Below, in pieces: positions 1 through 64,000 of a stretch of 64,000 bases of DNA (position 1 is the stretch's first letter; every line of letters begins with the position of its first letter). The DNA comes from Deltaproteobacteria bacterium (GTDB taxonomy: Bacteria; Desulfobacterota; Binatia; DP-6). The DNA lies in contig VBKF01000093.1 in assembly GCA_005888095.1 (NCBI GenBank), forward strand, positions 1-64,000. Reading direction: 5' to 3'. Under the pieces are notes generated by a model. It did not search any database. It saw nothing but the letters and a program-made list of their open reading frames with translations, and was not told the DNA's origin. Both the position numbers and the translations under genes were made by a program.

Positions 1-988
1 TCCGCTGGCTCATCTCGCTCCAGAAGAGCTTCACGACGCTCGACTCGGGACCGAGCGGCTCGCGGCGCGCCAGGCGCGAGAGCGTGCGCCAGCTGTTCAG
101 CCGCGTGATCTCGACGTCGATGAAGTGCTGCGCGAGCCGCTGGCGGATGACGGGGTCGGCCGCGCGAGGCGCCGCGCCATCGACCCCGTCGCGGGCGAGG
201 TGCAGCAGGTCGTCGAGCAGCATGCGGTGGATGACCAGCTGGCGCGGGGAGGTCCCGCGCTCGTGGGCGAGCGTCGTGCCGGCGATCGCCCAGCCCTGCT
301 GCTCGGCACCGACGAGCTGCGCGCGCGGCACGAAGACCCCGTCCAGGAAGACCTCGTTGAACTCCTCGCTGCCGGTCATCTGCCGGAGGGGCCGGACGCT
401 CACCCCCGGAGCCTGCATGTCGCAGACGAAGAAGCCGAGGCCCTTGGCCCCCGGAGCGGCGGCGTCGGTCCGCGCCAGCAGGATGCCCCAGCGCGCGAAC
501 TGCGCGTAGCTCGTCCATACCTTCTGGCCGCTCACCAGCCACCCGCCGGTGGCGGGCTCGGCGCGCGTGCGAAGCGCGGTCAGGTCCGACCCCGCGCCCG
601 GCTCCGAGAAGAGCTGGCACCAGAGCTCGTCGGCGGGCAGGATCGGCGGCAGGAAGCGCCGCTTCTGCTCCTCCGTGCCGTGCGCGATGAGCGTCGGCCC
701 GACCAGGTTGACGCCGATACGGTTGATGACCTCCGGCGCCCGCGCCGCGGCCAGCTCCTCTTGCAAAATGTAGTGCTCGACCGCCGATGCCCCACGCCCC
801 CCGTACGCGCGCGGCCAGTGGATGCCGACCCACCCACCGCCGTGCAGCGTCCGCTGCCAGCCGCGCAGCGCAGCGACCTCCTCCTCGAGCGACTGTGCCA
901 CGCCGGTAGACCGCGGCACGTGCTCCCGCAGCCACGCGCGGAGCTGGCTCCGGAACGCCTCCTCGGCAGGCGTGAACGAGAGATCCAC
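1..988 (-). CDS. Acyl-CoA dehydrogenase, 3' end cut by window edge
   Basis: FAD-dependent enzyme family that oxidises an acyl-CoA to the 2-enoyl-CoA and passes electrons to electron-transfer flavoprotein. About 329 of the usual 380-400 residues are visible. The N-terminal helical part opens VDLSFTPAEEAF. The central beta domain carries the substrate-site loop QLFSEPGAGSDL and the strand QKVWTSYAQFARW. The frame leaves the window inside PLGPESSVVKLFW of the C-terminal helices. The GTG at 988 matches the usual MDxxFT-like opening, but no clear Shine-Dalgarno is seen; a TTG lies slightly upstream. It lies 58 bp after the sigma-54 regulator on the same strand, so cotranscription is possible. The substrate cannot be read from sequence. 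Confidence 0.9.
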   Translation of the reverse strand, partial: MDLSFTPAEEAFRSQLRAWLREHVPRSTGVAQSLEEEVAALRGWQRTLHGGGWVGIHWPRAYGGRGASAVEHYILQEELAAARAPEVINRIGVNLVGPTLIAHGTEEQKRRFLPPILPADELWCQLFSEPGAGSDLTALRTRAEPATGGWLVSGQKVWTSYAQFARWGILLARTDAAAPGAKGLGFFVCDMQAPGVSVRPLRQMTGSEEFNEVFLDGVFVPRAQLVGAEQQGWAIAGTTLAHERGTSPRQLVIHRMLLDDLLHLARDGVDGAAPRAADPVIRQRLAQHFIDVEITRLNSWRTLSRLARREPLGPESSVVKLFWSEMSQR

Positions 989-1046
989 CGCCCGTACTTG
1001 CCCGCCGAGCGCAGCGCCGGTCAACTCGCGATGCGGACAGGCGGCC

Positions 1047-2507
1047 TCAGCCCTCCCGCTCGCGGAGCCCGTACTTCCCGATCTTCTTCTGCAGCGCCCG
1101 CACCGATATCCCGAGCCGCCGCGCGGTCTGGGTGCGGTTCTCCCCGTGGCGGCGCAGCTCCTGGATGATCAGCAGCTGCTCGATCCGGCCCATGCGGTCG
1201 CGCAGCCTGCTGTCGTCGCCGTTGGTCGCGGCCAGCGCCTCGTCGCCCGCCACCTCGCCCGAGAGGTGCAGCAGGTCGATCGATTCGCCCGGCTCGGCGA
1301 GCGCGACGGCACGCTCGAGCTCGTTCTTCAGCTCGCGTACGTTGCCGGGCCACGGGTACCGTTCGAGGCAGCGGAGCGCCGCCGCCGTGATGCCCTTCAG
1401 CTGCTTTCCGGCGTGGGCGTTGTAACGGTGGAAGAAATGCTGCGCGAGCAGCGCGACGTCGCCGGCGCGCGCCCGCAGCGGCGGCAGCGGGATCGGGAAG
1501 ACGGCCAGGCGGTAGAAGAGATCACGCCGGAAGCGACCCGTCTCGACGTCGGCCTTGAGGTCGCGGTTGGTGGCGGTGACGAGCCGCACGTCGACGCGGA
1601 CCGACTCCGACGCGCCGACCGGCCGGACGAGACCGTCCTCCACCACGCGCAGCACCTTCACCTGCATCGTCGGCGACATCTCGCCGATCTCGTCGAGGAA
1701 GATCGTGCCGCCGTTCGCCTCCTCGAACAGGCCCCGCCGGTCGCGGAGCGCCCCGGTGAAGGCGCCCTTCACGTGGCCGAAGAGCTCGCTCTCGAGCAGG
1801 GGCTCGGGCATCGAGCCGCAGTTCAGCGCGACGAACTTCCGTCCCTTGCGGGCGCTGTTGTAGTGGATGGAGCCGGCCGCCAGCTCCTTGCCGGTCCCGG
1901 TCTCGCCGGTCAGGAGCACCGTCACCGAGGACTGGCTCGCCTTCTCGAGGAGCCGGAAGACGTCGCGCATCGCCTGGCTCGAGCCGATGAGGTTGCCGAG
2001 ACGGTAGCGGTCGCTCACCTCGCGGCGGAGGGCCCGGTTCTCGACCTCGAGCTTCTCGTTCGCCGCCTGAAGCTCGGCGACGAGCCGCGTGTTCTCGGCG
2101 AGCAGCCTGGCGTTGCGCCGGCGGAGCCCGTAGGTCTCCATGGCGCCGCGCACGATCTGCACGAGCTCCGCGTTCTCCCAGGGCTTGGTGATGAACTGGT
2201 AGACGCGGCCGGCGTTGATCGCCTCGAGGAGGCTGCCGGCGTCGGCGTACGCGGTCAGCACGATGCGCACGACGTCGGGCCTCTCCTCGGCCACGCGCGC
2301 GAGCAGCTCCGTGCCCGCCATGCCCGGCATGCGCTGGTCGGCGATGACGACGCCCACCTCGGCCTCGGCCAGCCGGGCGAGCGCCTCCTCGCCGCTGCGT
2401 GCCGTGAGGACCGGAAACTCGCCCTGGAAGAGCTGCGGGATAAGCGCGAGGACGGGGGTTTCGTCGTCGACCACCAGCACGGCGGCCGCAGGCTCGGAAA
2501 CGCTCAT
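1047..2507 (-). CDS. Sigma-54-dependent response regulator (NtrC class)
   Basis: Cytoplasmic transcription activator of 486 residues. An N-terminal receiver domain carries the likely phospho-acceptor Asp57 (VVIADQRMPG) and the conserved Lys in ITKPWE. A coiled linker leads to an AAA+ domain with Walker A GETGTGKE, the sigma-54 contact loop GAFTGA and Walker B-like IFLDEIGE. The C-terminal Fis-type helix-turn-helix is TARRLGISVRALQKKIGKYG. All elements needed to remodel RpoN polymerase are present. Its ATG overlaps the kinase stop as ATGA, so the pair is translationally coupled and almost certainly a cognate two-component system. The targets are unknown; sigma-54 type promoters elsewhere in the window are candidates. 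Confidence 0.95.
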   Translation of the reverse strand: MSVSEPAAAVLVVDDETPVLALIPQLFQGEFPVLTARSGEEALARLAEAEVGVVIADQRMPGMAGTELLARVAEERPDVVRIVLTAYADAGSLLEAINAGRVYQFITKPWENAELVQIVRGAMETYGLRRRNARLLAENTRLVAELQAANEKLEVENRALRREVSDRYRLGNLIGSSQAMRDVFRLLEKASQSSVTVLLTGETGTGKELAAGSIHYNSARKGRKFVALNCGSMPEPLLESELFGHVKGAFTGALRDRRGLFEEANGGTIFLDEIGEMSPTMQVKVLRVVEDGLVRPVGASESVRVDVRLVTATNRDLKADVETGRFRRDLFYRLAVFPIPLPPLRARAGDVALLAQHFFHRYNAHAGKQLKGITAAALRCLERYPWPGNVRELKNELERAVALAEPGESIDLLHLSGEVAGDEALAATNGDDSRLRDRMGRIEQLLIIQELRRHGENRTQTARRLGISVRALQKKIGKYGLREREG

Positions 2508-4999
2508 GCACTCTCCGCGACCACCGGGGGGGGATCGACGGGCAGCCGGACGACGAAGGTGGCACCTTTCCCCGGCGCGCTCTGCAGCTGGATATCGCCG
2601 CCGTGGCGGGCCACCAGCGAGTGGGCGATGGCGAGCCCGAGCCCGGTTCCTTGGCCGACGGCCTTCGTCGTGAAGAAGGGCTCGAAAACGCGCTCGCACA
2701 GCTCCGGCGCGATGCCCGGGCCGCTGTCGCTCACCTCGACGAACACGCTGCCATTGTCCGCATACGTCCTCAGGCGGATTTCCCCCTGTCCTTCGACCGC
2801 CTGCACGGCGTTCGTCAAGAGGTTCATGAAGACCTGGTCGATCTGCCCGGGGTTGCAGCGCGGGCGCGGGATGTCGCCGTAGGCGCGGCGGATCTCGATC
2901 CGGTCGCGGTACTCGCCGCGCAGGAGCTGGAGCGCCCGGTCGAGGCCCGCGTGCAGGTCGGTCGGCTCTCGCCCGTCCTGCGGCGCGCGGGCGAAGGCGG
3001 TGAGCTCGCGGACGATGCGCGCGGCCCGCGCCGCTCCCTCGCGGCAGATGTTGGCGTTCTGCGCGAGCGCGTCCAGGCGCTCCGCGCAGGCGGGGTCGGC
3101 GGTCCCGTCGAGTCGCTCCCGCAGGTCGAGGGCCGCGATGTGGATGAGGTCGACGCTCGCATTGATGAACGCCACCGGGTTGTTGATCTCGTGCGCGATG
3201 CCCGCCACCAGGCGACCGAGGGACGCGAGCTTGTCGGCGCGCGCGAGGTGGGTCCGGGCGGCGAGCAGCGCCTCGTGGGTGCGGGCCAGGTCCTGCGTCC
3301 GCTCCTCCACCCGCTGCTCCAACGTTGCGGTGAGCTCGCGTACGGCGGTGTAGGAGGCGGCGTTGCGGAGCGCGATGGCGGACTGGTTGCCGAGCGTGCG
3401 CAGGAGCCTCAGGTCGTGCGAGCCGTAGGCGGCGCCCGAGCGCTTCGGCCCGAGCGCGAGGAGCCCCTCGAGGCTCTCCTCCACACGCAGGGCGACGATC
3501 AGCTTGGCGCCCGCCGCGGCGAGGGCGCGGGCGCCCGGGCTCGAAGCCGCAACGAGCGACATCACGGAGGCCCCCGGCCCGGGCACGGCGCGCACCACCG
3601 GATCGGCGGCCGCGACGGCCATGCCGCTCCGGTCCCGCAGCGTCCCGGCGCCGTCCGGGAGGAGGAGCAGGCACGGTGCGGGCGCCATGGTCTGCGTGAG
3701 CGTGCGGGCGATGGCCGCGACGATCTCGCTCCGGTCGAGCGACGCCGCGAGCGTCCGGCTGACCGCTTCCACGGTGGCCTCGGGGTCGTAGTGGGTGCGG
3801 AAGAAGAGCCGGTCGACGAGACGCTGCACCGCCCGCCGGACGGGCGCGAAGATCACCACCACGGCCAGGGTGAAGAGGAAGGGTGTCCAGGCCGAAAACC
3901 CGGGCGGCTCACCCGGCCCGAGGGCATGGGCGGCGCCGAGCAGGACCACGTAGCCGATGGTCACCGCCGCGCTGAAGACGACGTAGAAGACGCTGCGCGT
4001 GAGCAGCGGGTCGAGGTCGAGGAGGTCGTGCTTCAGGATGGCGTAGGTGACCGCCAGCGGCAGCAGGGCGGAAGTCACCGGCAGCAGGTTCACCGGCAGC
4101 GGCACGCGCGCCGCCACCGCCGCGAGCTCGACCGCCGCGGGCGCCCCGATGGCGACGAGACTGGCGAGCGCCACCACCTGGACCCGCACCCGTCCCTCGG
4201 GCGCGGCGCGGCGGTACCAGGACACGATGAGACCGCAGGCGGCGAGCGCCATCGCCGCGAAGTACACGAGGCTCCAGTCGAAGAAGCGCATCCACAGCTC
4301 GGGGGCCCGGTCGTAGAGCCCAATGTCGAGACCGGCCTGGACGAGCGTGACGACGGCGAGACCGCCGAGCAGCAGGGGACCATGGCGGGGCAGCGGGCGG
4401 TCGGGGAAGGTGAGGGCGAGCGCCAGGAGCGCCGCCGGCGCCACGGCTTGGGCGACGGCGTAGAGCGAGCGGAAGTGGAAGCGGTAGAAGTCGCCGAGCG
4501 TGACCACCATCATGAGGCCCCAGGCCGTACAGAAGACCAGCATCGCTGCGCTCGCGGGCCGGCCGGGCTTGAGGTAGGCGACGACGAAGCCGAGCACCAG
4601 GAACACGGCGCCGTTGACAAGCAGGACGCCGAACAGCGAGACGTAGTCGGCGAGCCCGAAGCGCATGATCGGGACCGTCCGTTCGACGCGCCCCGCGGGC
4701 GTGAGGAAGGTGTAGCGCACCGGCGTGCCCGGATGACCCGCCCACGTCTCCTCGACCAGGTCGGGCACCCGCTCGACCGGCCGGCCGTCGACGGCGATCA
4801 GCTTCCCGCCGAACGGCACGCCCGCGTGGAACCCGCTCCAGTGGCCCAGGGCATTCGGCGCGACGATCAGGTTGCGCCCGAGCAGGAACCCCATGAACGG
4901 GCGGTGCACCCACGCCGTCGAGTCGACCACGCAGACGAGGGTGACGCCCGCAATCGCGGCCACGAGCGGGTGAAGAACCCGGCGGTCGGTCAGCAGCAT
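2504..4999 (-). CDS. Membrane sensor histidine kinase with PDZ-like loop, 7TM-type region and GAF
   Basis: 831-residue inner-membrane sensor kinase. One N-terminal membrane helix (about 9-27) is followed by a PDZ-like segment (GVPFGGKLIAVDGRPVERV, about 55-80). About eight hydrophobic helices follow (115-345), then a GAF-like region and a coiled coil, HisKA with His603 in AGIAHEINNP, and HATPase_c with NLLTNAVQA, DSGPGI and GTGLGLAI. Order and motifs are complete. The start at 4999 is the first ATG directly before the first helix. The frame stays open far upstream, but that stretch is antisense to lnt. Only 18 bp separate it from the divergent lnt, so its promoter must lie inside lnt. A paralogue lies at 20255-22663. 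The signal sensed is unknown. Confidence 0.93.
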   Translation of the reverse strand: MLLTDRRVLHPLVAAIAGVTLVCVVDSTAWVHRPFMGFLLGRNLIVAPNALGHWSGFHAGVPFGGKLIAVDGRPVERVPDLVEETWAGHPGTPVRYTFLTPAGRVERTVPIMRFGLADYVSLFGVLLVNGAVFLVLGFVVAYLKPGRPASAAMLVFCTAWGLMMVVTLGDFYRFHFRSLYAVAQAVAPAALLALALTFPDRPLPRHGPLLLGGLAVVTLVQAGLDIGLYDRAPELWMRFFDWSLVYFAAMALAACGLIVSWYRRAAPEGRVRVQVVALASLVAIGAPAAVELAAVAARVPLPVNLLPVTSALLPLAVTYAILKHDLLDLDPLLTRSVFYVVFSAAVTIGYVVLLGAAHALGPGEPPGFSAWTPFLFTLAVVVIFAPVRRAVQRLVDRLFFRTHYDPEATVEAVSRTLAASLDRSEIVAAIARTLTQTMAPAPCLLLLPDGAGTLRDRSGMAVAAADPVVRAVPGPGASVMSLVAASSPGARALAAAGAKLIVALRVEESLEGLLALGPKRSGAAYGSHDLRLLRTLGNQSAIALRNAASYTAVRELTATLEQRVEERTQDLARTHEALLAARTHLARADKLASLGRLVAGIAHEINNPVAFINASVDLIHIAALDLRERLDGTADPACAERLDALAQNANICREGAARAARIVRELTAFARAPQDGREPTDLHAGLDRALQLLRGEYRDRIEIRRAYGDIPRPRCNPGQIDQVFMNLLTNAVQAVEGQGEIRLRTYADNGSVFVEVSDSGPGIAPELCERVFEPFFTTKAVGQGTGLGLAIAHSLVARHGGDIQLQSAPGKGATFVVRLPVDPPPVVAESA

Positions 5000-5017
5000 G
5001 GTCGGCGCGCTCGCGGC

Positions 5018-6487
5018 ATGATTCGAGCAATATCCGCGCCATGGACGGCGGCGGCGGTCTCGGGGCTCGCGCTTGCCGCGAGCTTCCCCCCCATGGGCCT
5101 CTCCCTGCTCGCCTGGTTCGCTCCCTGGCCCCTTCTGCGAGCGCTCGGCGGCCGCCCCTGGCGCGCCCGGCTCGCGCTCGCGTCGCTCGCGGGGCTCCTC
5201 TGGTCGCTCGGCACCGTCGGCTCCTGGCTCTACCCGGCGGCCCGCGAACATCTCGCCGCGGGGCCGCTCGCCGCCGCGGCGCTCACCGTCGCGGCGGCCT
5301 GGACGTATGGCGGAGCCTACCTCGCAGGGCTCGGGCTGGTCTATGGGTGGTTGCCACGCCCGCGCTGGCTCGCGACACCGGCGGCCTGGGTGCTCCTCGA
5401 GCAGCTCCGCACCCGGGTGCTCGGCGGCGCCCCGTGGGCACTCCTGGGCCACACGCAGCACGATGCCCTGCCCTTCGCCCAGCTGGCCGAGCTGACCGGC
5501 GTGGCCGGGCTCTCCTTCCTCGTGCTGCTGCCGGCGGCGGCGCTCGCCGAGCGCGGACGCGGGCGGACGGCAGGGCTCGCGGTCTCCGCCGCGGCCCTGG
5601 CAGCCGCGTTCGTCTTCGGCGAGTACCGGCTGCGCGCGTTTGTAGCGCTGCCGGCCGCCGATGCGCCGCCGGTCCTCACCGTGGTGAGCGGACACAACCT
5701 CGCGCGCGACCCGCTCGGCGAGTACCTGGCCGCAAGCGCCGTCGCCGAGCCCGCGCCGCTCACCATCTGGCCGGAAACCGCCGCGCCCGGCTATCTCGCC
5801 GACGACCCCCTCGCCGCCCAAACGGTGGCGCGCGCCGCGCGGGCACGCGGCTGGCTCCTGCTCGGAGCGTCGCGCTACGACGGCAGCGGACCGAGCCGTC
5901 GGTATTTCAACTCCGCCCTGCTGTTCGACGGCGACGGACGGCTCCGCCAGACGTACGACAAGCGGCGGCTGGTCCCGTTCGCGGAGCGGTCGCCGTTCCC
6001 GTCGCTCGCCACGCTGGTGCGCCCGTTCAGCCCGGGCACGGCCGACGCGCCGCTCGTGGCCGAGGGGCTCCGCATCGGGCCGCTGGTGTGCTGGGAAGCC
6101 ATCTTCCCGGAGCTCGCGCGCAGCTACGCCCGCCAGGGGGTCGACGTCCTCGTGAACCTCACCAGCGACCGTGACCTCGGTGCCGGTGCGTCGCAGCAGC
6201 TCGCGTTCTCGCGCTTTCGCGCCATCGAGACCCGCCGCTGGCTGGTGCGCGCCTCGGGCACCGGGCCGACGCTGCTCGTCGATCCGGCGGGGCGTGTCCA
6301 CCGCGCTGACACGCTGCGCGTCGGCGGCGCCGCGAGCGCGGCGCCCACCGTCTATGTCCGGTACGGCGAGACGATGAGCTGGCTCTCGGCCGCGCTGCTG
6401 GGTGTCCTCTTTTTCCGGCGAACCGCGAACGGTTCGCCGCGGTCGGGGGCGAACGCGGCGTCGCACGCAGGCGGTCGAGCCTGCTGA
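5018..6487 (+). CDS. lnt: Apolipoprotein N-acyltransferase, copy 1 (divergent)
   Basis: Inner-membrane enzyme family that adds the third acyl chain to the N-terminal Cys of lipoproteins. 489 residues: an N-terminal block of about six membrane helices, then a nitrilase-fold periplasmic domain. The catalytic triad is visible as Glu in TIWPETAAPGY, Lys in TYDKRRLVPFAE and Cys in PLVCWEAIFPE. The usual LVNxSNDAWFG motif after the Cys is replaced by LVNLTSDRDLGAG, unlike copy 2 at 24033, so substrate handling may differ. The start ATG 5018 opens MIRAISAPW just before the first helix. The gene is divergent from the kinase with an 18-bp gap. It could be the specialised and copy 2 the housekeeping enzyme, or both may share the work. 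Confidence 0.9.
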   Translation: MIRAISAPWTAAAVSGLALAASFPPMGLSLLAWFAPWPLLRALGGRPWRARLALASLAGLLWSLGTVGSWLYPAAREHLAAGPLAAAALTVAAAWTYGGAYLAGLGLVYGWLPRPRWLATPAAWVLLEQLRTRVLGGAPWALLGHTQHDALPFAQLAELTGVAGLSFLVLLPAAALAERGRGRTAGLAVSAAALAAAFVFGEYRLRAFVALPAADAPPVLTVVSGHNLARDPLGEYLAASAVAEPAPLTIWPETAAPGYLADDPLAAQTVARAARARGWLLLGASRYDGSGPSRRYFNSALLFDGDGRLRQTYDKRRLVPFAERSPFPSLATLVRPFSPGTADAPLVAEGLRIGPLVCWEAIFPELARSYARQGVDVLVNLTSDRDLGAGASQQLAFSRFRAIETRRWLVRASGTGPTLLVDPAGRVHRADTLRVGGAASAAPTVYVRYGETMSWLSAALLGVLFFRRTANGSPRSGANAASHAGGRAC

Positions 6488-6626
6488 CCGCGCGCCGCGC
6501 GGGCTTCGAGGCCCTGGAACGCCGGTTCGCATCAGGCCGCTGGCGGCCGAGTTCGCGTCCCGCCTCGGGCCCGCCGCTCGCATTGCGTTCGCGTCGATAC
6601 CTGAGTTAAGAGCAGGCGACGCCTCC
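6488..6626 (+). promoter_or_regulatory. Intergenic region with candidate sigma-70 type promoter
   Basis: A GC-rich inverted repeat (CCGCGCG/CGCGCGG, 6488-6503) follows the lnt stop. A possible -35 TTGCGT (6583-6588), 17-bp spacer and -10 TTAAGA (6606-6611) lie just upstream of the exported-protein start at 6627. The matches are only partial. Confidence 0.35.
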
Positions 6627-7783
6627 ATGCGTCCCTCAAGCCGCGTCCTCCTCGCAGGACTACTCGCGGTCGTGTCGCTGGTGGCCTTCCGCGTCCCGGC
6701 CCACGCCTGGTGCGTGGGTGGGGCCCCGCCCGCGCTCGACGAGGACAACGACGGCCTCAACGACATCCAGGAGCGCTTCTTCGGGACCGACCCGAACAAC
6801 CCGGACACGAACGGGAACGGCATCCTCGACGGCGACGAGGACGCCGATGGCGACGGCATCCCGAACAAGGACGAGCCGACGATCTTCTCGCTCGAGGGGT
6901 TCGTCGACCCGTTCGCCGCACGAACGCATAACATCGCGCTGGTGATCGAGGGGACGAACCTCTTCCCCCACTTCGTGGGGAGCATCAATCGCATCAACTT
7001 CGTCCAGACGCGGCAGCTGGTCTCTTCCCCCACTTCGTGGGGAGCATCAATCGCATCAACTTCGTCCAGACGCGGCAGCTGGTCTGGAACTCGCAACGCC
7101 GGAAGCTCAACAAGCGCGTCCGCATCTACCTGCGCATGTCGTGGAGCCGCGCCCAGAAGCTCGCGGGCAAGCTCGAGGTGGAGACGGCGCTAGGCGACAC
7201 CAATTTCCTCTCGTTCCAGCGCATGAACTGTCCCGGCGGCCCGCCGCAGGTCATGGCCGCCGCCCTCGTGAACCTGAACACGCGCCTCAAGGGAACCACC
7301 TACCACCTGAGCTACGTCGCCATCGGCGGGTGCAACCTGATCGACCGCGAGGGGAAGCGGGCGCGGACCCGGGTGCGGCTCGCGGACCACGACATCCTGC
7401 TCCGCGTGCCCTACGGCGGCATCCAGATGCTGCCCACCCGAGTCATGATCCCGGCGCACGGCGCGGCGAAGCCCGACCCGATCTACCCGTACTCCGACAA
7501 CATCAACGTGGGGGACACGCTCTCGATCGTCACCGACGACGGCGAGAGCAACGCGGTCACCGTCGATCCCCCGATCGCCGACCTGCGCATTCCGACCGAG
7601 GACCTCGGCGAGGACCACGATCAGGATGGGCTCACGAGCGACGTCGAGCTGCAGCTCGGCACGGACCCGCTCGCCTACGACACCGACCACGACAAGCTCT
7701 CCGACGGCCAGGAGCTCGAGCGCGGCACCGATCCGCTCGACCCCGACACCAACGGCGACGGGCTGTTCGACGGCGACGAGTAG
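6627..7783 (+). pseudogene. Exported Ca-binding-repeat protein gene frameshifted by 62-bp tandem duplication
   Basis: The frame starts at ATG 6627 with a signal peptide (LLAGLLAVVSLVAF..AHA) and then aspartate-rich, thrombospondin-type-3-like calcium repeats (DEDNDGLND, DTNGNGILDGDE, DADGDGIPNKDE). At 6961-7084 an exact 62-bp segment occurs twice in tandem. Because 62 is not a multiple of three, the reading frame shifts and the intact downstream part continues in another frame (from about 7037). If one copy is removed, a continuous protein of about 364 residues results. It would have a central domain of unknown function and a second repeat block at the C-terminus (DHDQDGLT, DTDHDKLSDGQE, DTNGDGLFDGDE). 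Either the gene is truly broken or phase-variable, or the duplication is an assembly artefact. A surface or periplasmic role is inferred. Confidence 0.8.
6961..7084 (+). repeat. Perfect tandem duplication, 2 x 62 bp
   Basis: Bases 6961-7022 and 7023-7084 are identical over all 62 positions. The unit covers codons of the exported protein (NLFPHFVGSINRINF...). The junction could be shifted by one base because both copies are preceded by C. Confidence 0.97.
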
Positions 7784-7976
7784 TTCCGGCGCCGCCCCGA
7801 ACGACCGGTCGCGTTTCGAGGCCGCGGCCCTGGTTATCACTCGCTCGCCGCGCGGCACGATTCTTTCAAGGGCATCGAGCGAGCGGCCCGGTCCAGTCCG
7901 CCAGATCAGACCGCGGCCCTGGCCGGTGACAGAGGGGTCGATGCAGCGCATCGGCCCCTCGCCGGCCGATGATGAG

Positions 7977-8002
7977 CGCGACCCAAGACATCTTGGGTCG
8001 CG
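7977..8002. terminator. Bidirectional hairpin terminator between convergent genes
   Basis: A perfect 12-bp stem, CGCGACCCAAGA pairing with TCTTGGGTCGCG, with a two-base centre. It sits between the exported-protein gene (ends 7783) and the CoA transferase stop (8006) on the other strand. There is no T-tract, as is common in very GC-rich genomes. A weaker imperfect hairpin lies just before it (7921-7967). Confidence 0.7.
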
Positions 8003-8005
8003 GGC

Positions 8006-9220
8006 CTACACGACGCCGCGGGCGCGCAAGCGCTCGACCTCGGCGGGCGCGACGCCGATCTCGCCGAGGAGCGTCGGCGTGTCGGACCCGAGCGGCGCCG
8101 CCGGACGATAGCGGGGTGCGACGCCGCTCATCTTGATCGGGCACCCCACTTCCCGGAGCGTGCCGAACAGCGGGTGGGGGACGTCGACCACCATCTGCCG
8201 GGCCGCGGTCTGCTCGTCGGCGAGCGCCTCCTCGACCGCGTGGACGGGCGCCGCCGGCACCCGACCGCGCAGGCGCGCGAGCCACTCCGCGGTGGTGCGC
8301 GTGCCGAACGTGCGGGCGAGCAGCGGCACGAGCGCGTCACGATGCTCGAGCCGATCGGCGAAGCTCCGAAAGCGCGGGTCGTCGCGGAGCGCGCCGAGCT
8401 CGAGGCAGTCCACCAGCCGCTCCCAGAACTTCTCCTTCATGCACATGACGACGATCCAGCCGTCACGGGTGGGGAAGCGCTGGCTCGGGACGAGGCTCTG
8501 GTGGGCGCCATCCGGAAGGCGGGCGGCCCTCCAGTCTCGATTGAGCGTCCACACCGCGAGGTAGTTGAGCATCGAGAGCGCGGCGTCGAAGAGCGAGACG
8601 TCGAGATCGCACCCCGCGCCCGTCTCGCGCGCGCGATGGAGCCCGATCATCAGCGCGAGCGCCGACAGCATGCCACCCGCGAAGTCCACCACCGACACCC
8701 CCGAGCGCGTGGGCGGGCCGTCGGGCTCGCCGGTGACGCTCATGAAGCCGGCGTAGGCCTGGAGGATGAAATCGTAGCCCGGCTCGCCCGCCCGCGGGCC
8801 GGTCCGGCCGAACCCGGAGAGCGTGCAGCACACGACGCGCGGGTTGGCCGTGCGCAGCGCGGCGTAGTCGAGGCCGAGCTTCGCGGGCAGGTCGCCGCGC
8901 AGGTTCGTGTAGACGGCGTCGGCCCGCGCGACCAGCCGGTGGAGGAGCTCGCGGCCCTCGGGCGCGCGCAGGTTGAGCGTCAGGCTGCGGGCGCCGCGGT
9001 TGAGCGCCTGGTAGTAGAGGCCGTCGGCGGCGGCGGGCTCGTTGAATGGCGGCACCCGGCGCGCCTCGTCGCCGCCGGTGGTCGGGTCCTCCACCTTGAC
9101 GACGTCCGCGCCGAGGTCGGCGAGGAGCGTCATGGCATAGGGGCCGGCGCCGAGCTGCGTGAAGGCCAGCACGCGCACGCCGGCGAGCGGCGGCGCGGCG
9201 CCGTTCGGGTTGACACTCAT
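8006..9220 (-). CDS. CaiB/BaiF family (family III) CoA transferase
   Basis: 404-residue cytoplasmic enzyme family that moves CoA between carboxylic acids through an aspartyl-CoA thioester. The N-terminal Rossmann-like start is LAGVRVLAFTQLGAGPY followed by LADLGADVVKVEDP. The conserved GYDFILQA contains the expected catalytic Asp. The C-terminal half is typical (DVSLFDAALSMLNYLA, then HPLFGTLREVG). Length is normal for the family. The start ATG 9220 gives the standard N-terminus. It is divergent from the HO-like/SDR pair, with 46 bp between starts, and convergent with the broken exported gene. The donor and acceptor acids are unknown; with the nearby acyl-CoA dehydrogenase it suggests activation of a carboxylic acid for beta-oxidation-like breakdown. 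Confidence 0.93.
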   Translation of the reverse strand: MSVNPNGAAPPLAGVRVLAFTQLGAGPYAMTLLADLGADVVKVEDPTTGGDEARRVPPFNEPAAADGLYYQALNRGARSLTLNLRAPEGRELLHRLVARADAVYTNLRGDLPAKLGLDYAALRTANPRVVCCTLSGFGRTGPRAGEPGYDFILQAYAGFMSVTGEPDGPPTRSGVSVVDFAGGMLSALALMIGLHRARETGAGCDLDVSLFDAALSMLNYLAVWTLNRDWRAARLPDGAHQSLVPSQRFPTRDGWIVVMCMKEKFWERLVDCLELGALRDDPRFRSFADRLEHRDALVPLLARTFGTRTTAEWLARLRGRVPAAPVHAVEEALADEQTAARQMVVDVPHPLFGTLREVGCPIKMSGVAPRYRPAAPLGSDTPTLLGEIGVAPAEVERLRARGVV

Positions 9221-9266
9221 CGCGCGATGCTCCTACATTGCCCGCGCCCGTTCAACCGAGGCTCGC

Positions 9267-10019
9267 ATGCGCGCGCCGTTCAAGGACGTCATCAAGCGCG
9301 ACCGGCTGGGCGACCAGCCGCTGCCGGTGGACGAGTTCCTCGCCGGCCTCGACCGCTTCATCGACGCGCACAACCCCTACCGCCAGAACAAGGTCATCCC
9401 CGCGATCGGCAACGGCACCGCGAGCCTCGAGGTCGTCAAGCGCTACGCCAAGGAGCTCTACTACCTCGGGCTCTGGATGACGCCCGAGTTCCCGATCCTC
9501 ATCGCCAACGCGCCCGATACCGACGCCTTCACGCTCGACGACTCCGAGCACTACGCGCACTGGGCGCAGAACTTCGCCGACGAGGCGGGCTACCTGCGCG
9601 ACCCGAACCACGTGGTCCTGAAGGTCGAGTACACGCGCGCCCTCGGCATTCCCGACGAGGAGCTGCGCGCCTACGTGCCCATGCCGGAGACGATCGGCTC
9701 CGTCTACACGCTCCTCTACTATGCCCGCCGGTCCTACGAGGAAGCGCTCGGCGCGCTCGGCTACGCCCGCGAGCGCGTCGCGGGGATGAGCGGCTACGCG
9801 AAGACACTCTACGAGGGTCTGGCGACGCACTACGGCGTGCGCGTCCGGGACCTCGAGGTGCACGCGTACGCCGAGCAGGAGCACGGCGACAAGGCCCTGG
9901 AGCTGATGCAGCGGGTGTGCCTCAGCGGCTACGTCCAGCGTCGCGTGCGCCAGGCGGTCGAGCACACCATCCTCACCAACGAGTGGCGGGCCTGGGCGCT
10001 CAACCGCTGGCTCGAGTGA
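9267..10019 (+). CDS. Heme-oxygenase-like (TenA/PqqC fold) protein with diiron-type ligands
   Basis: 250-residue all-helical protein of the heme-oxygenase-like superfamily, which includes PqqC, TenA and the HDO diiron oxidases. Possible metal ligands follow the HDO pattern. There is a Glu in helix 1 (KRYAKELYYLG), an ExxxH motif (EHYAH in DDSEHYAHW) and a late DxxxH motif (DLEVH in VRDLEVHAYAEQEH). The C-terminus NEWRAWALNRWLE is shared with the shorter paralogue at 36557-37213. The start ATG 9267 precedes the conserved block; upstream codons overlap the divergent promoter region. The stop overlaps the next gene as GTGA, so it is coupled to an SDR. An oxidative step on a CoA-activated or small acid substrate is an inference from context. 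The exact reaction is unknown. Confidence 0.82.
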   Translation: MRAPFKDVIKRDRLGDQPLPVDEFLAGLDRFIDAHNPYRQNKVIPAIGNGTASLEVVKRYAKELYYLGLWMTPEFPILIANAPDTDAFTLDDSEHYAHWAQNFADEAGYLRDPNHVVLKVEYTRALGIPDEELRAYVPMPETIGSVYTLLYYARRSYEEALGALGYARERVAGMSGYAKTLYEGLATHYGVRVRDLEVHAYAEQEHGDKALELMQRVCLSGYVQRRVRQAVEHTILTNEWRAWALNRWLE

Positions 10020-10777
10020 CGGGGCGGCTCGCGGGCCGGGCGGCGATCGTCACCGGCGCCGGTCAGGGCATCGGACGCGCGGTCGCGCTCGCCTTCGCGC
10101 GCGACGGCGCGCGGGTCTGCATCGCCGAGCTCAAACCGCACCGTGGAGCGCGCACGGCGGAGGAGATCGGCGCCGCGGGCGGCGAGGCGTTCGCCTTCCC
10201 GACCGACGTCGGACGGCAAGCCGACGTCGAGGCGATGGTGGCCGAGACCGTCCGCCGCTTCGGGCGCGTCGACGTGCTGGTCAACAACGCCCACAGCTTC
10301 GGGCCGCGGGCGCCGCTCGCGGACATCCCCGAAGCACAGTTCGACCGCACCTGGGTCTCCGGCGTCAAGGGCGCGTGGTGGACGATGTGCACGGTCCGGC
10401 CGCACATGGCGGCGCGCGGCGCGGGCCGCATCATCAACGTCGTCTCGCTCGCCGCCGAGCGCGGCGACGCGGGGCTCGGCGACTACGGCGCGGCCAAGGC
10501 CGGCATCGTCGCGCTGTCGCGCACCGCCGCCCGCGAATGGGGGCCGGAGGGCATCACGGTCAACTGCATCGCGCCGGCGGCGGCGACCAAGCGCGGCCAG
10601 GACTGGGCGGCGCGGGATCCCGGAGCCTTCCGGCGCGCCATGGAGGGGCGGCCGATCGGGCGGCTCGGGGATCCCGAGTCGGACATCGCCCCCGTCTTCG
10701 TCTTCCTCGCCAGCGACGACTCGCGCTTCGTCACCGGCCACGTGATCCACGTGGACGGCGGCGCGTTCCTCGGCTGA
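10016..10777 (+). CDS. Short-chain dehydrogenase/reductase (SDR)
   Basis: 253-residue NAD(P)-dependent oxidoreductase with classical SDR landmarks. These are the cofactor-binding TGAGQGIG near residue 15, the NNAH variant of the NNAG motif, catalytic Ser in NVVSLAAE and the YxxxK pair in DYGAAKAG. The C-terminus is typical (VTGHVIHVDGG). Length is standard. The GTG start at 10016 overlaps the upstream stop by 4 bp, so it is translated together with the HO-like protein. Likely a hydroxy/keto step in the same pathway; the substrate is not deducible. FabG-like 3-oxoacyl reductase is an alternative, but the NNAH and SLAAE variants make a catabolic SDR more likely. Confidence 0.92.
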   Translation: MTGRLAGRAAIVTGAGQGIGRAVALAFARDGARVCIAELKPHRGARTAEEIGAAGGEAFAFPTDVGRQADVEAMVAETVRRFGRVDVLVNNAHSFGPRAPLADIPEAQFDRTWVSGVKGAWWTMCTVRPHMAARGAGRIINVVSLAAERGDAGLGDYGAAKAGIVALSRTAAREWGPEGITVNCIAPAAATKRGQDWAARDPGAFRRAMEGRPIGRLGDPESDIAPVFVFLASDDSRFVTGHVIHVDGGAFLG

Positions 10778-10868
10778 GCCGGCCGGCGCGGAGGCGAGAG
10801 GAACCAGGCCCGCATGGCGGCGCTCTCAGCGCGTGCGCCGCGCGCGCGACAACCATATAAGTGGACGC

Positions 10869-11387
10869 GTGCAGCCTCCGGGACACGACTGGGCCTGGTG
10901 CCCGAGGTGTCGCGGCCGGGTCGTCCCCGTCGCACGTGGCGGGCGGCCGCGACCGACCTGCGCCGCCTGCGGCTTCGTCTTCTTCGCCAACCCGGGCGTC
11001 GGCGCGGCGGCGGTCGTCCGCGACGCCGCCGGGCGCGTGCTCCTCGCCCAGCGGGAGCCGGGTCAGCACGGCGCCGGCGCGTGGTGCTTCCCGTGCGGCT
11101 TCGTCGAGTGGGGCGAGGACGTTCGCGCAGCGGCGACGCGGGAGGCGCGCGAGGAGGCTGGCATCGAGGTGACGGTCGGCGAGGTCCTGCAGGTCGCATC
11201 GAACTTCCACGACCCCGAGAAGCCGACCATCGGCATCTGGTTCGCCGCCCGGCTGGTCGACCCACACGCGACGCCCGTCGCCGGCGACGATGCCGTGGCC
11301 GTCGCGTGGTTCGACCCCGCGTCCCCGCCGCGGCTCGCCTTCCCGACCGACGCGACGCTCCTGGCTCAGCTGGCGGGCGGGAGCTGA
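10869..11387 (+). CDS. Nudix hydrolase with N-terminal zinc ribbon
   Basis: 172-residue cytoplasmic pyrophosphohydrolase family member. The N-terminal zinc ribbon is CPRC...CAAC. The Nudix box is complete: G-FVEWG-E-DVRAAAT-REAREEAG-I (GX5EX7REUXEEXGU), which binds the divalent metal. The zinc ribbon plus Nudix layout is seen in NudC/NADH-pyrophosphatase-like and in many uncharacterised Nudix proteins. The substrate (ADP-ribose, NADH or another nucleoside diphosphate derivative) cannot be told. GTG 10869 is chosen because the ribbon begins right after it. A GTG at 10833 is in frame but gives an unlikely extension. An AT-rich CATATAAG at 10853-10860 could be a -10 element. Confidence 0.9.
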   Translation: MQPPGHDWAWCPRCRGRVVPVARGGRPRPTCAACGFVFFANPGVGAAAVVRDAAGRVLLAQREPGQHGAGAWCFPCGFVEWGEDVRAAATREAREEAGIEVTVGEVLQVASNFHDPEKPTIGIWFAARLVDPHATPVAGDDAVAVAWFDPASPPRLAFPTDATLLAQLAGGS

Positions 11388-11408
11388 GCAGCGTTGCCGC
11401 AGGCTCGC

Positions 11409-11449
11409 GGCGCGAGGCGAGGTGCCCTCGCGGGTCCCCGCCTCGCGCC
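11409..11449. terminator. Bidirectional hairpin between Nudix and peroxidase genes
   Basis: An 11-bp perfect stem, GGCGCGAGGCG pairing with CGCCTCGCGCC, with a 19-base loop that holds a small nested GAGG/CCTC pairing. It is placed between the convergent stops at 11387 and 11472. Confidence 0.65.
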
Positions 11450-11471
11450 TGCCTTGCGCGTCTGGGTCGCG

Positions 11472-13115
11472 CTACGGCTGGAACGGGCTCAGGCCGAGGA
11501 AGGTCCCGAGCGGCGTCGCCGCACCGCCGGCGCCCATGGCCGGAATGTTCGGGCCGTTCGGGACGTTGCAGGACGGATGGTCGAACGGCGCTCTCTGGAA
11601 GCGGACACGGTCATCGGTGAGCGAGAGCAGGAAGGCCACGAGCGCGTCCTTCTCCGCCGCCGTCAGGCCGAGGGGCCGGATCTGCGAGTCCGTGAACTGA
11701 TTCGGGAAGTCGCCGCCCCGGTCATAGAAGTCGACCACCTGGCGCAGGGTCGCCTTGTCGCCATTGTGGAAGTACGGGCCGGTCAGCTCGACGTTGCGGA
11801 GCCCGGGCGTCTTGAACTTGGCTTGCCCCGGCTGGAGGATGTCGCCGCCGTCGTCGGCGACCGGTCGGACTCCCGTGTTGATGAAGCCCCTCTTCGAATC
11901 GGAGGGGATGGTCGAGTCGGAGGACTCGACCGTGGCGCGCGTGAGTGGGCCGCCGTCATGGCACGCGGTACACCGGCCCTTGCCCCGGAAGACGTCCAGC
12001 CCCTGCTGCTCCTGCGAGTTGAGCGCGAGGAGGTTCCCGTCCATGAACCGGTCGAAGCGCGTGTCGTCGGAGACCTGCGTGGAATTGTAGAGCATGACCG
12101 AGAGGCCCCAGTAGAGGGAGAAGTTGTTCTCCATCACGCTGAAGCCGTTGACGATCGCGCTCGAGTTCCACCACTCCGGCCTGAACGCCGCCTGGATCAG
12201 GGCCGCGTAGCTCGTGTTGAGCCCTGGGCCGGGGAAGTTGGAGAGGCCGCCGAGGGCGCTGTCCGCCGGGTCCACCATCTGCTGCCCGAGCGGGGGGAGG
12301 CCGAGGAGCTTCCGGCCGAGCTGCGGGAAGTTGCGACCGTCGCAGGACATCTCGACGCGGTTGTTGGGTGGTCCGACGGCCTGCGAGGCGAGGCTCGCGT
12401 TCTTCAGGCTGATGGCGACCGGCGTCGGCACGCCGTTGATCACCTTCAGGACGCGGGCGTTGGGGTCGGTCGGCCCCGCCGGGTTCACGCCGTTGAAGAC
12501 GTTGTTCGCGCGGCCGTCCCAGAAGCTCCGGAAGTTGAAGATCGCGTTGAGGTTGAGCGGCGTGTTCCGGCCCGTCACCTGCCGCAGGCCCGGGAACACC
12601 GCGTCCGCCAGCGGCGTGCAGCTGTCCACCGGGCCACCGCTGAGGCCGACGAACAGGCTCTTCATGATGCCCTGGGAGCCGACGACGTCCCCGTTGTTGA
12701 TCGGGAAGTTCCCGGCGTTCAGGGTGGCGCCCGCGGGGGCGGTGTCGAAGACGCCGTTCGCACCCGGGTTGAGCGTGTTCGTCACCCGGACGTCGGCGCC
12801 GGCCTGGAAGTGGCACTGGGCGCAGGCCTGCACGCCGTCGCCGCCGGCCTGCGTATCCCAGAAGAGCGCCTTGCCGAGCTTGATGGCCGCGCTCCGGTCC
12901 GCGACGAAGTCACCCAGGTTGGGCGGCAAGGGGATCGGCACCCTCTTCAGCGACTTCAGGCCTGCCCATGCGGGAGGGCTGCCCGTCGCGATCATCAGGC
13001 ACGCCAGCATCATGGCGGTGCGTGACGCTGTGCTGTTCATTCGCTGCCCGACGGCCACGAGGGGTCTGGCCGTCCGCGGCAGCCTGGCGGGGCGGAAACG
13101 GACTACGGTGTGCAT
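11472..13115 (-). CDS. Exported di-heme cytochrome c peroxidase family protein
   Basis: 547-residue periplasmic protein of the bacterial di-heme peroxidase / MauG-like family, which reduces peroxide or carries out heme-based oxidations. Two c-type heme attachment motifs are present: CAQCH (about 98-102) and CTACH (about 382-386). The usual TPGLRNVELTGPYFHNG and LVAFLLSLTDD segments lie near the C-terminus. ATG 13115 is preferred because GGAGG lies 7 bp upstream. This gives a long n-region before the hydrophobic core (MMLACLMIATG..AWA). ATG 13040 would give a more ordinary signal peptide but lacks a Shine-Dalgarno. The protein is longer than a typical CcpA (about 330), with a large insert between the two hemes. 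Electron donor and substrate are unknown. Confidence 0.88.
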   Translation of the reverse strand: MHTVVRFRPARLPRTARPLVAVGQRMNSTASRTAMMLACLMIATGSPPAWAGLKSLKRVPIPLPPNLGDFVADRSAAIKLGKALFWDTQAGGDGVQACAQCHFQAGADVRVTNTLNPGANGVFDTAPAGATLNAGNFPINNGDVVGSQGIMKSLFVGLSGGPVDSCTPLADAVFPGLRQVTGRNTPLNLNAIFNFRSFWDGRANNVFNGVNPAGPTDPNARVLKVINGVPTPVAISLKNASLASQAVGPPNNRVEMSCDGRNFPQLGRKLLGLPPLGQQMVDPADSALGGLSNFPGPGLNTSYAALIQAAFRPEWWNSSAIVNGFSVMENNFSLYWGLSVMLYNSTQVSDDTRFDRFMDGNLLALNSQEQQGLDVFRGKGRCTACHDGGPLTRATVESSDSTIPSDSKRGFINTGVRPVADDGGDILQPGQAKFKTPGLRNVELTGPYFHNGDKATLRQVVDFYDRGGDFPNQFTDSQIRPLGLTAAEKDALVAFLLSLTDDRVRFQRAPFDHPSCNVPNGPNIPAMGAGGAATPLGTFLGLSPFQP

Positions 13116-13367
13116 GTCGAATCCTCCACTGGCTGGGGTTAGTGGACGGCTCGTCATGCCACCGCATGTCAGCTTGCCAGCTTGCAAGCTAATGACGCGA
13201 GGTCGAACGTTCCGCATGGCGAGCGCTTGGTATCCCTGCAAGGAGGACGCTACGGCGCGTGCAGCAGCAGCGTAATTGGGAGTTTCCCGCATGCGGAACG
13301 GGGTTCCCCGCGGGGCCCGAGGACCCCGCGGGGTGGATGGGTGATCCGGCCTACGCGGGCGGCCTGG
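13116..13367. promoter_or_regulatory. Intergenic region with palindrome and GC hairpin
   Basis: Upstream of the peroxidase gene there is a 12-bp perfect palindrome AGCTTGCAAGCT (13179-13190), a possible operator. Two CCCCGCGGGG palindromes (13306-13315 and 13324-13333) can pair into a strong stem-loop, a likely terminator for the incoming minus-strand pseudo-phosphatase transcript. A GGGAGTTTCCC element lies at 13278-13288. Confidence 0.45.
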
Positions 13368-16016
13368 CTACGGCGCCACCTGGAGGAGCACGGCGGGCCG
13401 CTGCCCGCTGCTCTCGCGGGAGTTGTACTTCACCCCGTTGATCGACGTGCTGTCCAGGGCGAAGCAGTAGACCCCGTCCCCGGTGATCGCCGAGGTCACG
13501 TCGAAGGTCACGACCTGGCCCGGCTGCACCGGCCCCACCGTGGAGAGGACGGCGCCGTCGATCACGGGGCGGTTCCGCCAGGTCGTCGTGAGCTCGCTCC
13601 AGCCGCAGGCGCTGATCCGATGGATGCGGCCGCCCGAATCGCCCCCGGCGTTGAAAGCGCTCGCCACCTGCAGCTGCAGGCGGGCGGACACCACGGGGCG
13701 CGTTCCGACGCCGCTGACCCTCACCCGGAAGTACGTCTGCTCCCGCTTCGTCGCCTGACCGCTCGCGTCGAGCACCGCGTTGCTGCCGAAGCTGACGTCC
13801 GGATTCTGCTCGTGCACCTTCACGTCGGCCTCGACCGTCCCCACCGCCCCGGCCTGCGCCACGGTGCTCGTGGTGGTCGAGGTCGTCGTGGTGGTGCTGG
13901 TCGTCGACGAGCTCGTCGTCGGCACGGTGCTGGTCGAGGACGAGGTGCTGCTCGTCGGGGTCGTGGGCGCCGTGCTGCTGGTCGACGTCGACGTCGTCGG
14001 CACCGTGCTGGTCGAGGAGGTGGTGCTGCTCGTCGAGGTCGTGGGCGCCGTGCTGCTGGTGGACGTCGTCGTCGTGGACGTGGTGCTCGTCGTGGTCGTC
14101 GGAGCCTGCAGCTCGATCTCCAGCTCGGGCCGTTCCACCTGGTTCAGATCCTCGCGTGAGGCGTACGTCGCCCCTGCGGTCGTGTCGTTCCTGATCGCCA
14201 AGGTGTAGACGCCGGGGCCAGCCTGCAGCGCGGCCGTCACGTCCACGCTCACGTCCTGCCCGACGAGCACGCCGCCGAGCCACGCGATCGGCCGCGTGTA
14301 GTCCGGGACGAACGGGGAGGCATCGTGCGCGTCGACCTTCCCGTCGAGGTTGGTATCGACGTCCGACCATTTGAGACCGGGGCCGCTCGCGCTGCCGACG
14401 CCGCTCCCCTCCGCCCAGCTCGAATTCGGCACCGGGTAGATCGTCCCGCCGTCGCTCGAGGCGTTGGTGCAGTGAAGCTTGAGCTTCGCCGCGACGACGG
14501 GTCGGGTCACGGCGGAGAGGTCGAACTTGAGGTAGGCGATATCGGCCGGCGCCAGGTCCACGTCGACGTGGTCGGACGCGCCGTGATCCGCCGTCGCCTG
14601 GGCGCCCGCCTGGATGTAGGTGTCCGCGACGGGAGCGAGGCGCAGGACCTGCGACGAATCGCCGCAGCGGCAGTCCGTAAGGCAGAGGCCGGGGCAGCCG
14701 GCGTCGTCGTGGCCGTCGCACGCCTCGGTGGTCTGGTCGAGGCGGTCGTCGCCGCAGACCGGCGCGCAGGTGCAGTCCGCGGCGCACGGCCCCGGACACG
14801 CCACGTGGTCGAGGCCGTCGCACTGCTCGCCGGGCTGGTCGACCAGGTCGTCGCCGCAGCGGGGCGGCGGCGCGGTGCCCTTGACGAGCGTGATGGCGTC
14901 ACGGATGGCGCCGTCCTCGCGCACCATCTGCTCGATCAGCCGGCCGCCGTCGACCGTCACCCGGGTGAAGTGGAAGGCCGACTCGGCGTAGGCGGTGAAG
15001 CTGCTCGCGCCGACGGGGCGGAGCTGGTCGCCGCCGCCGCCCGTGGTGACGTACACCGTGCCGGCGCCCGGCTGGACCGCGACGTTGTTCCGCAGCGGCT
15101 TGGTGCGCTCGTAGTCGTGATCGTCGCCCATGAACACCATGTCGACGCCGTACTTGTCGAAGAGCGGGACGAGGTTCGCCCGCACGGTGAGGTCGCTGCC
15201 GTGGCTGCCGCTCGAATAGATGGTGTCGTGGAAGGCGACGAACTTCCAGGTGGCCGTGCTGGTGCGCAGGTCGTTGTCGAGGAACGTGTGCTCGGCGCTG
15301 CCCGGGCTGGTGCTGGCATTCGTGTCCAGCACCACGACGTGCGCGTTGCCGAAGTCGAAGGAATAGTAGTTCTCGGACCGGGCCGGGTTGTTGGCCGGCG
15401 TGTAGAAGGTGCTCCGCCAGGCGGCGCCCCCGTCGGCGCGGACGTCATGGTTGTCGATGGCGGGCCAGATGACGAGCCGGCGGAGCAGCGTGCGGTATGG
15501 CGTGAAGAAATCGGGGTCGTAGTTGGCGCCGAGGCCGCCGCCGATCATGCCGCCCGTGTGCAGGACGAAGTCGACGGGCGTCGCATACATGGCGTTACGC
15601 AGGGCCAGCCCGGGCAGGCAACCGCCGCAGCCCGACTCTCCCATCACGAGGAAGGTGAAGGGCAGGGTCGGGTGGTCGGTCTCGAAGACCTCCTCGCCCG
15701 CGAGCGCCACGCCGTCGGCCTGCGGGGCATAGGCGTATCGCGTGCCCGGCACCAGGCCGTCGGCGCGGATCGCGCAGACGGTCCCCGTGCTTCCCGCGAT
15801 GACCGTCGGCTGCCCGCCCTCCGGCCGGACGTCGAGGGAGCAGGCCGCGGGCGCGTCCGTGTCCCAGACGACGGTGACGCCGTGCGTGCTCTCGAGCTGC
15901 AGATATGGTCCGCGGGTCAACGTCACCGCGCCGGCCGGGGCCGCCATCAGCAGCGCCGCGGCGACGAGGCCGCGGAAGCTTCCGCGGGTGATCCTGCCCT
16001 CATGTCGGAACGTCAT
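13368..16016 (-). CDS. Secreted modular protein with degenerate metallophosphatase domain
   Basis: 882-residue exported protein. The signal peptide (LVAAALLMAAPAGA) is followed by a purple-acid-phosphatase-like N-terminal domain and a calcineurin-like fold (about 118-400). Two Cys-rich repeats follow (CGDDLVDQPGEQCDG and CGDDRLDQTTEACDG), then a DNRLRE/CBM96-like domain holding an EF-hand-like loop (DTNLDGKVDAHD), a Thr/Ser linker and a second DNRLRE-like domain. Several phosphatase metal ligands are replaced: GESG for GDSG (E127), HTGG for HTGD (G156) and GDDH for GHDH (D298); N189, H190 and H263 remain. Catalysis is therefore doubtful. The ATG at 16016 has AAGGAG 9 bp upstream. A sigma-54 type promoter lies at 16058-16073. 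Probably a surface or matrix protein. Confidence 0.85.
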   Translation of the reverse strand: MTFRHEGRITRGSFRGLVAAALLMAAPAGAVTLTRGPYLQLESTHGVTVVWDTDAPAACSLDVRPEGGQPTVIAGSTGTVCAIRADGLVPGTRYAYAPQADGVALAGEEVFETDHPTLPFTFLVMGESGCGGCLPGLALRNAMYATPVDFVLHTGGMIGGGLGANYDPDFFTPYRTLLRRLVIWPAIDNHDVRADGGAAWRSTFYTPANNPARSENYYSFDFGNAHVVVLDTNASTSPGSAEHTFLDNDLRTSTATWKFVAFHDTIYSSGSHGSDLTVRANLVPLFDKYGVDMVFMGDDHDYERTKPLRNNVAVQPGAGTVYVTTGGGGDQLRPVGASSFTAYAESAFHFTRVTVDGGRLIEQMVREDGAIRDAITLVKGTAPPPRCGDDLVDQPGEQCDGLDHVACPGPCAADCTCAPVCGDDRLDQTTEACDGHDDAGCPGLCLTDCRCGDSSQVLRLAPVADTYIQAGAQATADHGASDHVDVDLAPADIAYLKFDLSAVTRPVVAAKLKLHCTNASSDGGTIYPVPNSSWAEGSGVGSASGPGLKWSDVDTNLDGKVDAHDASPFVPDYTRPIAWLGGVLVGQDVSVDVTAALQAGPGVYTLAIRNDTTAGATYASREDLNQVERPELEIELQAPTTTTSTTSTTTTSTSSTAPTTSTSSTTSSTSTVPTTSTSTSSTAPTTPTSSTSSSTSTVPTTSSSTTSTTTTTSTTTSTVAQAGAVGTVEADVKVHEQNPDVSFGSNAVLDASGQATKREQTYFRVRVSGVGTRPVVSARLQLQVASAFNAGGDSGGRIHRISACGWSELTTTWRNRPVIDGAVLSTVGPVQPGQVVTFDVTSAITGDGVYCFALDSTSINGVKYNSRESSGQRPAVLLQVAP
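13861..14101. repeat. Low-complexity Thr/Ser-linker coding repeat
   Basis: Degenerate GTG/GTC-rich sequence encoding a Thr/Ser/Pro linker of about 80 residues on the minus strand. A longer unit encoding TSSTAPTT and TSTVPTTS occurs twice. It is a hinge between two DNRLRE-like domains, not an intergenic repeat. Confidence 0.8.
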
Positions 16017-16057
16017 CTTGCGCATCTCCTTCGGGCGGCGTCGGCCGCTGCGGCTAC

Positions 16058-16073
16058 AGCAACCCCGGTGCCG
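16058..16073 (-). promoter_or_regulatory. Sigma-54 (-24/-12) promoter of the pseudo-phosphatase gene
   Basis: On the minus strand the sequence reads CGGCAC-CGGGG-TTGCT, with exact GG-N10-GC spacing. It differs from the TGGCAC-N5-TTGCT consensus only at the first base. The predicted start leaves about a 30-nt leader that contains the AAGGAG of the gene. Confidence 0.75.
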
Positions 16074-16268
16074 CCCCCGCACCGCCGTCCGCGCGAGCGT
16101 TTCACGCTCGGCCACCGCGCGCGGCTGGGTGATGCGACGCAGCAGGCTGGGTGGTTTCAACCGCGGCGGGGCGGCGTCGGCGACCGGCTGGGGAAACGCC
16201 TAGGGGGTTTTCCCAAATTGCGGTGATGGCACCCGGGCGAGTAGAGAACGCCGCAGCGAGTGCTGCAG

Positions 16269-17657
<1,389 letters not shown>

Positions 17658-17662
17658 CGTCG

Positions 17663-18160
17663 ATGCGATCGCAGAGGTGGCGCCGGCGCGGTCTCCTGGT
17701 CGCCCTCGCGCTCGTGACGGCGGTGCCCGCCAGGCTGCGGGCCTCGGGTACGAGCCCCGCGCTCGTGCTTTCGGCCGCCGCCGGCGCGGCCGTCGGTGAC
17801 CAACGCTCCGTTGCGCTCGAGGGGTCGTTCGACTTCGCCAACGCGGTGCAGGTCGCCTACCCGCTCAACCTCGTCGTGTTCCAGGGCTCGCGGTTCGTGC
17901 GCTACCGCGTGCCCGGAGCCGCCGTGGCCGGCGACAGTCCGGAGCTGGCCGACGGCCAGCTCACCGCGGACGAGCTCGACGCCTTCGGCCAGGAGGGCTC
18001 CGCGGCGGCCGCGGGCGTTCGCATCGTCACGCTGGTCACCGATCGGATCCGCATCGCGCTGCCGGCCGGCTTCGCGGCGGGCCCGACGACCGCGATCCTC
18101 TACGCCGTCCTCCCCGACAGCCCCGTGCTGTCCAACCCGATCGACTTCACCCTTCCCTGA
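17663..18160 (+). CDS. Exported protein of unknown function in regulator operon
   Basis: 165-residue protein, family not recognised. The N-terminus is a signal peptide (RRRGLLVALALVTAVPARLRA), followed by small-residue-rich, beta-like sequence with no Cys. ATG 17663 has GGAGAG 8 bp upstream. A GTG at 17654 that overlaps the regulator stop is the alternative. It lies between the sigma-54 regulator (ends 17657) and the next exported protein (starts 18162), so the three are one transcription unit. The content (GDQRSVALEGSFDF, YAVLPDSPVLSNPIDF) looks like a small Ig-like/beta-sandwich periplasmic domain, but that is a guess. It may work with the 676-residue neighbour. Confidence 0.75.
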   Translation: MRSQRWRRRGLLVALALVTAVPARLRASGTSPALVLSAAAGAAVGDQRSVALEGSFDFANAVQVAYPLNLVVFQGSRFVRYRVPGAAVAGDSPELADGQLTADELDAFGQEGSAAAAGVRIVTLVTDRIRIALPAGFAAGPTTAILYAVLPDSPVLSNPIDFTLP

Positions 18161-18161
18161 G

Positions 18162-20192
18162 ATGCGCGCCCTGCGAGCACGAGCCCGGGTGGCAGCCGCC
18201 GTCCTTCTTGCGGGCCTCGCGGCACCAGCCGGGGCGTCGAGCTTCCCGGTCTTCGACAACGACCCGGTGGACTCGTCCAGCGGACGGCCCTACCCGATCC
18301 TTCCCGGCACGCCCCTGATCCTTCCCCAGCCGAACGGGAAGTTCAATCCGCCCATCGTCGACTCGTCCACCGTCGGCGACGTCGACCTCGTGGTGCGGGC
18401 GGGGACGATCATGGTCGGCCCCTCGATCCCCCCGCCCTCCGCCTCGCCAACCACCGCCGTCGCGGGCGGCGCCGCGATGGCCGGCGGAAGCGGCATCCCG
18501 TTCACGGTCGTGGTCTCCGACGGCAACGGCACACCGGCTTCGGGGAACCCGCTGCTCGGCCCCGAGATGGACGGCATCCCGGTCCTCGTCGCGGCCTTCG
18601 CCGATCTCGACGGCGACGGCGTCGTCGGCCCGACGAACGCGGATGACGGAGGCGCCGACGACGATGCGCGGGAGCTGCAGGAGTCCGACTACCTCGTCGG
18701 CCGGCAGATCGCCATCTTCCACAACGGCGTGGCGCAGGGAACGCTCTTCGTCTGGAAGGGCGCGCCGGCGTCGGCGGGCGGCCTGCACGTCGTGCTGACG
18801 GCGCTCGCCTACGTGGGGCCCTTCAGCCCGAGCTTCTTCTTCGGCAGCGTGCCGGACGGGCCGCCCGTCGCGACCCGGCTCCCCTTCTTCCCGCGCTACG
18901 ACCCGGACCACGTCGTGGAGGCCAACGGCCGCGGCGGGCTCGCCGAGCCCGGGCACCGGCTCGGCATCGAGCTCGAGCCGGCCTTCGAGCCCCCGGTGGA
19001 CGACCCCGACCTGGGGACGCCCTTCGCGCTCGCCACCGACGGCTCGAGCCCCACCATCGACCGCGTCGCGGTCTACGGCGGGCCGCTCTCGCGCCTGCGC
19101 TTCGTCCGTCCGTCCTCGGCGACGGGGTTCCCGGTGGGCGCCGAGGTCCCGCTCCATCGCGGTGCCGGCGGCGCGTTGTACGAGGACCTGTCGTCGGTGG
19201 ACGTTCCGGACAACGGCCCGGGCTCGGCCGTCCCCGTCCGGCTCGTCCCGGTCGACGCGCTCGACAACGTGACCGACCCGCCCGCCGGCGCGCGGGCGAC
19301 GCTCATCGCCGGGCCGGGTCTCGTCATCTCCGCCCCGGACACCGACGGGGATCCCACGCGCGAGACGGTCCCCGTGGCCGGTGCCGACGGCGTCGACGTG
19401 ACGCTCGACGACGCGGGCGGCATGGGCGACTCGGGGACAGGCTCGACCGTCACCGTCGCCCTCGACGGCGTACCCGTCGAGACCCTGGCGGTCCGCTTCG
19501 TCCCGGGCGCCGCGGCAGCCGAGCGGCCCACCATCACACACGCCGAGCTCGCCGGCCACCCCGACTCGGCCGTCGCCGGCCATCCGCTGCACGATACCGT
19601 GGTCGCCGTGGTCGACGACCCGCAGGCCGATGCGGCGAGCGTCACCGGTGCGATCACCCTGAACGGCAGTCCCCTGGGCACGCTGCTGCTGCAGGAGGGA
19701 CCGCCGCCGCCGGGGCTCGACCTGCCGCCCGGACAGGTCTTCACGGGCCCGATCGACGTGACGCCCTCGGAGACCGGAGTCCTCGAGATCTCGCTCACCG
19801 CGCGCGACGTCGCCGATCACGTCTCCGACCCGCTCCGGCTCTCCTTGCCGGTGTTCGCCGACGGGTCGGCCGCGGTGTCGGACCTGTCCGTCTCGCCCGA
19901 TACGGCCACGGCCGGCAGCTTGATCCTCACGGTCACGGCACGCATCGCAGCCGGCGAGCCCGTGACGCGGGTCACGGCCCAGATGGACAGAGGGCACGGT
20001 TTCCGGCGCATCGCCATGCTGAACGACAAGGGCCTGCTGGGCGACGCGGCCGCAGCCGACGGCGTGTTCTCGAGGCGGCGCACGATCCGGATGCCGGCGC
20101 CCGGGTCGTTCCCGGTGCGCGTGGTGGTGACCGACCGCCTGCACGGCGCCGTCGCCAGCGCGCCCGTGGAGCTGCACGTCGTTGCACCGTAG
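18162..20192 (+). CDS. Large exported protein with Asp-rich and Ig-like regions, unknown function
   Basis: 676-residue protein with signal peptide (VAAAVLLAGLAAPAGAS), not recognised as a named family. The N-terminal half carries Asp-rich stretches such as DLDGDGVVGPTNADDGGADDD, which may bind calcium. The C-terminal half has repeated beta-sandwich-like segments (SVSPDTATAGSLILTVTARIAAGEP, ending in a domain like the EF-hand-free, Ig-like repeats of surface proteins). The start ATG is two bases after the previous stop. The gene closes the regulator operon and converges on the kinase gene, 62 bp away. No membrane anchor, sortase or PEP-CTERM motif was seen, so it is probably periplasmic or secreted. 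Control by the co-encoded sigma-54 regulator is plausible but not shown. Confidence 0.78.
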   Translation: MRALRARARVAAAVLLAGLAAPAGASSFPVFDNDPVDSSSGRPYPILPGTPLILPQPNGKFNPPIVDSSTVGDVDLVVRAGTIMVGPSIPPPSASPTTAVAGGAAMAGGSGIPFTVVVSDGNGTPASGNPLLGPEMDGIPVLVAAFADLDGDGVVGPTNADDGGADDDARELQESDYLVGRQIAIFHNGVAQGTLFVWKGAPASAGGLHVVLTALAYVGPFSPSFFFGSVPDGPPVATRLPFFPRYDPDHVVEANGRGGLAEPGHRLGIELEPAFEPPVDDPDLGTPFALATDGSSPTIDRVAVYGGPLSRLRFVRPSSATGFPVGAEVPLHRGAGGALYEDLSSVDVPDNGPGSAVPVRLVPVDALDNVTDPPAGARATLIAGPGLVISAPDTDGDPTRETVPVAGADGVDVTLDDAGGMGDSGTGSTVTVALDGVPVETLAVRFVPGAAAAERPTITHAELAGHPDSAVAGHPLHDTVVAVVDDPQADAASVTGAITLNGSPLGTLLLQEGPPPPGLDLPPGQVFTGPIDVTPSETGVLEISLTARDVADHVSDPLRLSLPVFADGSAAVSDLSVSPDTATAGSLILTVTARIAAGEPVTRVTAQMDRGHGFRRIAMLNDKGLLGDAAAADGVFSRRRTIRMPAPGSFPVRVVVTDRLHGAVASAPVELHVVAP

Positions 20193-20254
20193 GAGCGCCC
20201 GGCGAAGCCTACGCTCGGGGGAGTGGGGGCGCCGGCTCGGCCTCCCCGCCGGGC

Positions 20255-22663
20255 TCACGCCGCCGGCAGCTCGACGACGAAGCGCGCGCCGCGCCGCTCG
20301 GCGGCTTCCACCGTGATGGTTCCGCCGTGGCGCTCGATGATCTTCCGCACGACGGCCAGTCCGACGCCCGTCCCCGTCGACTTGGTGGTCATGAAGAGCT
20401 GGAAGATCCGCTGGCGCATCTCGGGCGCCACGCCAGGACCCGTGTCGGTCACGCCGAGGCGTACGCGTCCGAGTCCGTTGCCCGACGCCGCTGCGCTGAT
20501 CGTGATCCGGCCACCTGCTCCCGTCGCCTCGATCGCATTCACGACCAGCTCCTGGAGCGCCTGGCCGAGGTGCGAGGGATCGGCCCGCACGAGCGGCAGG
20601 TCGGCGGGCACGTCGAGCTCGACGGTCACGCCCCCCGCCTCCAGGCGGGGCGCCAGCGTGCGCAGCAGCCCGTCGATCAGCGCCGGCAGGTGGGTCGGCT
20701 CCACCCTGGGCTCGAACGGTCGCGTGAAGTCGAGGATGCCCCGCACGTGCGCCTCGAGCTTGTCCACCTCGAGGAGGACGTCCTGCAGGTTCTCGTGCAC
20801 GGGGCTCTCGGGAGCGGTGTGCTCGAGCGCGAGCTGGGCGGCGAGGCGGATGCCCGCCAGGGGGTTGCGAATGCCGTGCGCCACCGCCGCCGACAGCTCG
20901 CCGACGGCGGCCAGACGCTCCGCCCGGGCGAGGCTCTCCTGAGCCTCGCGCAGCTCCTCGAGCGCCGCCGCATTGGCGAGCGCGATCGCCGTCTGGTTGG
21001 CGAGCGTGCCGAGCACGTCCATATCGTCGGCGGAGAAGGGCCGGCCGGAGGCCTTGCCGCCGACGGCGAGCAGTCCCGCGGGACGGCCCTGGCGAAGCAG
21101 GGGAACGAGGAGTGTGGCGCCGAGCGCATCGAAGAGCGCCCGCAGGGCGTCCCGGTGCCGCCACAGCCGCGCGGACTCCTCCACCTCGTCGCGCGAGAGG
21201 ACGCCGCCCCTCGCCTCGAAGACCGCGAGCCCCGGCGCCCCGGCCGCAATGCGCCGGACGCCGGCCGACCCACCGCGCCGCACGAGGGCGTCGTCCTCGC
21301 GCTCCCAGAGCGTCGCCCCCTCGATGAAGAGGACCTCGCGGAGCGCGGTGAGCAGGTGCTGCACGATCGCGTCGCGGTCGAGGAGCGTCGTCATGCGCTC
21401 GCTCGCCCGGGCGACGGTGTCCTTGTAGTCGACGCGGCCACGGTAGAAGAGGCGGTCCACCGCGCGCTGCACACGGTCGCGCAGCGGGACGACCGTCGCC
21501 AGCGCGACGAGCACGAACGCGATCGGAAAGACCGCGCTGCGCGACGACACGAACCCTGCGGCCAGGCCGTCGGCGACCAGCAGCGCCCCCGCGTATGCCA
21601 GCGAGACGAGCGCCGTGATCACCGCATAGACGAGCGCCTGCTTCACGAACCGGTCGGCCTCGAACAGGTCGTGGCGCGCGATGGCGTAGCCGATGGAGAG
21701 CGGGAAGAGGAAGCCGCTCAGCGTGAGGAGGTTGAAGGAGACCGACCGCCCGAACAGGAAGAAGGCGAGGAGGCCCAGCACCGGGGCCAGGAACGCGACG
21801 ATCGCGCCGGTCAGGACGACCCGGGCGCGGCGGCGGGCGAGCGGCGTTCCGCCGCGCACGGCCGCGACGGCGACCGAGACCATCCCCGCGAGCGATGCCG
21901 CCGCGATCGCCAGGAAGGCGGCCTTGTTCAGGAAGAGCAAGCCGGCGTAGGCGCGCCGGAACATCCAGACCTGGGCCAGGCCCGCGGCGAGGCCCGGGGC
22001 GTAGAGCCACACGAGCGGCCGCCCGCTGCGCGCGATCGGCGGGCGCGGCTCGGGGACGGTCAGCGCCAGGTGCAGGATGGCGGCGGGCGCGAGCGCCTCG
22101 AGGACAAGCGCCAGGGCACCGAAGCGGCCCGCCGTGAAGAGGTCCAGGTCGAGCAGCAGGTAGAGTCCCCACACGACGCCGAAAGCGAGGAGCGCCCGGC
22201 TCTGCCGCGACTCGGGCTTCAGGTAGAAGACCGCCAGCCCCACCGCCAGGAACGCCAGGCCGTTGAACGCGTAGACGCCGAGCGTGGCGACGTAGTCCCG
22301 CGCGGTGAACACCATGGACTGGACGGTGCGGCGCTCGCGCCGGCCGGGACGCTCGAAGACGAACTCGTGCGGCGTACCGGCGGGAACGGCCCCGACGAGC
22401 CTCTCCACGTCCGCGCGGGACGTCACGGCCCGACCGTCCACGCTCTTCACCCGCCCGCGGAACGGGACGCCGGCCGCGATGCCCGTCCAGCTCGGTCGGC
22501 CGAGCGGGACGACGAACAGGTTGTCCCAGACGATGAAGCCGGGAAAGGTGCGCCCCACGAAGGCCAGCGACCCCACGACGGCCGTGGCGGAGAGCGCGAC
22601 GGTCGCCAGTGAGAGCGCCAGGAACAGGACCGCGTCGGCGCGGCGTGGGAACCGGCTCATCAT
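20255..22663 (-). CDS. Membrane sensor histidine kinase, paralogue of 2504-4999
   Basis: 802-residue inner-membrane sensor kinase with the same layout as the kinase at 2504-4999. It has an N-terminal helix, a PDZ-like loop (GVPFRGRVKSVDGRAV), about eight further helices to about residue 340, a GAF domain, HisKA with His596 (AAVAHGIRNPLAG) and HATPase_c (ELVVNAIEATG, DTGPGV, GTGVGLAV). Gly follows the His where Glu is usual (HExxNP). Phosphotransfer can still occur in such variants, but phosphatase activity may change. The start ATG overlaps the radical SAM stop by 4 bp, so the two are coupled. The convergent sigma-54 regulator at 16269 or the lone receiver at 25675 is the likely partner. Confidence 0.93.
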   Translation of the reverse strand: MMSRFPRRADAVLFLALSLATVALSATAVVGSLAFVGRTFPGFIVWDNLFVVPLGRPSWTGIAAGVPFRGRVKSVDGRAVTSRADVERLVGAVPAGTPHEFVFERPGRRERRTVQSMVFTARDYVATLGVYAFNGLAFLAVGLAVFYLKPESRQSRALLAFGVVWGLYLLLDLDLFTAGRFGALALVLEALAPAAILHLALTVPEPRPPIARSGRPLVWLYAPGLAAGLAQVWMFRRAYAGLLFLNKAAFLAIAAASLAGMVSVAVAAVRGGTPLARRRARVVLTGAIVAFLAPVLGLLAFFLFGRSVSFNLLTLSGFLFPLSIGYAIARHDLFEADRFVKQALVYAVITALVSLAYAGALLVADGLAAGFVSSRSAVFPIAFVLVALATVVPLRDRVQRAVDRLFYRGRVDYKDTVARASERMTTLLDRDAIVQHLLTALREVLFIEGATLWEREDDALVRRGGSAGVRRIAAGAPGLAVFEARGGVLSRDEVEESARLWRHRDALRALFDALGATLLVPLLRQGRPAGLLAVGGKASGRPFSADDMDVLGTLANQTAIALANAAALEELREAQESLARAERLAAVGELSAAVAHGIRNPLAGIRLAAQLALEHTAPESPVHENLQDVLLEVDKLEAHVRGILDFTRPFEPRVEPTHLPALIDGLLRTLAPRLEAGGVTVELDVPADLPLVRADPSHLGQALQELVVNAIEATGAGGRITISAAASGNGLGRVRLGVTDTGPGVAPEMRQRIFQLFMTTKSTGTGVGLAVVRKIIERHGGTITVEAAERRGARFVVELPAA

Positions 22664-23976
22664 GGGAGCGGCGCCCGGAGCGCCCGGCGTCGGCGGCGGA
22701 ATGTCGCGACGTACTGGAGGTTCACGACGAGGTAGAGGAGGAGGGTCGCGGGCCGGACGAGGCGCGGATACCTGTAGAGCTTCCACGTGCGCCGGAGAAA
22801 GGAGCGCCACCCGTAGAAACGGGCCTCGACGTCGCGCACCGCGGCCGCGAGGCGCTCCGGCGTCCAGCCCGGCAGGTCGTGGACCAGGTGCTGGAGGTCG
22901 TAGAGTTGCCAGTCCCGGCTGCGAATGCGACCCTCGGCCTCGAGCTTGTGGAAGGTGGGGGTGCCGGGGAACGGCGTCAGGATGCCGAACGAGGCGGCAA
23001 AGATGTCGGCCTCGTCGCAGAAGGCGAGCGTGCGCTCGAACACGTCGGGCGTGTCCTGGTCGAAGCCGAAGGTGAACATGGCGAGCACGCCGATGCCGCG
23101 CCGCTGGAGGGCGTGCACCTGCGCCTTGTAGCGCTCGACGGTGTTGGTGCGATCCTTGTTCATCTCGCCGATCGACTGCGGCAGGATCGACTCGAAGCCG
23201 ACCAGCAGGCCGACCAGCCCGCTCGCCGCGGCCAGATCGAGCAGCTCGGGATCGTCCGCGATGTCGATCGACACCTCGCCGATCCACTTCTTCCCGAGCG
23301 GCGCGAGCGCGGCGAAGAGCCGCCGCGTGTACTCGCGGTGCACGAGCAGGTTGTCGTCGATGAAGAAGAGCGCGCGGCCCCGGAGCCTGGCGACCTCCGC
23401 CACGACGTCGTCCACCGGCCGCCGCCGGTACTTCGGGTTCACCGCGGAGACGCTGCAGAAGCTGCACCGGTAGGGGCAGCCACGCGTGGCCTGGACGAGG
23501 TTGGTGGTGAGATAGGGCCGGCCCTTCAGCAGGCCGCGGTCGAGATGCGGGTAGTCCGCGAGGTCGGTGCCGTTGTGGCTCACGTAGCGCGGCTGGAGCC
23601 GGCCGCGCTCGAAGTCGTCGAGCAGCGCAGGCCAGGTGTCGTCGGCCTCGCCGACCACGAGGGCGTCCGCATGCGCGGCGGCCTCCCCGTCGTCCGGGCA
23701 CAGGCTGACGTGCCATCCACCGAGCACGACCGGGATGCCGCGCGCCCGGAACGCGTCCGCCAGGGCATAGGCGCGCACCGCGCCCATCGTGCTGACGCTG
23801 ATGGCCACCAGGTCGGGACGCGCCTCGAGATCGACCTCGCCGTAGTTGTCGTCGGCGAAGGAGATCTCCCAGTGCGGCGGGGTCAGCGCCGCCAGGTACG
23901 GGATCGTGAGCGTCGGCACGAGGCGCTCGTAGACCGGGAACTCACGGGTCCGAGGCCAGATGAACATCACGCGCAC
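22660..23976 (-). CDS. B12-binding-like radical SAM protein
   Basis: 438-residue cytoplasmic iron-sulfur enzyme. An N-terminal cobalamin-binding-like Rossmann domain (VLGGWHVSLCPDDG, without the usual DxHxxG His) is followed by a radical SAM barrel with CxxxCxxC as CPYRCSFC. The C-terminal DUF4070-like tail is basic and hydrophobic, which suggests membrane association. This class includes methylases and hopanoid- or lipid-modifying enzymes; the reaction here is not known. GTG 23976 gives the typical VRVMFIWPR opening; ATG 23967 is the alternative. The stop is coupled to the sensor kinase. A near-consensus sigma-54 element lies at 24023-24038 on this strand. Confidence 0.88.
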   Translation of the reverse strand: MRVMFIWPRTREFPVYERLVPTLTIPYLAALTPPHWEISFADDNYGEVDLEARPDLVAISVSTMGAVRAYALADAFRARGIPVVLGGWHVSLCPDDGEAAAHADALVVGEADDTWPALLDDFERGRLQPRYVSHNGTDLADYPHLDRGLLKGRPYLTTNLVQATRGCPYRCSFCSVSAVNPKYRRRPVDDVVAEVARLRGRALFFIDDNLLVHREYTRRLFAALAPLGKKWIGEVSIDIADDPELLDLAAASGLVGLLVGFESILPQSIGEMNKDRTNTVERYKAQVHALQRRGIGVLAMFTFGFDQDTPDVFERTLAFCDEADIFAASFGILTPFPGTPTFHKLEAEGRIRSRDWQLYDLQHLVHDLPGWTPERLAAAVRDVEARFYGWRSFLRRTWKLYRYPRLVRPATLLLYLVVNLQYVATFRRRRRALRAPLP

Positions 23977-24022
23977 GGTGGAACGGTCCCCCCGGAGCGA
24001 AGAGGCTCCTCGCCGCTGCAGG

Positions 24023-24038
24023 TACAAGAGCCGTGCCA
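24023..24038 (-). promoter_or_regulatory. Candidate sigma-54 promoter before radical SAM/kinase genes
   Basis: On the minus strand it reads TGGCAC-GGCTC-TTGTA. The -24 block is perfect, but the -12 GC is GT, so it may be weak. The start codon lies about 48 nt downstream. Confidence 0.45.
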
Positions 24039-25571
24039 AGCTCCTTAGAGAGAGAGCATCCATTCAGCGCCGGATCGGCGCTGGCTCTCGCCGCGCTCGC
24101 CGGCGTCCTCCATGGCGCTTGCTTTGCGCCGCTCGGGGTCTGGCCCTTGAGCTTCGTTGCGCTGGCGCCGCTCGTTGCGGCGACGCGGGGACGTCGCCTG
24201 GCGGCTGGTTTCGGCCTCGGATGGCTGACCGGCACGGTGGCGCCGTCGATCGCCATCGTCCCGTGGGTCGCCGCCGCCACCCGTGACTACTTCACCCAAG
24301 GCTCGCTCGGCGCGACGCTCTTCGCGCTCGCCGTGACCCAGGTGATGGGCGCGCTGCCCGCCGCCGCGTTCGGCGCCGCGCTCTCCCGCCTCTCCGCTCT
24401 CCGCTCGGGCTGGGCGCGCGTGCTCGCCGCCGCCGCCTGCTGGACGGCGCTCGAGTTCGCCCGCGCGCGCGCGCTCGGCGCGCCCTGGGATCTCCTCGCC
24501 CACGCGCTCTACGCGCACCCGCTCTGGATCCAGACGGCGGAGCTCGGCGGGGCCTTCCTGGTCTCGTTCGTCGTCGCGGCGGCCGCAGCCGCCGCGGCCG
24601 AGGTGCTGGTCGCGCCGTCGAAGCAGGCGTTCTCCGCCGCCGCGGTCGGTGCGGGCCTGATCGCGCTCGCCGCGGGATACGGTGCGATGCGGTTGCAGGC
24701 GGTGCGGGACGGTGGCGGGCCGACGCTCCGCGTGGCGCTCGTGCAGGGGAACGCCCCGAACGCCTGGCGTCTCGACGTCGCGCGCGCCGACGACGCGCTC
24801 AGGGCCTTCGCGGACGCCACCCGCCGCGCGATGCGCGGCCGTCCCGATCTCGTCGTCTGGCCCGAGAACGCCGTGAGCTTCCTCCTCGCACCGAACCCGC
24901 AGCTCGGCCGCGCCGTCGGCGATCTGGTCGGACCCGACGGCCCGCCGCTGCTGGTCGGAGGACCGCGCTACGCGCCGGCCGGCGAGGGCCGCGTCCGCTT
25001 CTTCAACTCGGCCTACCTCCTCTCGCCGCGCGGCGACCCGCTGGCTTTCTACGACAAGCGCCGCCTCGTCCCGTTCGCCGAGTACGCGCCGATCGCGCAC
25101 GTGCCGGGACTCGGCTGGCGGTTCGACGCCCCGGGCGAGTACACCCCGGGCGCGACGCCCACGGTCTTCACGCAACCGGACCGCTTCGGCGTCCTCATCT
25201 GCTTCGAGGCGATCTATCCGGAGCTGGCGCGCGACCTCGTGCTCGCCGGCGCGCGGCTGCTGGTGAACGTCTCCAACGACGCCTGGTTCGGCACCTCGGC
25301 CGGTCTCGAGCAGCACTTCGCGATGACCGTGTTCCGCGCCGTCGAGACGCGGCGCGCCGTGGCGCGGGCGACGAACACGGGGATCACGGGCCTGGTGGGG
25401 CCGTCGGGTCGGATCCTCGCCCGCTTCCCCACGGGCGTCCGGGACGCCTGGGTGGTCAGCGCCCCCCTGCGCGACGAGGTCACGCCGTATACGCGCCGCG
25501 GCGACGCGTTCGCCTGGCTCGCGACCGTGGCGGGGCTGCTGGCGCTGCTCGGCGCAAGACGAAGCCGCTAG
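24033..25571 (+). CDS. lnt: Apolipoprotein N-acyltransferase, copy 2 (canonical)
   Basis: 512-residue inner-membrane enzyme that N-acylates lipoproteins. The N-terminal hydrophobic half has about six helices. The nitrilase-type domain has Glu in VVWPENAVSF, Lys in YDKRRLVPFAEYAP and Cys in VLICFEAIYPE. The following LVNVSNDAWFGTSAGLEQH and ATNTGITG motifs are canonical, so this copy is probably the housekeeping Lnt. The start is GTG 24033; no ATG precedes the first helix. It is divergent from the radical SAM gene (56 bp between starts). The lone receiver gene follows 103 bp later. Confidence 0.93.
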   Translation: MPSSLEREHPFSAGSALALAALAGVLHGACFAPLGVWPLSFVALAPLVAATRGRRLAAGFGLGWLTGTVAPSIAIVPWVAAATRDYFTQGSLGATLFALAVTQVMGALPAAAFGAALSRLSALRSGWARVLAAAACWTALEFARARALGAPWDLLAHALYAHPLWIQTAELGGAFLVSFVVAAAAAAAAEVLVAPSKQAFSAAAVGAGLIALAAGYGAMRLQAVRDGGGPTLRVALVQGNAPNAWRLDVARADDALRAFADATRRAMRGRPDLVVWPENAVSFLLAPNPQLGRAVGDLVGPDGPPLLVGGPRYAPAGEGRVRFFNSAYLLSPRGDPLAFYDKRRLVPFAEYAPIAHVPGLGWRFDAPGEYTPGATPTVFTQPDRFGVLICFEAIYPELARDLVLAGARLLVNVSNDAWFGTSAGLEQHFAMTVFRAVETRRAVARATNTGITGLVGPSGRILARFPTGVRDAWVVSAPLRDEVTPYTRRGDAFAWLATVAGLLALLGARRSR

Positions 25572-25646
25572 GGTCTTGGGGCGCAGCGCTGCGCGAGATG
25601 CCCCAGGCTGTCCCCAGTACAAGCACGGGAATCCGCCTAGTCCATG

Positions 25647-25662
25647 TGGCACTCCCCTTGCT
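25647..25662 (+). promoter_or_regulatory. Consensus sigma-54 (-24/-12) promoter
   Basis: TGGCAC-TCCCC-TTGCT matches the RpoN consensus fully, with GG-N10-GC spacing. It lies in the lnt-receiver gap. The GC is only 14 bp before the receiver GTG, so a transcript from it would be nearly leaderless. Confidence 0.8.
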
Positions 25663-25674
25663 CACCCGAAAGTC

Positions 25675-26040
25675 GTGGCTCGCCGGATACTCATTCTCGA
25701 GGACGAGAAGCTGCTCACGAAGCACCTGGCACGGCTCTTCGCCGCCCGGGGCTACGAGGTGCAGACGGCCGCCACGGTGGCGAGCTTTCTCGCCATCGCC
25801 CGGGGAGAACGCTTCGAGACGCTGCTGCTCGACCTCCACCTCCCCGACGGCGACGGGCTGGACGCCTGGGCCCGGGCCAGGGGCATGCAGGCGGGCGCGC
25901 GCGCGGTTCTCATGACGGCCCACGGCAGCGCCGACGTGGCGGTGCGGGCGCGGGACCTCGGCATCCACGCCATCCTCTCGAAGCCGCTCAACCTCTCCCT
26001 CCTGCTCGCCTCGGTCGGGGACGCGGGGCGGAATGCCTGA
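25675..26040 (+). CDS. Stand-alone receiver domain (CheY/Spo0F-like)
   Basis: 121-residue protein made only of a response-regulator receiver domain. The acidic pocket is EDE (residues 9-11), phospho-acceptor Asp53 lies in LLLDLHLPDG, Thr in MTAHGS and Lys in LSKPLN. No output domain follows, so it would act as a phosphorelay intermediate or protein-binding switch. It most resembles the receiver of the sigma-54 regulator at 16269 (DLxLPDGxGLD), which hints that it arose from such a protein. GTG 25675 opens VARRILILEDE with no spare residues. A perfect sigma-54 promoter lies immediately upstream. The kinase at 20255-22663 is a possible donor. Confidence 0.88.
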   Translation: MARRILILEDEKLLTKHLARLFAARGYEVQTAATVASFLAIARGERFETLLLDLHLPDGDGLDAWARARGMQAGARAVLMTAHGSADVAVRARDLGIHAILSKPLNLSLLLASVGDAGRNA

Positions 26041-26134
26041 CGCATCGTCCCGTCGTCCCTGCTGGGTGACTTCGCGCACGCCCCGGGGGATTTCCCCTGA
26101 CGCGTCGCGAGGTAACGACGCAGCGAGGAGCAGC

Positions 26135-27481
26135 ATGATCACCGACGCCGCGCGCGTCACCACGCCGCCGCCGCCGGCCCGGAGCCTGATCGAGAAGCGG
26201 CGAACCGGGCCCCGTCTCCTCCGCCTCGCCGGCAAGGAGCCGACGGCCACGGAGGTGCCGCCCGAGCGAGGCCCCAAGATCCTCCTCTACTCGCAGGACG
26301 TCTTGGGCCTGGGGAGCATCTGGCGCACGCTCCTCGTGTCGGAGGCGCTCAAGCATACGCTCCCCGGTGCGGCGATCGTCATCGTCACGGGATCGCCGTC
26401 CCTGCACTCGCTCCACCTGCCCGACGGCGTCGATCACATCGGGCTCCCGTGGATCGATCGACCCGCCGGCGACAGCCAGGGGTCCGGCGTCTCCCTTCTC
26501 TGGTATCCCGAGGTCAAGCGTATGCGCCGGGCGATCCTGCGCGCGGCCACGTTCGGCTTCGATCCCGATCTGATCATCGTCGACCAGCGTCCGGCTGGTG
26601 CCGAGGGCGAACTGCTGGGGACGCTCGCGGCCCTCCGGAAACGGCGACGCCGGCCGCGCGTCGTGCTCGGGCTCAAGGACATTCCGATGAGCCCGACACG
26701 CGCGCGGCGGTCGCCGCTCCCCTTCCAGACGATCGAGCACTACTACGACGAGGTGTGGGTGTACGGCGCGCCGGCGGTCTTCGACACCGTGCGCGAGCAC
26801 GCCTTCCCCGCCGCCGTCGCACGCAAGACCATCTTCTGCGGCTACTTCGACGCCCTCCCGGCCGACGATCCTCCCCCGGCGGCGCCTGGATCCGGCCAGG
26901 CGCCCGAGACACGCGTCGACGGCGCCGGGCCCCACGTCCTCGTGCTGCCCGGCTGGGGCGTCGACGGCAGCCGCCTGATCGAAGCCTATCTCCGGGGCCT
27001 CCTCCAGCTGCCACGTGGCTGCGCGCTGCGCACGACCGTGGTCCTCGGTGCGATGATGCCGGCCGACCGGCGGCGCGCGCTCCTCGAGCGCTTCGGGAGG
27101 TTGCCCGACGTCTCCTTCCTCGACGTCATGCCGCCGATCGAGCGGCGCTACGCCGAGGCCGACCTGGTGGTGTCGACGGCCGGCTACGACCGCGTCTGCG
27201 AGCTGCTCTCCTTCGGGCAGCGCGCGGTGCTCGTCCCGCGCACGCACGAGCGCGGCGACGAGCTCGTCCGCGCGCGGCGGTTCGCCGAGCTCGGATACTT
27301 CGACCTCGTCGAGCCGGACGACCTCGACTCCGGGCGGCTGATCCCGCGGGTGCTGCGGGCGCTCGGGTGTCATGCCGGCGCCGCTCCGCCCGTCGACCTG
27401 GGAGGCCTCGCGCGCATCGTCGAGCGCGTGCGCCTGCTGTCGGGCGGCGCCGTCGCGTCCCCTGCCGGCACGGCTCAGTAG
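26135..27481 (+). CDS. Predicted glycosyltransferase (COG4671-like, GT-B fold)
   Basis: 448-residue cytoplasmic protein. It begins, after a Pro-rich leader of about 40 residues, with KILLYSQDVLGLGSIWR, the mark of the COG4671 predicted glycosyltransferases. The C-terminal half has the MurG-like donor-binding lobe (ADLVVSTAGYDRVCELLSFGQRAVLVPR). The sugar donor and acceptor are unknown. ATG 26135 has AGGAG just upstream. The leader region contains GGGGGATTTCCCC (26085-26097), similar to elements before other genes here. A stem-loop at 27491-27518 follows the stop. The gene is probably monocistronic or cotranscribed with the receiver. Confidence 0.82.
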   Translation: MITDAARVTTPPPPARSLIEKRRTGPRLLRLAGKEPTATEVPPERGPKILLYSQDVLGLGSIWRTLLVSEALKHTLPGAAIVIVTGSPSLHSLHLPDGVDHIGLPWIDRPAGDSQGSGVSLLWYPEVKRMRRAILRAATFGFDPDLIIVDQRPAGAEGELLGTLAALRKRRRRPRVVLGLKDIPMSPTRARRSPLPFQTIEHYYDEVWVYGAPAVFDTVREHAFPAAVARKTIFCGYFDALPADDPPPAAPGSGQAPETRVDGAGPHVLVLPGWGVDGSRLIEAYLRGLLQLPRGCALRTTVVLGAMMPADRRRALLERFGRLPDVSFLDVMPPIERRYAEADLVVSTAGYDRVCELLSFGQRAVLVPRTHERGDELVRARRFAELGYFDLVEPDDLDSGRLIPRVLRALGCHAGAAPPVDLGGLARIVERVRLLSGGAVASPAGTAQ

Positions 27482-27490
27482 CCACCGCCC

Positions 27491-27518
27491 CGCTGCTCGG
27501 TATCCAGCCCGAGCAGCG
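27491..27518 (+). terminator. Hairpin terminator after glycosyltransferase gene
   Basis: A 10-bp perfect stem (CGCTGCTCGG with CCGAGCAGCG) with an 8-base loop, starting 10 bp after the stop. There is no T-run. Confidence 0.6.
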
Positions 27519-27592
27519 CATGGTAAGCGCTGAGCGAAGCCGGGAGCCCTCTTCCGACAGCTCGTCCCGTCCGGCAAGGAGGTACACACACC

Positions 27593-27805
27593 ATGGTCGA
27601 GAAGACGATCCATCTGACGGGCACGTCCACCAACTCGATCGAGGACGCCGTCGGCCTCGCCGTGACCCGCGCCGCGGCGACGATCGACGGCATCCGGCAG
27701 GCCGAGATCGCGGGCGTGACGGCGCTCGTCGAGGACGGCACCGTCACCGCGTGGCGCGTCCGCCTGCGGGTCACGTTCGCCGTTCAGGAGCGACTGCACG
27801 AGTAG
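27593..27805 (+). CDS. Dodecin family flavin-binding protein
   Basis: 70-residue protein. Dodecins form hollow dodecamers that store riboflavin, FMN or FAD and quench them through a conserved Trp. The fold pattern is beta-alpha-beta-beta: KTIHLTGTSTNSIEDAV, then the helix GLAVTRAAATIDGIRQAEI, then TAWRVRLRVTFAVQERL with the expected Trp. The start ATG 27593 has AAGGAGG 11 bp upstream. It is followed after one base by the MBL-fold gene, so the two are cotranscribed. Flavin buffering for nearby redox enzymes is an inference. Confidence 0.92.
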   Translation: MVEKTIHLTGTSTNSIEDAVGLAVTRAAATIDGIRQAEIAGVTALVEDGTVTAWRVRLRVTFAVQERLHE

Positions 27806-27806
27806 C

Positions 27807-28787
27807 ATGCGCGAGGCGGCGAAGGCCCGGGAGATCGTCGACGGGGTGGTGCAGGTCTACCTGCCGCTCCCCATGCGCCCGAGCATCGTGAACGTGTACC
27901 TCGTGCGCGCCGGCGACCGGTGGACGCTGATCGACACGGGGATGAACACCGAGGACAGCGTCGCCGCCTTCCGCAGCGCGCTGGACGAGATCGGCATCGA
28001 CCCGCAGGCGATCGGCCGGCTCGTCGCGACGCACCATCACGTCGACCACTTCGGCACGTCGGCGCCCTATCGCGAGCTGGCGCACGCCGAGGTCTACACC
28101 CACCCCCTCGAGGCCCAGGCCGCGGCGGCGATCGCGCAGATCCCCGCCGAGAACACCGCGTACCTCGCCCGCCACGGCGTCCCGGTGGTGCCGCCCGACC
28201 GGCGGCTGCCGCCGCCGAGCCGCTTCTTCGGCACCTGGTACGCGCCGGCCGAGCCCGATCACCTGATCGCGGACGAGGACGAGATCCCGCTGGGCGATGG
28301 GCGTTCGCTCCAGGTCGTGTGGACGCCCGGCCACACGCCGGGGCACTGCTGCCTGCTCCTGCTGCCCGAGCGCGTGCTGTTCGTCGGCGACCACCTCCTG
28401 CCGAAGATCACGCCGCACGTCGGTCTCTGGCCGGGCGGCCCCGAGAACCCGCTCGGCGACTTCCTCGGCTCGCACGAGAAGGTGCAGAAAGTGGATGCGA
28501 GGCTCGTCTGCCCGGCGCACGGCGCGGTCTACGAGGACCACCGCCGCCGGGCGCGGCAGCTGATCGACTTCCACCGCGTGCGCAAGCTCGCCATGCTGGA
28601 GCTGATCCGGCGCCGGCCGCTCACCGCCTACGAGGTGGCGCTCGACGCCTTCGCGATCGCGCCCGACAATCGCTTCCAGGTCTTCATGGCGACGGTGGAG
28701 ACGCTCGCCCACCTGGAGCTCCTCCGCCGCGAGGGACGCGCGCTCCGGAACGAGCACGACGGCGTCGTCCGCTATCAAGGGCGCTGA
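27807..28787 (+). CDS. Metallo-beta-lactamase-fold hydrolase
   Basis: 326-residue cytoplasmic MBL-fold enzyme. The metal-binding signature THHHVDHFG (HxHxDH), a later His in TPGHTPGHCC, Asp in LFVGDHLLP and His in CPAHGAV make up the full dinuclear site. A C-terminal helical extension (about 240-326, RVRKLAMLELIRRRPLTAYEV) resembles the winged-helix tail of LACTB2/RNase-Z-like or hydroxyacylglutathione-hydrolase-like members. The substrate, a thioester, lactone or other hydrolysable bond, is not known. The ATG lies one base after the dodecin stop. No sign of secretion. Confidence 0.9.
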   Translation: MREAAKAREIVDGVVQVYLPLPMRPSIVNVYLVRAGDRWTLIDTGMNTEDSVAAFRSALDEIGIDPQAIGRLVATHHHVDHFGTSAPYRELAHAEVYTHPLEAQAAAAIAQIPAENTAYLARHGVPVVPPDRRLPPPSRFFGTWYAPAEPDHLIADEDEIPLGDGRSLQVVWTPGHTPGHCCLLLLPERVLFVGDHLLPKITPHVGLWPGGPENPLGDFLGSHEKVQKVDARLVCPAHGAVYEDHRRRARQLIDFHRVRKLAMLELIRRRPLTAYEVALDAFAIAPDNRFQVFMATVETLAHLELLRREGRALRNEHDGVVRYQGR

Positions 28788-28844
28788 ACGCGTCATTGCG
28801 CCGCCGGCCGAGGTGTGCGAGCAGTCGTGCCGGAGGAGTGCGGC

Positions 28845-29288
28845 ATGCTGGAACCCGGCGATCCCGCCCCCGACTTCACCGCCACGTCGCACGACGGCCG
28901 ACGCGTGAGCCTCGCAGCGCTGCGCGGCAAGAAGGTCCTGCTCTACTTCTTCCCGAAGGCCGACACGCCCGGCTGAACGGCCGAGGGCATCGGATTCCGT
29001 GATCGAATCCGCGACTTCGAGTCCCTGAACACGGTGATCCTCGGGGCGAGCTTCGACACCCCCGAGGACAACGCCGCCTTCGCCCGGAAGTTCTCCCTGC
29101 CCTTCCCGCTCCTCTGCGACACCGACAAGAGCCTCGCCCTCGCATACGGCGCCGCTGCCGACCTGTCCGCACGCAGCGCCAAACGCGTCTCGTGCCTGAT
29201 CGACGAGCAGGGGCGGGTGCTGCGCTACTACCCGCAAGTCTCCGCGCGCGAGCACGTCGTCGAGGTGCTGCAGGACCTCGCCGGCTGA
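28845..29288 (+). CDS. Selenocysteine-containing peroxiredoxin (BCP/PrxQ family), read through in-frame TGA
   Basis: 147-residue thioredoxin-fold peroxidase that reduces hydroperoxides. The opening MLEPGDPAPDFTATSHDG and the strand LLYFFPKADTPG are typical of BCP/PrxQ. At codon 44, exactly where the peroxidatic Cys of PGCT should be, the codon is TGA (28974-28976). The same frame then continues TAEGIGFRDRI to a normal C-terminus (VEVLQDLAG, stop 29286-29288). No resolving Cys is found five residues later (Ile instead), so a 1-Cys/1-Sec mechanism is likely. A stem-loop downstream of the TGA fits a bacterial SECIS. A nonsense mutation or sequencing error at the Cys codon is the alternative. It lies between the MBL gene and DUF488. 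Confidence 0.85.
28991..29011 (+). promoter_or_regulatory. Candidate bacterial SECIS stem-loop
   Basis: 7-bp perfect stem CGGATTC/GAATCCG with a 7-base loop CGTGATC. The loop GU lies at 28999-29000, that is 23-24 nt after the TGA, inside the 16-37 nt window known for SelB-dependent SECIS elements. It lies wholly within the coding frame. Confidence 0.7.
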
Positions 29289-29289
29289 G

Positions 29290-29646
29290 GTGATCAAGCT
29301 CAAGCGCGTCTACGAGCGTCCCTCGCGCGCCGACGGCCGGCGGGTGCTCGTCGAGCGCCTGTGGCCGCGCGGCCTCAAACGCGCCGACGCCGACATCGCC
29401 GAGTGGCTCCGCGACATCGCGCCGAGCGACGCGCTCCGCCGCTGGTACGGGCACGACCCGGCCCGGTGGCCCGAGTTCAAGCGCCGTTACCGCGCCGAGC
29501 TCCGCACCAGCGAGCGACGCGCGCTCCTCGAGACGCTCGCCGATCAGGCCCGGCGCGGCACCGTCACGCTGATCTTCGCGGCCCGCGACGAGGAGCGCAA
29601 CAGCGCCCGTGTCGTGCGCGAGGAGCTGGCGAAGATGGGACTCTGA
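29290..29646 (+). CDS. DUF488 family protein (YeaO-like)
   Basis: 118-residue cytoplasmic protein of the DUF488 family, whose role is not established. Family marks are RVLVERLWPRGLKRADADI near the N-terminus, LRRWYGHDPARWPEF in the middle and TLIFAARDEERNSARVV near the end. Length is normal. GTG 29290 is two bases after the peroxiredoxin stop, so the two are cotranscribed. Association with redox genes is seen here, but no mechanism can be stated. Confidence 0.9.
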   Translation: MIKLKRVYERPSRADGRRVLVERLWPRGLKRADADIAEWLRDIAPSDALRRWYGHDPARWPEFKRRYRAELRTSERRALLETLADQARRGTVTLIFAARDEERNSARVVREELAKMGL

Positions 29647-29652
29647 GGCTCG

Positions 29653-30378
29653 TCACCCGAGGTGCGTGCGGAAGAACGCCTCGATCCGCCGCCAGCTGTC
29701 TGCCTCGGCGTCGGCGTTGAAGCCGACGGCCATCGGCCCCCAGGCCGCGAGCGTCGCCATGGCCCCGGTGTGTCGGCTCATGTAGCTGTGGCCCGCGCCG
29801 GAGTAGACGTGGACGTCGTGCGGCACGCGGAGCTCCGCGAGTAGTTCCTCGAGCCGCCGGCCCTGTGAGGCGAACAGGCGGTCGCGACCACCGTAGCCGG
29901 CGACCACGGGGCACACGCCGCGCAGCTCCTCGGCGGACTTCGGCACCTCGCCGTAGAACACGCCCGCGGCGGCGAGCGGCGCACGCACCGCGTAGAGCAG
30001 GGCGAAGCCGCCGCCCAGGCAGAAGCCGACCACGCCGGTGCGCGCGGCGTCGACCTCGGGCCGCCGCGCGAGCCAGGCCCGCGCCGCCTCGAGGTCCGCG
30101 AACGGCGGCCCCTCGCGCCGCCGGAGCGCCAGGAAGGCGCGCAGGACGCAGAGCACCCGGGCCGAGCCGGTGTCGAAGAGGTCCGGCGCGAGCGCCACGT
30201 AGCCGAGGTCCGCCACCCGCGCCGTGATGCGCCGGATGTCGTCGTTCAAGCCGAAGATCTCGTGGATCACGATGACCCCCGGCCGGCGGGCGCCGCCGTT
30301 GCCGAGCGCGAGCGCCGCCCGCATGGGCCGCCCGGTCGAGGCAGGAAAGGCAACGTCCTGGATGGCGGCCAGGCTCAC
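29653..30378 (-). CDS. Dienelactone hydrolase family protein
   Basis: 241-residue cytoplasmic alpha/beta hydrolase. The Cys-His-Asp triad of dienelactone hydrolases is visible: Cys in GFCLGGGFA, Asp in GYGGRDRLF and His in GAGHSYM. IHEIFGLN gives the oxyanion region with the characteristic Glu. The GTG start overlaps the HyuA stop (GTGA), so it is the second gene of that unit. Dienelactone or another lactone is the classical substrate. Next to a hydantoinase subunit, a cyclic amide or lactone breakdown product is an inference. It converges on DUF488 with a 6-bp gap. Confidence 0.9.
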   Translation of the reverse strand: MSLAAIQDVAFPASTGRPMRAALALGNGGARRPGVIVIHEIFGLNDDIRRITARVADLGYVALAPDLFDTGSARVLCVLRAFLALRRREGPPFADLEAARAWLARRPEVDAARTGVVGFCLGGGFALLYAVRAPLAAAGVFYGEVPKSAEELRGVCPVVAGYGGRDRLFASQGRRLEELLAELRVPHDVHVYSGAGHSYMSRHTGAMATLAAWGPMAVGFNADAEADSWRRIEAFFRTHLG

Positions 30379-32417
30379 GCCCTCCCGAGGGTGATCGAGT
30401 AGTTGCCGAACCGGTCGACGCGCGCCTGCTGGCCGGGGTAGATGACGACGGTCGTGAACGGCTCGTCGACGAGCGCCGGGCCGTCGATCGTCGCCCCGGC
30501 GCCGAGCTTCGTGCCGTCGTAGACCGGGGTCGGAACGACACGGCCGCCGAAGAACGCCTTGCGCGCTCCCGCCCGCGCCTTCGCCGCCGGCGTGCGCTCG
30601 GTCCGCGGGAGCGCCGGCTTCTCCTCGGTGGCGACCGCCTTCACGCGCAGCCCGCGCAGGATCGGCTCCTCGTCGCGGCACGCGTAGGTGTGGAGCGCCT
30701 CGTGCATGCGGTGGAAGCGCTCGACGGTCTCGGCGAGGCCCCGCGGCGTGAGCGTGCCGTTCCGCGCTTCGAGCGGCACCGGCATGTCGAACGTCTGGCC
30801 CGGATAGCAAAGCGCCGCCAGGCGCTCGAGCCGTGCCGGACGGCCGAGGGCGCGGCGCACGGCGGCCTCCATCTCGGCCAGCAGCGCGTTCACGCGCGCG
30901 AGGTCCACGCGTCCGACCGGGCTCACGTACGAGCGCATCTGGTCGACCACGTGGTCGGAGAGGAGCAGGCCGAGGGCGGAGAAGGCAGGGGCGAGCTTGG
31001 GGACGAAGATGCGACCGATGCCGAGCTCGGAGGCCTGCATGCCGGCGTGGAGCGGCCCGTTGCCGCCGAACACGACCAGCACGAGCGGCCGCGGGTCGAT
31101 GCCACGCCCCGCCGAGACCTTGCGGACGGCGTTCGCCATGTTGGCGTTCACCAGACGGAAGATGCCCTCCGCCGCCTCGAGGACCGAGATGCCGAGCGGC
31201 ACCGCCACCCGCTCGCGAAGCGCCGCATGCGCCCGCTCGACGTCGAGGCGCATCTGCCCGTCCGAGAAGCGCTCGGGGCTGAGATAGCCGAGCACGAGGT
31301 TGGCGTCCGTCACCGTCGGCTCGACCCCGCCGCGGCCGTAGCACACCGGTCCGGGGACGGCGCCCGCGCTCTCCGGCCCGACCTTCAGCGTCCCCGAGAC
31401 GACGCGCGCGATCGACCCCCCGCCCGCGCCGACCGATTGGACGTCGACCATCGGCAGCCCGATCAGGTAGCGGTGATGCCAGTTCCAGCCGGCCTTCACC
31501 TCGGGCGCGCCGCCGCGCACCAGGCACACGTCGTAGCTCGTGCCCCCCATGTCGACCGAGATGAAGTCGCGGATGCCCGCCGCGCCCGCCACGGCGGCGG
31601 CGCCGTTGACACCCCCCGCCGGGCCCGAGCCCATGACCGCGACCGCCTTCTGGGCGACGTAGCCGCCCGGCATGACGCCGCCGTTCGACTGCATGATGAG
31701 CAGCTCGCCCGCGAAGCCGGCGCTGCGGAGCCGCCGCTCGAGCACGCCGAGGTAGCGCTCGATGCGGGGCCCGACGTAGGCGTTGACCAGCGTCGTGCTC
31801 GTCCGCTCGAACTCCGGCGCCGACGGCATGACCTCGTGCGAGAGCGACACCATGACGCCGGGGAGCTCCTCGGCCGCGATCTCGCCTACGCGCCGCTCGT
31901 GGGCCGGGTCGACGAACGAGAAGAGGAAGACGACGGCGAGCGAGTCGACGCCCTGGAGCCGCATGCGGCGGAGCGCGCGGCGCACCGCCTGCTCGTCGAG
32001 GGGCACGACGACGCGGCCCTCGAAGTCGAGCCGCTCGGGGACGCCGTAGCGCCGCCGGCGCGGGCAGATCGGCGGCGGGGGCGGGAGCGCCGGGTCCCAG
32101 ATGTCCTCCTTGTAGCCGCGGCGGATCTCGATCTCGTCGCGGTGCCCGTCGCTCGTGACCAGACCGACCGTCGCCCCGGACATCTCGATCATCGTGTTGT
32201 CGGCGGTCGTCGTGCCGTGGACGATGAGCGCCGTGCGCGCGAGGAGCTCCGCCGTGCCGAGACCCTCGCGCCGTGCAAGCTGGGCGAGGCCGCCGAGGAC
32301 CCCCTCGGACTGATCGGCGGGCGTGGTCGGGTGCTTGCTCAGGACGATGCGGCCGCCCGCCGCGAGCACGAGGTCGGTGAACGTGCCGCCGACGTCGACG
32401 CCGATGCGGTACTTCAT
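30375..32417 (-). CDS. hyuA: Hydantoinase/oxoprolinase family subunit A
   Basis: 680-residue cytoplasmic ATP-dependent cyclic-amide hydrolase subunit (HyuA / N-methylhydantoinase A / acetone carboxylase beta-like). The actin-like ATPase N-terminus MKYRIGVDVGGTFTDLVL is intact, followed by VHGTTTADN, ISVDMGGTSYDVCLVRGG and FGGNGPLHA of the hydantoinase domain. It ends in the DUF/HyuA C-terminal domain. Length is standard. ATG 32417 opens the conserved N-terminus. HyuB is encoded 1.5 kb away (33894-35720) on the same strand. The two are separated by RidA, YjbQ and a decayed region, which is unusual because A and B are normally adjacent. The substrate is unknown. Confidence 0.92.
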   Translation of the reverse strand: MKYRIGVDVGGTFTDLVLAAGGRIVLSKHPTTPADQSEGVLGGLAQLARREGLGTAELLARTALIVHGTTTADNTMIEMSGATVGLVTSDGHRDEIEIRRGYKEDIWDPALPPPPPICPRRRRYGVPERLDFEGRVVVPLDEQAVRRALRRMRLQGVDSLAVVFLFSFVDPAHERRVGEIAAEELPGVMVSLSHEVMPSAPEFERTSTTLVNAYVGPRIERYLGVLERRLRSAGFAGELLIMQSNGGVMPGGYVAQKAVAVMGSGPAGGVNGAAAVAGAAGIRDFISVDMGGTSYDVCLVRGGAPEVKAGWNWHHRYLIGLPMVDVQSVGAGGGSIARVVSGTLKVGPESAGAVPGPVCYGRGGVEPTVTDANLVLGYLSPERFSDGQMRLDVERAHAALRERVAVPLGISVLEAAEGIFRLVNANMANAVRKVSAGRGIDPRPLVLVVFGGNGPLHAGMQASELGIGRIFVPKLAPAFSALGLLLSDHVVDQMRSYVSPVGRVDLARVNALLAEMEAAVRRALGRPARLERLAALCYPGQTFDMPVPLEARNGTLTPRGLAETVERFHRMHEALHTYACRDEEPILRGLRVKAVATEEKPALPRTERTPAAKARAGARKAFFGGRVVPTPVYDGTKLGAGATIDGPALVDEPFTTVVIYPGQQARVDRFGNYSITLGRA

Positions 32418-32650
32418 CGTCGGGCCGTCGCTACACCGAAAGCACGGGGAGCGACAAGGGTCGTCCCAAGTCCCGCCGACGGCCGACAAGAACGTCGCGG
32501 CCCGAGTTCAAAGCTGGCCGGCATCTGGCCCTGGCCACACCGCTCGCCATGGCGGCGCAGCCTGAGGCCGCGCAGGCGGAAGCCGCGGTGGTCGCGCAGG
32601 GCGCGCCGAAGTCCGTGCTCGCGCGACGCGGCCCGATTTCCACACCGGTT

Positions 32651-32666
32651 CGGCAAGCCCCTTGCT
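32651..32666 (+). promoter_or_regulatory. Sigma-54-like promoter in decayed region
   Basis: CGGCAA-GCCCC-TTGCT, GG-N10-GC spacing exact. It lies 38 bp upstream of the ATG at 32703 and is followed by GGGGGAGGA as ribosome binding site. Confidence 0.55.
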
Positions 32667-32702
32667 CTGGGAGGCGGACGCACAGCGGGGGAGGAACACC
32701 GT

Positions 32703-32764
32703 ATGAGGGTCGAGAAGATGCTCATGGCCGCGGCTTGTGCCACCGCGATGGTGATCGTCACCCC
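32703..32764 (+). pseudogene. Orphan signal-peptide start of a lost exported-protein gene
   Basis: ATG 32703 with GGGAGGA upstream encodes MRVEKMLMAAACATAMVIV, a clear signal-peptide-like start. After about 20 codons the frame becomes Arg/Ser-rich and uncharacteristic (open to 33131). At the same point alkA-like sequence begins in another frame. It looks like the 5' end of an exported gene joined to unrelated DNA. It could still be translated as a 142-residue protein. Confidence 0.5.
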
Positions 32765-32974
32765 GACGTGCTTCCGATCCACGACCTCGGCGTCAGGAAG
32801 GGCTGGGCCATCACGTATGGCAAGAAGCAGCTCCCGAAGCCGAGGGAGCTGCTCGCGTTCGGTGAGCGATGGCGTCCGTACCGCACCGTCGCAAGCTGGT
32901 ACATGTGGCGGGCCTGCGAGCGGGCTGCCGGCACGACGATCCGGCCGCGGACGGCTCGCCGCCGACCCGAGTAG
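32765..32974 (+). pseudogene. C-terminal remnant of DNA-3-methyladenine glycosylase (AlkA family)
   Basis: An open frame of about 69 codons ending at TAG 32972-32974 encodes DLGVRKGWAITYGKKQ, LPKPRELLAFGERW and RPYRTVASWYMWRA. This is the characteristic last helix region of AlkA-type base-excision glycosylases. The catalytic HhH domain and everything before it are missing. No start codon or promoter belongs to this frame. It is therefore a decayed fragment, opposite in strand to the flanking hydantoinase genes. Confidence 0.75.
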
Positions 32975-33070
32975 CCGCGGCCCTTCACGCCACCGCCGAC
33001 TGCCGCGCTGGCTGGGGACGGGGCTTCGATCCGTCGGCTGCGATCGAGGCCTTCCCCCGCGCCGCGAAGA

Positions 33071-33481
33071 TTACTCTCCCAGCACCTTCACCACCACCCG
33101 CTTCTTCCGCCGGCCGTCGAACTCGGCGTAGAAGATCTGCTCCCACGGCCCGAGGTCGAGCTTCCCACCGGTGATCGGGAGCACGACCTGATGGTGCACG
33201 AGCGTGCGCTTCAGGTGCGCGTCGGCGTTGTCCTCGCCCGTGAGGTGGTGGCGATAATCGCCCGGCGGGGCGAGCCGGTCGAGCCACTCGACCAGATCCT
33301 GCTTCAGGCCCGACTCCTCGTCGTTCACCCAGATGCCGGCGGTGATGTGCATCGCCGAAACGAGGCACAGGCCTTCGGTCACTCCCGACGCCGCCACGAT
33401 GCCGGCGATCCGCTCCGTGACGTTGACGAGCTCGCGGCGCGCACGGGTGCTGAACCAGAGGTACTCGGTGTGGGCGCGCAT
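33071..33481 (-). CDS. YjbQ/UPF0047 family protein
   Basis: 136-residue cytoplasmic protein of the YjbQ (UPF0047) family. Some members have been reported to have weak thiamine-phosphate synthase activity; the true role is unclear. The marks are [51 protein letters not shown] and the C-terminal RVVVKVLGE. The conserved His residues and Glu form the putative metal site. The ATG at 33481 shares one base with the RidA stop (TGATG), so the two are coupled. It is the last gene of the HyuB operon; beyond it lies the decayed region. Confidence 0.92.
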
Positions 33482-33897
33482 CAGGCGACGACGACGTCGG
33501 CCTCGATCTCGACCAGCATGCGCTCGTCGATGAAGCGCGAGACCTCGAGCAGCGTCGTGGCCGGGCGGATCTCCCCGAAGAACTCGCCGTGGACCGCCCC
33601 GACCTCCTCCCACGCGGCCATGTCACGGACGTAGATGCGGGTACGGACCGTCTGCTCGAGCCTGCCGCCGAGCGCCGCGACGGCTGCGCGGATGATGGTG
33701 AGCGCGCGCCGGGCCTGCTCGCCGGCCGTGGAAGGGTAGCTGCCGTCGGCGTTCAGGCCTACCGTGCCGCCGACGGCGATCCAGCTGCCGCTCCGCACCG
33801 CACGCGAGTAGCCGACGACCGGCTCCCACGGCGCGCCGCTCGATGCGCAGCGGCGGCCCGCGCGCTCGCTCACGCGGATCGGGACGTCGCGGCTCAC
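33481..33897 (-). CDS. RidA/YER057c/UK114 family enamine/imine deaminase
   Basis: 138-residue protein of the Rid superfamily, whose archetype hydrolyses reactive 2-aminoacrylate-type enamines and imines. [24 protein letters not shown] and the C-terminal [26 protein letters not shown] are typical. The catalytic Arg of the RPATT motif is present. A longer-than-usual N-terminus (about 12 residues) precedes the core. The GTG start overlaps the HyuB stop by 4 bp. Placed between HyuB and YjbQ, it may clear an imine or enamine made when a cyclic amide is opened; this is inference. Confidence 0.92.
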
Positions 33898-35720
33898 GGG
33901 GTCCGGTCCCGGCGCATCTCGGCGCGAAGCCCCGACGTGGCCTCACGGTCGACGGCCAGCGTCAGGTCGTCGAGCGACCCCGTCAGGACGACCCCGTAGT
34001 CCCGGCGCGCACCTTCGACCGAGACGTACTCGTCGAGCACGTCCTCGAGCACCTTCGCGGGCGGCCGATCGAGCGGGTCGCCCCAGCCGCCGCCGCCGCC
34101 GTAGTGGTACTCGTAGCGCTCCCCCGCGGCGTGCTCGATGTACTCGGCCCGCTCGCCCACCTCGAAGGCGTCGGGCCCGCCGGCCCGCACCACGAGACGG
34201 TTCGGCGAGCCCGGCTTTCCGCCGGCGATGCCCGGCATCGGGTAGCGCTTCCCGACCACGTAGGTGTACACGGTGGCGGGCACGAGCACCTGCTTTTGGT
34301 AGAGGCTCCCGCAGTTGCCGCGAAACTCTCCCGCTCCACCCGTGTCGGTCTCGTAATCGCGCGCGAGCTGGCGGACGGGGAAGATCGCCTCGTTGATCTC
34401 GGCGGTGGCGCGGATCAGGTTGCCGAAGGACACGTTCATCGCGCCCCAGCCGTCCTGCCCCCGCACCGCGCCGCAATAGGCGGCGAAGGAATCCACCGAA
34501 TGATCGATGAAGACCTTGCCGTCGCGCGGGTGGGTGCCGAAGATGACCGTCGGCATCCCCATCTTGTAGATCTGCGGGCAGGTCCGCTCGGGGACGACGC
34601 GTTCGAGCGCCTTGGCGATCGCCTCGCCGACCTCCGTTCCGGGGTGATGCGTGCCCGCGGCCACCGACTTCCCCTCGGGCGGGTTCAGGCAGCAGCCCTT
34701 CGGGACGATCAGCTCGATCCCGTCGAAGAAGCCCTCGTTCTTCGGAATGGCGGGGTCCATCATCGAGGCGAGCTGCGCGACGACGTAGCCGCGCGTGTTG
34801 CCGAAGGTCGAGTAGGCCTGGATGTCCGGCCGGTCGTCCGAGCCGGTGAAGTCGATCGTCAGCTTGCTGCCGCGCACCGTCACCGCGCAGTGGACATGGA
34901 TGTCGCGCTTGCCGTGCGGATCGTGGTCCACGTAGACGTCCGATTGGTACGTGCCGTCGGGCCAGCGCGCGACCTCCTCACGGAAGCGGCGCCGCGCGTA
35001 GGCGATGATCGCCCGCACCGCCGCGCGCACGGTCGCCGTGCCGAACCGCGCGAGCACCTCCTTCAGGCGGCGGACGCCGAGCTCGGCCGCCCCCACCTGC
35101 GCGCGCAGGTCGCCGAGGAAGGTGGGCGTGCGGCTGTTCGCGGCCATCATGTACTCGACGTCGCGGCGCTTCACCCCCTTCTCGACGAGCTTCAACGCCG
35201 GAAAGCGGACGCCCTCGGCCCAGATGTCGGGGGCGTTGACGTTGTAGCCGCCGGGCGCGCCGCCGCCCGTGTCGGCGTGGTGACACTGAATCGAGGCGAT
35301 CAGCGCGCACTCGCCCGCGTGGAAGACCGGGGCGAAGACGTTGTAGTCAGGCAGGTGCCCGCCGCCGTGGTACGGGTCGTTGCCGACCAGCACGTCGCCG
35401 TCGTGGAGCCCGTCGGGGCCGAAGAACTCGACCGCGAAGCGGACCGGCAGGGTCGAAGAAAGCATGAACTGCGGGATGCCGACGGACAGCGCGGCGAGCT
35501 GGCCCGCGGCGTCGAGGATGGTGGCGTTCCGCTCGTTCGACTGGTTCAGGATCGGCGTGGTGGCCGTCAGGCTCACGTGCGTCGCCATCTCGTAGCAGAT
35601 GGTCTCGAACGCCCCGAGGATGATCTCGGTGGTGACCGCGTCCACGCCGGCGGCCCGGGCCGGGCCGCGCGCCGCCGGCCGGAGCGGACGCGACACCTGC
35701 CTGCGCGGGGCGGTGGCCAT
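33894..35720 (-). CDS. hyuB: Hydantoinase/oxoprolinase family subunit B
   Basis: 608-residue cytoplasmic partner of HyuA. After about 28 leader residues it shows the conserved start VTTEIILGAFETICYEM and TPILNQSNERNATI. Then come GDVLVGNDPYHGGGHLPDYN and QCHHADTGGGAPGGYN with metal-binding His/Asp residues. It ends in the Gly-rich ERYEYHYGGGGGWGDPLDRP typical of the family. Length is normal. ATG 35720 lies 3 bp after the alpha/beta hydrolase stop; the stop overlaps RidA by 4 bp. It should form a complex with the HyuA encoded at 30375. The substrate (hydantoin, oxoproline, N-methylhydantoin or similar) is open. Confidence 0.92.
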   Translation of the reverse strand: MATAPRRQVSRPLRPAARGPARAAGVDAVTTEIILGAFETICYEMATHVSLTATTPILNQSNERNATILDAAGQLAALSVGIPQFMLSSTLPVRFAVEFFGPDGLHDGDVLVGNDPYHGGGHLPDYNVFAPVFHAGECALIASIQCHHADTGGGAPGGYNVNAPDIWAEGVRFPALKLVEKGVKRRDVEYMMAANSRTPTFLGDLRAQVGAAELGVRRLKEVLARFGTATVRAAVRAIIAYARRRFREEVARWPDGTYQSDVYVDHDPHGKRDIHVHCAVTVRGSKLTIDFTGSDDRPDIQAYSTFGNTRGYVVAQLASMMDPAIPKNEGFFDGIELIVPKGCCLNPPEGKSVAAGTHHPGTEVGEAIAKALERVVPERTCPQIYKMGMPTVIFGTHPRDGKVFIDHSVDSFAAYCGAVRGQDGWGAMNVSFGNLIRATAEINEAIFPVRQLARDYETDTGGAGEFRGNCGSLYQKQVLVPATVYTYVVGKRYPMPGIAGGKPGSPNRLVVRAGGPDAFEVGERAEYIEHAAGERYEYHYGGGGGWGDPLDRPPAKVLEDVLDEYVSVEGARRDYGVVLTGSLDDLTLAVDREATSGLRAEMRRDRTP

Positions 35721-35723
35721 CGT

Positions 35724-36572
35724 CTACGCGACGCGCCCCGCACCGGGCAGGGGCGAGGCCTCGACGACGCGCAGGAAGTCGGCCACCACGTGGTTGAAGC
35801 GAGCCGGCTGCTCGACCATCGGCAGGTGCCCGCAGCCGTCGAGCACGGCGAGCCTGGCGTGCGGCACGGCGCGCAGGAGGCGGCGGCTTCCGGACAGCGC
35901 CACCAGGCGGTCGTGCCGTCCCCAGACGAGCAGCGTCGGCTGCCACAGGCGCTCGAGCGGCTGCCGTCCGGCCGCCAGCGCGCCGCGCAGCGAACGGCTC
36001 ACGGCACGCGCGAAGCGCGGATAGTCCTCGTGCGCCAGCCGCTCGAGCAGGAGGCTGCGGCGCGCGACGCACGCCGGCTGGCGCGGGTCGTGGAAGCAGA
36101 AGTCGAGTGCCCGCGGCAGCGCGACGCGCAGCGTGCGCGGCCCGGCCAGGCCTTCGATCGCCCATCCGACGGCCCGCATCCCCGTCGCGTAGCCGCCCGC
36201 GGGCGCCGCGAGCACGAGGGCGCGCGTGAAGCGCGGATAGGCGAGGCCGAGCTCGACCGCGATCTGGCCTCCCAGCGAGTTTCCGACGACCAGCGCCTCG
36301 TCGACGTCGAGCGCGCGGGCGAGGCTCCGGATCACACCGGCGTAGAAGTCGATCGTGTACGGCGCGTCCGGCTTCTCGGAGCGCCCGTGACCCGGGAGGT
36401 CGGGCGCGATCACCCGCCACCGATCGGCAAAAGCGGGGATCGTGTGCTCCCAGGTGAAGTGCGTGGCCGTGAGGCCATGGAGGAGCATCAGGGCGGGCCC
36501 CTCCCCCGCCTCGACCACATGGATCCGGATGCCGTCCGCGACGATGTCGCGTGCGATCAGCCGTCGAGCCAT
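35724..36572 (-). CDS. Alpha/beta hydrolase fold protein
   Basis: 282-residue cytoplasmic serine hydrolase. The oxyanion region is LLHGLTATHFTWEH. The nucleophile elbow is GNSLGG (Ser in VVGNSLGGQIAVE). The acid Asp lies in WGRHDRLVALS and the His in DGCGHLPMVEQP. The fold order matches the classical family (esterase, C-C hydrolase, haloalkane-type). The start ATG 36572 overlaps the upstream HO-like gene end by 16 bp, so they are coupled. It is the second gene of an operon that continues with HyuB, RidA and YjbQ. A ring-opening or ester-cleaving role in the same pathway is possible. Confidence 0.9.
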   Translation of the reverse strand: MARRLIARDIVADGIRIHVVEAGEGPALMLLHGLTATHFTWEHTIPAFADRWRVIAPDLPGHGRSEKPDAPYTIDFYAGVIRSLARALDVDEALVVGNSLGGQIAVELGLAYPRFTRALVLAAPAGGYATGMRAVGWAIEGLAGPRTLRVALPRALDFCFHDPRQPACVARRSLLLERLAHEDYPRFARAVSRSLRGALAAGRQPLERLWQPTLLVWGRHDRLVALSGSRRLLRAVPHARLAVLDGCGHLPMVEQPARFNHVVADFLRVVEASPLPGAGRVA

Positions 36573-37213
36573 CGGTTCATGGCGCGCACCCGCGTCTCGG
36601 CGACGAGGAGCACGTTGCGGACTGCCTCGCGGCAGCGGTCCCGCGCGGGACGCGTGAGCTCGGCCAGGCGGAGGAGCTCCGCCGCCTGGCGCCGCGCGGC
36701 CTCGGCATCCGCGCCCGCGGCGCCGATGCGCGCTCCCGCGTAGCCGAGCGCGGCCACTCCTTCTTCGTAGGAGCGGCGGATGTAGTAGAGCGTCGTGAAG
36801 ACCGCCGCGATCGTCTCGGGCATGGGGGCATAGCCGCGGACGTCGTCGTCGGTGAGCCCGAGCTGGCGACAGCGCTCGAGCCGGCGGCCGAGCTCGCCGG
36901 GGCCGTCGGAGAAGCCGGCCAGCGCCGCGAACCGCTCCGCCCAGTGCCGGTAGTGCCGTGTCTGCTCGATGGTGAAGGCGTAGGCATCGGGAGCGTTCGC
37001 CACCAGCAGGGCGACCTCCGGCGCAAGCCACCTGGCCGCGTGGTAGGCTTCGAGGGCCACGCGCCGGACGACCTCGCGGGGAGCCGTCCCCGCCGCGACT
37101 GCGAGCGTCACCCGGTCCTGCTTCGACGGGTCGTGGGCCGCAACCAGACGGTCGAGCTCCTCGAGGTAGCTGTCGTCAGGGTGCGCCGGTGCGACGTCCC
37201 GCTCGTTCACCAC
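36557..37213 (-). CDS. Short heme-oxygenase-like protein lacking metal ligands
   Basis: 218-residue all-helical protein, clearly a paralogue of the one at 9267-10019. Both have FTxxxxxHYxHWAxxFAxxAGF, YxPMPETIxxVxTxLYYxRRSYEExxxALGYA and a C-terminal NRWL. This copy has Arg in place of the Glu of ExxxH (TRHYRH). It also lacks about 35 residues that hold the DxxxH motif. It therefore probably cannot build a diiron site and may be a structural or binding homologue. The start is GTG 37213 (a second GTG follows directly). It is the first gene of the HyuB operon. Confidence 0.82.
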   Translation of the reverse strand: MVNERDVAPAHPDDSYLEELDRLVAAHDPSKQDRVTLAVAAGTAPREVVRRVALEAYHAARWLAPEVALLVANAPDAYAFTIEQTRHYRHWAERFAALAGFSDGPGELGRRLERCRQLGLTDDDVRGYAPMPETIAAVFTTLYYIRRSYEEGVAALGYAGARIGAAGADAEAARRQAAELLRLAELTRPARDRCREAVRNVLLVAETRVRAMNRWLDG

Positions 37214-37301
37214 GTGCCGGGCGCAAGGTATCGCACGGCCCGCTCCCCGGGCAAGCGTCGCAGCGTCCCCGCGCGAGGGCCCCCTTGCCCGCCCGCGGCC
37301 C

Positions 37302-37317
37302 TGGCGCTAGAGTCGCA
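37302..37317 (+). promoter_or_regulatory. Weak sigma-54-like element before small gene
   Basis: TGGCGC-TAGAG-TCGCA keeps GG-N10-GC spacing but deviates at three consensus bases. It lies 32 bp upstream of the ATG at 37348, with AGGGGAGGGG between. Confidence 0.35.
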
Positions 37318-37347
37318 GCCGTTTCCGACGAGGGGAGGGGTGTTGCG

Positions 37348-37578
37348 ATGATGTCGAACTGCTCGCTGTACCGCCTGCGGCCGCTGGACCCCGCCATCGA
37401 CCCCGCCTATCAGGACGGCACACCGCCGCCGCTGCACCGCCTGAAGCACGTGGGCGAAATCCCCGTCGATTGGCCGGTCCCCTTCATTCCTCAACCGCTT
37501 CGCCGGCTGCGCACGATCTCGATCGAAGCCCTCGAGGACGAGCTCGAGCGCGAGGCGACGCGGGAGGAATCGGCGTAG
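37348..37578 (+). CDS. Small hypothetical protein
   Basis: 76-residue protein of unknown family. It contains a single Cys (MMSNCSLYRLRPLDP), a Pro-rich middle (DGTPPPLHRLKHVGEIPVDW) and an acidic C-terminal helix (IEALEDELEREATREE). No signal peptide or membrane helix is apparent. ATG 37348 has a purine-rich AGGGGAGGGG upstream, a strong ribosome binding site that supports translation. It is divergent from the HyuB operon. A weak sigma-54-like element precedes it. Function not assignable. Confidence 0.6.
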   Translation: MMSNCSLYRLRPLDPAIDPAYQDGTPPPLHRLKHVGEIPVDWPVPFIPQPLRRLRTISIEALEDELEREATREESA

Positions 37579-37778
37579 CGCAGGCCTAGCGCGGGGTTTC
37601 CCGACGTCGCCCCACGAGGGGCGACCGTGCGCCTCTGCGTCTCTTGCAGCGGCGCCATCCATGTTGCCACCTTAGTCTTGGCTTTGACCGGCGAGCGCGA
37701 AGCCAGACCGCACAGGAACTCCAGTCACGGCAAGTAGTTAGGCAGGCTCCACACCCGATCGATACTCTCCCTTTCGGG

Positions 37779-37784
37779 TATAGT
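37779..37784 (+). promoter_or_regulatory. Candidate -10 element before MBOAT gene
   Basis: TATAGT fits a -10 hexamer about 60 bp before the GTG at 37842. No good -35 was found. The 37579-37841 gap also holds a GGGGTTTCCC element (37593-37602). Confidence 0.3.
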
Positions 37785-37841
37785 TCCTGCTTCGCGGACC
37801 TCCATGTCGCGGCCCCGAGGTCTGCCCAGGGCGAGCCGGGC

Positions 37842-39497
37842 GTGAACTACAACAACCCGACCTTCTGGCTCCTGTTCGTGGTGGTGTACGCCGTCTACTG
37901 GCGCCTTCGCCACCGCCGCCAGAACGACCTCCTCCTGGTGGCGAGCTACGTCTTCTATGGCTTCTGGGACTACCGGTTTCTCTTCCTCATCCTCATCTCG
38001 ACGGTCATCGACTTCATCGGGGGCCTCGGCGTGGCCGGCGTCCGGCTGCCGAAATGGCGCCGCCTGCGGCTCGCGGCGCTGCTGATCGGCAGCGCGCTCG
38101 TGCTGTGCAGCAACGTCCGCTACGCAGCGCTCTGGCACGGCCTCGTCTACCTCGATGCGGACGCCGTGCGCGCCGCACTCCCCGAGCGGTTGCGCGACCT
38201 CGCGGTGCCGCTCGGCACGGCGGCGGCGACCCTCGCCTATGCCGCCCTGCTGCCCTGGCTCTACGCGCTCCCGGACCGCACCCGGCGGAAGACCTTCCTC
38301 ACCATCAGCATGGTCGCCAACCTCGCGATCCTCGGCTTCTTCAAGTACTGCGACTTCTTCGTCGGCAGCTTCGTGAACCTCCTGCACGCGCTCGGCGTCC
38401 AGCAGGTCGACGTGCGCACGCTCGGCATCCTCCTCCCGCCCGGGATCAGCTTCTACACCTTCCAGGCGATGAGCTACACGGTCGACGTCTACCGCGGAGA
38501 CGCCACGCCCACCGACGACTTCCGGGACTTCGCGCTCTTCGTCTGCTTCTTCCCCCACCTCGTCGCGGGCCCGATCATGCGCGCCTCCAACCTGCTGCCC
38601 CAGGTGCTGCATCCCCGGCAGCGGCGCCCGGGCGACGCCGAGGAGGGCTTCGCGCTCGTGCTCCTCGGCCTCTTCAAGAAGGTCGTCATCGCCGACAACC
38701 TCGCGCCGATGGTCAACATGATCTTCTTCCAGTACGGGGGCGGCGGCCACCACGTCCCGACGGGGCCCGAGTCACTCCTCGGGCTCTACGGCTTCATGTT
38801 CCAGGTGTACGGCGACTTCTCCGGCTACTCGAGCGTCGCGCGCGGCATCGCCAAGTGGCTCGGCTTCGACCTGATCATCAACTTCCAGACGCCATACCTC
38901 TCGACGACGCCCAGCGAGCACTGGCGCCGCTGGCACATCAGCCTCTCCAGCTGGTTCCGCGACTACCTCTACATCCCGCTCGGCGGCAGCCGCCGCGGCG
39001 CGGCCGCCGAGCACCGCAACGTGATCATCACCATGACGCTCGCCGGCCTCTGGCACGGCGCGGCCTGGACCTACGTGATCTGGGGCGCGTACACGGGCGT
39101 GCTGCTCTGCATCTCGCGCGCCCTCGGCACCAAGGAGGTGAGGAACGTGGCGGGCCAGCGGCTGCGCTGGGGGTGGCGCGTCCTCCTCACCTTCCACCTC
39201 ACCTGCAGCAGCTACCTGTTCTTCCGGTCGAGCAGCGTGCCGGCCGCGCTCCATATGGGCGCCCGCATCCTCACCGACTTCACGCCGACGGCGACGGCGG
39301 CCACCATGCTCGGGCTGCTGCTCTTCTACGCCGCGCCGCTCTTCGCGCTCGAGGCCTTCACCGATGGGGAGCGCCACCTCGAGCGGCTCTTCGCCGCGCC
39401 CTGGCCTCGCCAGGCGGTGGCCTACGCCTACTTCGTGCTGATGCTGGTGGTCTTCCCGGCCGTCCAGACCCATGAGTTCATCTACTTCCAGTTCTGA
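37842..39497 (+). CDS. MBOAT family O-acyltransferase (AlgI-like)
   Basis: 551-residue polytopic inner-membrane protein. AlgI/DltB-type MBOATs pass acyl groups across the membrane to periplasmic polymers. Family marks are GISFYTFQAMSYTVDVYRG, FFPHLVAGPI, GDFSGYSSVARG, TPSEHWRRWHISLS, WFRDYLYIPLGG and GLWHGAAWTYVIWG with the presumed catalytic His. About 11-12 hydrophobic helices are seen. The GTG at 37842 starts VNYNNPTFWLLFVVVYAVYW right at the first helix; no good Shine-Dalgarno. The last 26 bp overlap the SGNH-like partner gene. Acetylation of a polysaccharide or cell-wall polymer is the family role; the acceptor here is unknown. Confidence 0.93.
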   Translation: MNYNNPTFWLLFVVVYAVYWRLRHRRQNDLLLVASYVFYGFWDYRFLFLILISTVIDFIGGLGVAGVRLPKWRRLRLAALLIGSALVLCSNVRYAALWHGLVYLDADAVRAALPERLRDLAVPLGTAAATLAYAALLPWLYALPDRTRRKTFLTISMVANLAILGFFKYCDFFVGSFVNLLHALGVQQVDVRTLGILLPPGISFYTFQAMSYTVDVYRGDATPTDDFRDFALFVCFFPHLVAGPIMRASNLLPQVLHPRQRRPGDAEEGFALVLLGLFKKVVIADNLAPMVNMIFFQYGGGGHHVPTGPESLLGLYGFMFQVYGDFSGYSSVARGIAKWLGFDLIINFQTPYLSTTPSEHWRRWHISLSSWFRDYLYIPLGGSRRGAAAEHRNVIITMTLAGLWHGAAWTYVIWGAYTGVLLCISRALGTKEVRNVAGQRLRWGWRVLLTFHLTCSSYLFFRSSSVPAALHMGARILTDFTPTATAATMLGLLLFYAAPLFALEAFTDGERHLERLFAAPWPRQAVAYAYFVLMLVVFPAVQTHEFIYFQF

Positions 39498-40497
39498 GGC
39501 GATCGGCGCGGCGATCGCCGCGCCGGGCCGGGCGACCCGGATCGCCCTCGTGCTGCTCCTCGTCCTCGGCGGCGTCGAGGCGCTCACGCGCCTCAAGCTC
39601 GTGGGCATGTCGAAGGAGTTCGAGCAGTTCCGGTCCTACCCGCGCCTGGCGACCGACCTCGCCCACCGCAGCGGGCTGCGCCTGGCGATCGTCGGGGCCT
39701 CGATCGCGCACGAGGACATCGACCTCGCGGTCCTCGCCGAGCGCCTGCGGGCCACGACCAGGCTCCCCGCGCACGCCGAGGCGTTCAGTGCCGATCACTC
39801 GTACGTCAACACCTGGTACTTCATGCTGAACCACTACCTGTGGCGGCCCGGCAACCGGGTGGATCTGGTCGTCATCCCGTTCGTCGGGCCGAGCCTCTAC
39901 GACAAGAACGAGATCGAGATCGGCCGGCTCGCCCGCTTCTTCACGAGCGTCGAGGACTGGCCGGAGGTGCTGCGGACGGACCTCGCGACGACGGCCGAGC
40001 GCGCCGACTTCCTCCTCTCCAATTTCTGGGCGAGCTGGGGGGCGCGCGACCGCATGCAGGAGCTCGCCTTCACCCGTCTCTTCCCGAACTACAAGGCGTA
40101 CGCCCGCGAGCAGCAAAACCTCTTCCTCGCGGAGCAGTTCGCGAACCCGAGACGGGCACACAAGGCGCGCTCGCTGGTCGCGCTCGCGCGCCTGCTCGGG
40201 ACCGCGCACGAGCACGCCACGCCGCTCTGCTTCGTGGTCTTCCCGACCCAGCGCGCCGACTGGAACCAGCAGCCGTACGCCGAGGCGCGCCGGTTGATCG
40301 AGGCGAGCGGCGTACAGTACGTCGATCTGCGCGGCGGCGCCGACGTCGACACGAGCATGTTCGCCGACCTGGTGCACATGAACCTCGACGGCCGCGCCCT
40401 CTACACGGGGCTGCTGGCCGACGCCCTGGCGCCGGTCCTCGGTCCGGGCCCCTCCGAGGCGGGGTCCGCCTTCGCCGCGGGCGGGGCGGGCGAGTAG
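39472..40497 (+). CDS. Membrane-anchored SGNH-like protein, MBOAT partner
   Basis: 341-residue protein with one N-terminal membrane helix (about 22-38, IALVLLLVLGGVEAL) and a periplasmic SGNH-like domain. The probable Ser block is IVGASIAHEDIDL and the closing Asp/His pair is FADLVHMNLDG. MBOATs of the AlgI/DltB type usually work with such a protein (AlgJ/AlgX, DltD). The overlap with the MBOAT gene by 26 bp supports a functional pair. A start later than ATG 39472 would remove the anchor. It converges with another SGNH protein gene 1 bp away. Confidence 0.83.
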   Translation: MSSSTSSSEAIGAAIAAPGRATRIALVLLLVLGGVEALTRLKLVGMSKEFEQFRSYPRLATDLAHRSGLRLAIVGASIAHEDIDLAVLAERLRATTRLPAHAEAFSADHSYVNTWYFMLNHYLWRPGNRVDLVVIPFVGPSLYDKNEIEIGRLARFFTSVEDWPEVLRTDLATTAERADFLLSNFWASWGARDRMQELAFTRLFPNYKAYAREQQNLFLAEQFANPRRAHKARSLVALARLLGTAHEHATPLCFVVFPTQRADWNQQPYAEARRLIEASGVQYVDLRGGADVDTSMFADLVHMNLDGRALYTGLLADALAPVLGPGPSEAGSAFAAGGAGE

Positions 40498-40498
40498 C

Positions 40499-41323
40499 CT
40501 AACCCGCGCCCGCCTTCGGGAGGCGGCCGGGCCAGGCGGCGGTGAGGGTCCGGAACTCCTCGTCGGCGGTGATCGTCACCGCGCGGAAGTTCGGATGCGG
40601 GTTGCGGAACCAGTCCGGCGCGCCGGCCATCTCGCCGTCCTTCGAATCGTCCACGATCTGCCGCCCGAACCGCTTCTGCGACAGCTCGTCGTTGCGGATG
40701 CAGAGGTCCCAGTTGCCCGCGGTCACCTCGCGTCGGAGCCGCGCGAACACCTCGACCAGCGGGTACTGGCGCTCCCGGGCGACACGGCGCACCACCTCCC
40801 AGGTGCGGTCGTACTCCTCGTTCATGCGCTCGCTCGCGTTGTGCACGGGGTCGATGTAGCTGTTCGTCTCGAGCACGAGGTGCACGCCGGGGTAGTCACG
40901 GCGCAGGCGGTCGCACAGCTCCTCGAGCTGCCGCCCGAACTCCTCGAGCGAGAAGCGGCCCCGATCGTTGTGCCCGTAGCGGATGAGGGCGATGTCGAGG
41001 TGCGGCACGCGGCCACGGACGTCGCGCTCGTAGCGGGTGCGCCAGAAGAGCCAGGGCCGCCGCTCGTGCAGGAAGCGGAAGACGTAGTCGCCGCTCTTGC
41101 AGAGGTTGACGTTGACGATCCGCTGGCCCGGGTAGCGCTCGGCGAGCCGCGCGTTCAGCACCCGGTCGATGTGCAGCGGCGCCGGCAGGTAGTCGGTGCT
41201 GCACGTGCTGTCGCCGAAGTGCGCGATGACGACGCGGTCCGGCGCGTCGGCCGACGGGGCGGGGGAGCAGCTCGCGCCGGCGAGCGCCAGCAGGAGCAGC
41301 GCGGCGCGTCCGACCCGCGGCAT
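40499..41323 (-). CDS. Exported SGNH/GDSL-type hydrolase, probable lipoprotein
   Basis: 274-residue protein. The N-terminal hydrophobic segment ends in LALAGASC, a lipobox-like sequence although Leu is not at -3. Block I is HFGDSTCSTDYL with the Ser nucleophile and block III is RYGHNDRG (GxND). The C-terminal NPHPNFRAV may hold the His, but Asp spacing is not classical. Family members hydrolyse or transfer acyl groups. The opposite strand holds the MBOAT/SGNH pair, so it may remove or add acyl groups on the same polymer. The start ATG 41323 directly precedes the signal. 10 bp downstream of the amidohydrolase stop. Confidence 0.8.
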   Translation of the reverse strand: MPRVGRAALLLLALAGASCSPAPSADAPDRVVIAHFGDSTCSTDYLPAPLHIDRVLNARLAERYPGQRIVNVNLCKSGDYVFRFLHERRPWLFWRTRYERDVRGRVPHLDIALIRYGHNDRGRFSLEEFGRQLEELCDRLRRDYPGVHLVLETNSYIDPVHNASERMNEEYDRTWEVVRRVARERQYPLVEVFARLRREVTAGNWDLCIRNDELSQKRFGRQIVDDSKDGEMAGAPDWFRNPHPNFRAVTITADEEFRTLTAAWPGRLPKAGAG

Positions 41324-41333
41324 GCCGGGCCAG

Positions 41334-42524
41334 TCAGTGCTGCGGGAACCAGCGCTCGAGCGTGCCGGTCGCGATCATCCGCACGCCGGCCTCGTCGAGC
41401 CCCGCGCTCGCTCGCCGGAAGCCGCCGAGGAGGTCGGCGGTGCCGTCGTAGTGCGGCCAGTCGGAGGCGAGCGCGACGTGGTCGGCAGGCAGGAACTCGA
41501 GCGCGATCCGGATGTCCGTCCGCTCGCAGGCCTCGACCGTGACCATCATCTGCCGCTCGAAGATCTCCATGGGCGGAGTCTTCCACCCCGGGGCCTTCAG
41601 GCGTCCGAACGCCTCGCGATGCTCCTCGAAGCGCTCGAACATCGACGGGAGCCAGCCGACACCGGCCTCGAGGATCATGGTCGGCATGGTGGGGAAGCGG
41701 TCGAACACGCCGCCCGCCATCATGTCGTAGAGCGTGTAGATCATGTCCAGCGGGAAGCCGAGGCACGATGCCGCCATGATGTCCGGCAGGCGGTAGCCGC
41801 GCGACGTGCCGTCCTGGTCCCACATCGGCAGCGGATGCAGGCCGAGCTTCATGCCGGTGTCGACGATCGCCTGCCAGAGCGGATCGAAGACGGGGTCGGA
41901 GTACTTCCGGCCCTGGACCGAGTTGGTGCGGATGAACACGGCGGGGAAGCCCATCTCGGCCGTGCGCCGCACCTCGGCGACGGCCGCCTCGACGTCGGTG
42001 AGCGGCAGCGTCGCCACCGGGATCAGCCGGCCGCCCGAGCCGGCGCAGTACTCGCGCATCATCCAGTCGTTGTACACGGCGCAGACCGCCGGCGCGACGT
42101 GAGGGAGCAGCGTGCCGCCCGCGAGCATGAAGGTGGGATAGAGGACCGCGCGCGACACACCGTTGCCGAGGTTGAAGTCGAGCCGGGCGCGGCCGTCGAT
42201 CGCCCAGGGCGGCGCGTCGACGATGGTGTGGCGCTCGGGCTCGGGGCTGGCGAAGACGCGCTCGAGCGGCACACCCATGGCGCAGGCGAGGCCCATGTTC
42301 TCGAGCATGTCCTTGGCCCGGATGCCGCCGTGCATGACCTCCAGGTTCGCGATGTCGATGCCGTAGATCTTGGAATGAAAGACGCCCTGCTCGTCACGAT
42401 AGAAGTGCGGTCCGAGCGGCCGCAGGTCGCGCGGCAGGCGCTCGACCCAGAGGTCGCCCGGCTCGATGACGTGACCGTCGGCATCGGCGAGGCACTCGAT
42501 CGTCTCGTTCGCGGTCGCCTGCAT
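41334..42524 (-). CDS. Amidohydrolase_2 family metal-dependent hydrolase/decarboxylase
   Basis: 396-residue cytoplasmic TIM-barrel enzyme of the ACMSD / dihydroxybenzoate decarboxylase-type Amidohydrolase_2 family. The N-terminal metal motif is DADGHVIEP (His present, usual DxHxH second His altered to Val-Ile). A second His lies in LGLHPLPMWD, and the C-terminal SDWPHYDG holds the catalytic Asp and His. Members of this layout are often found with CoA-linked degradation genes. The substrate is unknown. The start ATG 42524 lies 46 bp from a TCAATCACTTGACC operator (42570-42583) that closely matches one before the TetR gene. Confidence 0.88.
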   Translation of the reverse strand: MQATANETIECLADADGHVIEPGDLWVERLPRDLRPLGPHFYRDEQGVFHSKIYGIDIANLEVMHGGIRAKDMLENMGLACAMGVPLERVFASPEPERHTIVDAPPWAIDGRARLDFNLGNGVSRAVLYPTFMLAGGTLLPHVAPAVCAVYNDWMMREYCAGSGGRLIPVATLPLTDVEAAVAEVRRTAEMGFPAVFIRTNSVQGRKYSDPVFDPLWQAIVDTGMKLGLHPLPMWDQDGTSRGYRLPDIMAASCLGFPLDMIYTLYDMMAGGVFDRFPTMPTMILEAGVGWLPSMFERFEEHREAFGRLKAPGWKTPPMEIFERQMMVTVEACERTDIRIALEFLPADHVALASDWPHYDGTADLLGGFRRASAGLDEAGVRMIATGTLERWFPQH

Positions 42525-42569
42525 GGGCTCGCCCTCCTGCCCTCCGTTAGCTCCGGCCGGCGAGCTTTG

Positions 42570-42583
42570 TCAATCACTTGACC
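42570..42583. promoter_or_regulatory. TetR-type operator, TCAATC-AC-TTGACC
   Basis: The inverted GTCAA-N4-TTGAC core lies at 42569-42582. It is identical in 12 of 14 bases to the element at 50943-50956. It lies between the amidohydrolase (minus) and the DUF971 gene (plus). A second TTGACA at 42595-42600 is nearby. Confidence 0.55.
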
Positions 42584-42647
42584 TAATCAGATGCTTGACA
42601 CCGCTCGGTTGCCGGCGTCCCGCTCCTCGCATAAGGCTGGCCTCGAG

Positions 42648-42977
42648 ATGCACCCCGACGCGACGCACATCGAGCGGCTGAAGGAGGTCGGCCGCTACGC
42701 GCTCGGCGTGGAGTGGGGCGACCGGCACGAGAGCATCCTGCCGTACAAGAATCTGCGCCTCGCCTGTCCGTGCGATGCCTGCACCGCAGCCGCTCCTGAT
42801 GCGTCGCTCGCGCCCGAGGCCGAGCGGCCCGTGGACTTCCAGGTCCTCGGCGACCGGAGCCTCTTCATCCGCTGGGCCGACGCGCACGAGACCCTGCTGC
42901 TGGTCGAGGAGGTCCGCAACCTCTGCCGCTGCGCGCGCTGCGTCGGGGAGCCGGACTTCCCGATCTCGGGGCGGTAG
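42648..42977 (+). CDS. DUF971 family protein
   Basis: 109-residue cytoplasmic protein of the DUF971 family, related to the N-terminal domain of gamma-butyrobetaine hydroxylase. Marks are HIERLKEVGRYALGVEWGD, SILPYKNLRLACPC and the LLLVEEVRNLCRCARC end. Two CxC-type Cys pairs (CPCDAC, CRCARC) may bind zinc or an iron-sulfur cluster, which is more than most relatives carry. ATG 42648 is the conserved start; the ATG at 42591 overlaps the operator region and is unlikely. It is divergent from the amidohydrolase. Some family members assist iron-sulfur or folate enzymes; no role is claimed here. Confidence 0.85.
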   Translation: MHPDATHIERLKEVGRYALGVEWGDRHESILPYKNLRLACPCDACTAAAPDASLAPEAERPVDFQVLGDRSLFIRWADAHETLLLVEEVRNLCRCARCVGEPDFPISGR

Positions 42978-43143
42978 GGGTCGGCCCACGGCGCCGGACG
43001 GCCCCCCCTGCGCCCAGCACCGCGGCACACGCCGTCCAGAAAAGAGGCACCCGTCGGGGTGGTCGCAGCGGGCGTGGGGCCGGCGCGGTGCCCTCTGCAC
43101 CGCGGAACCGGGGGGCAGACGCGAACGACGTCGCTGCCGCGCC

Positions 43144-43159
43144 CGGCACGACCCTTGCG
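43144..43159 (+). promoter_or_regulatory. Sigma-54 (-24/-12) promoter before small gene
   Basis: CGGCAC-GACCC-TTGCG with exact GG-N10-GC spacing. The start codon at 43197 lies 39 bp after the GC, the same geometry as the other sigma-54 sites in the window. Confidence 0.65.
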
Positions 43160-43196
43160 TCCCGAACCTACGACGGCGCCAGCTGCCACATCCATC

Positions 43197-43481
43197 ATGG
43201 AGACCAACGAGCTGCATCGGCTCCCCTCGCTCGTTCGCGTGCGTGTCGTGCCCCCGGCCGCCGCGGGCTGGCGCGAGCTGGAGCGGGTGAGCTGGCTCAC
43301 GCCCTACGAGGCCGAGACGATCGGGGAGGACGCTCGCCGCGCAGGGCCGGGGACGCGGTTGGAGGTGACGGTTCCCAGGCTCACGAGCGAAACGAGGCTG
43401 GCGGCGGTGAGGAGCCTCTTCGAATGGCTCGCCACCAAAGGCATCGACGTCATCGTCCGTGAGGACGACGACCGGCGCTAA
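43197..43481 (+). CDS. Small hypothetical cytoplasmic protein under a sigma-54-type promoter
   Basis: 94-residue protein, family not recognised. It contains an Arg/Val-rich start (LHRLPSLVRVRVVPP), a middle WRELERVSWLTPYEAETIGEDARRAG and an end in ALFEWL-like helix (AVRSLFEWLATKGIDVIVRED). The pattern suggests a small alpha/beta fold, with no membrane segment. The start ATG is 39 bp after a convincing sigma-54 promoter, which supports expression. It converges with the DUF4340 gene; a short GCCTCG/CGAGGC hairpin (43508-43521) separates them. Function unknown. Confidence 0.65.
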   Translation: METNELHRLPSLVRVRVVPPAAAGWRELERVSWLTPYEAETIGEDARRAGPGTRLEVTVPRLTSETRLAAVRSLFEWLATKGIDVIVREDDDRR

Positions 43482-43520
43482 CTAATAGCCGCGTCGAGTG
43501 GCCCGCGGCCTCGTCCGAGG

Positions 43521-44033
43521 CTACCTGCCCGGTTCCGTCGTGTAGAAGACCCGCTCGATCTCCGACAAGACGAGGGTGCCGACCTGGAGCACGCGCGGGT
43601 CACCCTCGCGCCGGGCGTAGAAGGCGCTCCCGGCGGCGTTGAGGCCGCCCACCAGCAGGCGACGCGGGCCGCGGCCGGTGACGACGGTGACCATCCCGCG
43701 CGGCCGCCCGAGGCCGAAGGCGGTCGGGTCGGGGGTGCGGAAGACGTCGACCGCCCGCAGCGCGAGCAGGGTGTCGAGCAGATCGCCGAGCGCCTCGGCC
43801 GTCTGCGCGGCGGCGGGCCGGCCGTCGACGTCCCAGCCGCCCGTGGTGCGCGTCGACGCGACGTGGCGGCCGTCCAGCTCCAGCTCGATGCCCCGCACCC
43901 AGCGGGGCTCCGCGTTGAAGAGCCGGTGGCCGCGAGCGGCGTCCCGGCCGCGCAACGCGATCGGGCCCCGTGTGCTCAGGGCGAGCCCGAGGCCGAGCGC
44001 CGCCACTGCGGCGAGGGCGAGCGTCCGGTGCAA
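43521..44033 (-). CDS. DUF4340 domain protein
   Basis: 170-residue protein with an N-terminal membrane/signal segment (LALAAVAALGLGLALS) and a DUF4340-like periplasmic domain. Conserved pieces are GIELELDGRHVASTRTTGGWDVDG, FGLGRPRGMVTVVTG and a C-terminal ARREGDPRVLQVG. DUF4340 proteins commonly follow Gld-type ABC transporter genes, as here. The TTG at 44033, two bases after the GldG stop, fits best and has GGGG upstream. No ATG is available near the start, so the exact start is uncertain. It is the last gene of the long minus-strand unit. Confidence 0.8.
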   Translation of the reverse strand: MHRTLALAAVAALGLGLALSTRGPIALRGRDAARGHRLFNAEPRWVRGIELELDGRHVASTRTTGGWDVDGRPAAAQTAEALGDLLDTLLALRAVDVFRTPDPTAFGLGRPRGMVTVVTGRGPRRLLVGGLNAAGSAFYARREGDPRVLQVGTLVLSEIERVFYTTEPGR

Positions 44034-44035
44034 CG

Positions 44036-45409
44036 CTACCCCCGGCGCCGGCGGACGGCGATCACGAGGCCCGCGACCAGCACGAGCCCGGGCTCGACCA
44101 CGGCGCCGGCCACGAAGATCGCCCGCGCATCCCGCGCCGTCAGCACGAGCGGTGAGAGGGGACGTTCGACTTCCGGCAAGCGCTTCGGGCGCTCGCCGGC
44201 GAGCGCTTCCTCGCCCGCGACCCATGCGACCGCGTTCAGCGCGAGGTCGCGGTTGCCGAGGAGGTCGAGGTAGGCGTCGCTCGCGAAGTCGGCGTCCCCG
44301 GCGACGACCAGACGCCCTCGCCGCCGGCCGGCCCCGTCACCGCCGTGGCCGACCTCCGCCATGACGAGGACCGGCGCCGGCCCGGGCGTGTCGCCGGCGG
44401 CGGCCGACGGCTCCTCTCCCCGGCGGGCACGCGCCGGGTCGCGCTCCGTCCACGCGCTCGGGGCCGTCCGCGCGATCGTCTGCGCGTCGATGCCCGTCAC
44501 CTCCGCGCCGACGTCCACCGTGCGCGCCGACGGCAGCACCGCGCCCGTGTCGATCGCGCCGGCATCCGGGTCCGTCACCGGGTTGCCGCGCTTGAAGAGC
44601 TCGACGACCGCGGCCAGGCCGTCGGTCCCGAGCACGCGCCGCTCGCGGTCGACGATCATGTCGTCGCCGAGCCGGATACCCATGCTGGCGAGCAGCCGCG
44701 CCAGGTTCGGGAGCGGCGCCGGGTCGAGCAGCATGACGACGCCGCCGCCGGCCCTCAAGTAGCCGGCGACGGCGTCGAGCTCGGGAAGGAGGAAGTCGTG
44801 CCGCGGGCCGGCGACCAGCAGCACGTCGGCCCTGTCGGGGACCGGCCCGTCGACCAACGAGACGACCTCCGCCGCATAGTTCTCGGCCGCCAGCGCCGCG
44901 GCGAGGCGCCCGTACCCCTCGGCCCCTCCCCCGGGCGGGCGCTCGCCGTGGCCGGTCGTGAAGACGAGCCGCCGGGAGCGGCCCTGGACGACGCGCCGGA
45001 TGCCGCCCGCCAGCTCTTCCTCCGGGGCCGCCAGGACGACGGCGCGCCGGCCCGCGTACTCGATCGCCGCGCGGCCGTAGGAGGACACGCCGAGGCTCCG
45101 CGCGCGCTCGGGAAAGCGGTCGAGGTCGAGGAGCTCGAAGTCGATGTGCGGGTTCGCATCGGCGAAGAGCCGTACGAGGTCCGCATACCGCTGGCGCGTA
45201 CCGCGGCGGAAGAACACCGTGACGTGGAGCGGCGCCGTCACGTCGGCGAGGAGCTTGCGGGTCACGGGCGCGAGTGACAGCTCCCGGCCCGGCGTCAGGT
45301 CGAAGCGGCGGTTCGTACGCTCCGCGGCGACCTGCACCCCGCCGAGCCCCACGAGCAGGAGCAGCACCTGCGCCGCGAGCTCCGTCCAGCCCCGTGCGCC
45401 GCGGGACAT
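44036..45409 (-). CDS. GldG-like ABC transporter accessory protein
   Basis: 457-residue membrane protein of the ABC_transp_aux / GldG family. An N-terminal helix (LAAQVLLLLVGLGGVQVAA) is followed by a large extracytoplasmic domain with NRRFDLTPGRELSLAPVT, TVFFRRGTRQRYADLVRLF and FTTGHGER. A GATase-like fold (LLLPELDAVAGYLRAGGGVVMLLDP) comes next, and a C-terminal helix. Such proteins pair with Gld-type ABC permeases and are linked to gliding or to secretion in other phyla, but their transport substrate is not known. The ATG is chosen immediately before the first helix. The permease stop lies 5 bp upstream. Confidence 0.87.
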   Translation of the reverse strand: MSRGARGWTELAAQVLLLLVGLGGVQVAAERTNRRFDLTPGRELSLAPVTRKLLADVTAPLHVTVFFRRGTRQRYADLVRLFADANPHIDFELLDLDRFPERARSLGVSSYGRAAIEYAGRRAVVLAAPEEELAGGIRRVVQGRSRRLVFTTGHGERPPGGGAEGYGRLAAALAAENYAAEVVSLVDGPVPDRADVLLVAGPRHDFLLPELDAVAGYLRAGGGVVMLLDPAPLPNLARLLASMGIRLGDDMIVDRERRVLGTDGLAAVVELFKRGNPVTDPDAGAIDTGAVLPSARTVDVGAEVTGIDAQTIARTAPSAWTERDPARARRGEEPSAAAGDTPGPAPVLVMAEVGHGGDGAGRRRGRLVVAGDADFASDAYLDLLGNRDLALNAVAWVAGEEALAGERPKRLPEVERPLSPLVLTARDARAIFVAGAVVEPGLVLVAGLVIAVRRRRG

Positions 45410-45414
45410 CGCGC

Positions 45415-46155
45415 TCAGCGAAGGCCCCGCCAGCGGCGCGTGTCGAGGGCGAAGAGCGTGAAGCTGAGGCACGCGACGATGAAGACCACGAGGTAGGCGA
45501 CGTCGCGGGTGTCGATCGCGCCGCGCGCGAAGGGGTAGAACCGGTCGAAGAGCGAGAGGGGCAGGAGCAGGCGGAGGGTCCCCTCGCTCAGCGCCGCCTC
45601 GTTCCAGGTCACCATCCAGAAGAAGAAGAGAATGCCGTAGGTGGCCGCCGCCGCGACCAGCTGGCTCTCGGTGAGCGCCGAGACGAAGAGCCCGCAGCCG
45701 ACGAAGGCGGCACCGAGGAGCACGAGTCCCCCGTAGCCGGCCACGAGCGGTCCGGGCGCCACCGGGTAGAAGCGCGCGAGGATCGCGGCATGCACGGCCG
45801 TGGCCGCGACCAGGAGCACGACGACGGCGACGCAGGCGAGGAACTTCCCCGCCACGATCTCCGCGTCGCGCACCGGGTACGTCCAGAGGAGCTCGAGCGT
45901 GCCGAGCTTCCGCTCCTCCGCGAACAGCCGCATGGTGAGCAGCGGCACGAGGACGAGGAGCAGCCCCTCGACGTCGAGCAGCTGGTACTGCCAGAGGCCG
46001 CGCGCGAGGTCGGTGCCGCCCATCAGGACGAAGAAGCCGAGGTTCGTGTAGAAGCGATACCCGGAAAGGACGAGGAAGACGGCGGCGAGCGCGTAGAAGA
46101 GGAGCGAGCCGAAGTAGAGCGCGAGCTCCTTGCGAGCGATGGCGACGACGATCAC
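45415..46155 (-). CDS. ABC-2 type permease (GldF-like)
   Basis: 246-residue inner-membrane protein with six predicted helices. It starts VIVVAIARKELALYFGSLLF and contains the typical ABC-2 segment LFAEERKLGTLELLWTYPVRD between helices 2 and 3. The GTG start overlaps the ATPase stop by 4 bp (GTGA). Together with the ATPase and the GldG-like protein it forms a complete exporter. What it exports is unknown; a role in gliding is not implied by sequence alone. Confidence 0.9.
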   Translation of the reverse strand: MIVVAIARKELALYFGSLLFYALAAVFLVLSGYRFYTNLGFFVLMGGTDLARGLWQYQLLDVEGLLLVLVPLLTMRLFAEERKLGTLELLWTYPVRDAEIVAGKFLACVAVVVLLVAATAVHAAILARFYPVAPGPLVAGYGGLVLLGAAFVGCGLFVSALTESQLVAAAATYGILFFFWMVTWNEAALSEGTLRLLLPLSLFDRFYPFARGAIDTRDVAYLVVFIVACLSFTLFALDTRRWRGLR

Positions 46156-47096
46156 GAGGACCGCCCGCCGTTGCCGACCAGGCCGAGGAAGATCTCCTCG
46201 AGGCCGGGCGCCTCGTGGCGCAGCTCGAGCACCGTCCAGCCGCGCTGCTTGACGGCTTCCCCGGCCGCCCGCGCCAGCTCCGCCTCGCTCGCACCCTCGA
46301 CGACGAACCCGTCGGCCGCCCGCTCGACGGCGAGGACGCCGGGCGCGGCGCCGAGCGCGGCGGCGACCTCGGCCGCGGGACCGTCCACCTTGAGCACGAC
46401 GCGACGCCGGCCGCGCAGGCGGTCGCCGAGCTCGTCGGGCGCGCCCTCGGCCACGAGCCGGCCGCGCGCGATGACGATCACCCGCTCGCACAGCGCCGCC
46501 ACCTCGGCGATGACGTGGCTCGAGAAGAACACCGTGCGCTCGCCGCGCAACCCCGCGAGCAGCGCCCGCATCTCCACCACCTGGGCCGGGTCGAGACCGA
46601 TGGTCGGCTCGTCGAGGACGAGGATCGGCGGATCGCCGAGGAGGGCCTGCGCCAGGCCGACGCGCTGGCGGTAGCCCTTCGAGAGCGTGCCGATCCGCCG
46701 CCGCGCCACCGCTTCGAGCCCGCAGGCGGCGAGTGCACGCCCGACCGCCTCCTGGTGCGCAGGCCGCGCGATGCGCTTCAGGCGGGCCACGAAGGTGAGG
46801 TACGCCTGCACCCCGAGGTCGGGATAGAAGGGCGCGTATTCCGGGAAGTAGCCGACCGCGCGGCGGCAGGCGAGCGGCTGGCGGGTCACGTCGTGTCCCG
46901 CCACCCTGACCTCGCCCGCGGTCGGCGGGAAGATGCCCGCCAGGATGCGCATCGTCGTCGTCTTACCGGCGCCGTTCGGCCCGAGGAAGCCGACGATCTC
47001 GCCCGCCCCGACGCGGAACGAGACCCCCGCCACCGCCTCGACGCGGCCGAACGTCTTCCGGAGGTCGCGCACCTCGAGCGCCGGCTCACCGTGCAT
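46152..47096 (-). CDS. ABC transporter ATP-binding protein (GldA-like)
   Basis: 314-residue cytoplasmic ATPase. Walker A is GPNGAGKTTT, the Q-loop region is FPEYAPFYPDL, the signature is LSKGYRQRVGLAQ, Walker B is ILVLDEPT and the H-loop His lies in FSSHVIAEV. A C-terminal extension (from about 225) resembles the DUF4162-type domain of ABC-2 exporter ATPases. The start ATG is 9 bp after the HAD stop. It should energise the permease at 45415. Confidence 0.93.
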   Translation of the reverse strand: MHGEPALEVRDLRKTFGRVEAVAGVSFRVGAGEIVGFLGPNGAGKTTTMRILAGIFPPTAGEVRVAGHDVTRQPLACRRAVGYFPEYAPFYPDLGVQAYLTFVARLKRIARPAHQEAVGRALAACGLEAVARRRIGTLSKGYRQRVGLAQALLGDPPILVLDEPTIGLDPAQVVEMRALLAGLRGERTVFFSSHVIAEVAALCERVIVIARGRLVAEGAPDELGDRLRGRRRVVLKVDGPAAEVAAALGAAPGVLAVERAADGFVVEGASEAELARAAGEAVKQRGWTVLELRHEAPGLEEIFLGLVGNGGRSS

Positions 47097-47105
47097 CGTG
47101 CCCCG

Positions 47106-47750
47106 CTAGGTCAGCCGGCCGAGCAGCTCGGCCGTCAGCTCGTCGAGCGACGCGAGCCGGCAGGCGCAGCCCGTGAAGTCGTTGTCGAAGGTCAGGTCGT
47201 TCGGCACGGCGATCACGGGGATGCCGGCGGCGAGCGCGGCCGCCGCACCTCGCTCCGTGTCCTCCACCACGGCGCATTCCGCCGCCGCGAGGCCGAGCGC
47301 CGCCGCGGCCGCGAGGTAGGCGTCGGGGGCAGGCTTCGCCCGGACGTAATCCTCGCGCGTGATCGTCGGGCGCAGAAACGGCCCGAGACCGAGCTGTGCG
47401 AGGATCAGGTCGACCTCCGCCCGCGCCGTGTTGGTCGCGAGCGCGAGACGGTGACTGGTGGCCAGACGGGCCAGGGCCTCGCGCGCCCCGGGCATCGGCC
47501 GCACGCCCTCCTCGAGCAAGGCGCGGTACACCGGCGCCTTCAGCGCGCGCAGCTCGTCGGGCGCCACGGGCAGGCGGTACGTCCGGCAGGTGTACTCGGG
47601 ACCGATGCCGCGGGCGATGAACCACCGCCGGTACTCCTCGAGCCCCATGTCGACGCCGAGCTCGAGCAGCACGCACCGGTAGGCGGCCCAGTGCAGGCGC
47701 TCGGTGTCGGTCAGCACCCCGTCGAGGTCGAACAGCACGGCGCGGATCAC
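47106..47750 (-). CDS. HAD-superfamily hydrolase (beta-phosphoglucomutase-like)
   Basis: 214-residue cytoplasmic phosphatase or phosphomutase. HAD motif I is FDLDGVLTDTE, motif II is the Thr in LATNTARAEVD, motif III is the Lys in RAKPAPDAY and motif IV is VVEDTERGAAAA. A helical cap sits between I and II, as in subfamily I enzymes. The GTG start gives VIRAVLFDLDG directly. The kinase gene is 16 bp upstream, so it may act on a sugar phosphate made by the LsrK-like kinase. This is inference. Confidence 0.9.
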   Translation of the reverse strand: MIRAVLFDLDGVLTDTERLHWAAYRCVLLELGVDMGLEEYRRWFIARGIGPEYTCRTYRLPVAPDELRALKAPVYRALLEEGVRPMPGAREALARLATSHRLALATNTARAEVDLILAQLGLGPFLRPTITREDYVRAKPAPDAYLAAAAALGLAAAECAVVEDTERGAAAALAAGIPVIAVPNDLTFDNDFTGCACRLASLDELTAELLGRLT

Positions 47751-47766
47751 GGCGGCTCCCGTCCCG

Positions 47767-49275
47767 TCACAGCACCCAGCCCGTCAGCTTGCCGTAGACT
47801 TCCCGCCACCTGTGATAGCGCTCCTCGTACTCGGCCATCTCCCCCGGCACGGGGTCGACCTGCCGGCGCCGGGTCATCGCCGCCACCGCCTGCGAGACGT
47901 CGGCATGGAGCCCGGCGCCGACCGCGGCCAGGATGGCGCAGCCGAGGCTCGCGCTCTCGACCACGGTCGCGACCGCGAGCGGCACGCCGAGCGTGGTCGC
48001 GAGCAGCCGCGCGAGCGTCGGGCTCTGCGCCATGCCGCCGCTCACGGTGAGAACGGGAATCGGCCGGCCCGTCGCCGCGCTGAGCTGCTCGCAGTTGCCG
48101 CGAATCGCGAAGGCCACGCTCTCGAGAAAGGCATGCAGGATCTCCCCGCGCAGCGGCCGGTCGACGTGCAGCAGCGGGAAGCGGAAGAGCATGCCGGCGG
48201 GCTTGAGGGGGTTCAACTCGCGCAGGTTGAAGATCACCGGCCCGAGGTGGCAGTAGACCTGCCGCGGTGCGGACTCGAGGCTCCGCATCGCCTCCTCGGC
48301 GCCGGCGTACGCGCTCGCGCCCGACGTGCCGAACATCAGCTCGAGCAGCCAGCGGTAGGCGTCGCCCGTGTCGCCCGCGTTGCTCTCGAGCACCCAGCGT
48401 TCGGGCACCACGTGGCAGCTCGTCCAGAGGTTGCCGCGCGGGTCGATGAGCGGGCGGTCGATCACCGTCTGCACCGGGCTCGTCGTGCCGAGCACCGCCC
48501 CCGTCTCCCCCGTCTCGTGCACGCCGGAGCCGAGGAGCGCGCTCTCCGTGTCGGCGCCGCCCGCGAACACGGGCGTCCCCTCGGGAATGCCGGTCTCGGC
48601 GGCGGCGCGTGCGGTCACGCGGCCGACGCAGGTGCCCGGCGCGCGCACCTCCGGCAGGATGGCCGGCGGGATGTCGAGCGCGTCGAGGATCTCCGCCGAC
48701 CACTCGCGGCGGGCGACGTCGTAGAGCATCGACTCGCCCGCGTTGGAGGGCTCCGCGACGGCGACCCCCGAGAGCAGGTAGGTGATCCAGTCGTTCAGCA
48801 TCAAGAGCCGCGCCACGCGCGAGCCGTCGTGGTGCTTGCGATACCAGACGTAGCGCGCGACGGGGAAGATGTAGGGCGGCGCATGGCCGGTGATGCGATG
48901 GAGCCGCTCGGCGCCGATCCGCTCCTCCACCTCCATCCCCTCCGCGAAGGCGCGCGCATCGAGGTTCGGGCCGGCGTAGAGCACCTCGTCGGCGGCATCG
49001 AGAAAGACGCAGCCCTCCCGCTGGCTGGTGGCGATGACGCCCCGGACCTGCGCGCCGGCCGGCAGCGCGGCGACCGTCGTCCGCGCACAGCGCGCGAGCG
49101 CGCCCCAGAAGGCCCGGGGATCGAGGTCGAAGCCGCGCACGAGGGGCACGTCCGGGTTCGTGAACAGCCGGTAGCGGAACGGCTCCTGCGCGGACGCGAG
49201 CGGACGGCCACCCCGGTCGAAGGCGACCGAGCGGCCGGAGCCGGTGCCGGCGTCGAGTGTGACGACGCAGTCCAC
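47767..49275 (-). CDS. FGGY-family carbohydrate kinase, LsrK-like
   Basis: 502-residue cytoplasmic sugar kinase. The N-terminal phosphate loop is LDAGTGSGRSVAFD, as in LsrK (autoinducer-2 kinase). Other LsrK-type stretches are SQREGCVFLD, PNLDARAFAE and ALLGSGVHETG. The C-terminal ATPase part has VSGGMAQSPTLARLLATTLG and ASLGCAILAAVGAGLH. No lsrF, lsrG or lsr transport genes lie nearby, so AI-2 is not proven; a polyol or ketose is equally possible. The GTG start is 7 bp from the 2-hydroxyacid dehydrogenase stop. Confidence 0.87.
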   Translation of the reverse strand: MDCVVTLDAGTGSGRSVAFDRGGRPLASAQEPFRYRLFTNPDVPLVRGFDLDPRAFWGALARCARTTVAALPAGAQVRGVIATSQREGCVFLDAADEVLYAGPNLDARAFAEGMEVEERIGAERLHRITGHAPPYIFPVARYVWYRKHHDGSRVARLLMLNDWITYLLSGVAVAEPSNAGESMLYDVARREWSAEILDALDIPPAILPEVRAPGTCVGRVTARAAAETGIPEGTPVFAGGADTESALLGSGVHETGETGAVLGTTSPVQTVIDRPLIDPRGNLWTSCHVVPERWVLESNAGDTGDAYRWLLELMFGTSGASAYAGAEEAMRSLESAPRQVYCHLGPVIFNLRELNPLKPAGMLFRFPLLHVDRPLRGEILHAFLESVAFAIRGNCEQLSAATGRPIPVLTVSGGMAQSPTLARLLATTLGVPLAVATVVESASLGCAILAAVGAGLHADVSQAVAAMTRRRQVDPVPGEMAEYEERYHRWREVYGKLTGWVL

Positions 49276-49282
49276 GGTGCGC

Positions 49283-50284
49283 TCAGCGCCGCCCGTCGAG
49301 CACGGCCGGGTTCGCGATCCAGCGCGGCCGCTCGCCGCGCAGATAGCGCTCGATCGCGTCGACGACGATCGCGCTCTGATGCCGCACGACGTCGACCGTG
49401 GCGCCGCCGATGTGCGGCGTCACCACGACCGACGGCAGGGCGAGGAAGCGGTGGCCGGGACGCAGCGGCTCGTCGCTCAGGACGTCGAGCGCCGCGCCCG
49501 CGAGCCGCCCGTCGCGCAGCATCTCGTAGAGCGCGTCCTCGTCGGCGAGGTGCGCACGCGCCGTGTTGATCAAGAACGCCGAGGGCTTCAGCATGGCAAG
49601 CCGGCCGCGGGAGAGGAGCCCGTGCGTCTCGGGCATGAGCGGCGCGTGCAGCGACACGATGTCCGCCTCGCGCAGCAGGTCGTCGAGCTCGACCAGCGCG
49701 ACGCCGGGCGGCACCTCGGCGGGATGCGGATCGGCCGCGATCACGCGCGCCCTGAACGCGAGGAGCCGTCTCGCCACCTCGCGCCCGACGGCGCCGAGGC
49801 CGACGAGCCCGATGGTGAGGCCGCCGAGCTCGAACCCGGTGAAGCTCGTGTAGAGCGCGAGGAAGTCGGCCGCGCTCTCGAGCCGGACATCCCCTCCGCG
49901 GAACGCCTCCTGGATCGCGGGCAGCCGCCGGGCGAGCATCAGCATGAAGGCGAGGGTCAGGTCGGCGACGGCGTCCGCGTTGCGCCCCGGGGCGTGGAAC
50001 ACCGGCACGCCCTTGGCGGTGGCCAGCTCGAGGTCGACGTTCACCGGGTCGCCCCGGCAGCAGCCGATCATGCGGAGCCGGCACCCGTTCAGCACCTCGG
50101 CGTGCACCAGGTCCGCCTCGACGATCAGCACGTCGGCCCCGACCTCGCGGATGTGGGCGGCGAACTCGGCGCCGTCGAAGTGGATCGTCCCGCGCTCCTT
50201 CCAGTCCTCGTGCACGACCTCCATGAGGCGTTCGAGGCGCGCCCGTGCGCGCGGGTCGAAGGAGGCCGTGATCAGGGCCCGCAT
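49283..50284 (-). CDS. D-isomer-specific 2-hydroxyacid dehydrogenase
   Basis: 333-residue NAD(P)-dependent oxidoreductase. The cofactor motif GLVGLGAVG is intact. The catalytic set is Arg in NTARAHLADE, Glu in DVLSDEPLRP and His in VTPHIGGATVD. The N-terminal lobe shows ADVLIVEADLVHAEVL. Length is normal. It lies between TetR (7 bp) and the LsrK-like kinase (7 bp), so it belongs to the same transcription unit and is probably TetR-controlled. It reduces or oxidises a 2-keto/2-hydroxy acid; the exact one is unknown. Confidence 0.93.
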   Translation of the reverse strand: MRALITASFDPRARARLERLMEVVHEDWKERGTIHFDGAEFAAHIREVGADVLIVEADLVHAEVLNGCRLRMIGCCRGDPVNVDLELATAKGVPVFHAPGRNADAVADLTLAFMLMLARRLPAIQEAFRGGDVRLESAADFLALYTSFTGFELGGLTIGLVGLGAVGREVARRLLAFRARVIAADPHPAEVPPGVALVELDDLLREADIVSLHAPLMPETHGLLSRGRLAMLKPSAFLINTARAHLADEDALYEMLRDGRLAGAALDVLSDEPLRPGHRFLALPSVVVTPHIGGATVDVVRHQSAIVVDAIERYLRGERPRWIANPAVLDGRR

Positions 50285-50291
50285 CGGCGTT

Positions 50292-50849
50292 TCAGGCCGC
50301 CAGCAGCCGGTGCACCAGCTCGATCACGTGCCGGCGCACCTGCTCGCGGATCGGGGCCGTGTGCACGCTGCCACCGAGGAGGCTCCGATAGGCGGTGCTG
50401 TCGAGCAGGTAGACGAGCAGCACGGAATGCACGGAGAGCATGAAGAGGCGCGACTCCGCATCGCTGAACGGGCGTCCGAGCCGCGCGAGCCACGCCGAGA
50501 ACTGCTCCCAGCTCGGAGCCAGCACGTCGCGCTCGATGCCGAGGTCGGCGTCCGCGTCGTCGATGATGCGGCGCAGGAGGAGCTTCGGGACGTTCGGATT
50601 GCCCGCGAAGAAGTCGAAGAGCGCCCCCATGGCGACGTCGACGACGGCCCGCCGGTCGCGGCGGCGGCCGAGGAGCGGTGGCAGGGTGTTCTCGAGCAGG
50701 TCGACGATCTGGTCGAAGACGTTGCGAAAGACGGCGAAGTAGAGCGTCTCCTTCGATTCCCAGTGATAGTGGAGGCTCGAGATGTTCACCCCGGCGCGCG
50801 CCGCGATGTCGCGCGTCGAGGCACCCTCGTAGCCCCTGGCGGCGAACAC
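50292..50849 (-). CDS. TetR-family transcriptional regulator, start uncertain
   Basis: At least 185 residues. The HTH is TRDIAARAGVNISSLHYHWESKETLYFAVF, shown here as TRDIAARAGVN plus SLHYHWESKETL, followed by a helical ligand-binding domain. Homology to helix 1 (STKARILGAAEEVFAARGY) continues upstream in frame to about 50912. No ATG, GTG or TTG exists there before the stop at about 50948, so the GTG at 50849 is the first canonical start. A CTG at 50912 would restore the complete helix. It precedes the whole 43.5-50 kb unit. A TTGACA/CGATAG promoter and palindromic operators lie just upstream, suggesting autorepression. Confidence 0.8.
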   Translation of the reverse strand: MFAARGYEGASTRDIAARAGVNISSLHYHWESKETLYFAVFRNVFDQIVDLLENTLPPLLGRRRDRRAVVDVAMGALFDFFAGNPNVPKLLLRRIIDDADADLGIERDVLAPSWEQFSAWLARLGRPFSDAESRLFMLSVHSVLLVYLLDSTAYRSLLGGSVHTAPIREQVRRHVIELVHRLLAA

Positions 50850-50942
50850 CTCCTCAGCCGCCCCGAGGATGCGCGCCTTGGTCGAGCCCGGCGCCTCACG
50901 CGCCTTCTGCAGCGCCGATTTGATCCCGTCACCCGCGGTGAT

Positions 50943-51002
50943 TCAATCGATTGACCCAGACGCTATCGCGCGTGCCCGCGGGAGTTGTCAAGGTCGGTTG
51001 AC
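50943..51002. promoter_or_regulatory. Promoter/operator region of the TetR unit
   Basis: It contains the palindrome TCAATCGATTGA (50943-50954) and a second inverted repeat GTCAAGGTCGGTTGAC (50987-51002). On the minus strand it has TTGACA, a 17-bp spacer and CGATAG. The first site, extended to TCAATCGATTGACC, matches 12 of 14 bases of the site at 42570-42583. Confidence 0.65.
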
Positions 51003-51032
51003 TCCTCCCGCGCGCGCTTCCCATACTCCGGC

Positions 51033-51662
51033 ATGGGAGCGGGCCGGGCGTACGAGGACGAGCTGCGTGCCTCGTTGGACACCATGCTGCGGGAGGCAGG
51101 GGACTACTTCGCCATGGGAGGCCGCCTGCACGAGACGGTGCGGCGGCTCGCGTCCCGCCTGGAGGCCGAGGGGATTGCGTATGCGCTGCTCGGGGCAATG
51201 GCGCTCGGCCGGCACGGCTACGTCCGGATGACGGACGATGTCGACGTGCTGCTCACGGGCGAGGGCCTCGAGCGGTTCCGCGAGCGGCTGGCAGGCCGTG
51301 GCTACGTCGGCACGCACCCAGGGGCGACGCGTTCGTTCCGCGACACGGAGTCAGGTGTTCGCGTCGAGATCCTGGTGACCGGCGAGTACCCGGGGGACGG
51401 GAAGCCCAAGGCGGTCGCGTTCCCTGATCCGCGCGCGGCGGCAACCGAGGTAGAAGGGCTGCGCGTTCTTACGCTCCCCAGGCTCGTCGAACTCAAGCTC
51501 GCCTCCGGGATGAGCGCCCCGCACCGCCTGCGGGATCTTGCCGACGTCCAGGAGATCATCAAGGCCCGCCAGCTCGATGACGGGTTCGCTCTCGAGCTGG
51601 ACCAGAGTGTTCGTCCGACGTACCTCGACCTGCTGCGCGCCGTACAATCCGCGCCCTCGTAG
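51033..51662 (+). CDS. Nucleotidyltransferase-fold protein (MNT/AbiEii-like)
   Basis: 209-residue cytoplasmic protein. The minimal nucleotidyltransferase core is visible as YALLGAMALGRHGYVRMTDDVDVLL, with the two Asp of DxD as metal ligands and a third acidic residue possible in VRVEILVTGE. Such proteins can be toxin-antitoxin components (type IV or MNT/HEPN) or housekeeping tRNA/antibiotic nucleotidyltransferases. No HEPN or antitoxin partner is adjacent. The ATG at 51033 starts MGAGRAYEDELR; a GTG/ATG farther upstream would overlap the TetR operator. It is divergent from TetR and convergent with the LuxR-type regulator. Confidence 0.75.
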   Translation: MGAGRAYEDELRASLDTMLREAGDYFAMGGRLHETVRRLASRLEAEGIAYALLGAMALGRHGYVRMTDDVDVLLTGEGLERFRERLAGRGYVGTHPGATRSFRDTESGVRVEILVTGEYPGDGKPKAVAFPDPRAAATEVEGLRVLTLPRLVELKLASGMSAPHRLRDLADVQEIIKARQLDDGFALELDQSVRPTYLDLLRAVQSAPS

Positions 51663-51715
51663 CACACGCTGAGCCGCCGTCCGGCCGCGCCATACGCGCG
51701 CCGCCGGCGCAGCCC

Positions 51716-52366
51716 TCAGTGAACGATCTTCTTGCGCAGCGCGAAGCGCACGATCTCCGCAGTGTTGTGGAGATCGAGCTTCTCCATGATGTGCTTGCGG
51801 TGCGTCTCGACCGTGTTGATGCTGACCGACAGCAGCGCCGCCACTTCCTTGTTCGTCTTCCCCTCGGCGATCAGCTGCAGCACCTCGCGCTCGCGGTCGG
51901 TGAGCAGCGCGAGGTTGTCCTCCACGTCCTGTCCCGCGGCGTCGCCGAGATACCCTTCGAGCAGGACCTTCGACACCGCCGGGCTGAAGAAGGAGCCGCC
52001 GCGTCCGATGGCCTTGATGGCCTTCAGCAGGTCCAGGTCCTCGGAGTCCTTCAGCAGATAGCCGCGCGCGCCGGCTTTCAAGGCCTGACGGACGTACACG
52101 TCGTCGGCATGCATGGTGAGGATGAGGACCCTCGTGCCGTCGTTGCGCTTGATGATCTGGCGGGTGGCCTCGATGCCGTTCAGCTCCGGAAGGGCGATGT
52201 CCATGACGACCACGTTCGGATGGATGCGCTGCGCGAGCTCGGTCGCCGTGCGGCCGTCGCCCGCCTCGCCGACGATCTCGATCTCCTCGTCGGACTCGAG
52301 GAGCCGCCGCAGGCCCTGTCGCACGACCGTATGGTCGTCAACCAAGAGGACTCTGATCTTTCCCAT
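51716..52366 (-). CDS. NarL/FixJ-type response regulator (LuxR HTH)
   Basis: 216-residue cytoplasmic regulator. The receiver domain has Asp56 (VVVMDIALPELNG) and Lys in LLKDSEDL. The LuxR-type HTH is LTDREREVLQLIAEGKTN followed by EVAALLSVSINTVETHRKHI. No histidine kinase is adjacent, so it is an orphan. The start ATG lies inside the end of the upstream coiled-coil gene (29-bp overlap), so it is cotranscribed with LpxL. Control of envelope lipid genes is an inference from location. Confidence 0.93.
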   Translation of the reverse strand: MGKIRVLLVDDHTVVRQGLRRLLESDEEIEIVGEAGDGRTATELAQRIHPNVVVMDIALPELNGIEATRQIIKRNDGTRVLILTMHADDVYVRQALKAGARGYLLKDSEDLDLLKAIKAIGRGGSFFSPAVSKVLLEGYLGDAAGQDVEDNLALLTDREREVLQLIAEGKTNKEVAALLSVSINTVETHRKHIMEKLDLHNTAEIVRFALRKKIVH

Positions 52367-52757
52367 GATGCTTGCCTTCCCGGCTGCTTCTCACCACGGC
52401 TGGCTGGTCAGCCGCTGGCAGAGGTTCCCTCCCCTGTTGGTCCCTTGTCAAGGCCTCTTTCGATGCCGTCCTTTGGCGGGCCTCCCTCCCCCCCTCGCAC
52501 TCCGCCAGCCGCCGGGCGAGCTCCTCGGCCCGCGCCTCGTGATGCCGCAGCGCGGCGATCTCCTTTACCATGGCGGCGAGCCTGCGGTCGGCAGCGCGGC
52601 GCGTCGACTCGAGCTGCTTGGCATGTCGGCGGCGCTCGGTCTCGAGCGCCGCCGAGAGGCGCGCGACCTGACTTTCGAGCTCTTGCACGGTGCGCGCAGG
52701 CGGCGTCGTACGGGCGGGCTTCCGAGGCGGCTTGGCCGGTGGACGACGGGACGGCAC
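52338..52757 (-). CDS. Small coiled-coil protein between LpxL and regulator
   Basis: 139-residue protein of unknown family. A basic Pro-rich N-terminus (VPSRRPPAKPPRKPARTTPP) is followed by a long coiled coil (VQELESQVARLSAALETE, KEIAALRHHEARAEELARRL). The tail is charged and unstructured. The GTG start is one base after the LpxL stop, and the 3' end overlaps the regulator start by 29 bp. Real coding status rests on this tight packing and the heptad pattern. A cell-division or envelope-linked role is possible, but nothing shows it. Confidence 0.55.
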   Translation of the reverse strand: MPSRRPPAKPPRKPARTTPPARTVQELESQVARLSAALETERRRHAKQLESTRRAADRRLAAMVKEIAALRHHEARAEELARRLAECEGGREARQRTASKEALTRDQQGREPLPAADQPAVVRSSREGKHHGKDQSPLG

Positions 52758-52758
52758 G

Positions 52759-53754
52759 TCAGTACAGCCGCGGCGCGCCGGGCGGCCGCGTCTTCCACCG
52801 TTTGTGCATCCAGAGCCACTGCTCCGGATGGCGCCGGACCATGTCCTCGAAGACGGCCGAGAAGCGCTGCGTGTTGCGCACGACGTCGGCTCGGGGATCG
52901 CCCGTCCGCTCGACCTGCATGATCGGCAGGACGTGCACCCGATGGCGGGCGCTCCGTCCCTCGCGCACGATGAAGGCGGGGACGATCGGCGCGTCGGTCC
53001 TGAGCGCGATGCGCGCGAGGCCCGCGTTGGTGCTCGCCGGGACACCGAAGAAATCGACGAACACGCCGAGCCCGCGCGTCGAGTTCTGGTCGAACGGCAG
53101 CACGAGCAGCCCGCGCTCGTGCAGGGCCGCGAGCACCGCGCGCGCCGCGTGACGCTTGCGGATCGTCCGGGTCCCGGCGCGGGCACGGAGCGCGTTCAGC
53201 CATCGATCGAGCAGCGGGTTGGCGATCGTGCGATGCACCATGTGGACGGGGTGTCCGCGCATGCCATGCGCGAAGACGAGGAGCTCCCAGTTGCCGAAGT
53301 GGCCGCTCAGCACGAGCACGCCCGTGCTTCGTTCCCACGAGGTCGCCTCGCGCCACCATTCCTCGTCGGCGAAGCGGACCATGTCGCGCAGGCGCTCGGC
53401 CGAGAGCCGCGGGAGATGCGCAAGCTCGACCGCCATCCGGCCGAGGTTCAGGAACGACGCGCGCAGGATGCGGCGCCGCTCGCGAATGGGCTTCTCGGGG
53501 AACGCGATCTCCAGGTTTCGCATCCCGACGCGGCGATGCCGCCGATCGAGCAGGTAGGCGACCAGGGCTGCGAGTTCGCCCACGCGCAGCGCGGCCCCGA
53601 GCGGCAACGCCGCGAGCGCGCCGAAGGCCGCACGGAGCGCGAGGTACTCGAGCCAGTCGCGCCCACCTGGTTGCGACTCGCCGCCCACCGTGGCGCGCAT
53701 GCGGCGACGCCGCGCCGGCACGGGAGCGAGCGTCCGCTCGGCGATCGCGGCCAT
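52759..53754 (-). CDS. LpxL/HtrB-like lipid A acyltransferase
   Basis: 331-residue membrane-associated enzyme of the lysophospholipid acyltransferase superfamily that adds a secondary acyl chain to lipid A. The catalytic HxxxxE motif is HFGNWE in VLVLSGHFGNWELLVFAHG. Further marks are LPFDQNSTRGLGVFVDFFG and EQWLWMHKRWKTRP at the end. An N-terminal amphipathic or membrane segment lies at about 35-70. The protein is preceded by a leader of about 30 residues. It is the first gene of a three-gene unit. Donor chain length is not readable. Confidence 0.93.
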   Translation of the reverse strand: MAAIAERTLAPVPARRRRMRATVGGESQPGGRDWLEYLALRAAFGALAALPLGAALRVGELAALVAYLLDRRHRRVGMRNLEIAFPEKPIRERRRILRASFLNLGRMAVELAHLPRLSAERLRDMVRFADEEWWREATSWERSTGVLVLSGHFGNWELLVFAHGMRGHPVHMVHRTIANPLLDRWLNALRARAGTRTIRKRHAARAVLAALHERGLLVLPFDQNSTRGLGVFVDFFGVPASTNAGLARIALRTDAPIVPAFIVREGRSARHRVHVLPIMQVERTGDPRADVVRNTQRFSAVFEDMVRRHPEQWLWMHKRWKTRPPGAPRLY

Positions 53755-53816
53755 GGCGGCCGTCTACATGACGGTACCCCTCCCCTGCAAGGCGCAATCA
53801 ACGGGGCGACGTTGGG

Positions 53817-53846
53817 TTGCCTTCCGCCGAGGCGCTGTGGTATCGG
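53817..53846 (+). promoter_or_regulatory. Candidate promoter of cold-shock gene
   Basis: TTGCCT, 18-bp spacer and TATCGG lie upstream of a leader of about 85 nt before the GTG at 53936. Long leaders are common for cspA-type genes. The match is only partial. Confidence 0.35.
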
Positions 53847-53935
53847 TTTTGGTGCTCGCTGGTCGTTGAGGAGAAGGCAGTTCCGTCTGACCCTCAAGTT
53901 ATCCGGCGCAGTCAGTAATCAGGGAGGACGCAACT

Positions 53936-54139
53936 GTGGCCCAAGGTAAGGTGAAGTGGTTCAACAGCCAGAAGGGGTACGGATTCATCACCACCGACGA
54001 GGGTGAGGACGTGTTCGTGCATTACTCGGCGATCGGGGGCTCGGGCTTCCGGACGCTCGAGGAAGGGCAGCGCGTGTCGTTCGAGATCACGCAAGGTCCC
54101 AAGGGCCTGCAAGCGGCCAACGTCAGCAAGGTCGCTTGA
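53936..54139 (+). CDS. csp: Cold-shock domain protein
   Basis: 67-residue single-stranded nucleic-acid-binding OB-fold protein acting as an RNA chaperone. RNP1 is KGYGFIT and RNP2 is DVFVHYS. KVKWFN at the start and ANVSKV at the end are typical. The GTG start at 53936 has GGGAGGA 8 bp upstream. It lies between the divergent LpxL unit and the convergent alcohol dehydrogenase, so it is probably monocistronic. Confidence 0.97.
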
Positions 54140-54154
54140 CGGCGCCCGGGCGCC

Positions 54155-54179
54155 CCGCGCGCGACTCTGCCGCGCGCGG
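54155..54179. terminator. Bidirectional hairpin after cold-shock gene
   Basis: 9-bp stem CCGCGCGCG/CGCGCGCGG with a 7-base loop. A second short palindrome GGCGCCCGGGCGCC lies at 54141-54154. It is placed between convergent stops 54139 and 54193. Confidence 0.65.
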
Positions 54180-54192
54180 TAGCTAGACGGCT

Positions 54193-55194
54193 CTAGAACT
54201 CGATCAGTACCTTGCCCTGGGCCGTGGGGCGCGTGAGCGCCTCGAATGCTCGAGGTGCGTCCTCGACGCCCACCACGTCGGTGACCAGGGGATCGACGTC
54301 GAGCCGACGCTCCTCGAGCGCGGCGAGGGCAACCGCGAACTCGGCCTTGGCATAGCCGAGCGCGAAGCGCACCACGAGCTCCTTCAGCACGGCCAGGCCG
54401 GGAACGATCTCGTCGGCGCCGAAGCAGACGCCGAGGACGACCACCGTGGCGCGCACGCCCGCCTGCGCGAGCGCGTCGTTCAACGTGCCACGGACGCCGA
54501 CGCACTCGAACACCACCGCGGGGTCGCGGCCGGTCAGCGCCTGCACGCGCGAGCCCGCATGCTCCCGTCCCGGCTGCACGGTCGCCGCCGCGCCGAGGCG
54601 GCGGGCGAGCGCGGCGCGACCCTCGGCGGGCTCCGAGACGACCACGGTGGCCCCCGCCGCGCGACACCAGAGGAGCGTCGTCAAGCCAATGGGACCGCCG
54701 CCCATGACGAGGCAGGGGGTGCCGGCGCCGACCGGCGCCATGCGGACCCCGTGCAGCGCGACCGCCAGCGGCTCGACGAGGGCGGCGGCACGAAAGCCGA
54801 CGCGCTCCGGGATGCGCAGGCAGCTCGCGGGGTGGACACGCACGTACTCGGCATAGGCGCCGGGCAGGTCGCCGAGGCCGATCGAGCGCACGGCGGCGCA
54901 CCGGATGCCGTCGCCCGCCAGGCAGGCGGCGCACTCCCCACAGGCCATGTAGGGCAGCGCCACCACCGGCTCCCCGAGCCGCCAGCCCGACACACCGGAC
55001 CCGAGCGCCGCCACCTCGCCGGCGAACTCGTGGCCCATGACCGTGCCGGACGGGAGGGTCTCCGCCGCATGCAAGTCCGAGCCGCAGATGCCACAGTCAC
55101 GCACCCGGACGAGCAGCTCGCCGGGCTCCGGTTCGGGGCGCGGGACCTCCTCGACGACGAGACGGCCCGCCTCTCTCAGCACCGCGGCGCGCAC
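54193..55194 (-). CDS. Zinc-containing alcohol/polyol dehydrogenase (MDR)
   Basis: 333-residue cytoplasmic medium-chain dehydrogenase/reductase. The catalytic zinc ligands are Cys in DCGICGSDLH, His in GHEF and Glu downstream. The structural zinc site is four Cys in CGECAACLAGDGIRC. The Rossmann motif is GGGPIGL, with an acidic Glu (VSEPAEG) in place of the usual Asp. Length is normal. The start is GTG 55194. It resembles threonine/sorbitol dehydrogenase-type enzymes; the substrate is unknown. The di-heme cytochrome gene lies 70 bp upstream. Confidence 0.93.
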   Translation of the reverse strand: MRAAVLREAGRLVVEEVPRPEPEPGELLVRVRDCGICGSDLHAAETLPSGTVMGHEFAGEVAALGSGVSGWRLGEPVVALPYMACGECAACLAGDGIRCAAVRSIGLGDLPGAYAEYVRVHPASCLRIPERVGFRAAALVEPLAVALHGVRMAPVGAGTPCLVMGGGPIGLTTLLWCRAAGATVVVSEPAEGRAALARRLGAAATVQPGREHAGSRVQALTGRDPAVVFECVGVRGTLNDALAQAGVRATVVVLGVCFGADEIVPGLAVLKELVVRFALGYAKAEFAVALAALEERRLDVDPLVTDVVGVEDAPRAFEALTRPTAQGKVLIEF

Positions 55195-55263
55195 CGGACC
55201 CTCCCTGTGAGGGCCGGGACGCTACACCTCGGCTCGCGAGCGCGTCAACCCGGAGGAAACTCA

Positions 55264-56073
55264 TCAGCGCGCGAGCGGGCGCCACGCGCCGGCGTGGATC
55301 CAGCGCACGTAGGCGGCCAGCGCGCGGACGTCGTCCTCGGGGAGGAAGCGGCCGAAGGCTGCCATCTTGATCGCCTGGCGACGAAAGAAGAACGCGCTGA
55401 TCGGGTGCTCGGTGATTCGCCGGATCTCGCCCTCCGCGATCCAGTGCCAGAGCTCCTCGTCGCTGCGCACGAGGTCGTCGAAGTCCGCACCCCAGTAGCC
55501 CGGCACGTAGCCCTTGAGCGAGCCCGGGTTGGGTACGCCACCAGCGCCGAGCGGACCGTGGCAGGCGAAGCAGCCGAGCTCCGTGGCGAGATCCGCGCCG
55601 CGGGCGGCGAGGGGCTCCTCGGGTAGCACCTGGCCGGAGGCGGCGCGCAGATAGGCGACCAGGTCCTCGAGCTCGGCGGCGCTCAGGTAGCCGCGGAACG
55701 CAGGCATGCGGTGCGCCGCCGCCTCCATGCGGGCCCGGTAGTCCGGGTTCTCGCGCTTGCGGCGGGGCGCGCCGTCGAGCACGTACTCGCGCAGGTCGTC
55801 GGCGCTCTTGACGAACATCATCTGGGTCTGTCCGGTGAAGGGCGGCACGCTGCCTTCCTCGCTGCCCGGGTTGCGCGTGCCGCCGGTGCCGTCGGGCCCG
55901 TGACAGCCGAAGCAGCCGAGGCCCGCGGCCACGCGCCGGCCGCGTGCCGCCGGAGTGTCCTCGAGCGCGAGCACGCGTGCGCGAACGAGCGGGTAGGCGA
56001 GCCAGGCCGACTCGACGAGCGCCAGCGTGATCCACGCCCGCGCGATCAGCGTACGGATGCGCGCTCCCCACAT
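55264..56073 (-). CDS. Membrane-anchored tandem cytochrome c
   Basis: 269-residue periplasmic electron carrier. One N-terminal membrane helix (about 10-30) anchors it. Two similar cytochrome c domains each start GLGCFGCH or ELGCFACH with a CxxCH heme site. Distal Met candidates lie in KMAAFGRFL and HRMPAF. The domains look like an internal duplication. The ATG at 56073 precedes the helix. The donor could be the adjacent alcohol dehydrogenase only through another dehydrogenase, since MDR enzymes use NAD. No oxidase gene is nearby. Confidence 0.88.
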   Translation of the reverse strand: MWGARIRTLIARAWITLALVESAWLAYPLVRARVLALEDTPAARGRRVAAGLGCFGCHGPDGTGGTRNPGSEEGSVPPFTGQTQMMFVKSADDLREYVLDGAPRRKRENPDYRARMEAAAHRMPAFRGYLSAAELEDLVAYLRAASGQVLPEEPLAARGADLATELGCFACHGPLGAGGVPNPGSLKGYVPGYWGADFDDLVRSDEELWHWIAEGEIRRITEHPISAFFFRRQAIKMAAFGRFLPEDDVRALAAYVRWIHAGAWRPLAR

Positions 56074-56085
56074 GCTCGCCCTCGC

Positions 56086-56113
56086 TTGACAGCCGGACGT
56101 CGCGCGCGATTCT
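56086..56113 (+). promoter_or_regulatory. Candidate promoter of LolA-like gene
   Basis: TTGACA (56086-56091), 16-bp spacer and GATTCT (56108-56113). The -35 is perfect and the -10 weak. The ATG at 56128 follows 15 bp later. Confidence 0.4.
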
Positions 56114-56127
56114 CTGGATCACCCCGC

Positions 56128-56826
56128 ATGTCGTGCCGGCTCGTTCTCATGGCCCTCGTGCTCACCGCGGCGACCGCCCGCGCCCAGGGCCTGGCCGAGC
56201 TGCTGGGCGGCGTGGCGGCCAACGCGCGCTTCGACGTCCCGGCGCGCGCCGACGTGCGCATCACGCGCGACACGGCGATCAGCCGCGCCGTGATGCTGGG
56301 CCGCGGACGGGTCGTCTACTTCGAGGTGAAGGAAGGCGTGCGCGCCCTGATCCATCCGGGCAAGGCGCTGGTCCAGAGCGGCGGGCGCGCGGCTCCGGCG
56401 GTGATGGGTCTCGCCCTTCCCGCCACCGACCTCCTGCTCGAGGACCTCGCGGTGTTCACCGCCGCGACGCTGCGCACGCCGCTGGTGAGCGACGACAGCC
56501 CCGCGGGCGTCGTCGTCAACGGCGCGCCGGCCTACCCGTCGGCATACGCGTTGCTCGTCTACACCCTCGACCGCGAGCGGCGGGCCAGCGTCCGGACGCA
56601 GTACTACCGGGGCACGACCAGCAACCTGGTGAAGATCCGGCGCGACGGCGCCCTCATCCAGCTCGACGGCCACTGGCGTCCCGGCGAGGTCACCGTCGAG
56701 AACTTGCCCGAGGGTACCTCCACGCAGCTCCGCCTCGCGTGGCGGGCCGCGCCGGACGTGCCCGCCTCCCTCTTCACGCCCGCCGGACTCCGCGGCCCAT
56801 CGACCATCGAGTGGCCGCCGGACTAG
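56128..56826 (+). CDS. LolA-like outer-membrane lipoprotein-sorting protein
   Basis: 232-residue exported protein with a signal peptide (LVLMALVLTAATARA). The beta-rich body (GRVVYFEVKEGVRALIHPG, LPATDLLLEDLAVFTA, YALLVYTLDRER, TQYYRGTTSNLVKIRRDG) has the LolA-like/DUF4292 half-barrel layout that binds lipids or lipoprotein acyl chains in the periplasm. Length is normal. ATG 56128 begins the signal peptide. It is divergent from the cytochrome c gene (54 bp between starts). Confidence 0.82.
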   Translation: MSCRLVLMALVLTAATARAQGLAELLGGVAANARFDVPARADVRITRDTAISRAVMLGRGRVVYFEVKEGVRALIHPGKALVQSGGRAAPAVMGLALPATDLLLEDLAVFTAATLRTPLVSDDSPAGVVVNGAPAYPSAYALLVYTLDRERRASVRTQYYRGTTSNLVKIRRDGALIQLDGHWRPGEVTVENLPEGTSTQLRLAWRAAPDVPASLFTPAGLRGPSTIEWPPD

Positions 56827-56909
56827 GGGGTCCGCTCCACGGTGACGACGGGCGCCCCGCGGACTGCCTCCGGCGCGAGGGCCGCGGCGGGCGGGCTCGG
56901 CACGTCGGC

Positions 56910-57344
56910 TCAGTGGAGCGTCTCGGAGCCGCCCGGGCCGCTCGGTCCCTCGTGCTCGTCGGGCCGGGGCGCTGCATGGGCCAGGGCCTCGTCGGTGGCG
57001 TAGAGGCGGAGCGCGCCGCGCACCGCGAGGCCGACGCCTTCCTGCGCGGTGCACGCCACCACCTCCGGCTCGCCGCCGCGCACGAGGGACACGAGCGCGC
57101 GCAGGTGGCCGTGCGCGACGTCGAGCACGACCTCGCTCGCCACCAGGCCCGCGGCACCGAGCTCGGCGAGCGCGAGGTCGGCGAACGGGCGCACGTCGTC
57201 GACGGGCCGCGCATCGGAGAGTTCGCGGGCGCGCGCCGGATCGAGCGGAACCGTGAGCGCTCTGCCGTCCTCGCAGCGGAGCTCGGCGCGGCCTCGACCA
57301 CACCGCTGGCAGAGGCGGACCCGCACGAGCTCGAGCCGCTTCAT
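56910..57344 (-). CDS. Hypothetical protein with N-terminal CxxC cluster
   Basis: 144-residue cytoplasmic protein, not assigned to a family. LCQRCGRGRAELRC near the start may bind a metal. The middle (LALAELGAAGLVASEVVLDV, VSLVRGGEPEVVACTAQEG) looks alpha/beta. The tail is unstructured and His/Pro/Gly-rich (HAAPRPDEHEGPSGP). ATG 57344 begins MKRLELVRVRL. It is divergent from the zinc operon, so it may share its promoter region. Only codon-pattern and context support it. Confidence 0.55.
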   Translation of the reverse strand: MKRLELVRVRLCQRCGRGRAELRCEDGRALTVPLDPARARELSDARPVDDVRPFADLALAELGAAGLVASEVVLDVAHGHLRALVSLVRGGEPEVVACTAQEGVGLAVRGALRLYATDEALAHAAPRPDEHEGPSGPGGSETLH

Positions 57345-57450
57345 CACGTCACCGCCCGCATAGCGCCCGGTGCGCGAGCGGTCAACCAACGAGGCCGTGA
57401 CGGCCCGCGTGCTGGTCGAACGACAGCGGATCCCGGGTACGTCGCTCGGC

Positions 57451-57479
57451 TTGACACTCTCCGAGACCGCCGATAGAGC
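57451..57479 (+). promoter_or_regulatory. Sigma-70 type promoter of the metal-uptake operon
   Basis: TTGACA (57451-57456), 17-bp spacer and TAGAGC (57474-57479). The start codon GTG follows at 57489, so the transcript would have almost no leader. No classical Zur box is seen. Confidence 0.55.
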
Positions 57480-57488
57480 GGCAGGGTC

Positions 57489-57770
57489 GTGAAGCGGCTC
57501 CGTATCGCCCTGCTGATCGGCCTGTTCCTGGTGCCGGTCCTCGTGCACGAGCACCGCCACGACACGCTCGGTTCCAGCGCTCGGCCGTGCGCGGTGTGCG
57601 TTGCGGCGCATCACTCGCCGGCACTCGGCGCGCCCGCGGTTGCCGTCTCGTCCCCTGCCATCGCCGTCCACAGCGTCCACGCACGCCCGGCGGCGGCGCC
57701 GGCGAGGGGGGAGCGGCCGGCTCGCACCGGGCGCGCCCCACCCCGCGCCCCCGTCTCGCTCGACGTCTAG
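57489..57770 (+). CDS. Small exported Cys/His-rich protein at head of metal operon
   Basis: 93-residue protein. A hydrophobic N-terminus (RIALLIGLFLVPVLV) is followed by HEHRHDTL and CAVCVAAHHSP, a cluster of His and Cys able to bind metal. The tail is Ala/Pro/Arg-rich. It resembles short DUF2946-type proteins. GTG 57489 is used; no ATG is available. It begins the unit that encodes an outer-membrane barrel and a zinc/manganese ABC importer, so a metal-binding or sensing role is reasonable but unproven. Confidence 0.6.
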   Translation: MKRLRIALLIGLFLVPVLVHEHRHDTLGSSARPCAVCVAAHHSPALGAPAVAVSSPAIAVHSVHARPAAAPARGERPARTGRAPPRAPVSLDV

Positions 57771-57838
57771 CCGCCGCCGCACCCTCGCGGGTGCGCCGGC
57801 GGTCATGGGCCGGTGCACCGGGGAGAGGAGTGAAGGCG

Positions 57839-59242
57839 ATGGAACGCGTTCACCGAAGATGGGGCGCGGCCGCCCTGGCAGCGGTGCTCGCCATGGGCGC
57901 GCGTCGGGTCCGCGCCGAGGACGTGCCGATCGAGCAGCTCCGGCGCGAGCTGCGCGACATGCAGGGCCAGCTGGAGAAGCTCCAGGAGCAGATCAAGAAG
58001 CAGCAGCAGGTGATCGACAAGCTGAGCGCCGGGCAGCAGAAGGCGCCGGCGACCGCGGCGGCGCCTCCGCCCGCCGCGACGGCGGCGGACGAGGAGCGCC
58101 TGAAGCGGCAGGTGACCGAGCAGGTCCTGCGCCGCATGCAGCCGGCGCTCGCCGCCGCGAACAAGACCTTCCCGTCGCAGTTCAATCCGGCGATCGGGCT
58201 GATCCTCGACAACGTCTTCTCGTACAGCGAGAAGGACCGCGGCGACTTCGAGTTCCGCGCCGCCGAGCTGGGTCTCTCGGCCTCGGTCGATCCGTTCGCA
58301 CGCGGCTACGCGATCATCACGGGCTCGCCCGACGGGTTCGACGTGGAGGAGGCGGCGATCGTGACCACGTCGCTGCCCTACAACCTGACGCTCAAGGGCG
58401 GCCGCTTCTTCGCGGACTTCGGGCGTCTGTCGAAGTTCCACGACCACGACCTGCCGTTCGTGAACCGGCCCATTGCCCTCGACCGGTTCATCGGCGGCGA
58501 GTCGCAGGCCGACGGGGTGGAGCTGAGCTACCTGGTCCCCCTGCCCCAGTACCTGACCCTCACGGCGGGAGCGTACAACAAGCTCGGCGCGGAGAACGAC
58601 CGGGTCAGCAACACGGCGCCACGTGACTTCTCGCAGTTCACCTACCTCGGCCGCGCCGCCACGTTCTTGAACCTGAACGACGCCAACAGCATCGACCTCG
58701 GCACGAGCTACGCCTACACGCCCGAGGTGAAGGTGGACAACGGCGCGAGCCGCCACCTGGCCGGCATCGACCTCACCTACCGCTACATCCCGCTCAGCCA
58801 GGCCTCGTATCGCGGGCTCATCTGGGGCAGCGAGTTCCTCTACAACCAGGAGGACCGCCCCGTCGGCGGCTTCCCCGCGGCCGAGCCCGCGCTCAGCCTG
58901 GCGCGCGGCCTCGGTCTCCCGCCCGCCGCGCCGGCGGTGGCCGACCCGCCGGCGTCGCTCGTCTTCAAACGACGGGACGCGGCGAGCTTCTACAGCTACC
59001 TCGAGGCGCGGCTCTCTCGGCGCTTCCATCCGGGCTTCCTGTTCGACTGGGTCCAGGACGTCGACCACGTTACCGGCGATACCAAGGGGTACTCGCCCTA
59101 CCTCACGATCTGGGCCTCCGAGTTCCAGCGCTTCCGGCTCCAGTACACGCGCCTCGATGCCCCGGAAGGCCACGACAACCAGTTCTTCCTCCAGTGGACG
59201 GTGATCCTCGGCAGCCACGTGCACGGCTTCCGCGATCGATAG
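57839..59242 (+). CDS. Outer-membrane beta-barrel with N-terminal coiled coil, zinc-operon linked
   Basis: 467-residue exported protein. A signal peptide (AALAAVLAMGA..RAEDV) is followed by a coiled coil (IEQLRRELRDMQGQLEKLQ), an Ala/Pro linker and a barrel of alternating strands (FRAAELGLSASVDPFARGYA, LKGGRFFADFGRL, FLQWTVILGSH). Several HxH and Asp/His loops (KFHDHDLPF) could contact metal. ATG 57839 has AGGAG 8 bp upstream; a GTG at 57830 is the alternative. It resembles barrel proteins found next to znuABC in delta-type bacteria. Its likely role is passage of zinc or manganese across the outer membrane. Confidence 0.82.
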   Translation: MERVHRRWGAAALAAVLAMGARRVRAEDVPIEQLRRELRDMQGQLEKLQEQIKKQQQVIDKLSAGQQKAPATAAAPPPAATAADEERLKRQVTEQVLRRMQPALAAANKTFPSQFNPAIGLILDNVFSYSEKDRGDFEFRAAELGLSASVDPFARGYAIITGSPDGFDVEEAAIVTTSLPYNLTLKGGRFFADFGRLSKFHDHDLPFVNRPIALDRFIGGESQADGVELSYLVPLPQYLTLTAGAYNKLGAENDRVSNTAPRDFSQFTYLGRAATFLNLNDANSIDLGTSYAYTPEVKVDNGASRHLAGIDLTYRYIPLSQASYRGLIWGSEFLYNQEDRPVGGFPAAEPALSLARGLGLPPAAPAVADPPASLVFKRRDAASFYSYLEARLSRRFHPGFLFDWVQDVDHVTGDTKGYSPYLTIWASEFQRFRLQYTRLDAPEGHDNQFFLQWTVILGSHVHGFRDR

Positions 59243-59253
59243 GAGTCATGACC

Positions 59254-60170
59254 ATGATGCGTCTCATCCGATTGCCTTTCGTGCTGAGCTTGGCCCTGCT
59301 CGCCGCCGCCGCGACCGGCGCCGACAAGCTCAAGGTGGTGACCACCATCCCCGACCTCGCCGACATGACCCGCCAGATCGGCGGCGACCAGGTCGACGTG
59401 ACGAGCCTCGCCACCGGCGTCGAGGACATCCACGCCGTGCCGATGAAGCCGAGCTTCGCCGTGACGCTGAATCGCGCCGACGCGGTCGTGCTCCTCGGTC
59501 TGGAAGCGGAGCACGCCTTCCTCCCCGCGCTGCTCGAGGCGGCGCGCAACCCGAAGATCCTGCGCGACACGCCCGGCTACATCGACTGCTCCGTCTACAT
59601 CACCCCGCTCGACGTCCCGACCCGCATCGACCGCTCCCTCGGCGATGTGCATCCCATGGGCAACCCGCACTACAACGTCGATCCGGTGATGGGGAAGGAG
59701 GCGGCGCGGGCGATCGCCGACGGGCTGTCGCGGCTCCGCCCCGAGCACGAGGCCGACTTCAAGAAGAACCTCGCCGCCTTCGAGGCGAAGCTCGACGCCG
59801 CGATCGCGCGCTGGGAGCGCGAGGCGGCGCCGCTTCGGGGGAAGAAGCTGGTGAGCTATCATCCCGATCTCATCTACTTCGCCGAGCGTTTCGGCATGGA
59901 ACCGGTGGGCACGATCGAGATCCGGGCGGGCGTCGACCCGACGCCGGGGCACATCGCCGACCTCGAGGAGCGCATGCGCCGCGAGAAGGTGGACCTGGTC
60001 GTGCGCGAGCTGCACTATCCGGCGGGGCTGGCGGAGACGGTCGCGCGGGCGACCGGCGCGAAGCTGGTCGAGCTGCCGGTGATGACGGGCGGCGTCCCCG
60101 AGGCCAAGGACTACATCAGCTTCATCGACTACGACCTGCACACGATGCTGAAGGCCGTGCAGGGGAGCTG

Positions 60171-60171
<1 letters not shown>
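59254..60171 (+). CDS. Metal ABC transporter substrate-binding protein (ZnuA/MntC-like)
   Basis: 305-residue periplasmic cluster A-I binding protein. Signal peptide LPFVLSLALLAAAATG. Metal ligands are expected at His in EDIHAVPMKPS, His in GNPHYNVDP, His in SYHPDLIYF and a late Asp. No His-rich loop typical of many zinc-specific members is present, so manganese is also possible. ATG 59254 is favoured because AGGAG is 8 bp upstream; ATG 59248 would be too close. Its stop overlaps the ATPase start (TGATG). Confidence 0.9.
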
Positions 60172-60886
<715 letters not shown>

Positions 60887-60890
<4 letters not shown>

Positions 60891-61768
60891 GCGCGCTCGC
60901 CGAGATCCTGAGCCCGGACTTCCTCCTGCGCGACGCGCTCTTCGGCAGCATCCTCGTCGGCGTCGTCTGCCCGCTCGTCGGCGCCTACTTCGTCCTGCGC
61001 CGGATGATCTTCCTCGGCGTCGCCCTCCCGCAGCTCTCGGCCGCCGGCATCGCGTCGGCATTCGTCGCCTTTCAATTCCTCGTCGGGCCGCACGAGCACG
61101 GCCAGGTGAGCGAGCGCGCCCTCGCCATGGCGGGCTCGTTCGCCTTCACCCTCGGCGGCCTGCTCGTGCTCGCCGCCTTCGAGCGCCAGGGAAAGGAGAC
61201 GGTCGAAGCGCGGATCGGCGTCACCTACGCGGTCGCGGCCGCGCTCACCATCCTCTTCCTCGCCGCCGATCCGCACGGCGACGCGCAGATGGTGAACCTG
61301 CTGAAAGGCGACATCCTCGCGACGACCTCGACGAGCCTGGCCGTGCTGGTCGGGGTGTTCGGCGCGGTCACTGCCGTGCTCTTCGCCTTTCGCAAGGAGT
61401 TCCTCCTGGTCTCCTTCGACCGCGACCTCGCCGTCGTCTTCGGAAAGCGCGTTGGCCTCTGGGACGGGCTCCTCTACCTCCTGATCGGCGTGACGATCTC
61501 GCTCGGCGTGATGACCGCGGGCCCGCTCGTGACCTTCGGCTTCCTCGTCGTCCCGCCGCTGACGGCGCGTCTCGTGACCCGCCGGATGCTGTCCTTCTCG
61601 CTCGTCGCGGCGGTGCTGGGGGGCGCCTCGGCCTTCGGCGGCTTCTACCTCGCCTACCGAATCGACCTGCCGCTCGGCCCGGCGGAGGTGGCCCTCGCGA
61701 GCCTGCTCCTCGCGTTGGTCGGGGCCGGGACCGCGCTCCGGCGGGCGGTCGGCCGCCTGGCGTCGTGA
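60887..61768 (+). CDS. Metal ABC transporter permease (ZnuB-like)
   Basis: 293-residue inner-membrane protein with about eight or nine helices of the ABC-3 family. LVGAYFVLRRMIFLGVALPQ at the start and GPLVTFGFLVVPPLTARLV near the end are typical. It is coupled on both sides: ATGA with the ATPase and GTGA with the spermidine-synthase-like gene. Together with 59254 and 60171 it forms a complete importer. Confidence 0.93.
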
Positions 61769-64000
61769 GCGCGGTCCTTCCCCTCTGCTTCACCGCCTCC
61801 GGCGCCGCGGCGCTCGCGCTCGAGCTGCTCTGGATGCGCTCGGCCGGGCTCGTCCTCGGCGCCACCGCCCCGACGGTCGCCACCGTCCTCGGCTGCTACT
61901 TCGCCGGGCTCGGTCTCGGGGCGGCCGCCGGGTGCAGGCCGTCGGCCCGCCCGGTCCGGCGCTATGCGCTCCTGGAGCTCGGCGCGGCAGCCGCGACGCT
62001 CTGGTCGGTCGCCGTGCTCCACGCCCTCGCCCTCCCCGCTGCGCAGCCGGCGCTCGCCGCGGGTGGTGCCGCGGCGCGGGTCGGCGCGGTCGCCGTGGCC
62101 GTCCTGCCCGCCACGATCTGTCTCGGCGCGACGCTGCCCGCCATCGGCGACGCGCTCGTCCTGCCGGGCGCCGTGGGATGGCGAGGCGGGCTGCTCTACG
62201 CCCTCAACACGCTCGGCGGCGCCGTGGGGATCGGGGCGATGGGCTTTGGCCTGCCGGCGGCGGTCGGCGTGCAGGCGAGCTACGGCGTCGCGACGGCGAC
62301 CAGCGCGCTGGCCGGGATGCTCGCGCTCGCGGTCGGCGAGTCGGGGACGGCCGCCCCGCCGGTTGCCCGGGAGCCAGGGCGTCCGGCGCGCCTCCATGCC
62401 GCCGCTGCCGGCGCTGGCGCGGTGGGCCTCGCGCTCGAGGTGCTCTGGACGCGCTTGTTCGCGCAGGTCCTCCACAACTCGGTCTACTCCTTCGCCGCCG
62501 TGAGCCTGGTCTTTCTCGTCGCGCTCGCCTCGGGTGCGGCGCTCGGCGCCGTCACCCTCCGCCGCGTCTCCGGCGCGTCGGTCGCCACCGCCAGCCTGAT
62601 CGCGGCCGCACTGGCAACGAGCGGTGGCGTCTGGGTCTTCGTCCGCGCCACGGACGGCCTCGCCTACGTCGGCATGCGGACGGGGCTTCTCGAGTACGTC
62701 ATCCGCATCGTCGGGATCGCGGCCGCGACGGCCGGACCCGCCGCGCTCGCTTCCGGGGCGGTCCTCCCCGCCCTCTGGGCCGCGTTCGGCGACCGGCGCG
62801 GTGCGGCGCGCCCGATCGGGGAGCTCGCGGCGGCGAACGCTCTCGGAGCCGCGGCGGGCGCCCTCACCGCGGCCTTCGTGATCGTGCCGACGGTCGGCCT
62901 CCGCGCCGGCTTCCTCCTGGCGGCCGCCACCTACCTCGTCCTCGCCGGAGCGGTCGCGCCGGGACGGGGAGCGCTTCGCGCCCTCGCCGGCGCGGCGTTG
63001 CTCGCCGTCGTCCTGCTCGATCCAGCGCGCGCACCGATCACGCACCTCGCCGCGGGCGAGACGCTGCGCGCGGAGGCGGAAGGCGCCGGCGGCATCGTCA
63101 CGGTCGTCGACACGGGCGAGGACCTCCAGCTCCGGCTGGACAACTACTACGTGCTCGGCGGCAGCGCGGCGGCGCGCAACGAGCGCCGGCAGGGCCTCGT
63201 GCCGCTGCTGCTCCATCCGAGCCCGCACCGTGCCGCGTTCATCGGCATGGCGACCGGGATCACCGCGAGCGCCGCACCGGCCCTCGGTGTCGACGAGACG
63301 GCGGTCGTCGAGCTCGTCCCGGAGGTCGCGGCCGCGGCGCGCGTGCACTTCGGAGCGTGGAACGGCACGCTCCTCGGTCGGCCCGCCGTCCGCCTCGTCG
63401 TGGAGGACGGTCGTCGCTGGCTGGCCGCGACCGCCGACCGCTTCGACGTCGTCGTCTCCGACCTCTTCATCCCCTGGCATGCCGGCGCCGGGAACCTCTA
63501 CGCGCGCGAGATGTACGACGCGGCCGCCGCGCGCCTCGCCCCGGGGGGGCTCTTCTGCCAGTGGCTGCCCCTCTACCAGCTGACGCGCGAGGAGTTCGAC
63601 ATCATCGCGCGGACGTTCCTCGCCGTCTTCCCGCGGGTGAGCCTGTGGCGCGACGACTTCTACCCCGACCGCCCGGTCGTCGCCCTGGTCGGCGGGCGCG
63701 GCCACACGGGACCGGACCTCGCCGGCGTCGGCGCGCGTCTCGCGGCCCTGCCCGACTGGGCCCGGGACCCGTTGCTCGCCACCCCGCAAGGCCTGGCGAT
63801 GCTCTACCTCGGCGAGCTGTCGGCGCTCCCCGACGTCATCCCCCCGGGACCGCTCAACTCCGACGATCGACCGCTGATCGAGTTCCTCGCCCCGCGCCTC
63901 ACGCGCATCAATTCCGCGGGCGACAAGGACTGGTTCACGGGCGACGCCCTTGCCGCATTCACCGACGAGCTCGCCGCCCGCGCCAGCACCGGCTCCCCCG
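61765..64000 (+). CDS. MFS/spermidine-synthase fusion protein, 3' end cut by window edge
   Basis: At least 745 residues, open to the right edge. The N-terminal half (1 to about 430) is a polytopic domain of about 12-14 helices. The second half is a spermidine-synthase-like Rossmann domain (LQLRLDNYYVLGG, VVELVPEVAAAARVHF, VVEDGRRWLAATADRFDVVVSDLFIPWHA). The usual GxGxG loop is replaced by IGMATGITASA. The family is described as fused MFS/spermidine synthase; substrates are not known. GTG 61765 overlaps the ZnuB stop by 4 bp. It is coupled to the metal importer, which suggests an unexplored link. Confidence 0.88.
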   Translation, partial: MSAVLPLCFTASGAAALALELLWMRSAGLVLGATAPTVATVLGCYFAGLGLGAAAGCRPSARPVRRYALLELGAAAATLWSVAVLHALALPAAQPALAAGGAAARVGAVAVAVLPATICLGATLPAIGDALVLPGAVGWRGGLLYALNTLGGAVGIGAMGFGLPAAVGVQASYGVATATSALAGMLALAVGESGTAAPPVAREPGRPARLHAAAAGAGAVGLALEVLWTRLFAQVLHNSVYSFAAVSLVFLVALASGAALGAVTLRRVSGASVATASLIAAALATSGGVWVFVRATDGLAYVGMRTGLLEYVIRIVGIAAATAGPAALASGAVLPALWAAFGDRRGAARPIGELAAANALGAAAGALTAAFVIVPTVGLRAGFLLAAATYLVLAGAVAPGRGALRALAGAALLAVVLLDPARAPITHLAAGETLRAEAEGAGGIVTVVDTGEDLQLRLDNYYVLGGSAAARNERRQGLVPLLLHPSPHRAAFIGMATGITASAAPALGVDETAVVELVPEVAAAARVHFGAWNGTLLGRPAVRLVVEDGRRWLAATADRFDVVVSDLFIPWHAGAGNLYAREMYDAAAARLAPGGLFCQWLPLYQLTREEFDIIARTFLAVFPRVSLWRDDFYPDRPVVALVGGRGHTGPDLAGVGARLAALPDWARDPLLATPQGLAMLYLGELSALPDVIPPGPLNSDDRPLIEFLAPRLTRINSAGDKDWFTGDALAAFTDELAARASTGSP

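Follow-up and report, generated by a model that had tools for sequence, protein, structure and literature searches.

A conserved sigma-54 promoter predicted to yield a near-leaderless mRNA for a lone receiver protein

The window, which is the whole 64,000-nt stretch of DNA analysed from a little-studied soil bacterium, contains a gene for a single-domain receiver that is likely to be served by a functional, conserved sigma-54 promoter, with a transcription start (+1) about 2 nt before the GTG start codon and leaderless or near-leaderless translation, as one case of a lineage-wide layout. Sigma-54 is silent until an ATP-driven activator opens the polymerase. Sigma-54 promoters are known and leaderless genes are known, and it is the pairing of both that is unusual; leaderless genes with sigma-70-type -10 boxes have been described in bacteria.

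A perfect match to TGGCAC-N5-TTGCW, TGGCACTCCCCTTGCT, lies on the forward strand at positions 25647-25662, and its GG and GC, read from the sequence, are spaced as in -24/-12 promoters. The features of the promoter and its gene are as follows.

25647..25652, forward strand: -24 element TGGCAC, by direct reading; unchanged in four of four orthologues.
25653..25657, forward strand: 5-nt spacer TCCCC; one of five columns invariant across the four orthologues.
25658..25662, forward strand: -12 element TTGCT, by direct reading; unchanged in four of four orthologues.
25671..25675, forward strand: predicted transcription start, best guess 25673, placed by the usual spacing from -12 to +1.
25675..26040, forward strand: lone receiver gene (PF00072), GTG start, 121 aa; start from a codon-only gene finder, GTG in four of four orthologues.
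25627..25643, forward strand: block GGGAATCCGCCTAGTCC just upstream of the -24 element; in the alignment, nearly unchanged in three genomes of the same genus and mostly lost in the fourth.
25600..25605, forward strand: conserved hexamer GCCCCA, some 70 nt upstream of the predicted +1, a possible activator half-site; present in four of four orthologues.

The motif ends 12 nt before the receiver GTG (25675-25677); the original prediction had given 14 bp, and its short distance holds although its figure does not. By convention the GC of the -12 element occupies -13/-12, which sets +1, and on this count transcription is predicted to begin near 25673, so that roughly 2 nt of leader would precede the GTG, in agreement with the near-leaderless mRNA first proposed. 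Inspection of the sequence between the sigma-54 motif and the GTG revealed no TANNNT, and the 18 nt before the GTG contain no Shine-Dalgarno (SD) site. This is the only perfect sigma-54 match within the window. With up to two mismatches allowed, the window holds 15 matches against 13.65 in shuffles, a count close enough to chance that only the perfect match stands out.

The genome to which the window belongs (G000; 5.46 Mb, 271 contigs) possesses one rpoN, represented by one Sigma54_DBD match, and its enhancer-binding proteins include activators at 16260-17657 of the window and in L046. It contains 32 perfect sites versus 2 for a reversed-pattern control, and seven genomes of the family together contain 165 versus 15. 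When up to one mismatch is allowed, the own-genome count is 184 versus 183 for the reversed control, and so only perfect sites are informative there; one-mismatch sites were dropped as additional promoters, having no excess over the control. The latter equality is the point that favours a chance match at 25647-25662 devoid of promoter function, and yet that explanation is highly improbable given the excess of perfect sites and the invariance of the motif in all four orthologues while its spacer has diverged.

Close orthologues of the receiver are present in four of the seven family genomes, own genome included, with identities of 81, 81 and 67%. Both the motif and its distance from the gene are kept in all four (motif-to-GTG 12, 12, 12 and 13 nt), which is the conservation among relatives that the original prediction had proposed to check; its full sigma-54 consensus is likewise confirmed, as a perfect match backed by the genome-wide excess and by the orthologues. 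Invariant columns number 11 of 11 in the motif, 1 of 5 in the spacer and 31 of 92 in the other intergenic positions (Fisher p 2e-5, four orthologues). Because only one spacer column is invariant, it is the motif and not the whole stretch that is conserved. Among the relatives in named genomes one locus is close (L121, 82%); the others, at 41% identity or below, were left out of the promoter conservation.

The receiver protein matches PF00072 at residues 5-114 (Pfam, E 8.3e-20) and nothing else; lacking an output domain, it is a single-domain response regulator of 121 aa, as had been claimed. D10, D53, T81 and K103, which we take to be the phosphorylation residues, are all present. Its best solved-structure relative is an NtrC-family receiver (1zit, E 3.5e-13), and it also matches Spo0F and DivK. 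Single-domain response regulators such as Spo0F, DivK and lone NtrC-like receivers share PF00072 alone and the phosphorylation residues, whereas the present receiver differs from them in its own sigma-54 near-leaderless promoter and in having close orthologues in only four of seven family genomes. By these sequence criteria the GTG start at 25675 is sound: the domain begins at residue 5, the four orthologues agree, and a gene finder using codon statistics alone, with neither promoter nor SD input, picked the same codon. A true start further upstream, which would place the motif inside coding sequence, draws on the receiver frame being open back to a TTG at 25576, but it is very doubtful given that codon-only choice, the absence of a conserved protein in the upstream frame, and locus L005, in which that frame is out of register with the motif and runs into a stop codon roughly 40 codons upstream.

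The gene and its three orthologues all start with GTG and do not follow the AUG preference seen in E. coli, which is no defining feature of leaderless mRNAs. In E. coli, start codons other than AUG reportedly work poorly on leaderless mRNAs (PMC3616915), and by analogy the GTG would count against leaderless translation of the receiver. Its retention in four orthologues hints at a deliberately low output or at a lineage with other start preferences.

The position of start codons relative to perfect sites was counted across the family, where 59 ATG lie 9-16 nt beyond the motif, peaking at 12-13 nt, versus about 11 expected from ATG frequency, and 6 lie at 0-8 nt; these are counts of matches, so that one site can give two, and the figure is 59 or 60 depending on how overlapping matches are listed. 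Restricting the set to one genome per genus gives 44 ATG at 9-16 nt for 116 sites versus 7.7 expected. Of the 32 own-genome sites, 12 carry ATG in this 9-16 nt interval, and the five rearranged ATG triplets and CAT that served as controls (TGA, GAT, TAG, AGT, GTA and CAT) are found in it at 3, 5, 0, 1, 2 and 5 sites. Read from sequence, about one third of perfect sigma-54 sites in the family thus put a start codon at or within a few nucleotides of the predicted +1. The suggestion that so short a leader is unusual for sigma-54 genes is therefore not supported for this lineage, in which it is common (13 of 32 own-genome sites; 59 matches for 165 family sites).

A wider sample of the class (145 genomes, 17 families) was subject to the same count, comparing ATG at 9-16 nt with ATG at 1-8 nt. 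Only three families pass correction for 17 tests, namely f1 (60 vs 6), f7 (31 vs 5) and f10 (19 vs 3), two of them families other than that of the window. A fourth, f6, is suggestive (14 vs 3, p 0.0064) but fails the correction, and f2 has no spacing peak (39 vs 35). A class-wide peak was accordingly rejected, three of 17 families being significant. Across 24 genomes of other groups ATG occurs 27 times at 9-16 nt and 29 times at 0-8 nt for 173 perfect sites, a comparison of limited power and a weak control, as the reversed pattern gives 86 sites (a roughly twofold excess) and matches are often due to chance.

Start codons for the 32 own-genome sites were chosen by hand from coding frames. They separate into a close class of 13 sites, whose starts (11 ATG and 2 GTG) follow the motif by 9-16 nt, and a far class of 13 sites, where this distance is 28-63 nt. 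An SD-like 4-mer is found in 11 of 13 far leaders and in none of the 13 predicted close leaders of 0-6 nt. Two further sites, with starts at 17 and 22 nt, are intermediate and lack an SD, and four (L046, L052, L054 and L225) were left unclassed, L225 being SD-led by eye. Protein evidence for the close starts comes from two prepilin-type N termini, one of which (PilX_N) is below the Pfam cut-off, and from a FlgE/F/G-type rod protein that begins at the expected point; the N termini used here are those we presume for prepilins and such rod proteins.

Leaderless translation seems to be a general habit of this genome, which the sigma-54 regulon would share. Among 220 first-in-operon genes (about 464 kb of the own genome), a strong SD 4-mer precedes 20.9% versus 11.4% in an upstream control stretch, so that SD use is weak yet not absent genome-wide, and in the same genes TANNNT shows enrichment at 12-19 nt ahead of the start. 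Such a pattern is described as a sigma-70 leaderless signature (PMC3160421), and leaderless genes of the sigma-70 type also look common in this lineage. A general habit of this kind leaves less surprise in the single receiver gene and more in the regulon.

The genes behind the own-genome sites encode FliK, a FlgE/F/G-type rod protein, prepilins, an ammonium transporter, kinases, two lone receivers and secreted proteins, and, judged by their predicted products, fit a sigma-54 regulon of typical targets. A functional split is visible by eye, with signalling genes leaderless and secreted ones SD-led, but it has exceptions: the small helix-turn-helix (HTH) gene L047 is SD-led and its relatives L056 and L224 are not, and the pilin gene L041 is leaderless whereas L055 is not. 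We tentatively propose, as a possibility well short of an even chance, a regulon with two modes in which the position of +1 sets the mode of translation. In these lineages, a single promoter type and activator system would feed two kinds of mRNA: one SD-led, which in the own genome would serve mainly transporters, secreted proteins and a pilin, and one leaderless, which there would serve mainly proteins of signalling and assembly, for example receivers, histidine kinases, FliK and PilX-like proteins. The leaderless arm might confer weak or stress-proof translation on regulators, among them a lone receiver with feedback onto sigma-54 activators.

For the receiver itself, a bacterial enhancer-binding protein would open sigma-54 (RpoN) polymerase at 25647-25662, the polymerase would start about 2 nt before the GTG, and a ribosome would load at the 5' GUG of the near-leaderless mRNA, presumably in 70S-type translation. 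A start at that point leaves no room for an SD on the receiver mRNA; most other own-genome sigma-54 sites would keep a longer leader with an SD. The nearby genes that bear on its expression and possible partners are as follows.

24033..25571, forward strand: lnt, apolipoprotein N-acyltransferase (PF20154 and PF00795), upstream neighbour, start at 24033 or 24237.
20255..22663, reverse strand: GAF histidine kinase, a candidate kinase, encoded between the activator gene and lnt (PF00512 and PF02518, part of the gene).
16260..17657, forward strand: NtrC-type response regulator and sigma-54 activator, candidate partner (PF00072, PF00158 and PF02954).

With lnt on the same strand across a gap of 103 nt, and the lnt-receiver order kept in four of four genomes, the sigma-54 promoter could be real but minor, the receiver being expressed mainly from a longer lnt-receiver mRNA or an undetected sigma-70 start and not leaderless in practice. 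This is unlikely, as no SD precedes the GTG to serve a long mRNA and as the sigma-54 motif has persisted with its spacing in a gap that has otherwise diverged. The preferred reading, a sigma-54 promoter with a near-leaderless message, also bears on the proposal that the receiver sits under the same sigma factor that its relatives activate. Its best own-genome paralogue among the matches listed is the receiver of the NtrC-type activator (35% identity), which lies 9 kb upstream, and the GAF histidine kinase lies 3 kb upstream. Of two same-genus genomes, G001 keeps both the activator and the kinase; G002 keeps the kinase in the stretch examined, along with an activator-type frame at a matching distance. 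The receiver could reasonably serve as a phosphate sink or shuttle that acts upon sigma-54 activators, and feedback on sigma-54 regulation is plausible.

The present sites resemble classical sigma-54 (-24/-12) promoters, to the extent that the survey in PMC3162934 describes them, in identical consensus and spacing, the presence of rpoN and activators, and similar target genes. That survey reports sites 0-200 nt from the translation start, plotted in 100-nt bins, a resolution at which a start codon at +1 would go unseen, whereas the present sites show a sharp peak at a distance of 9-16 nt past the motif. Leaderless genes led by TANNNT in Actinobacteria and Deinococcus (PMC3160421, PMC12340547) likewise combine a fixed short promoter-start distance, no SD and a leaderless message, but their promoter element is a sigma-70 -10 box some 12 bp before the start, unlike the activator-dependent sigma-54 element of the receiver gene. 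The words 'sigma54' and 'RpoN' are absent from the main text of PMC3160421, and according to a 2016 transcription start site (TSS) study, leaderless genes had no specific promoters described for them (PMC4842269). Titles and abstract openings listed by literature searches yielded no report of sigma-54 leaderless genes as a group or regulon; such genes may sit in TSS tables. If sigma-54 commonly makes leaderless mRNAs, tightly switchable, SD-free messages could be built, and, since the true start may be a codon 12 nt downstream of TTGCT, the annotation of sigma-54 gene starts in these genomes would have to be revised. The spacing is a sequence-only rule that can be tested by RNA sequencing.

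Several other sites were observed. Within the window, a one-mismatch site, CGGCACCGGGGTTGCT, at 16058-16073 on the reverse strand lies about 32 nt before a CBM96/metallophosphoesterase gene (13368-16025, reverse strand) oriented divergently to the NtrC-type activator at 16260; one-mismatch sites are at chance level overall. The second lone receiver, of 156 aa, has a perfect site 14 nt before its ATG (L036; G000:C91:156123-156138, reverse strand). At L054 (G000:C163:32164-32179, forward strand) a perfect site away from any near gene start has a strong G+C hairpin (GAAGACCTGGCCGCG...CGCGGCCGGGTCTTC) no more than about 100 nt downstream, possibly marking a sigma-54-driven small RNA. The genes behind the sites at L033 and L050 share the N terminus MDVAAILQALLGAGAP; Pfam identifies one as FliK and matches nothing in the other, and they are possibly two flagellar hook-length genes. 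Small Xre-like HTH proteins lie behind perfect sites at L056, L047 and L224 and in family genomes, some near-leaderless and one SD-led, and the spacer GTCGG recurs at several sites across genomes. At L058-L061 and L225, in the own genome, perfect sites with SD leaders precede genes for secreted proteins, a number of which have disintegrin-like or DUF4215 matches; among these sites, contig C228 carries three perfect sites inside 1.5 kb.
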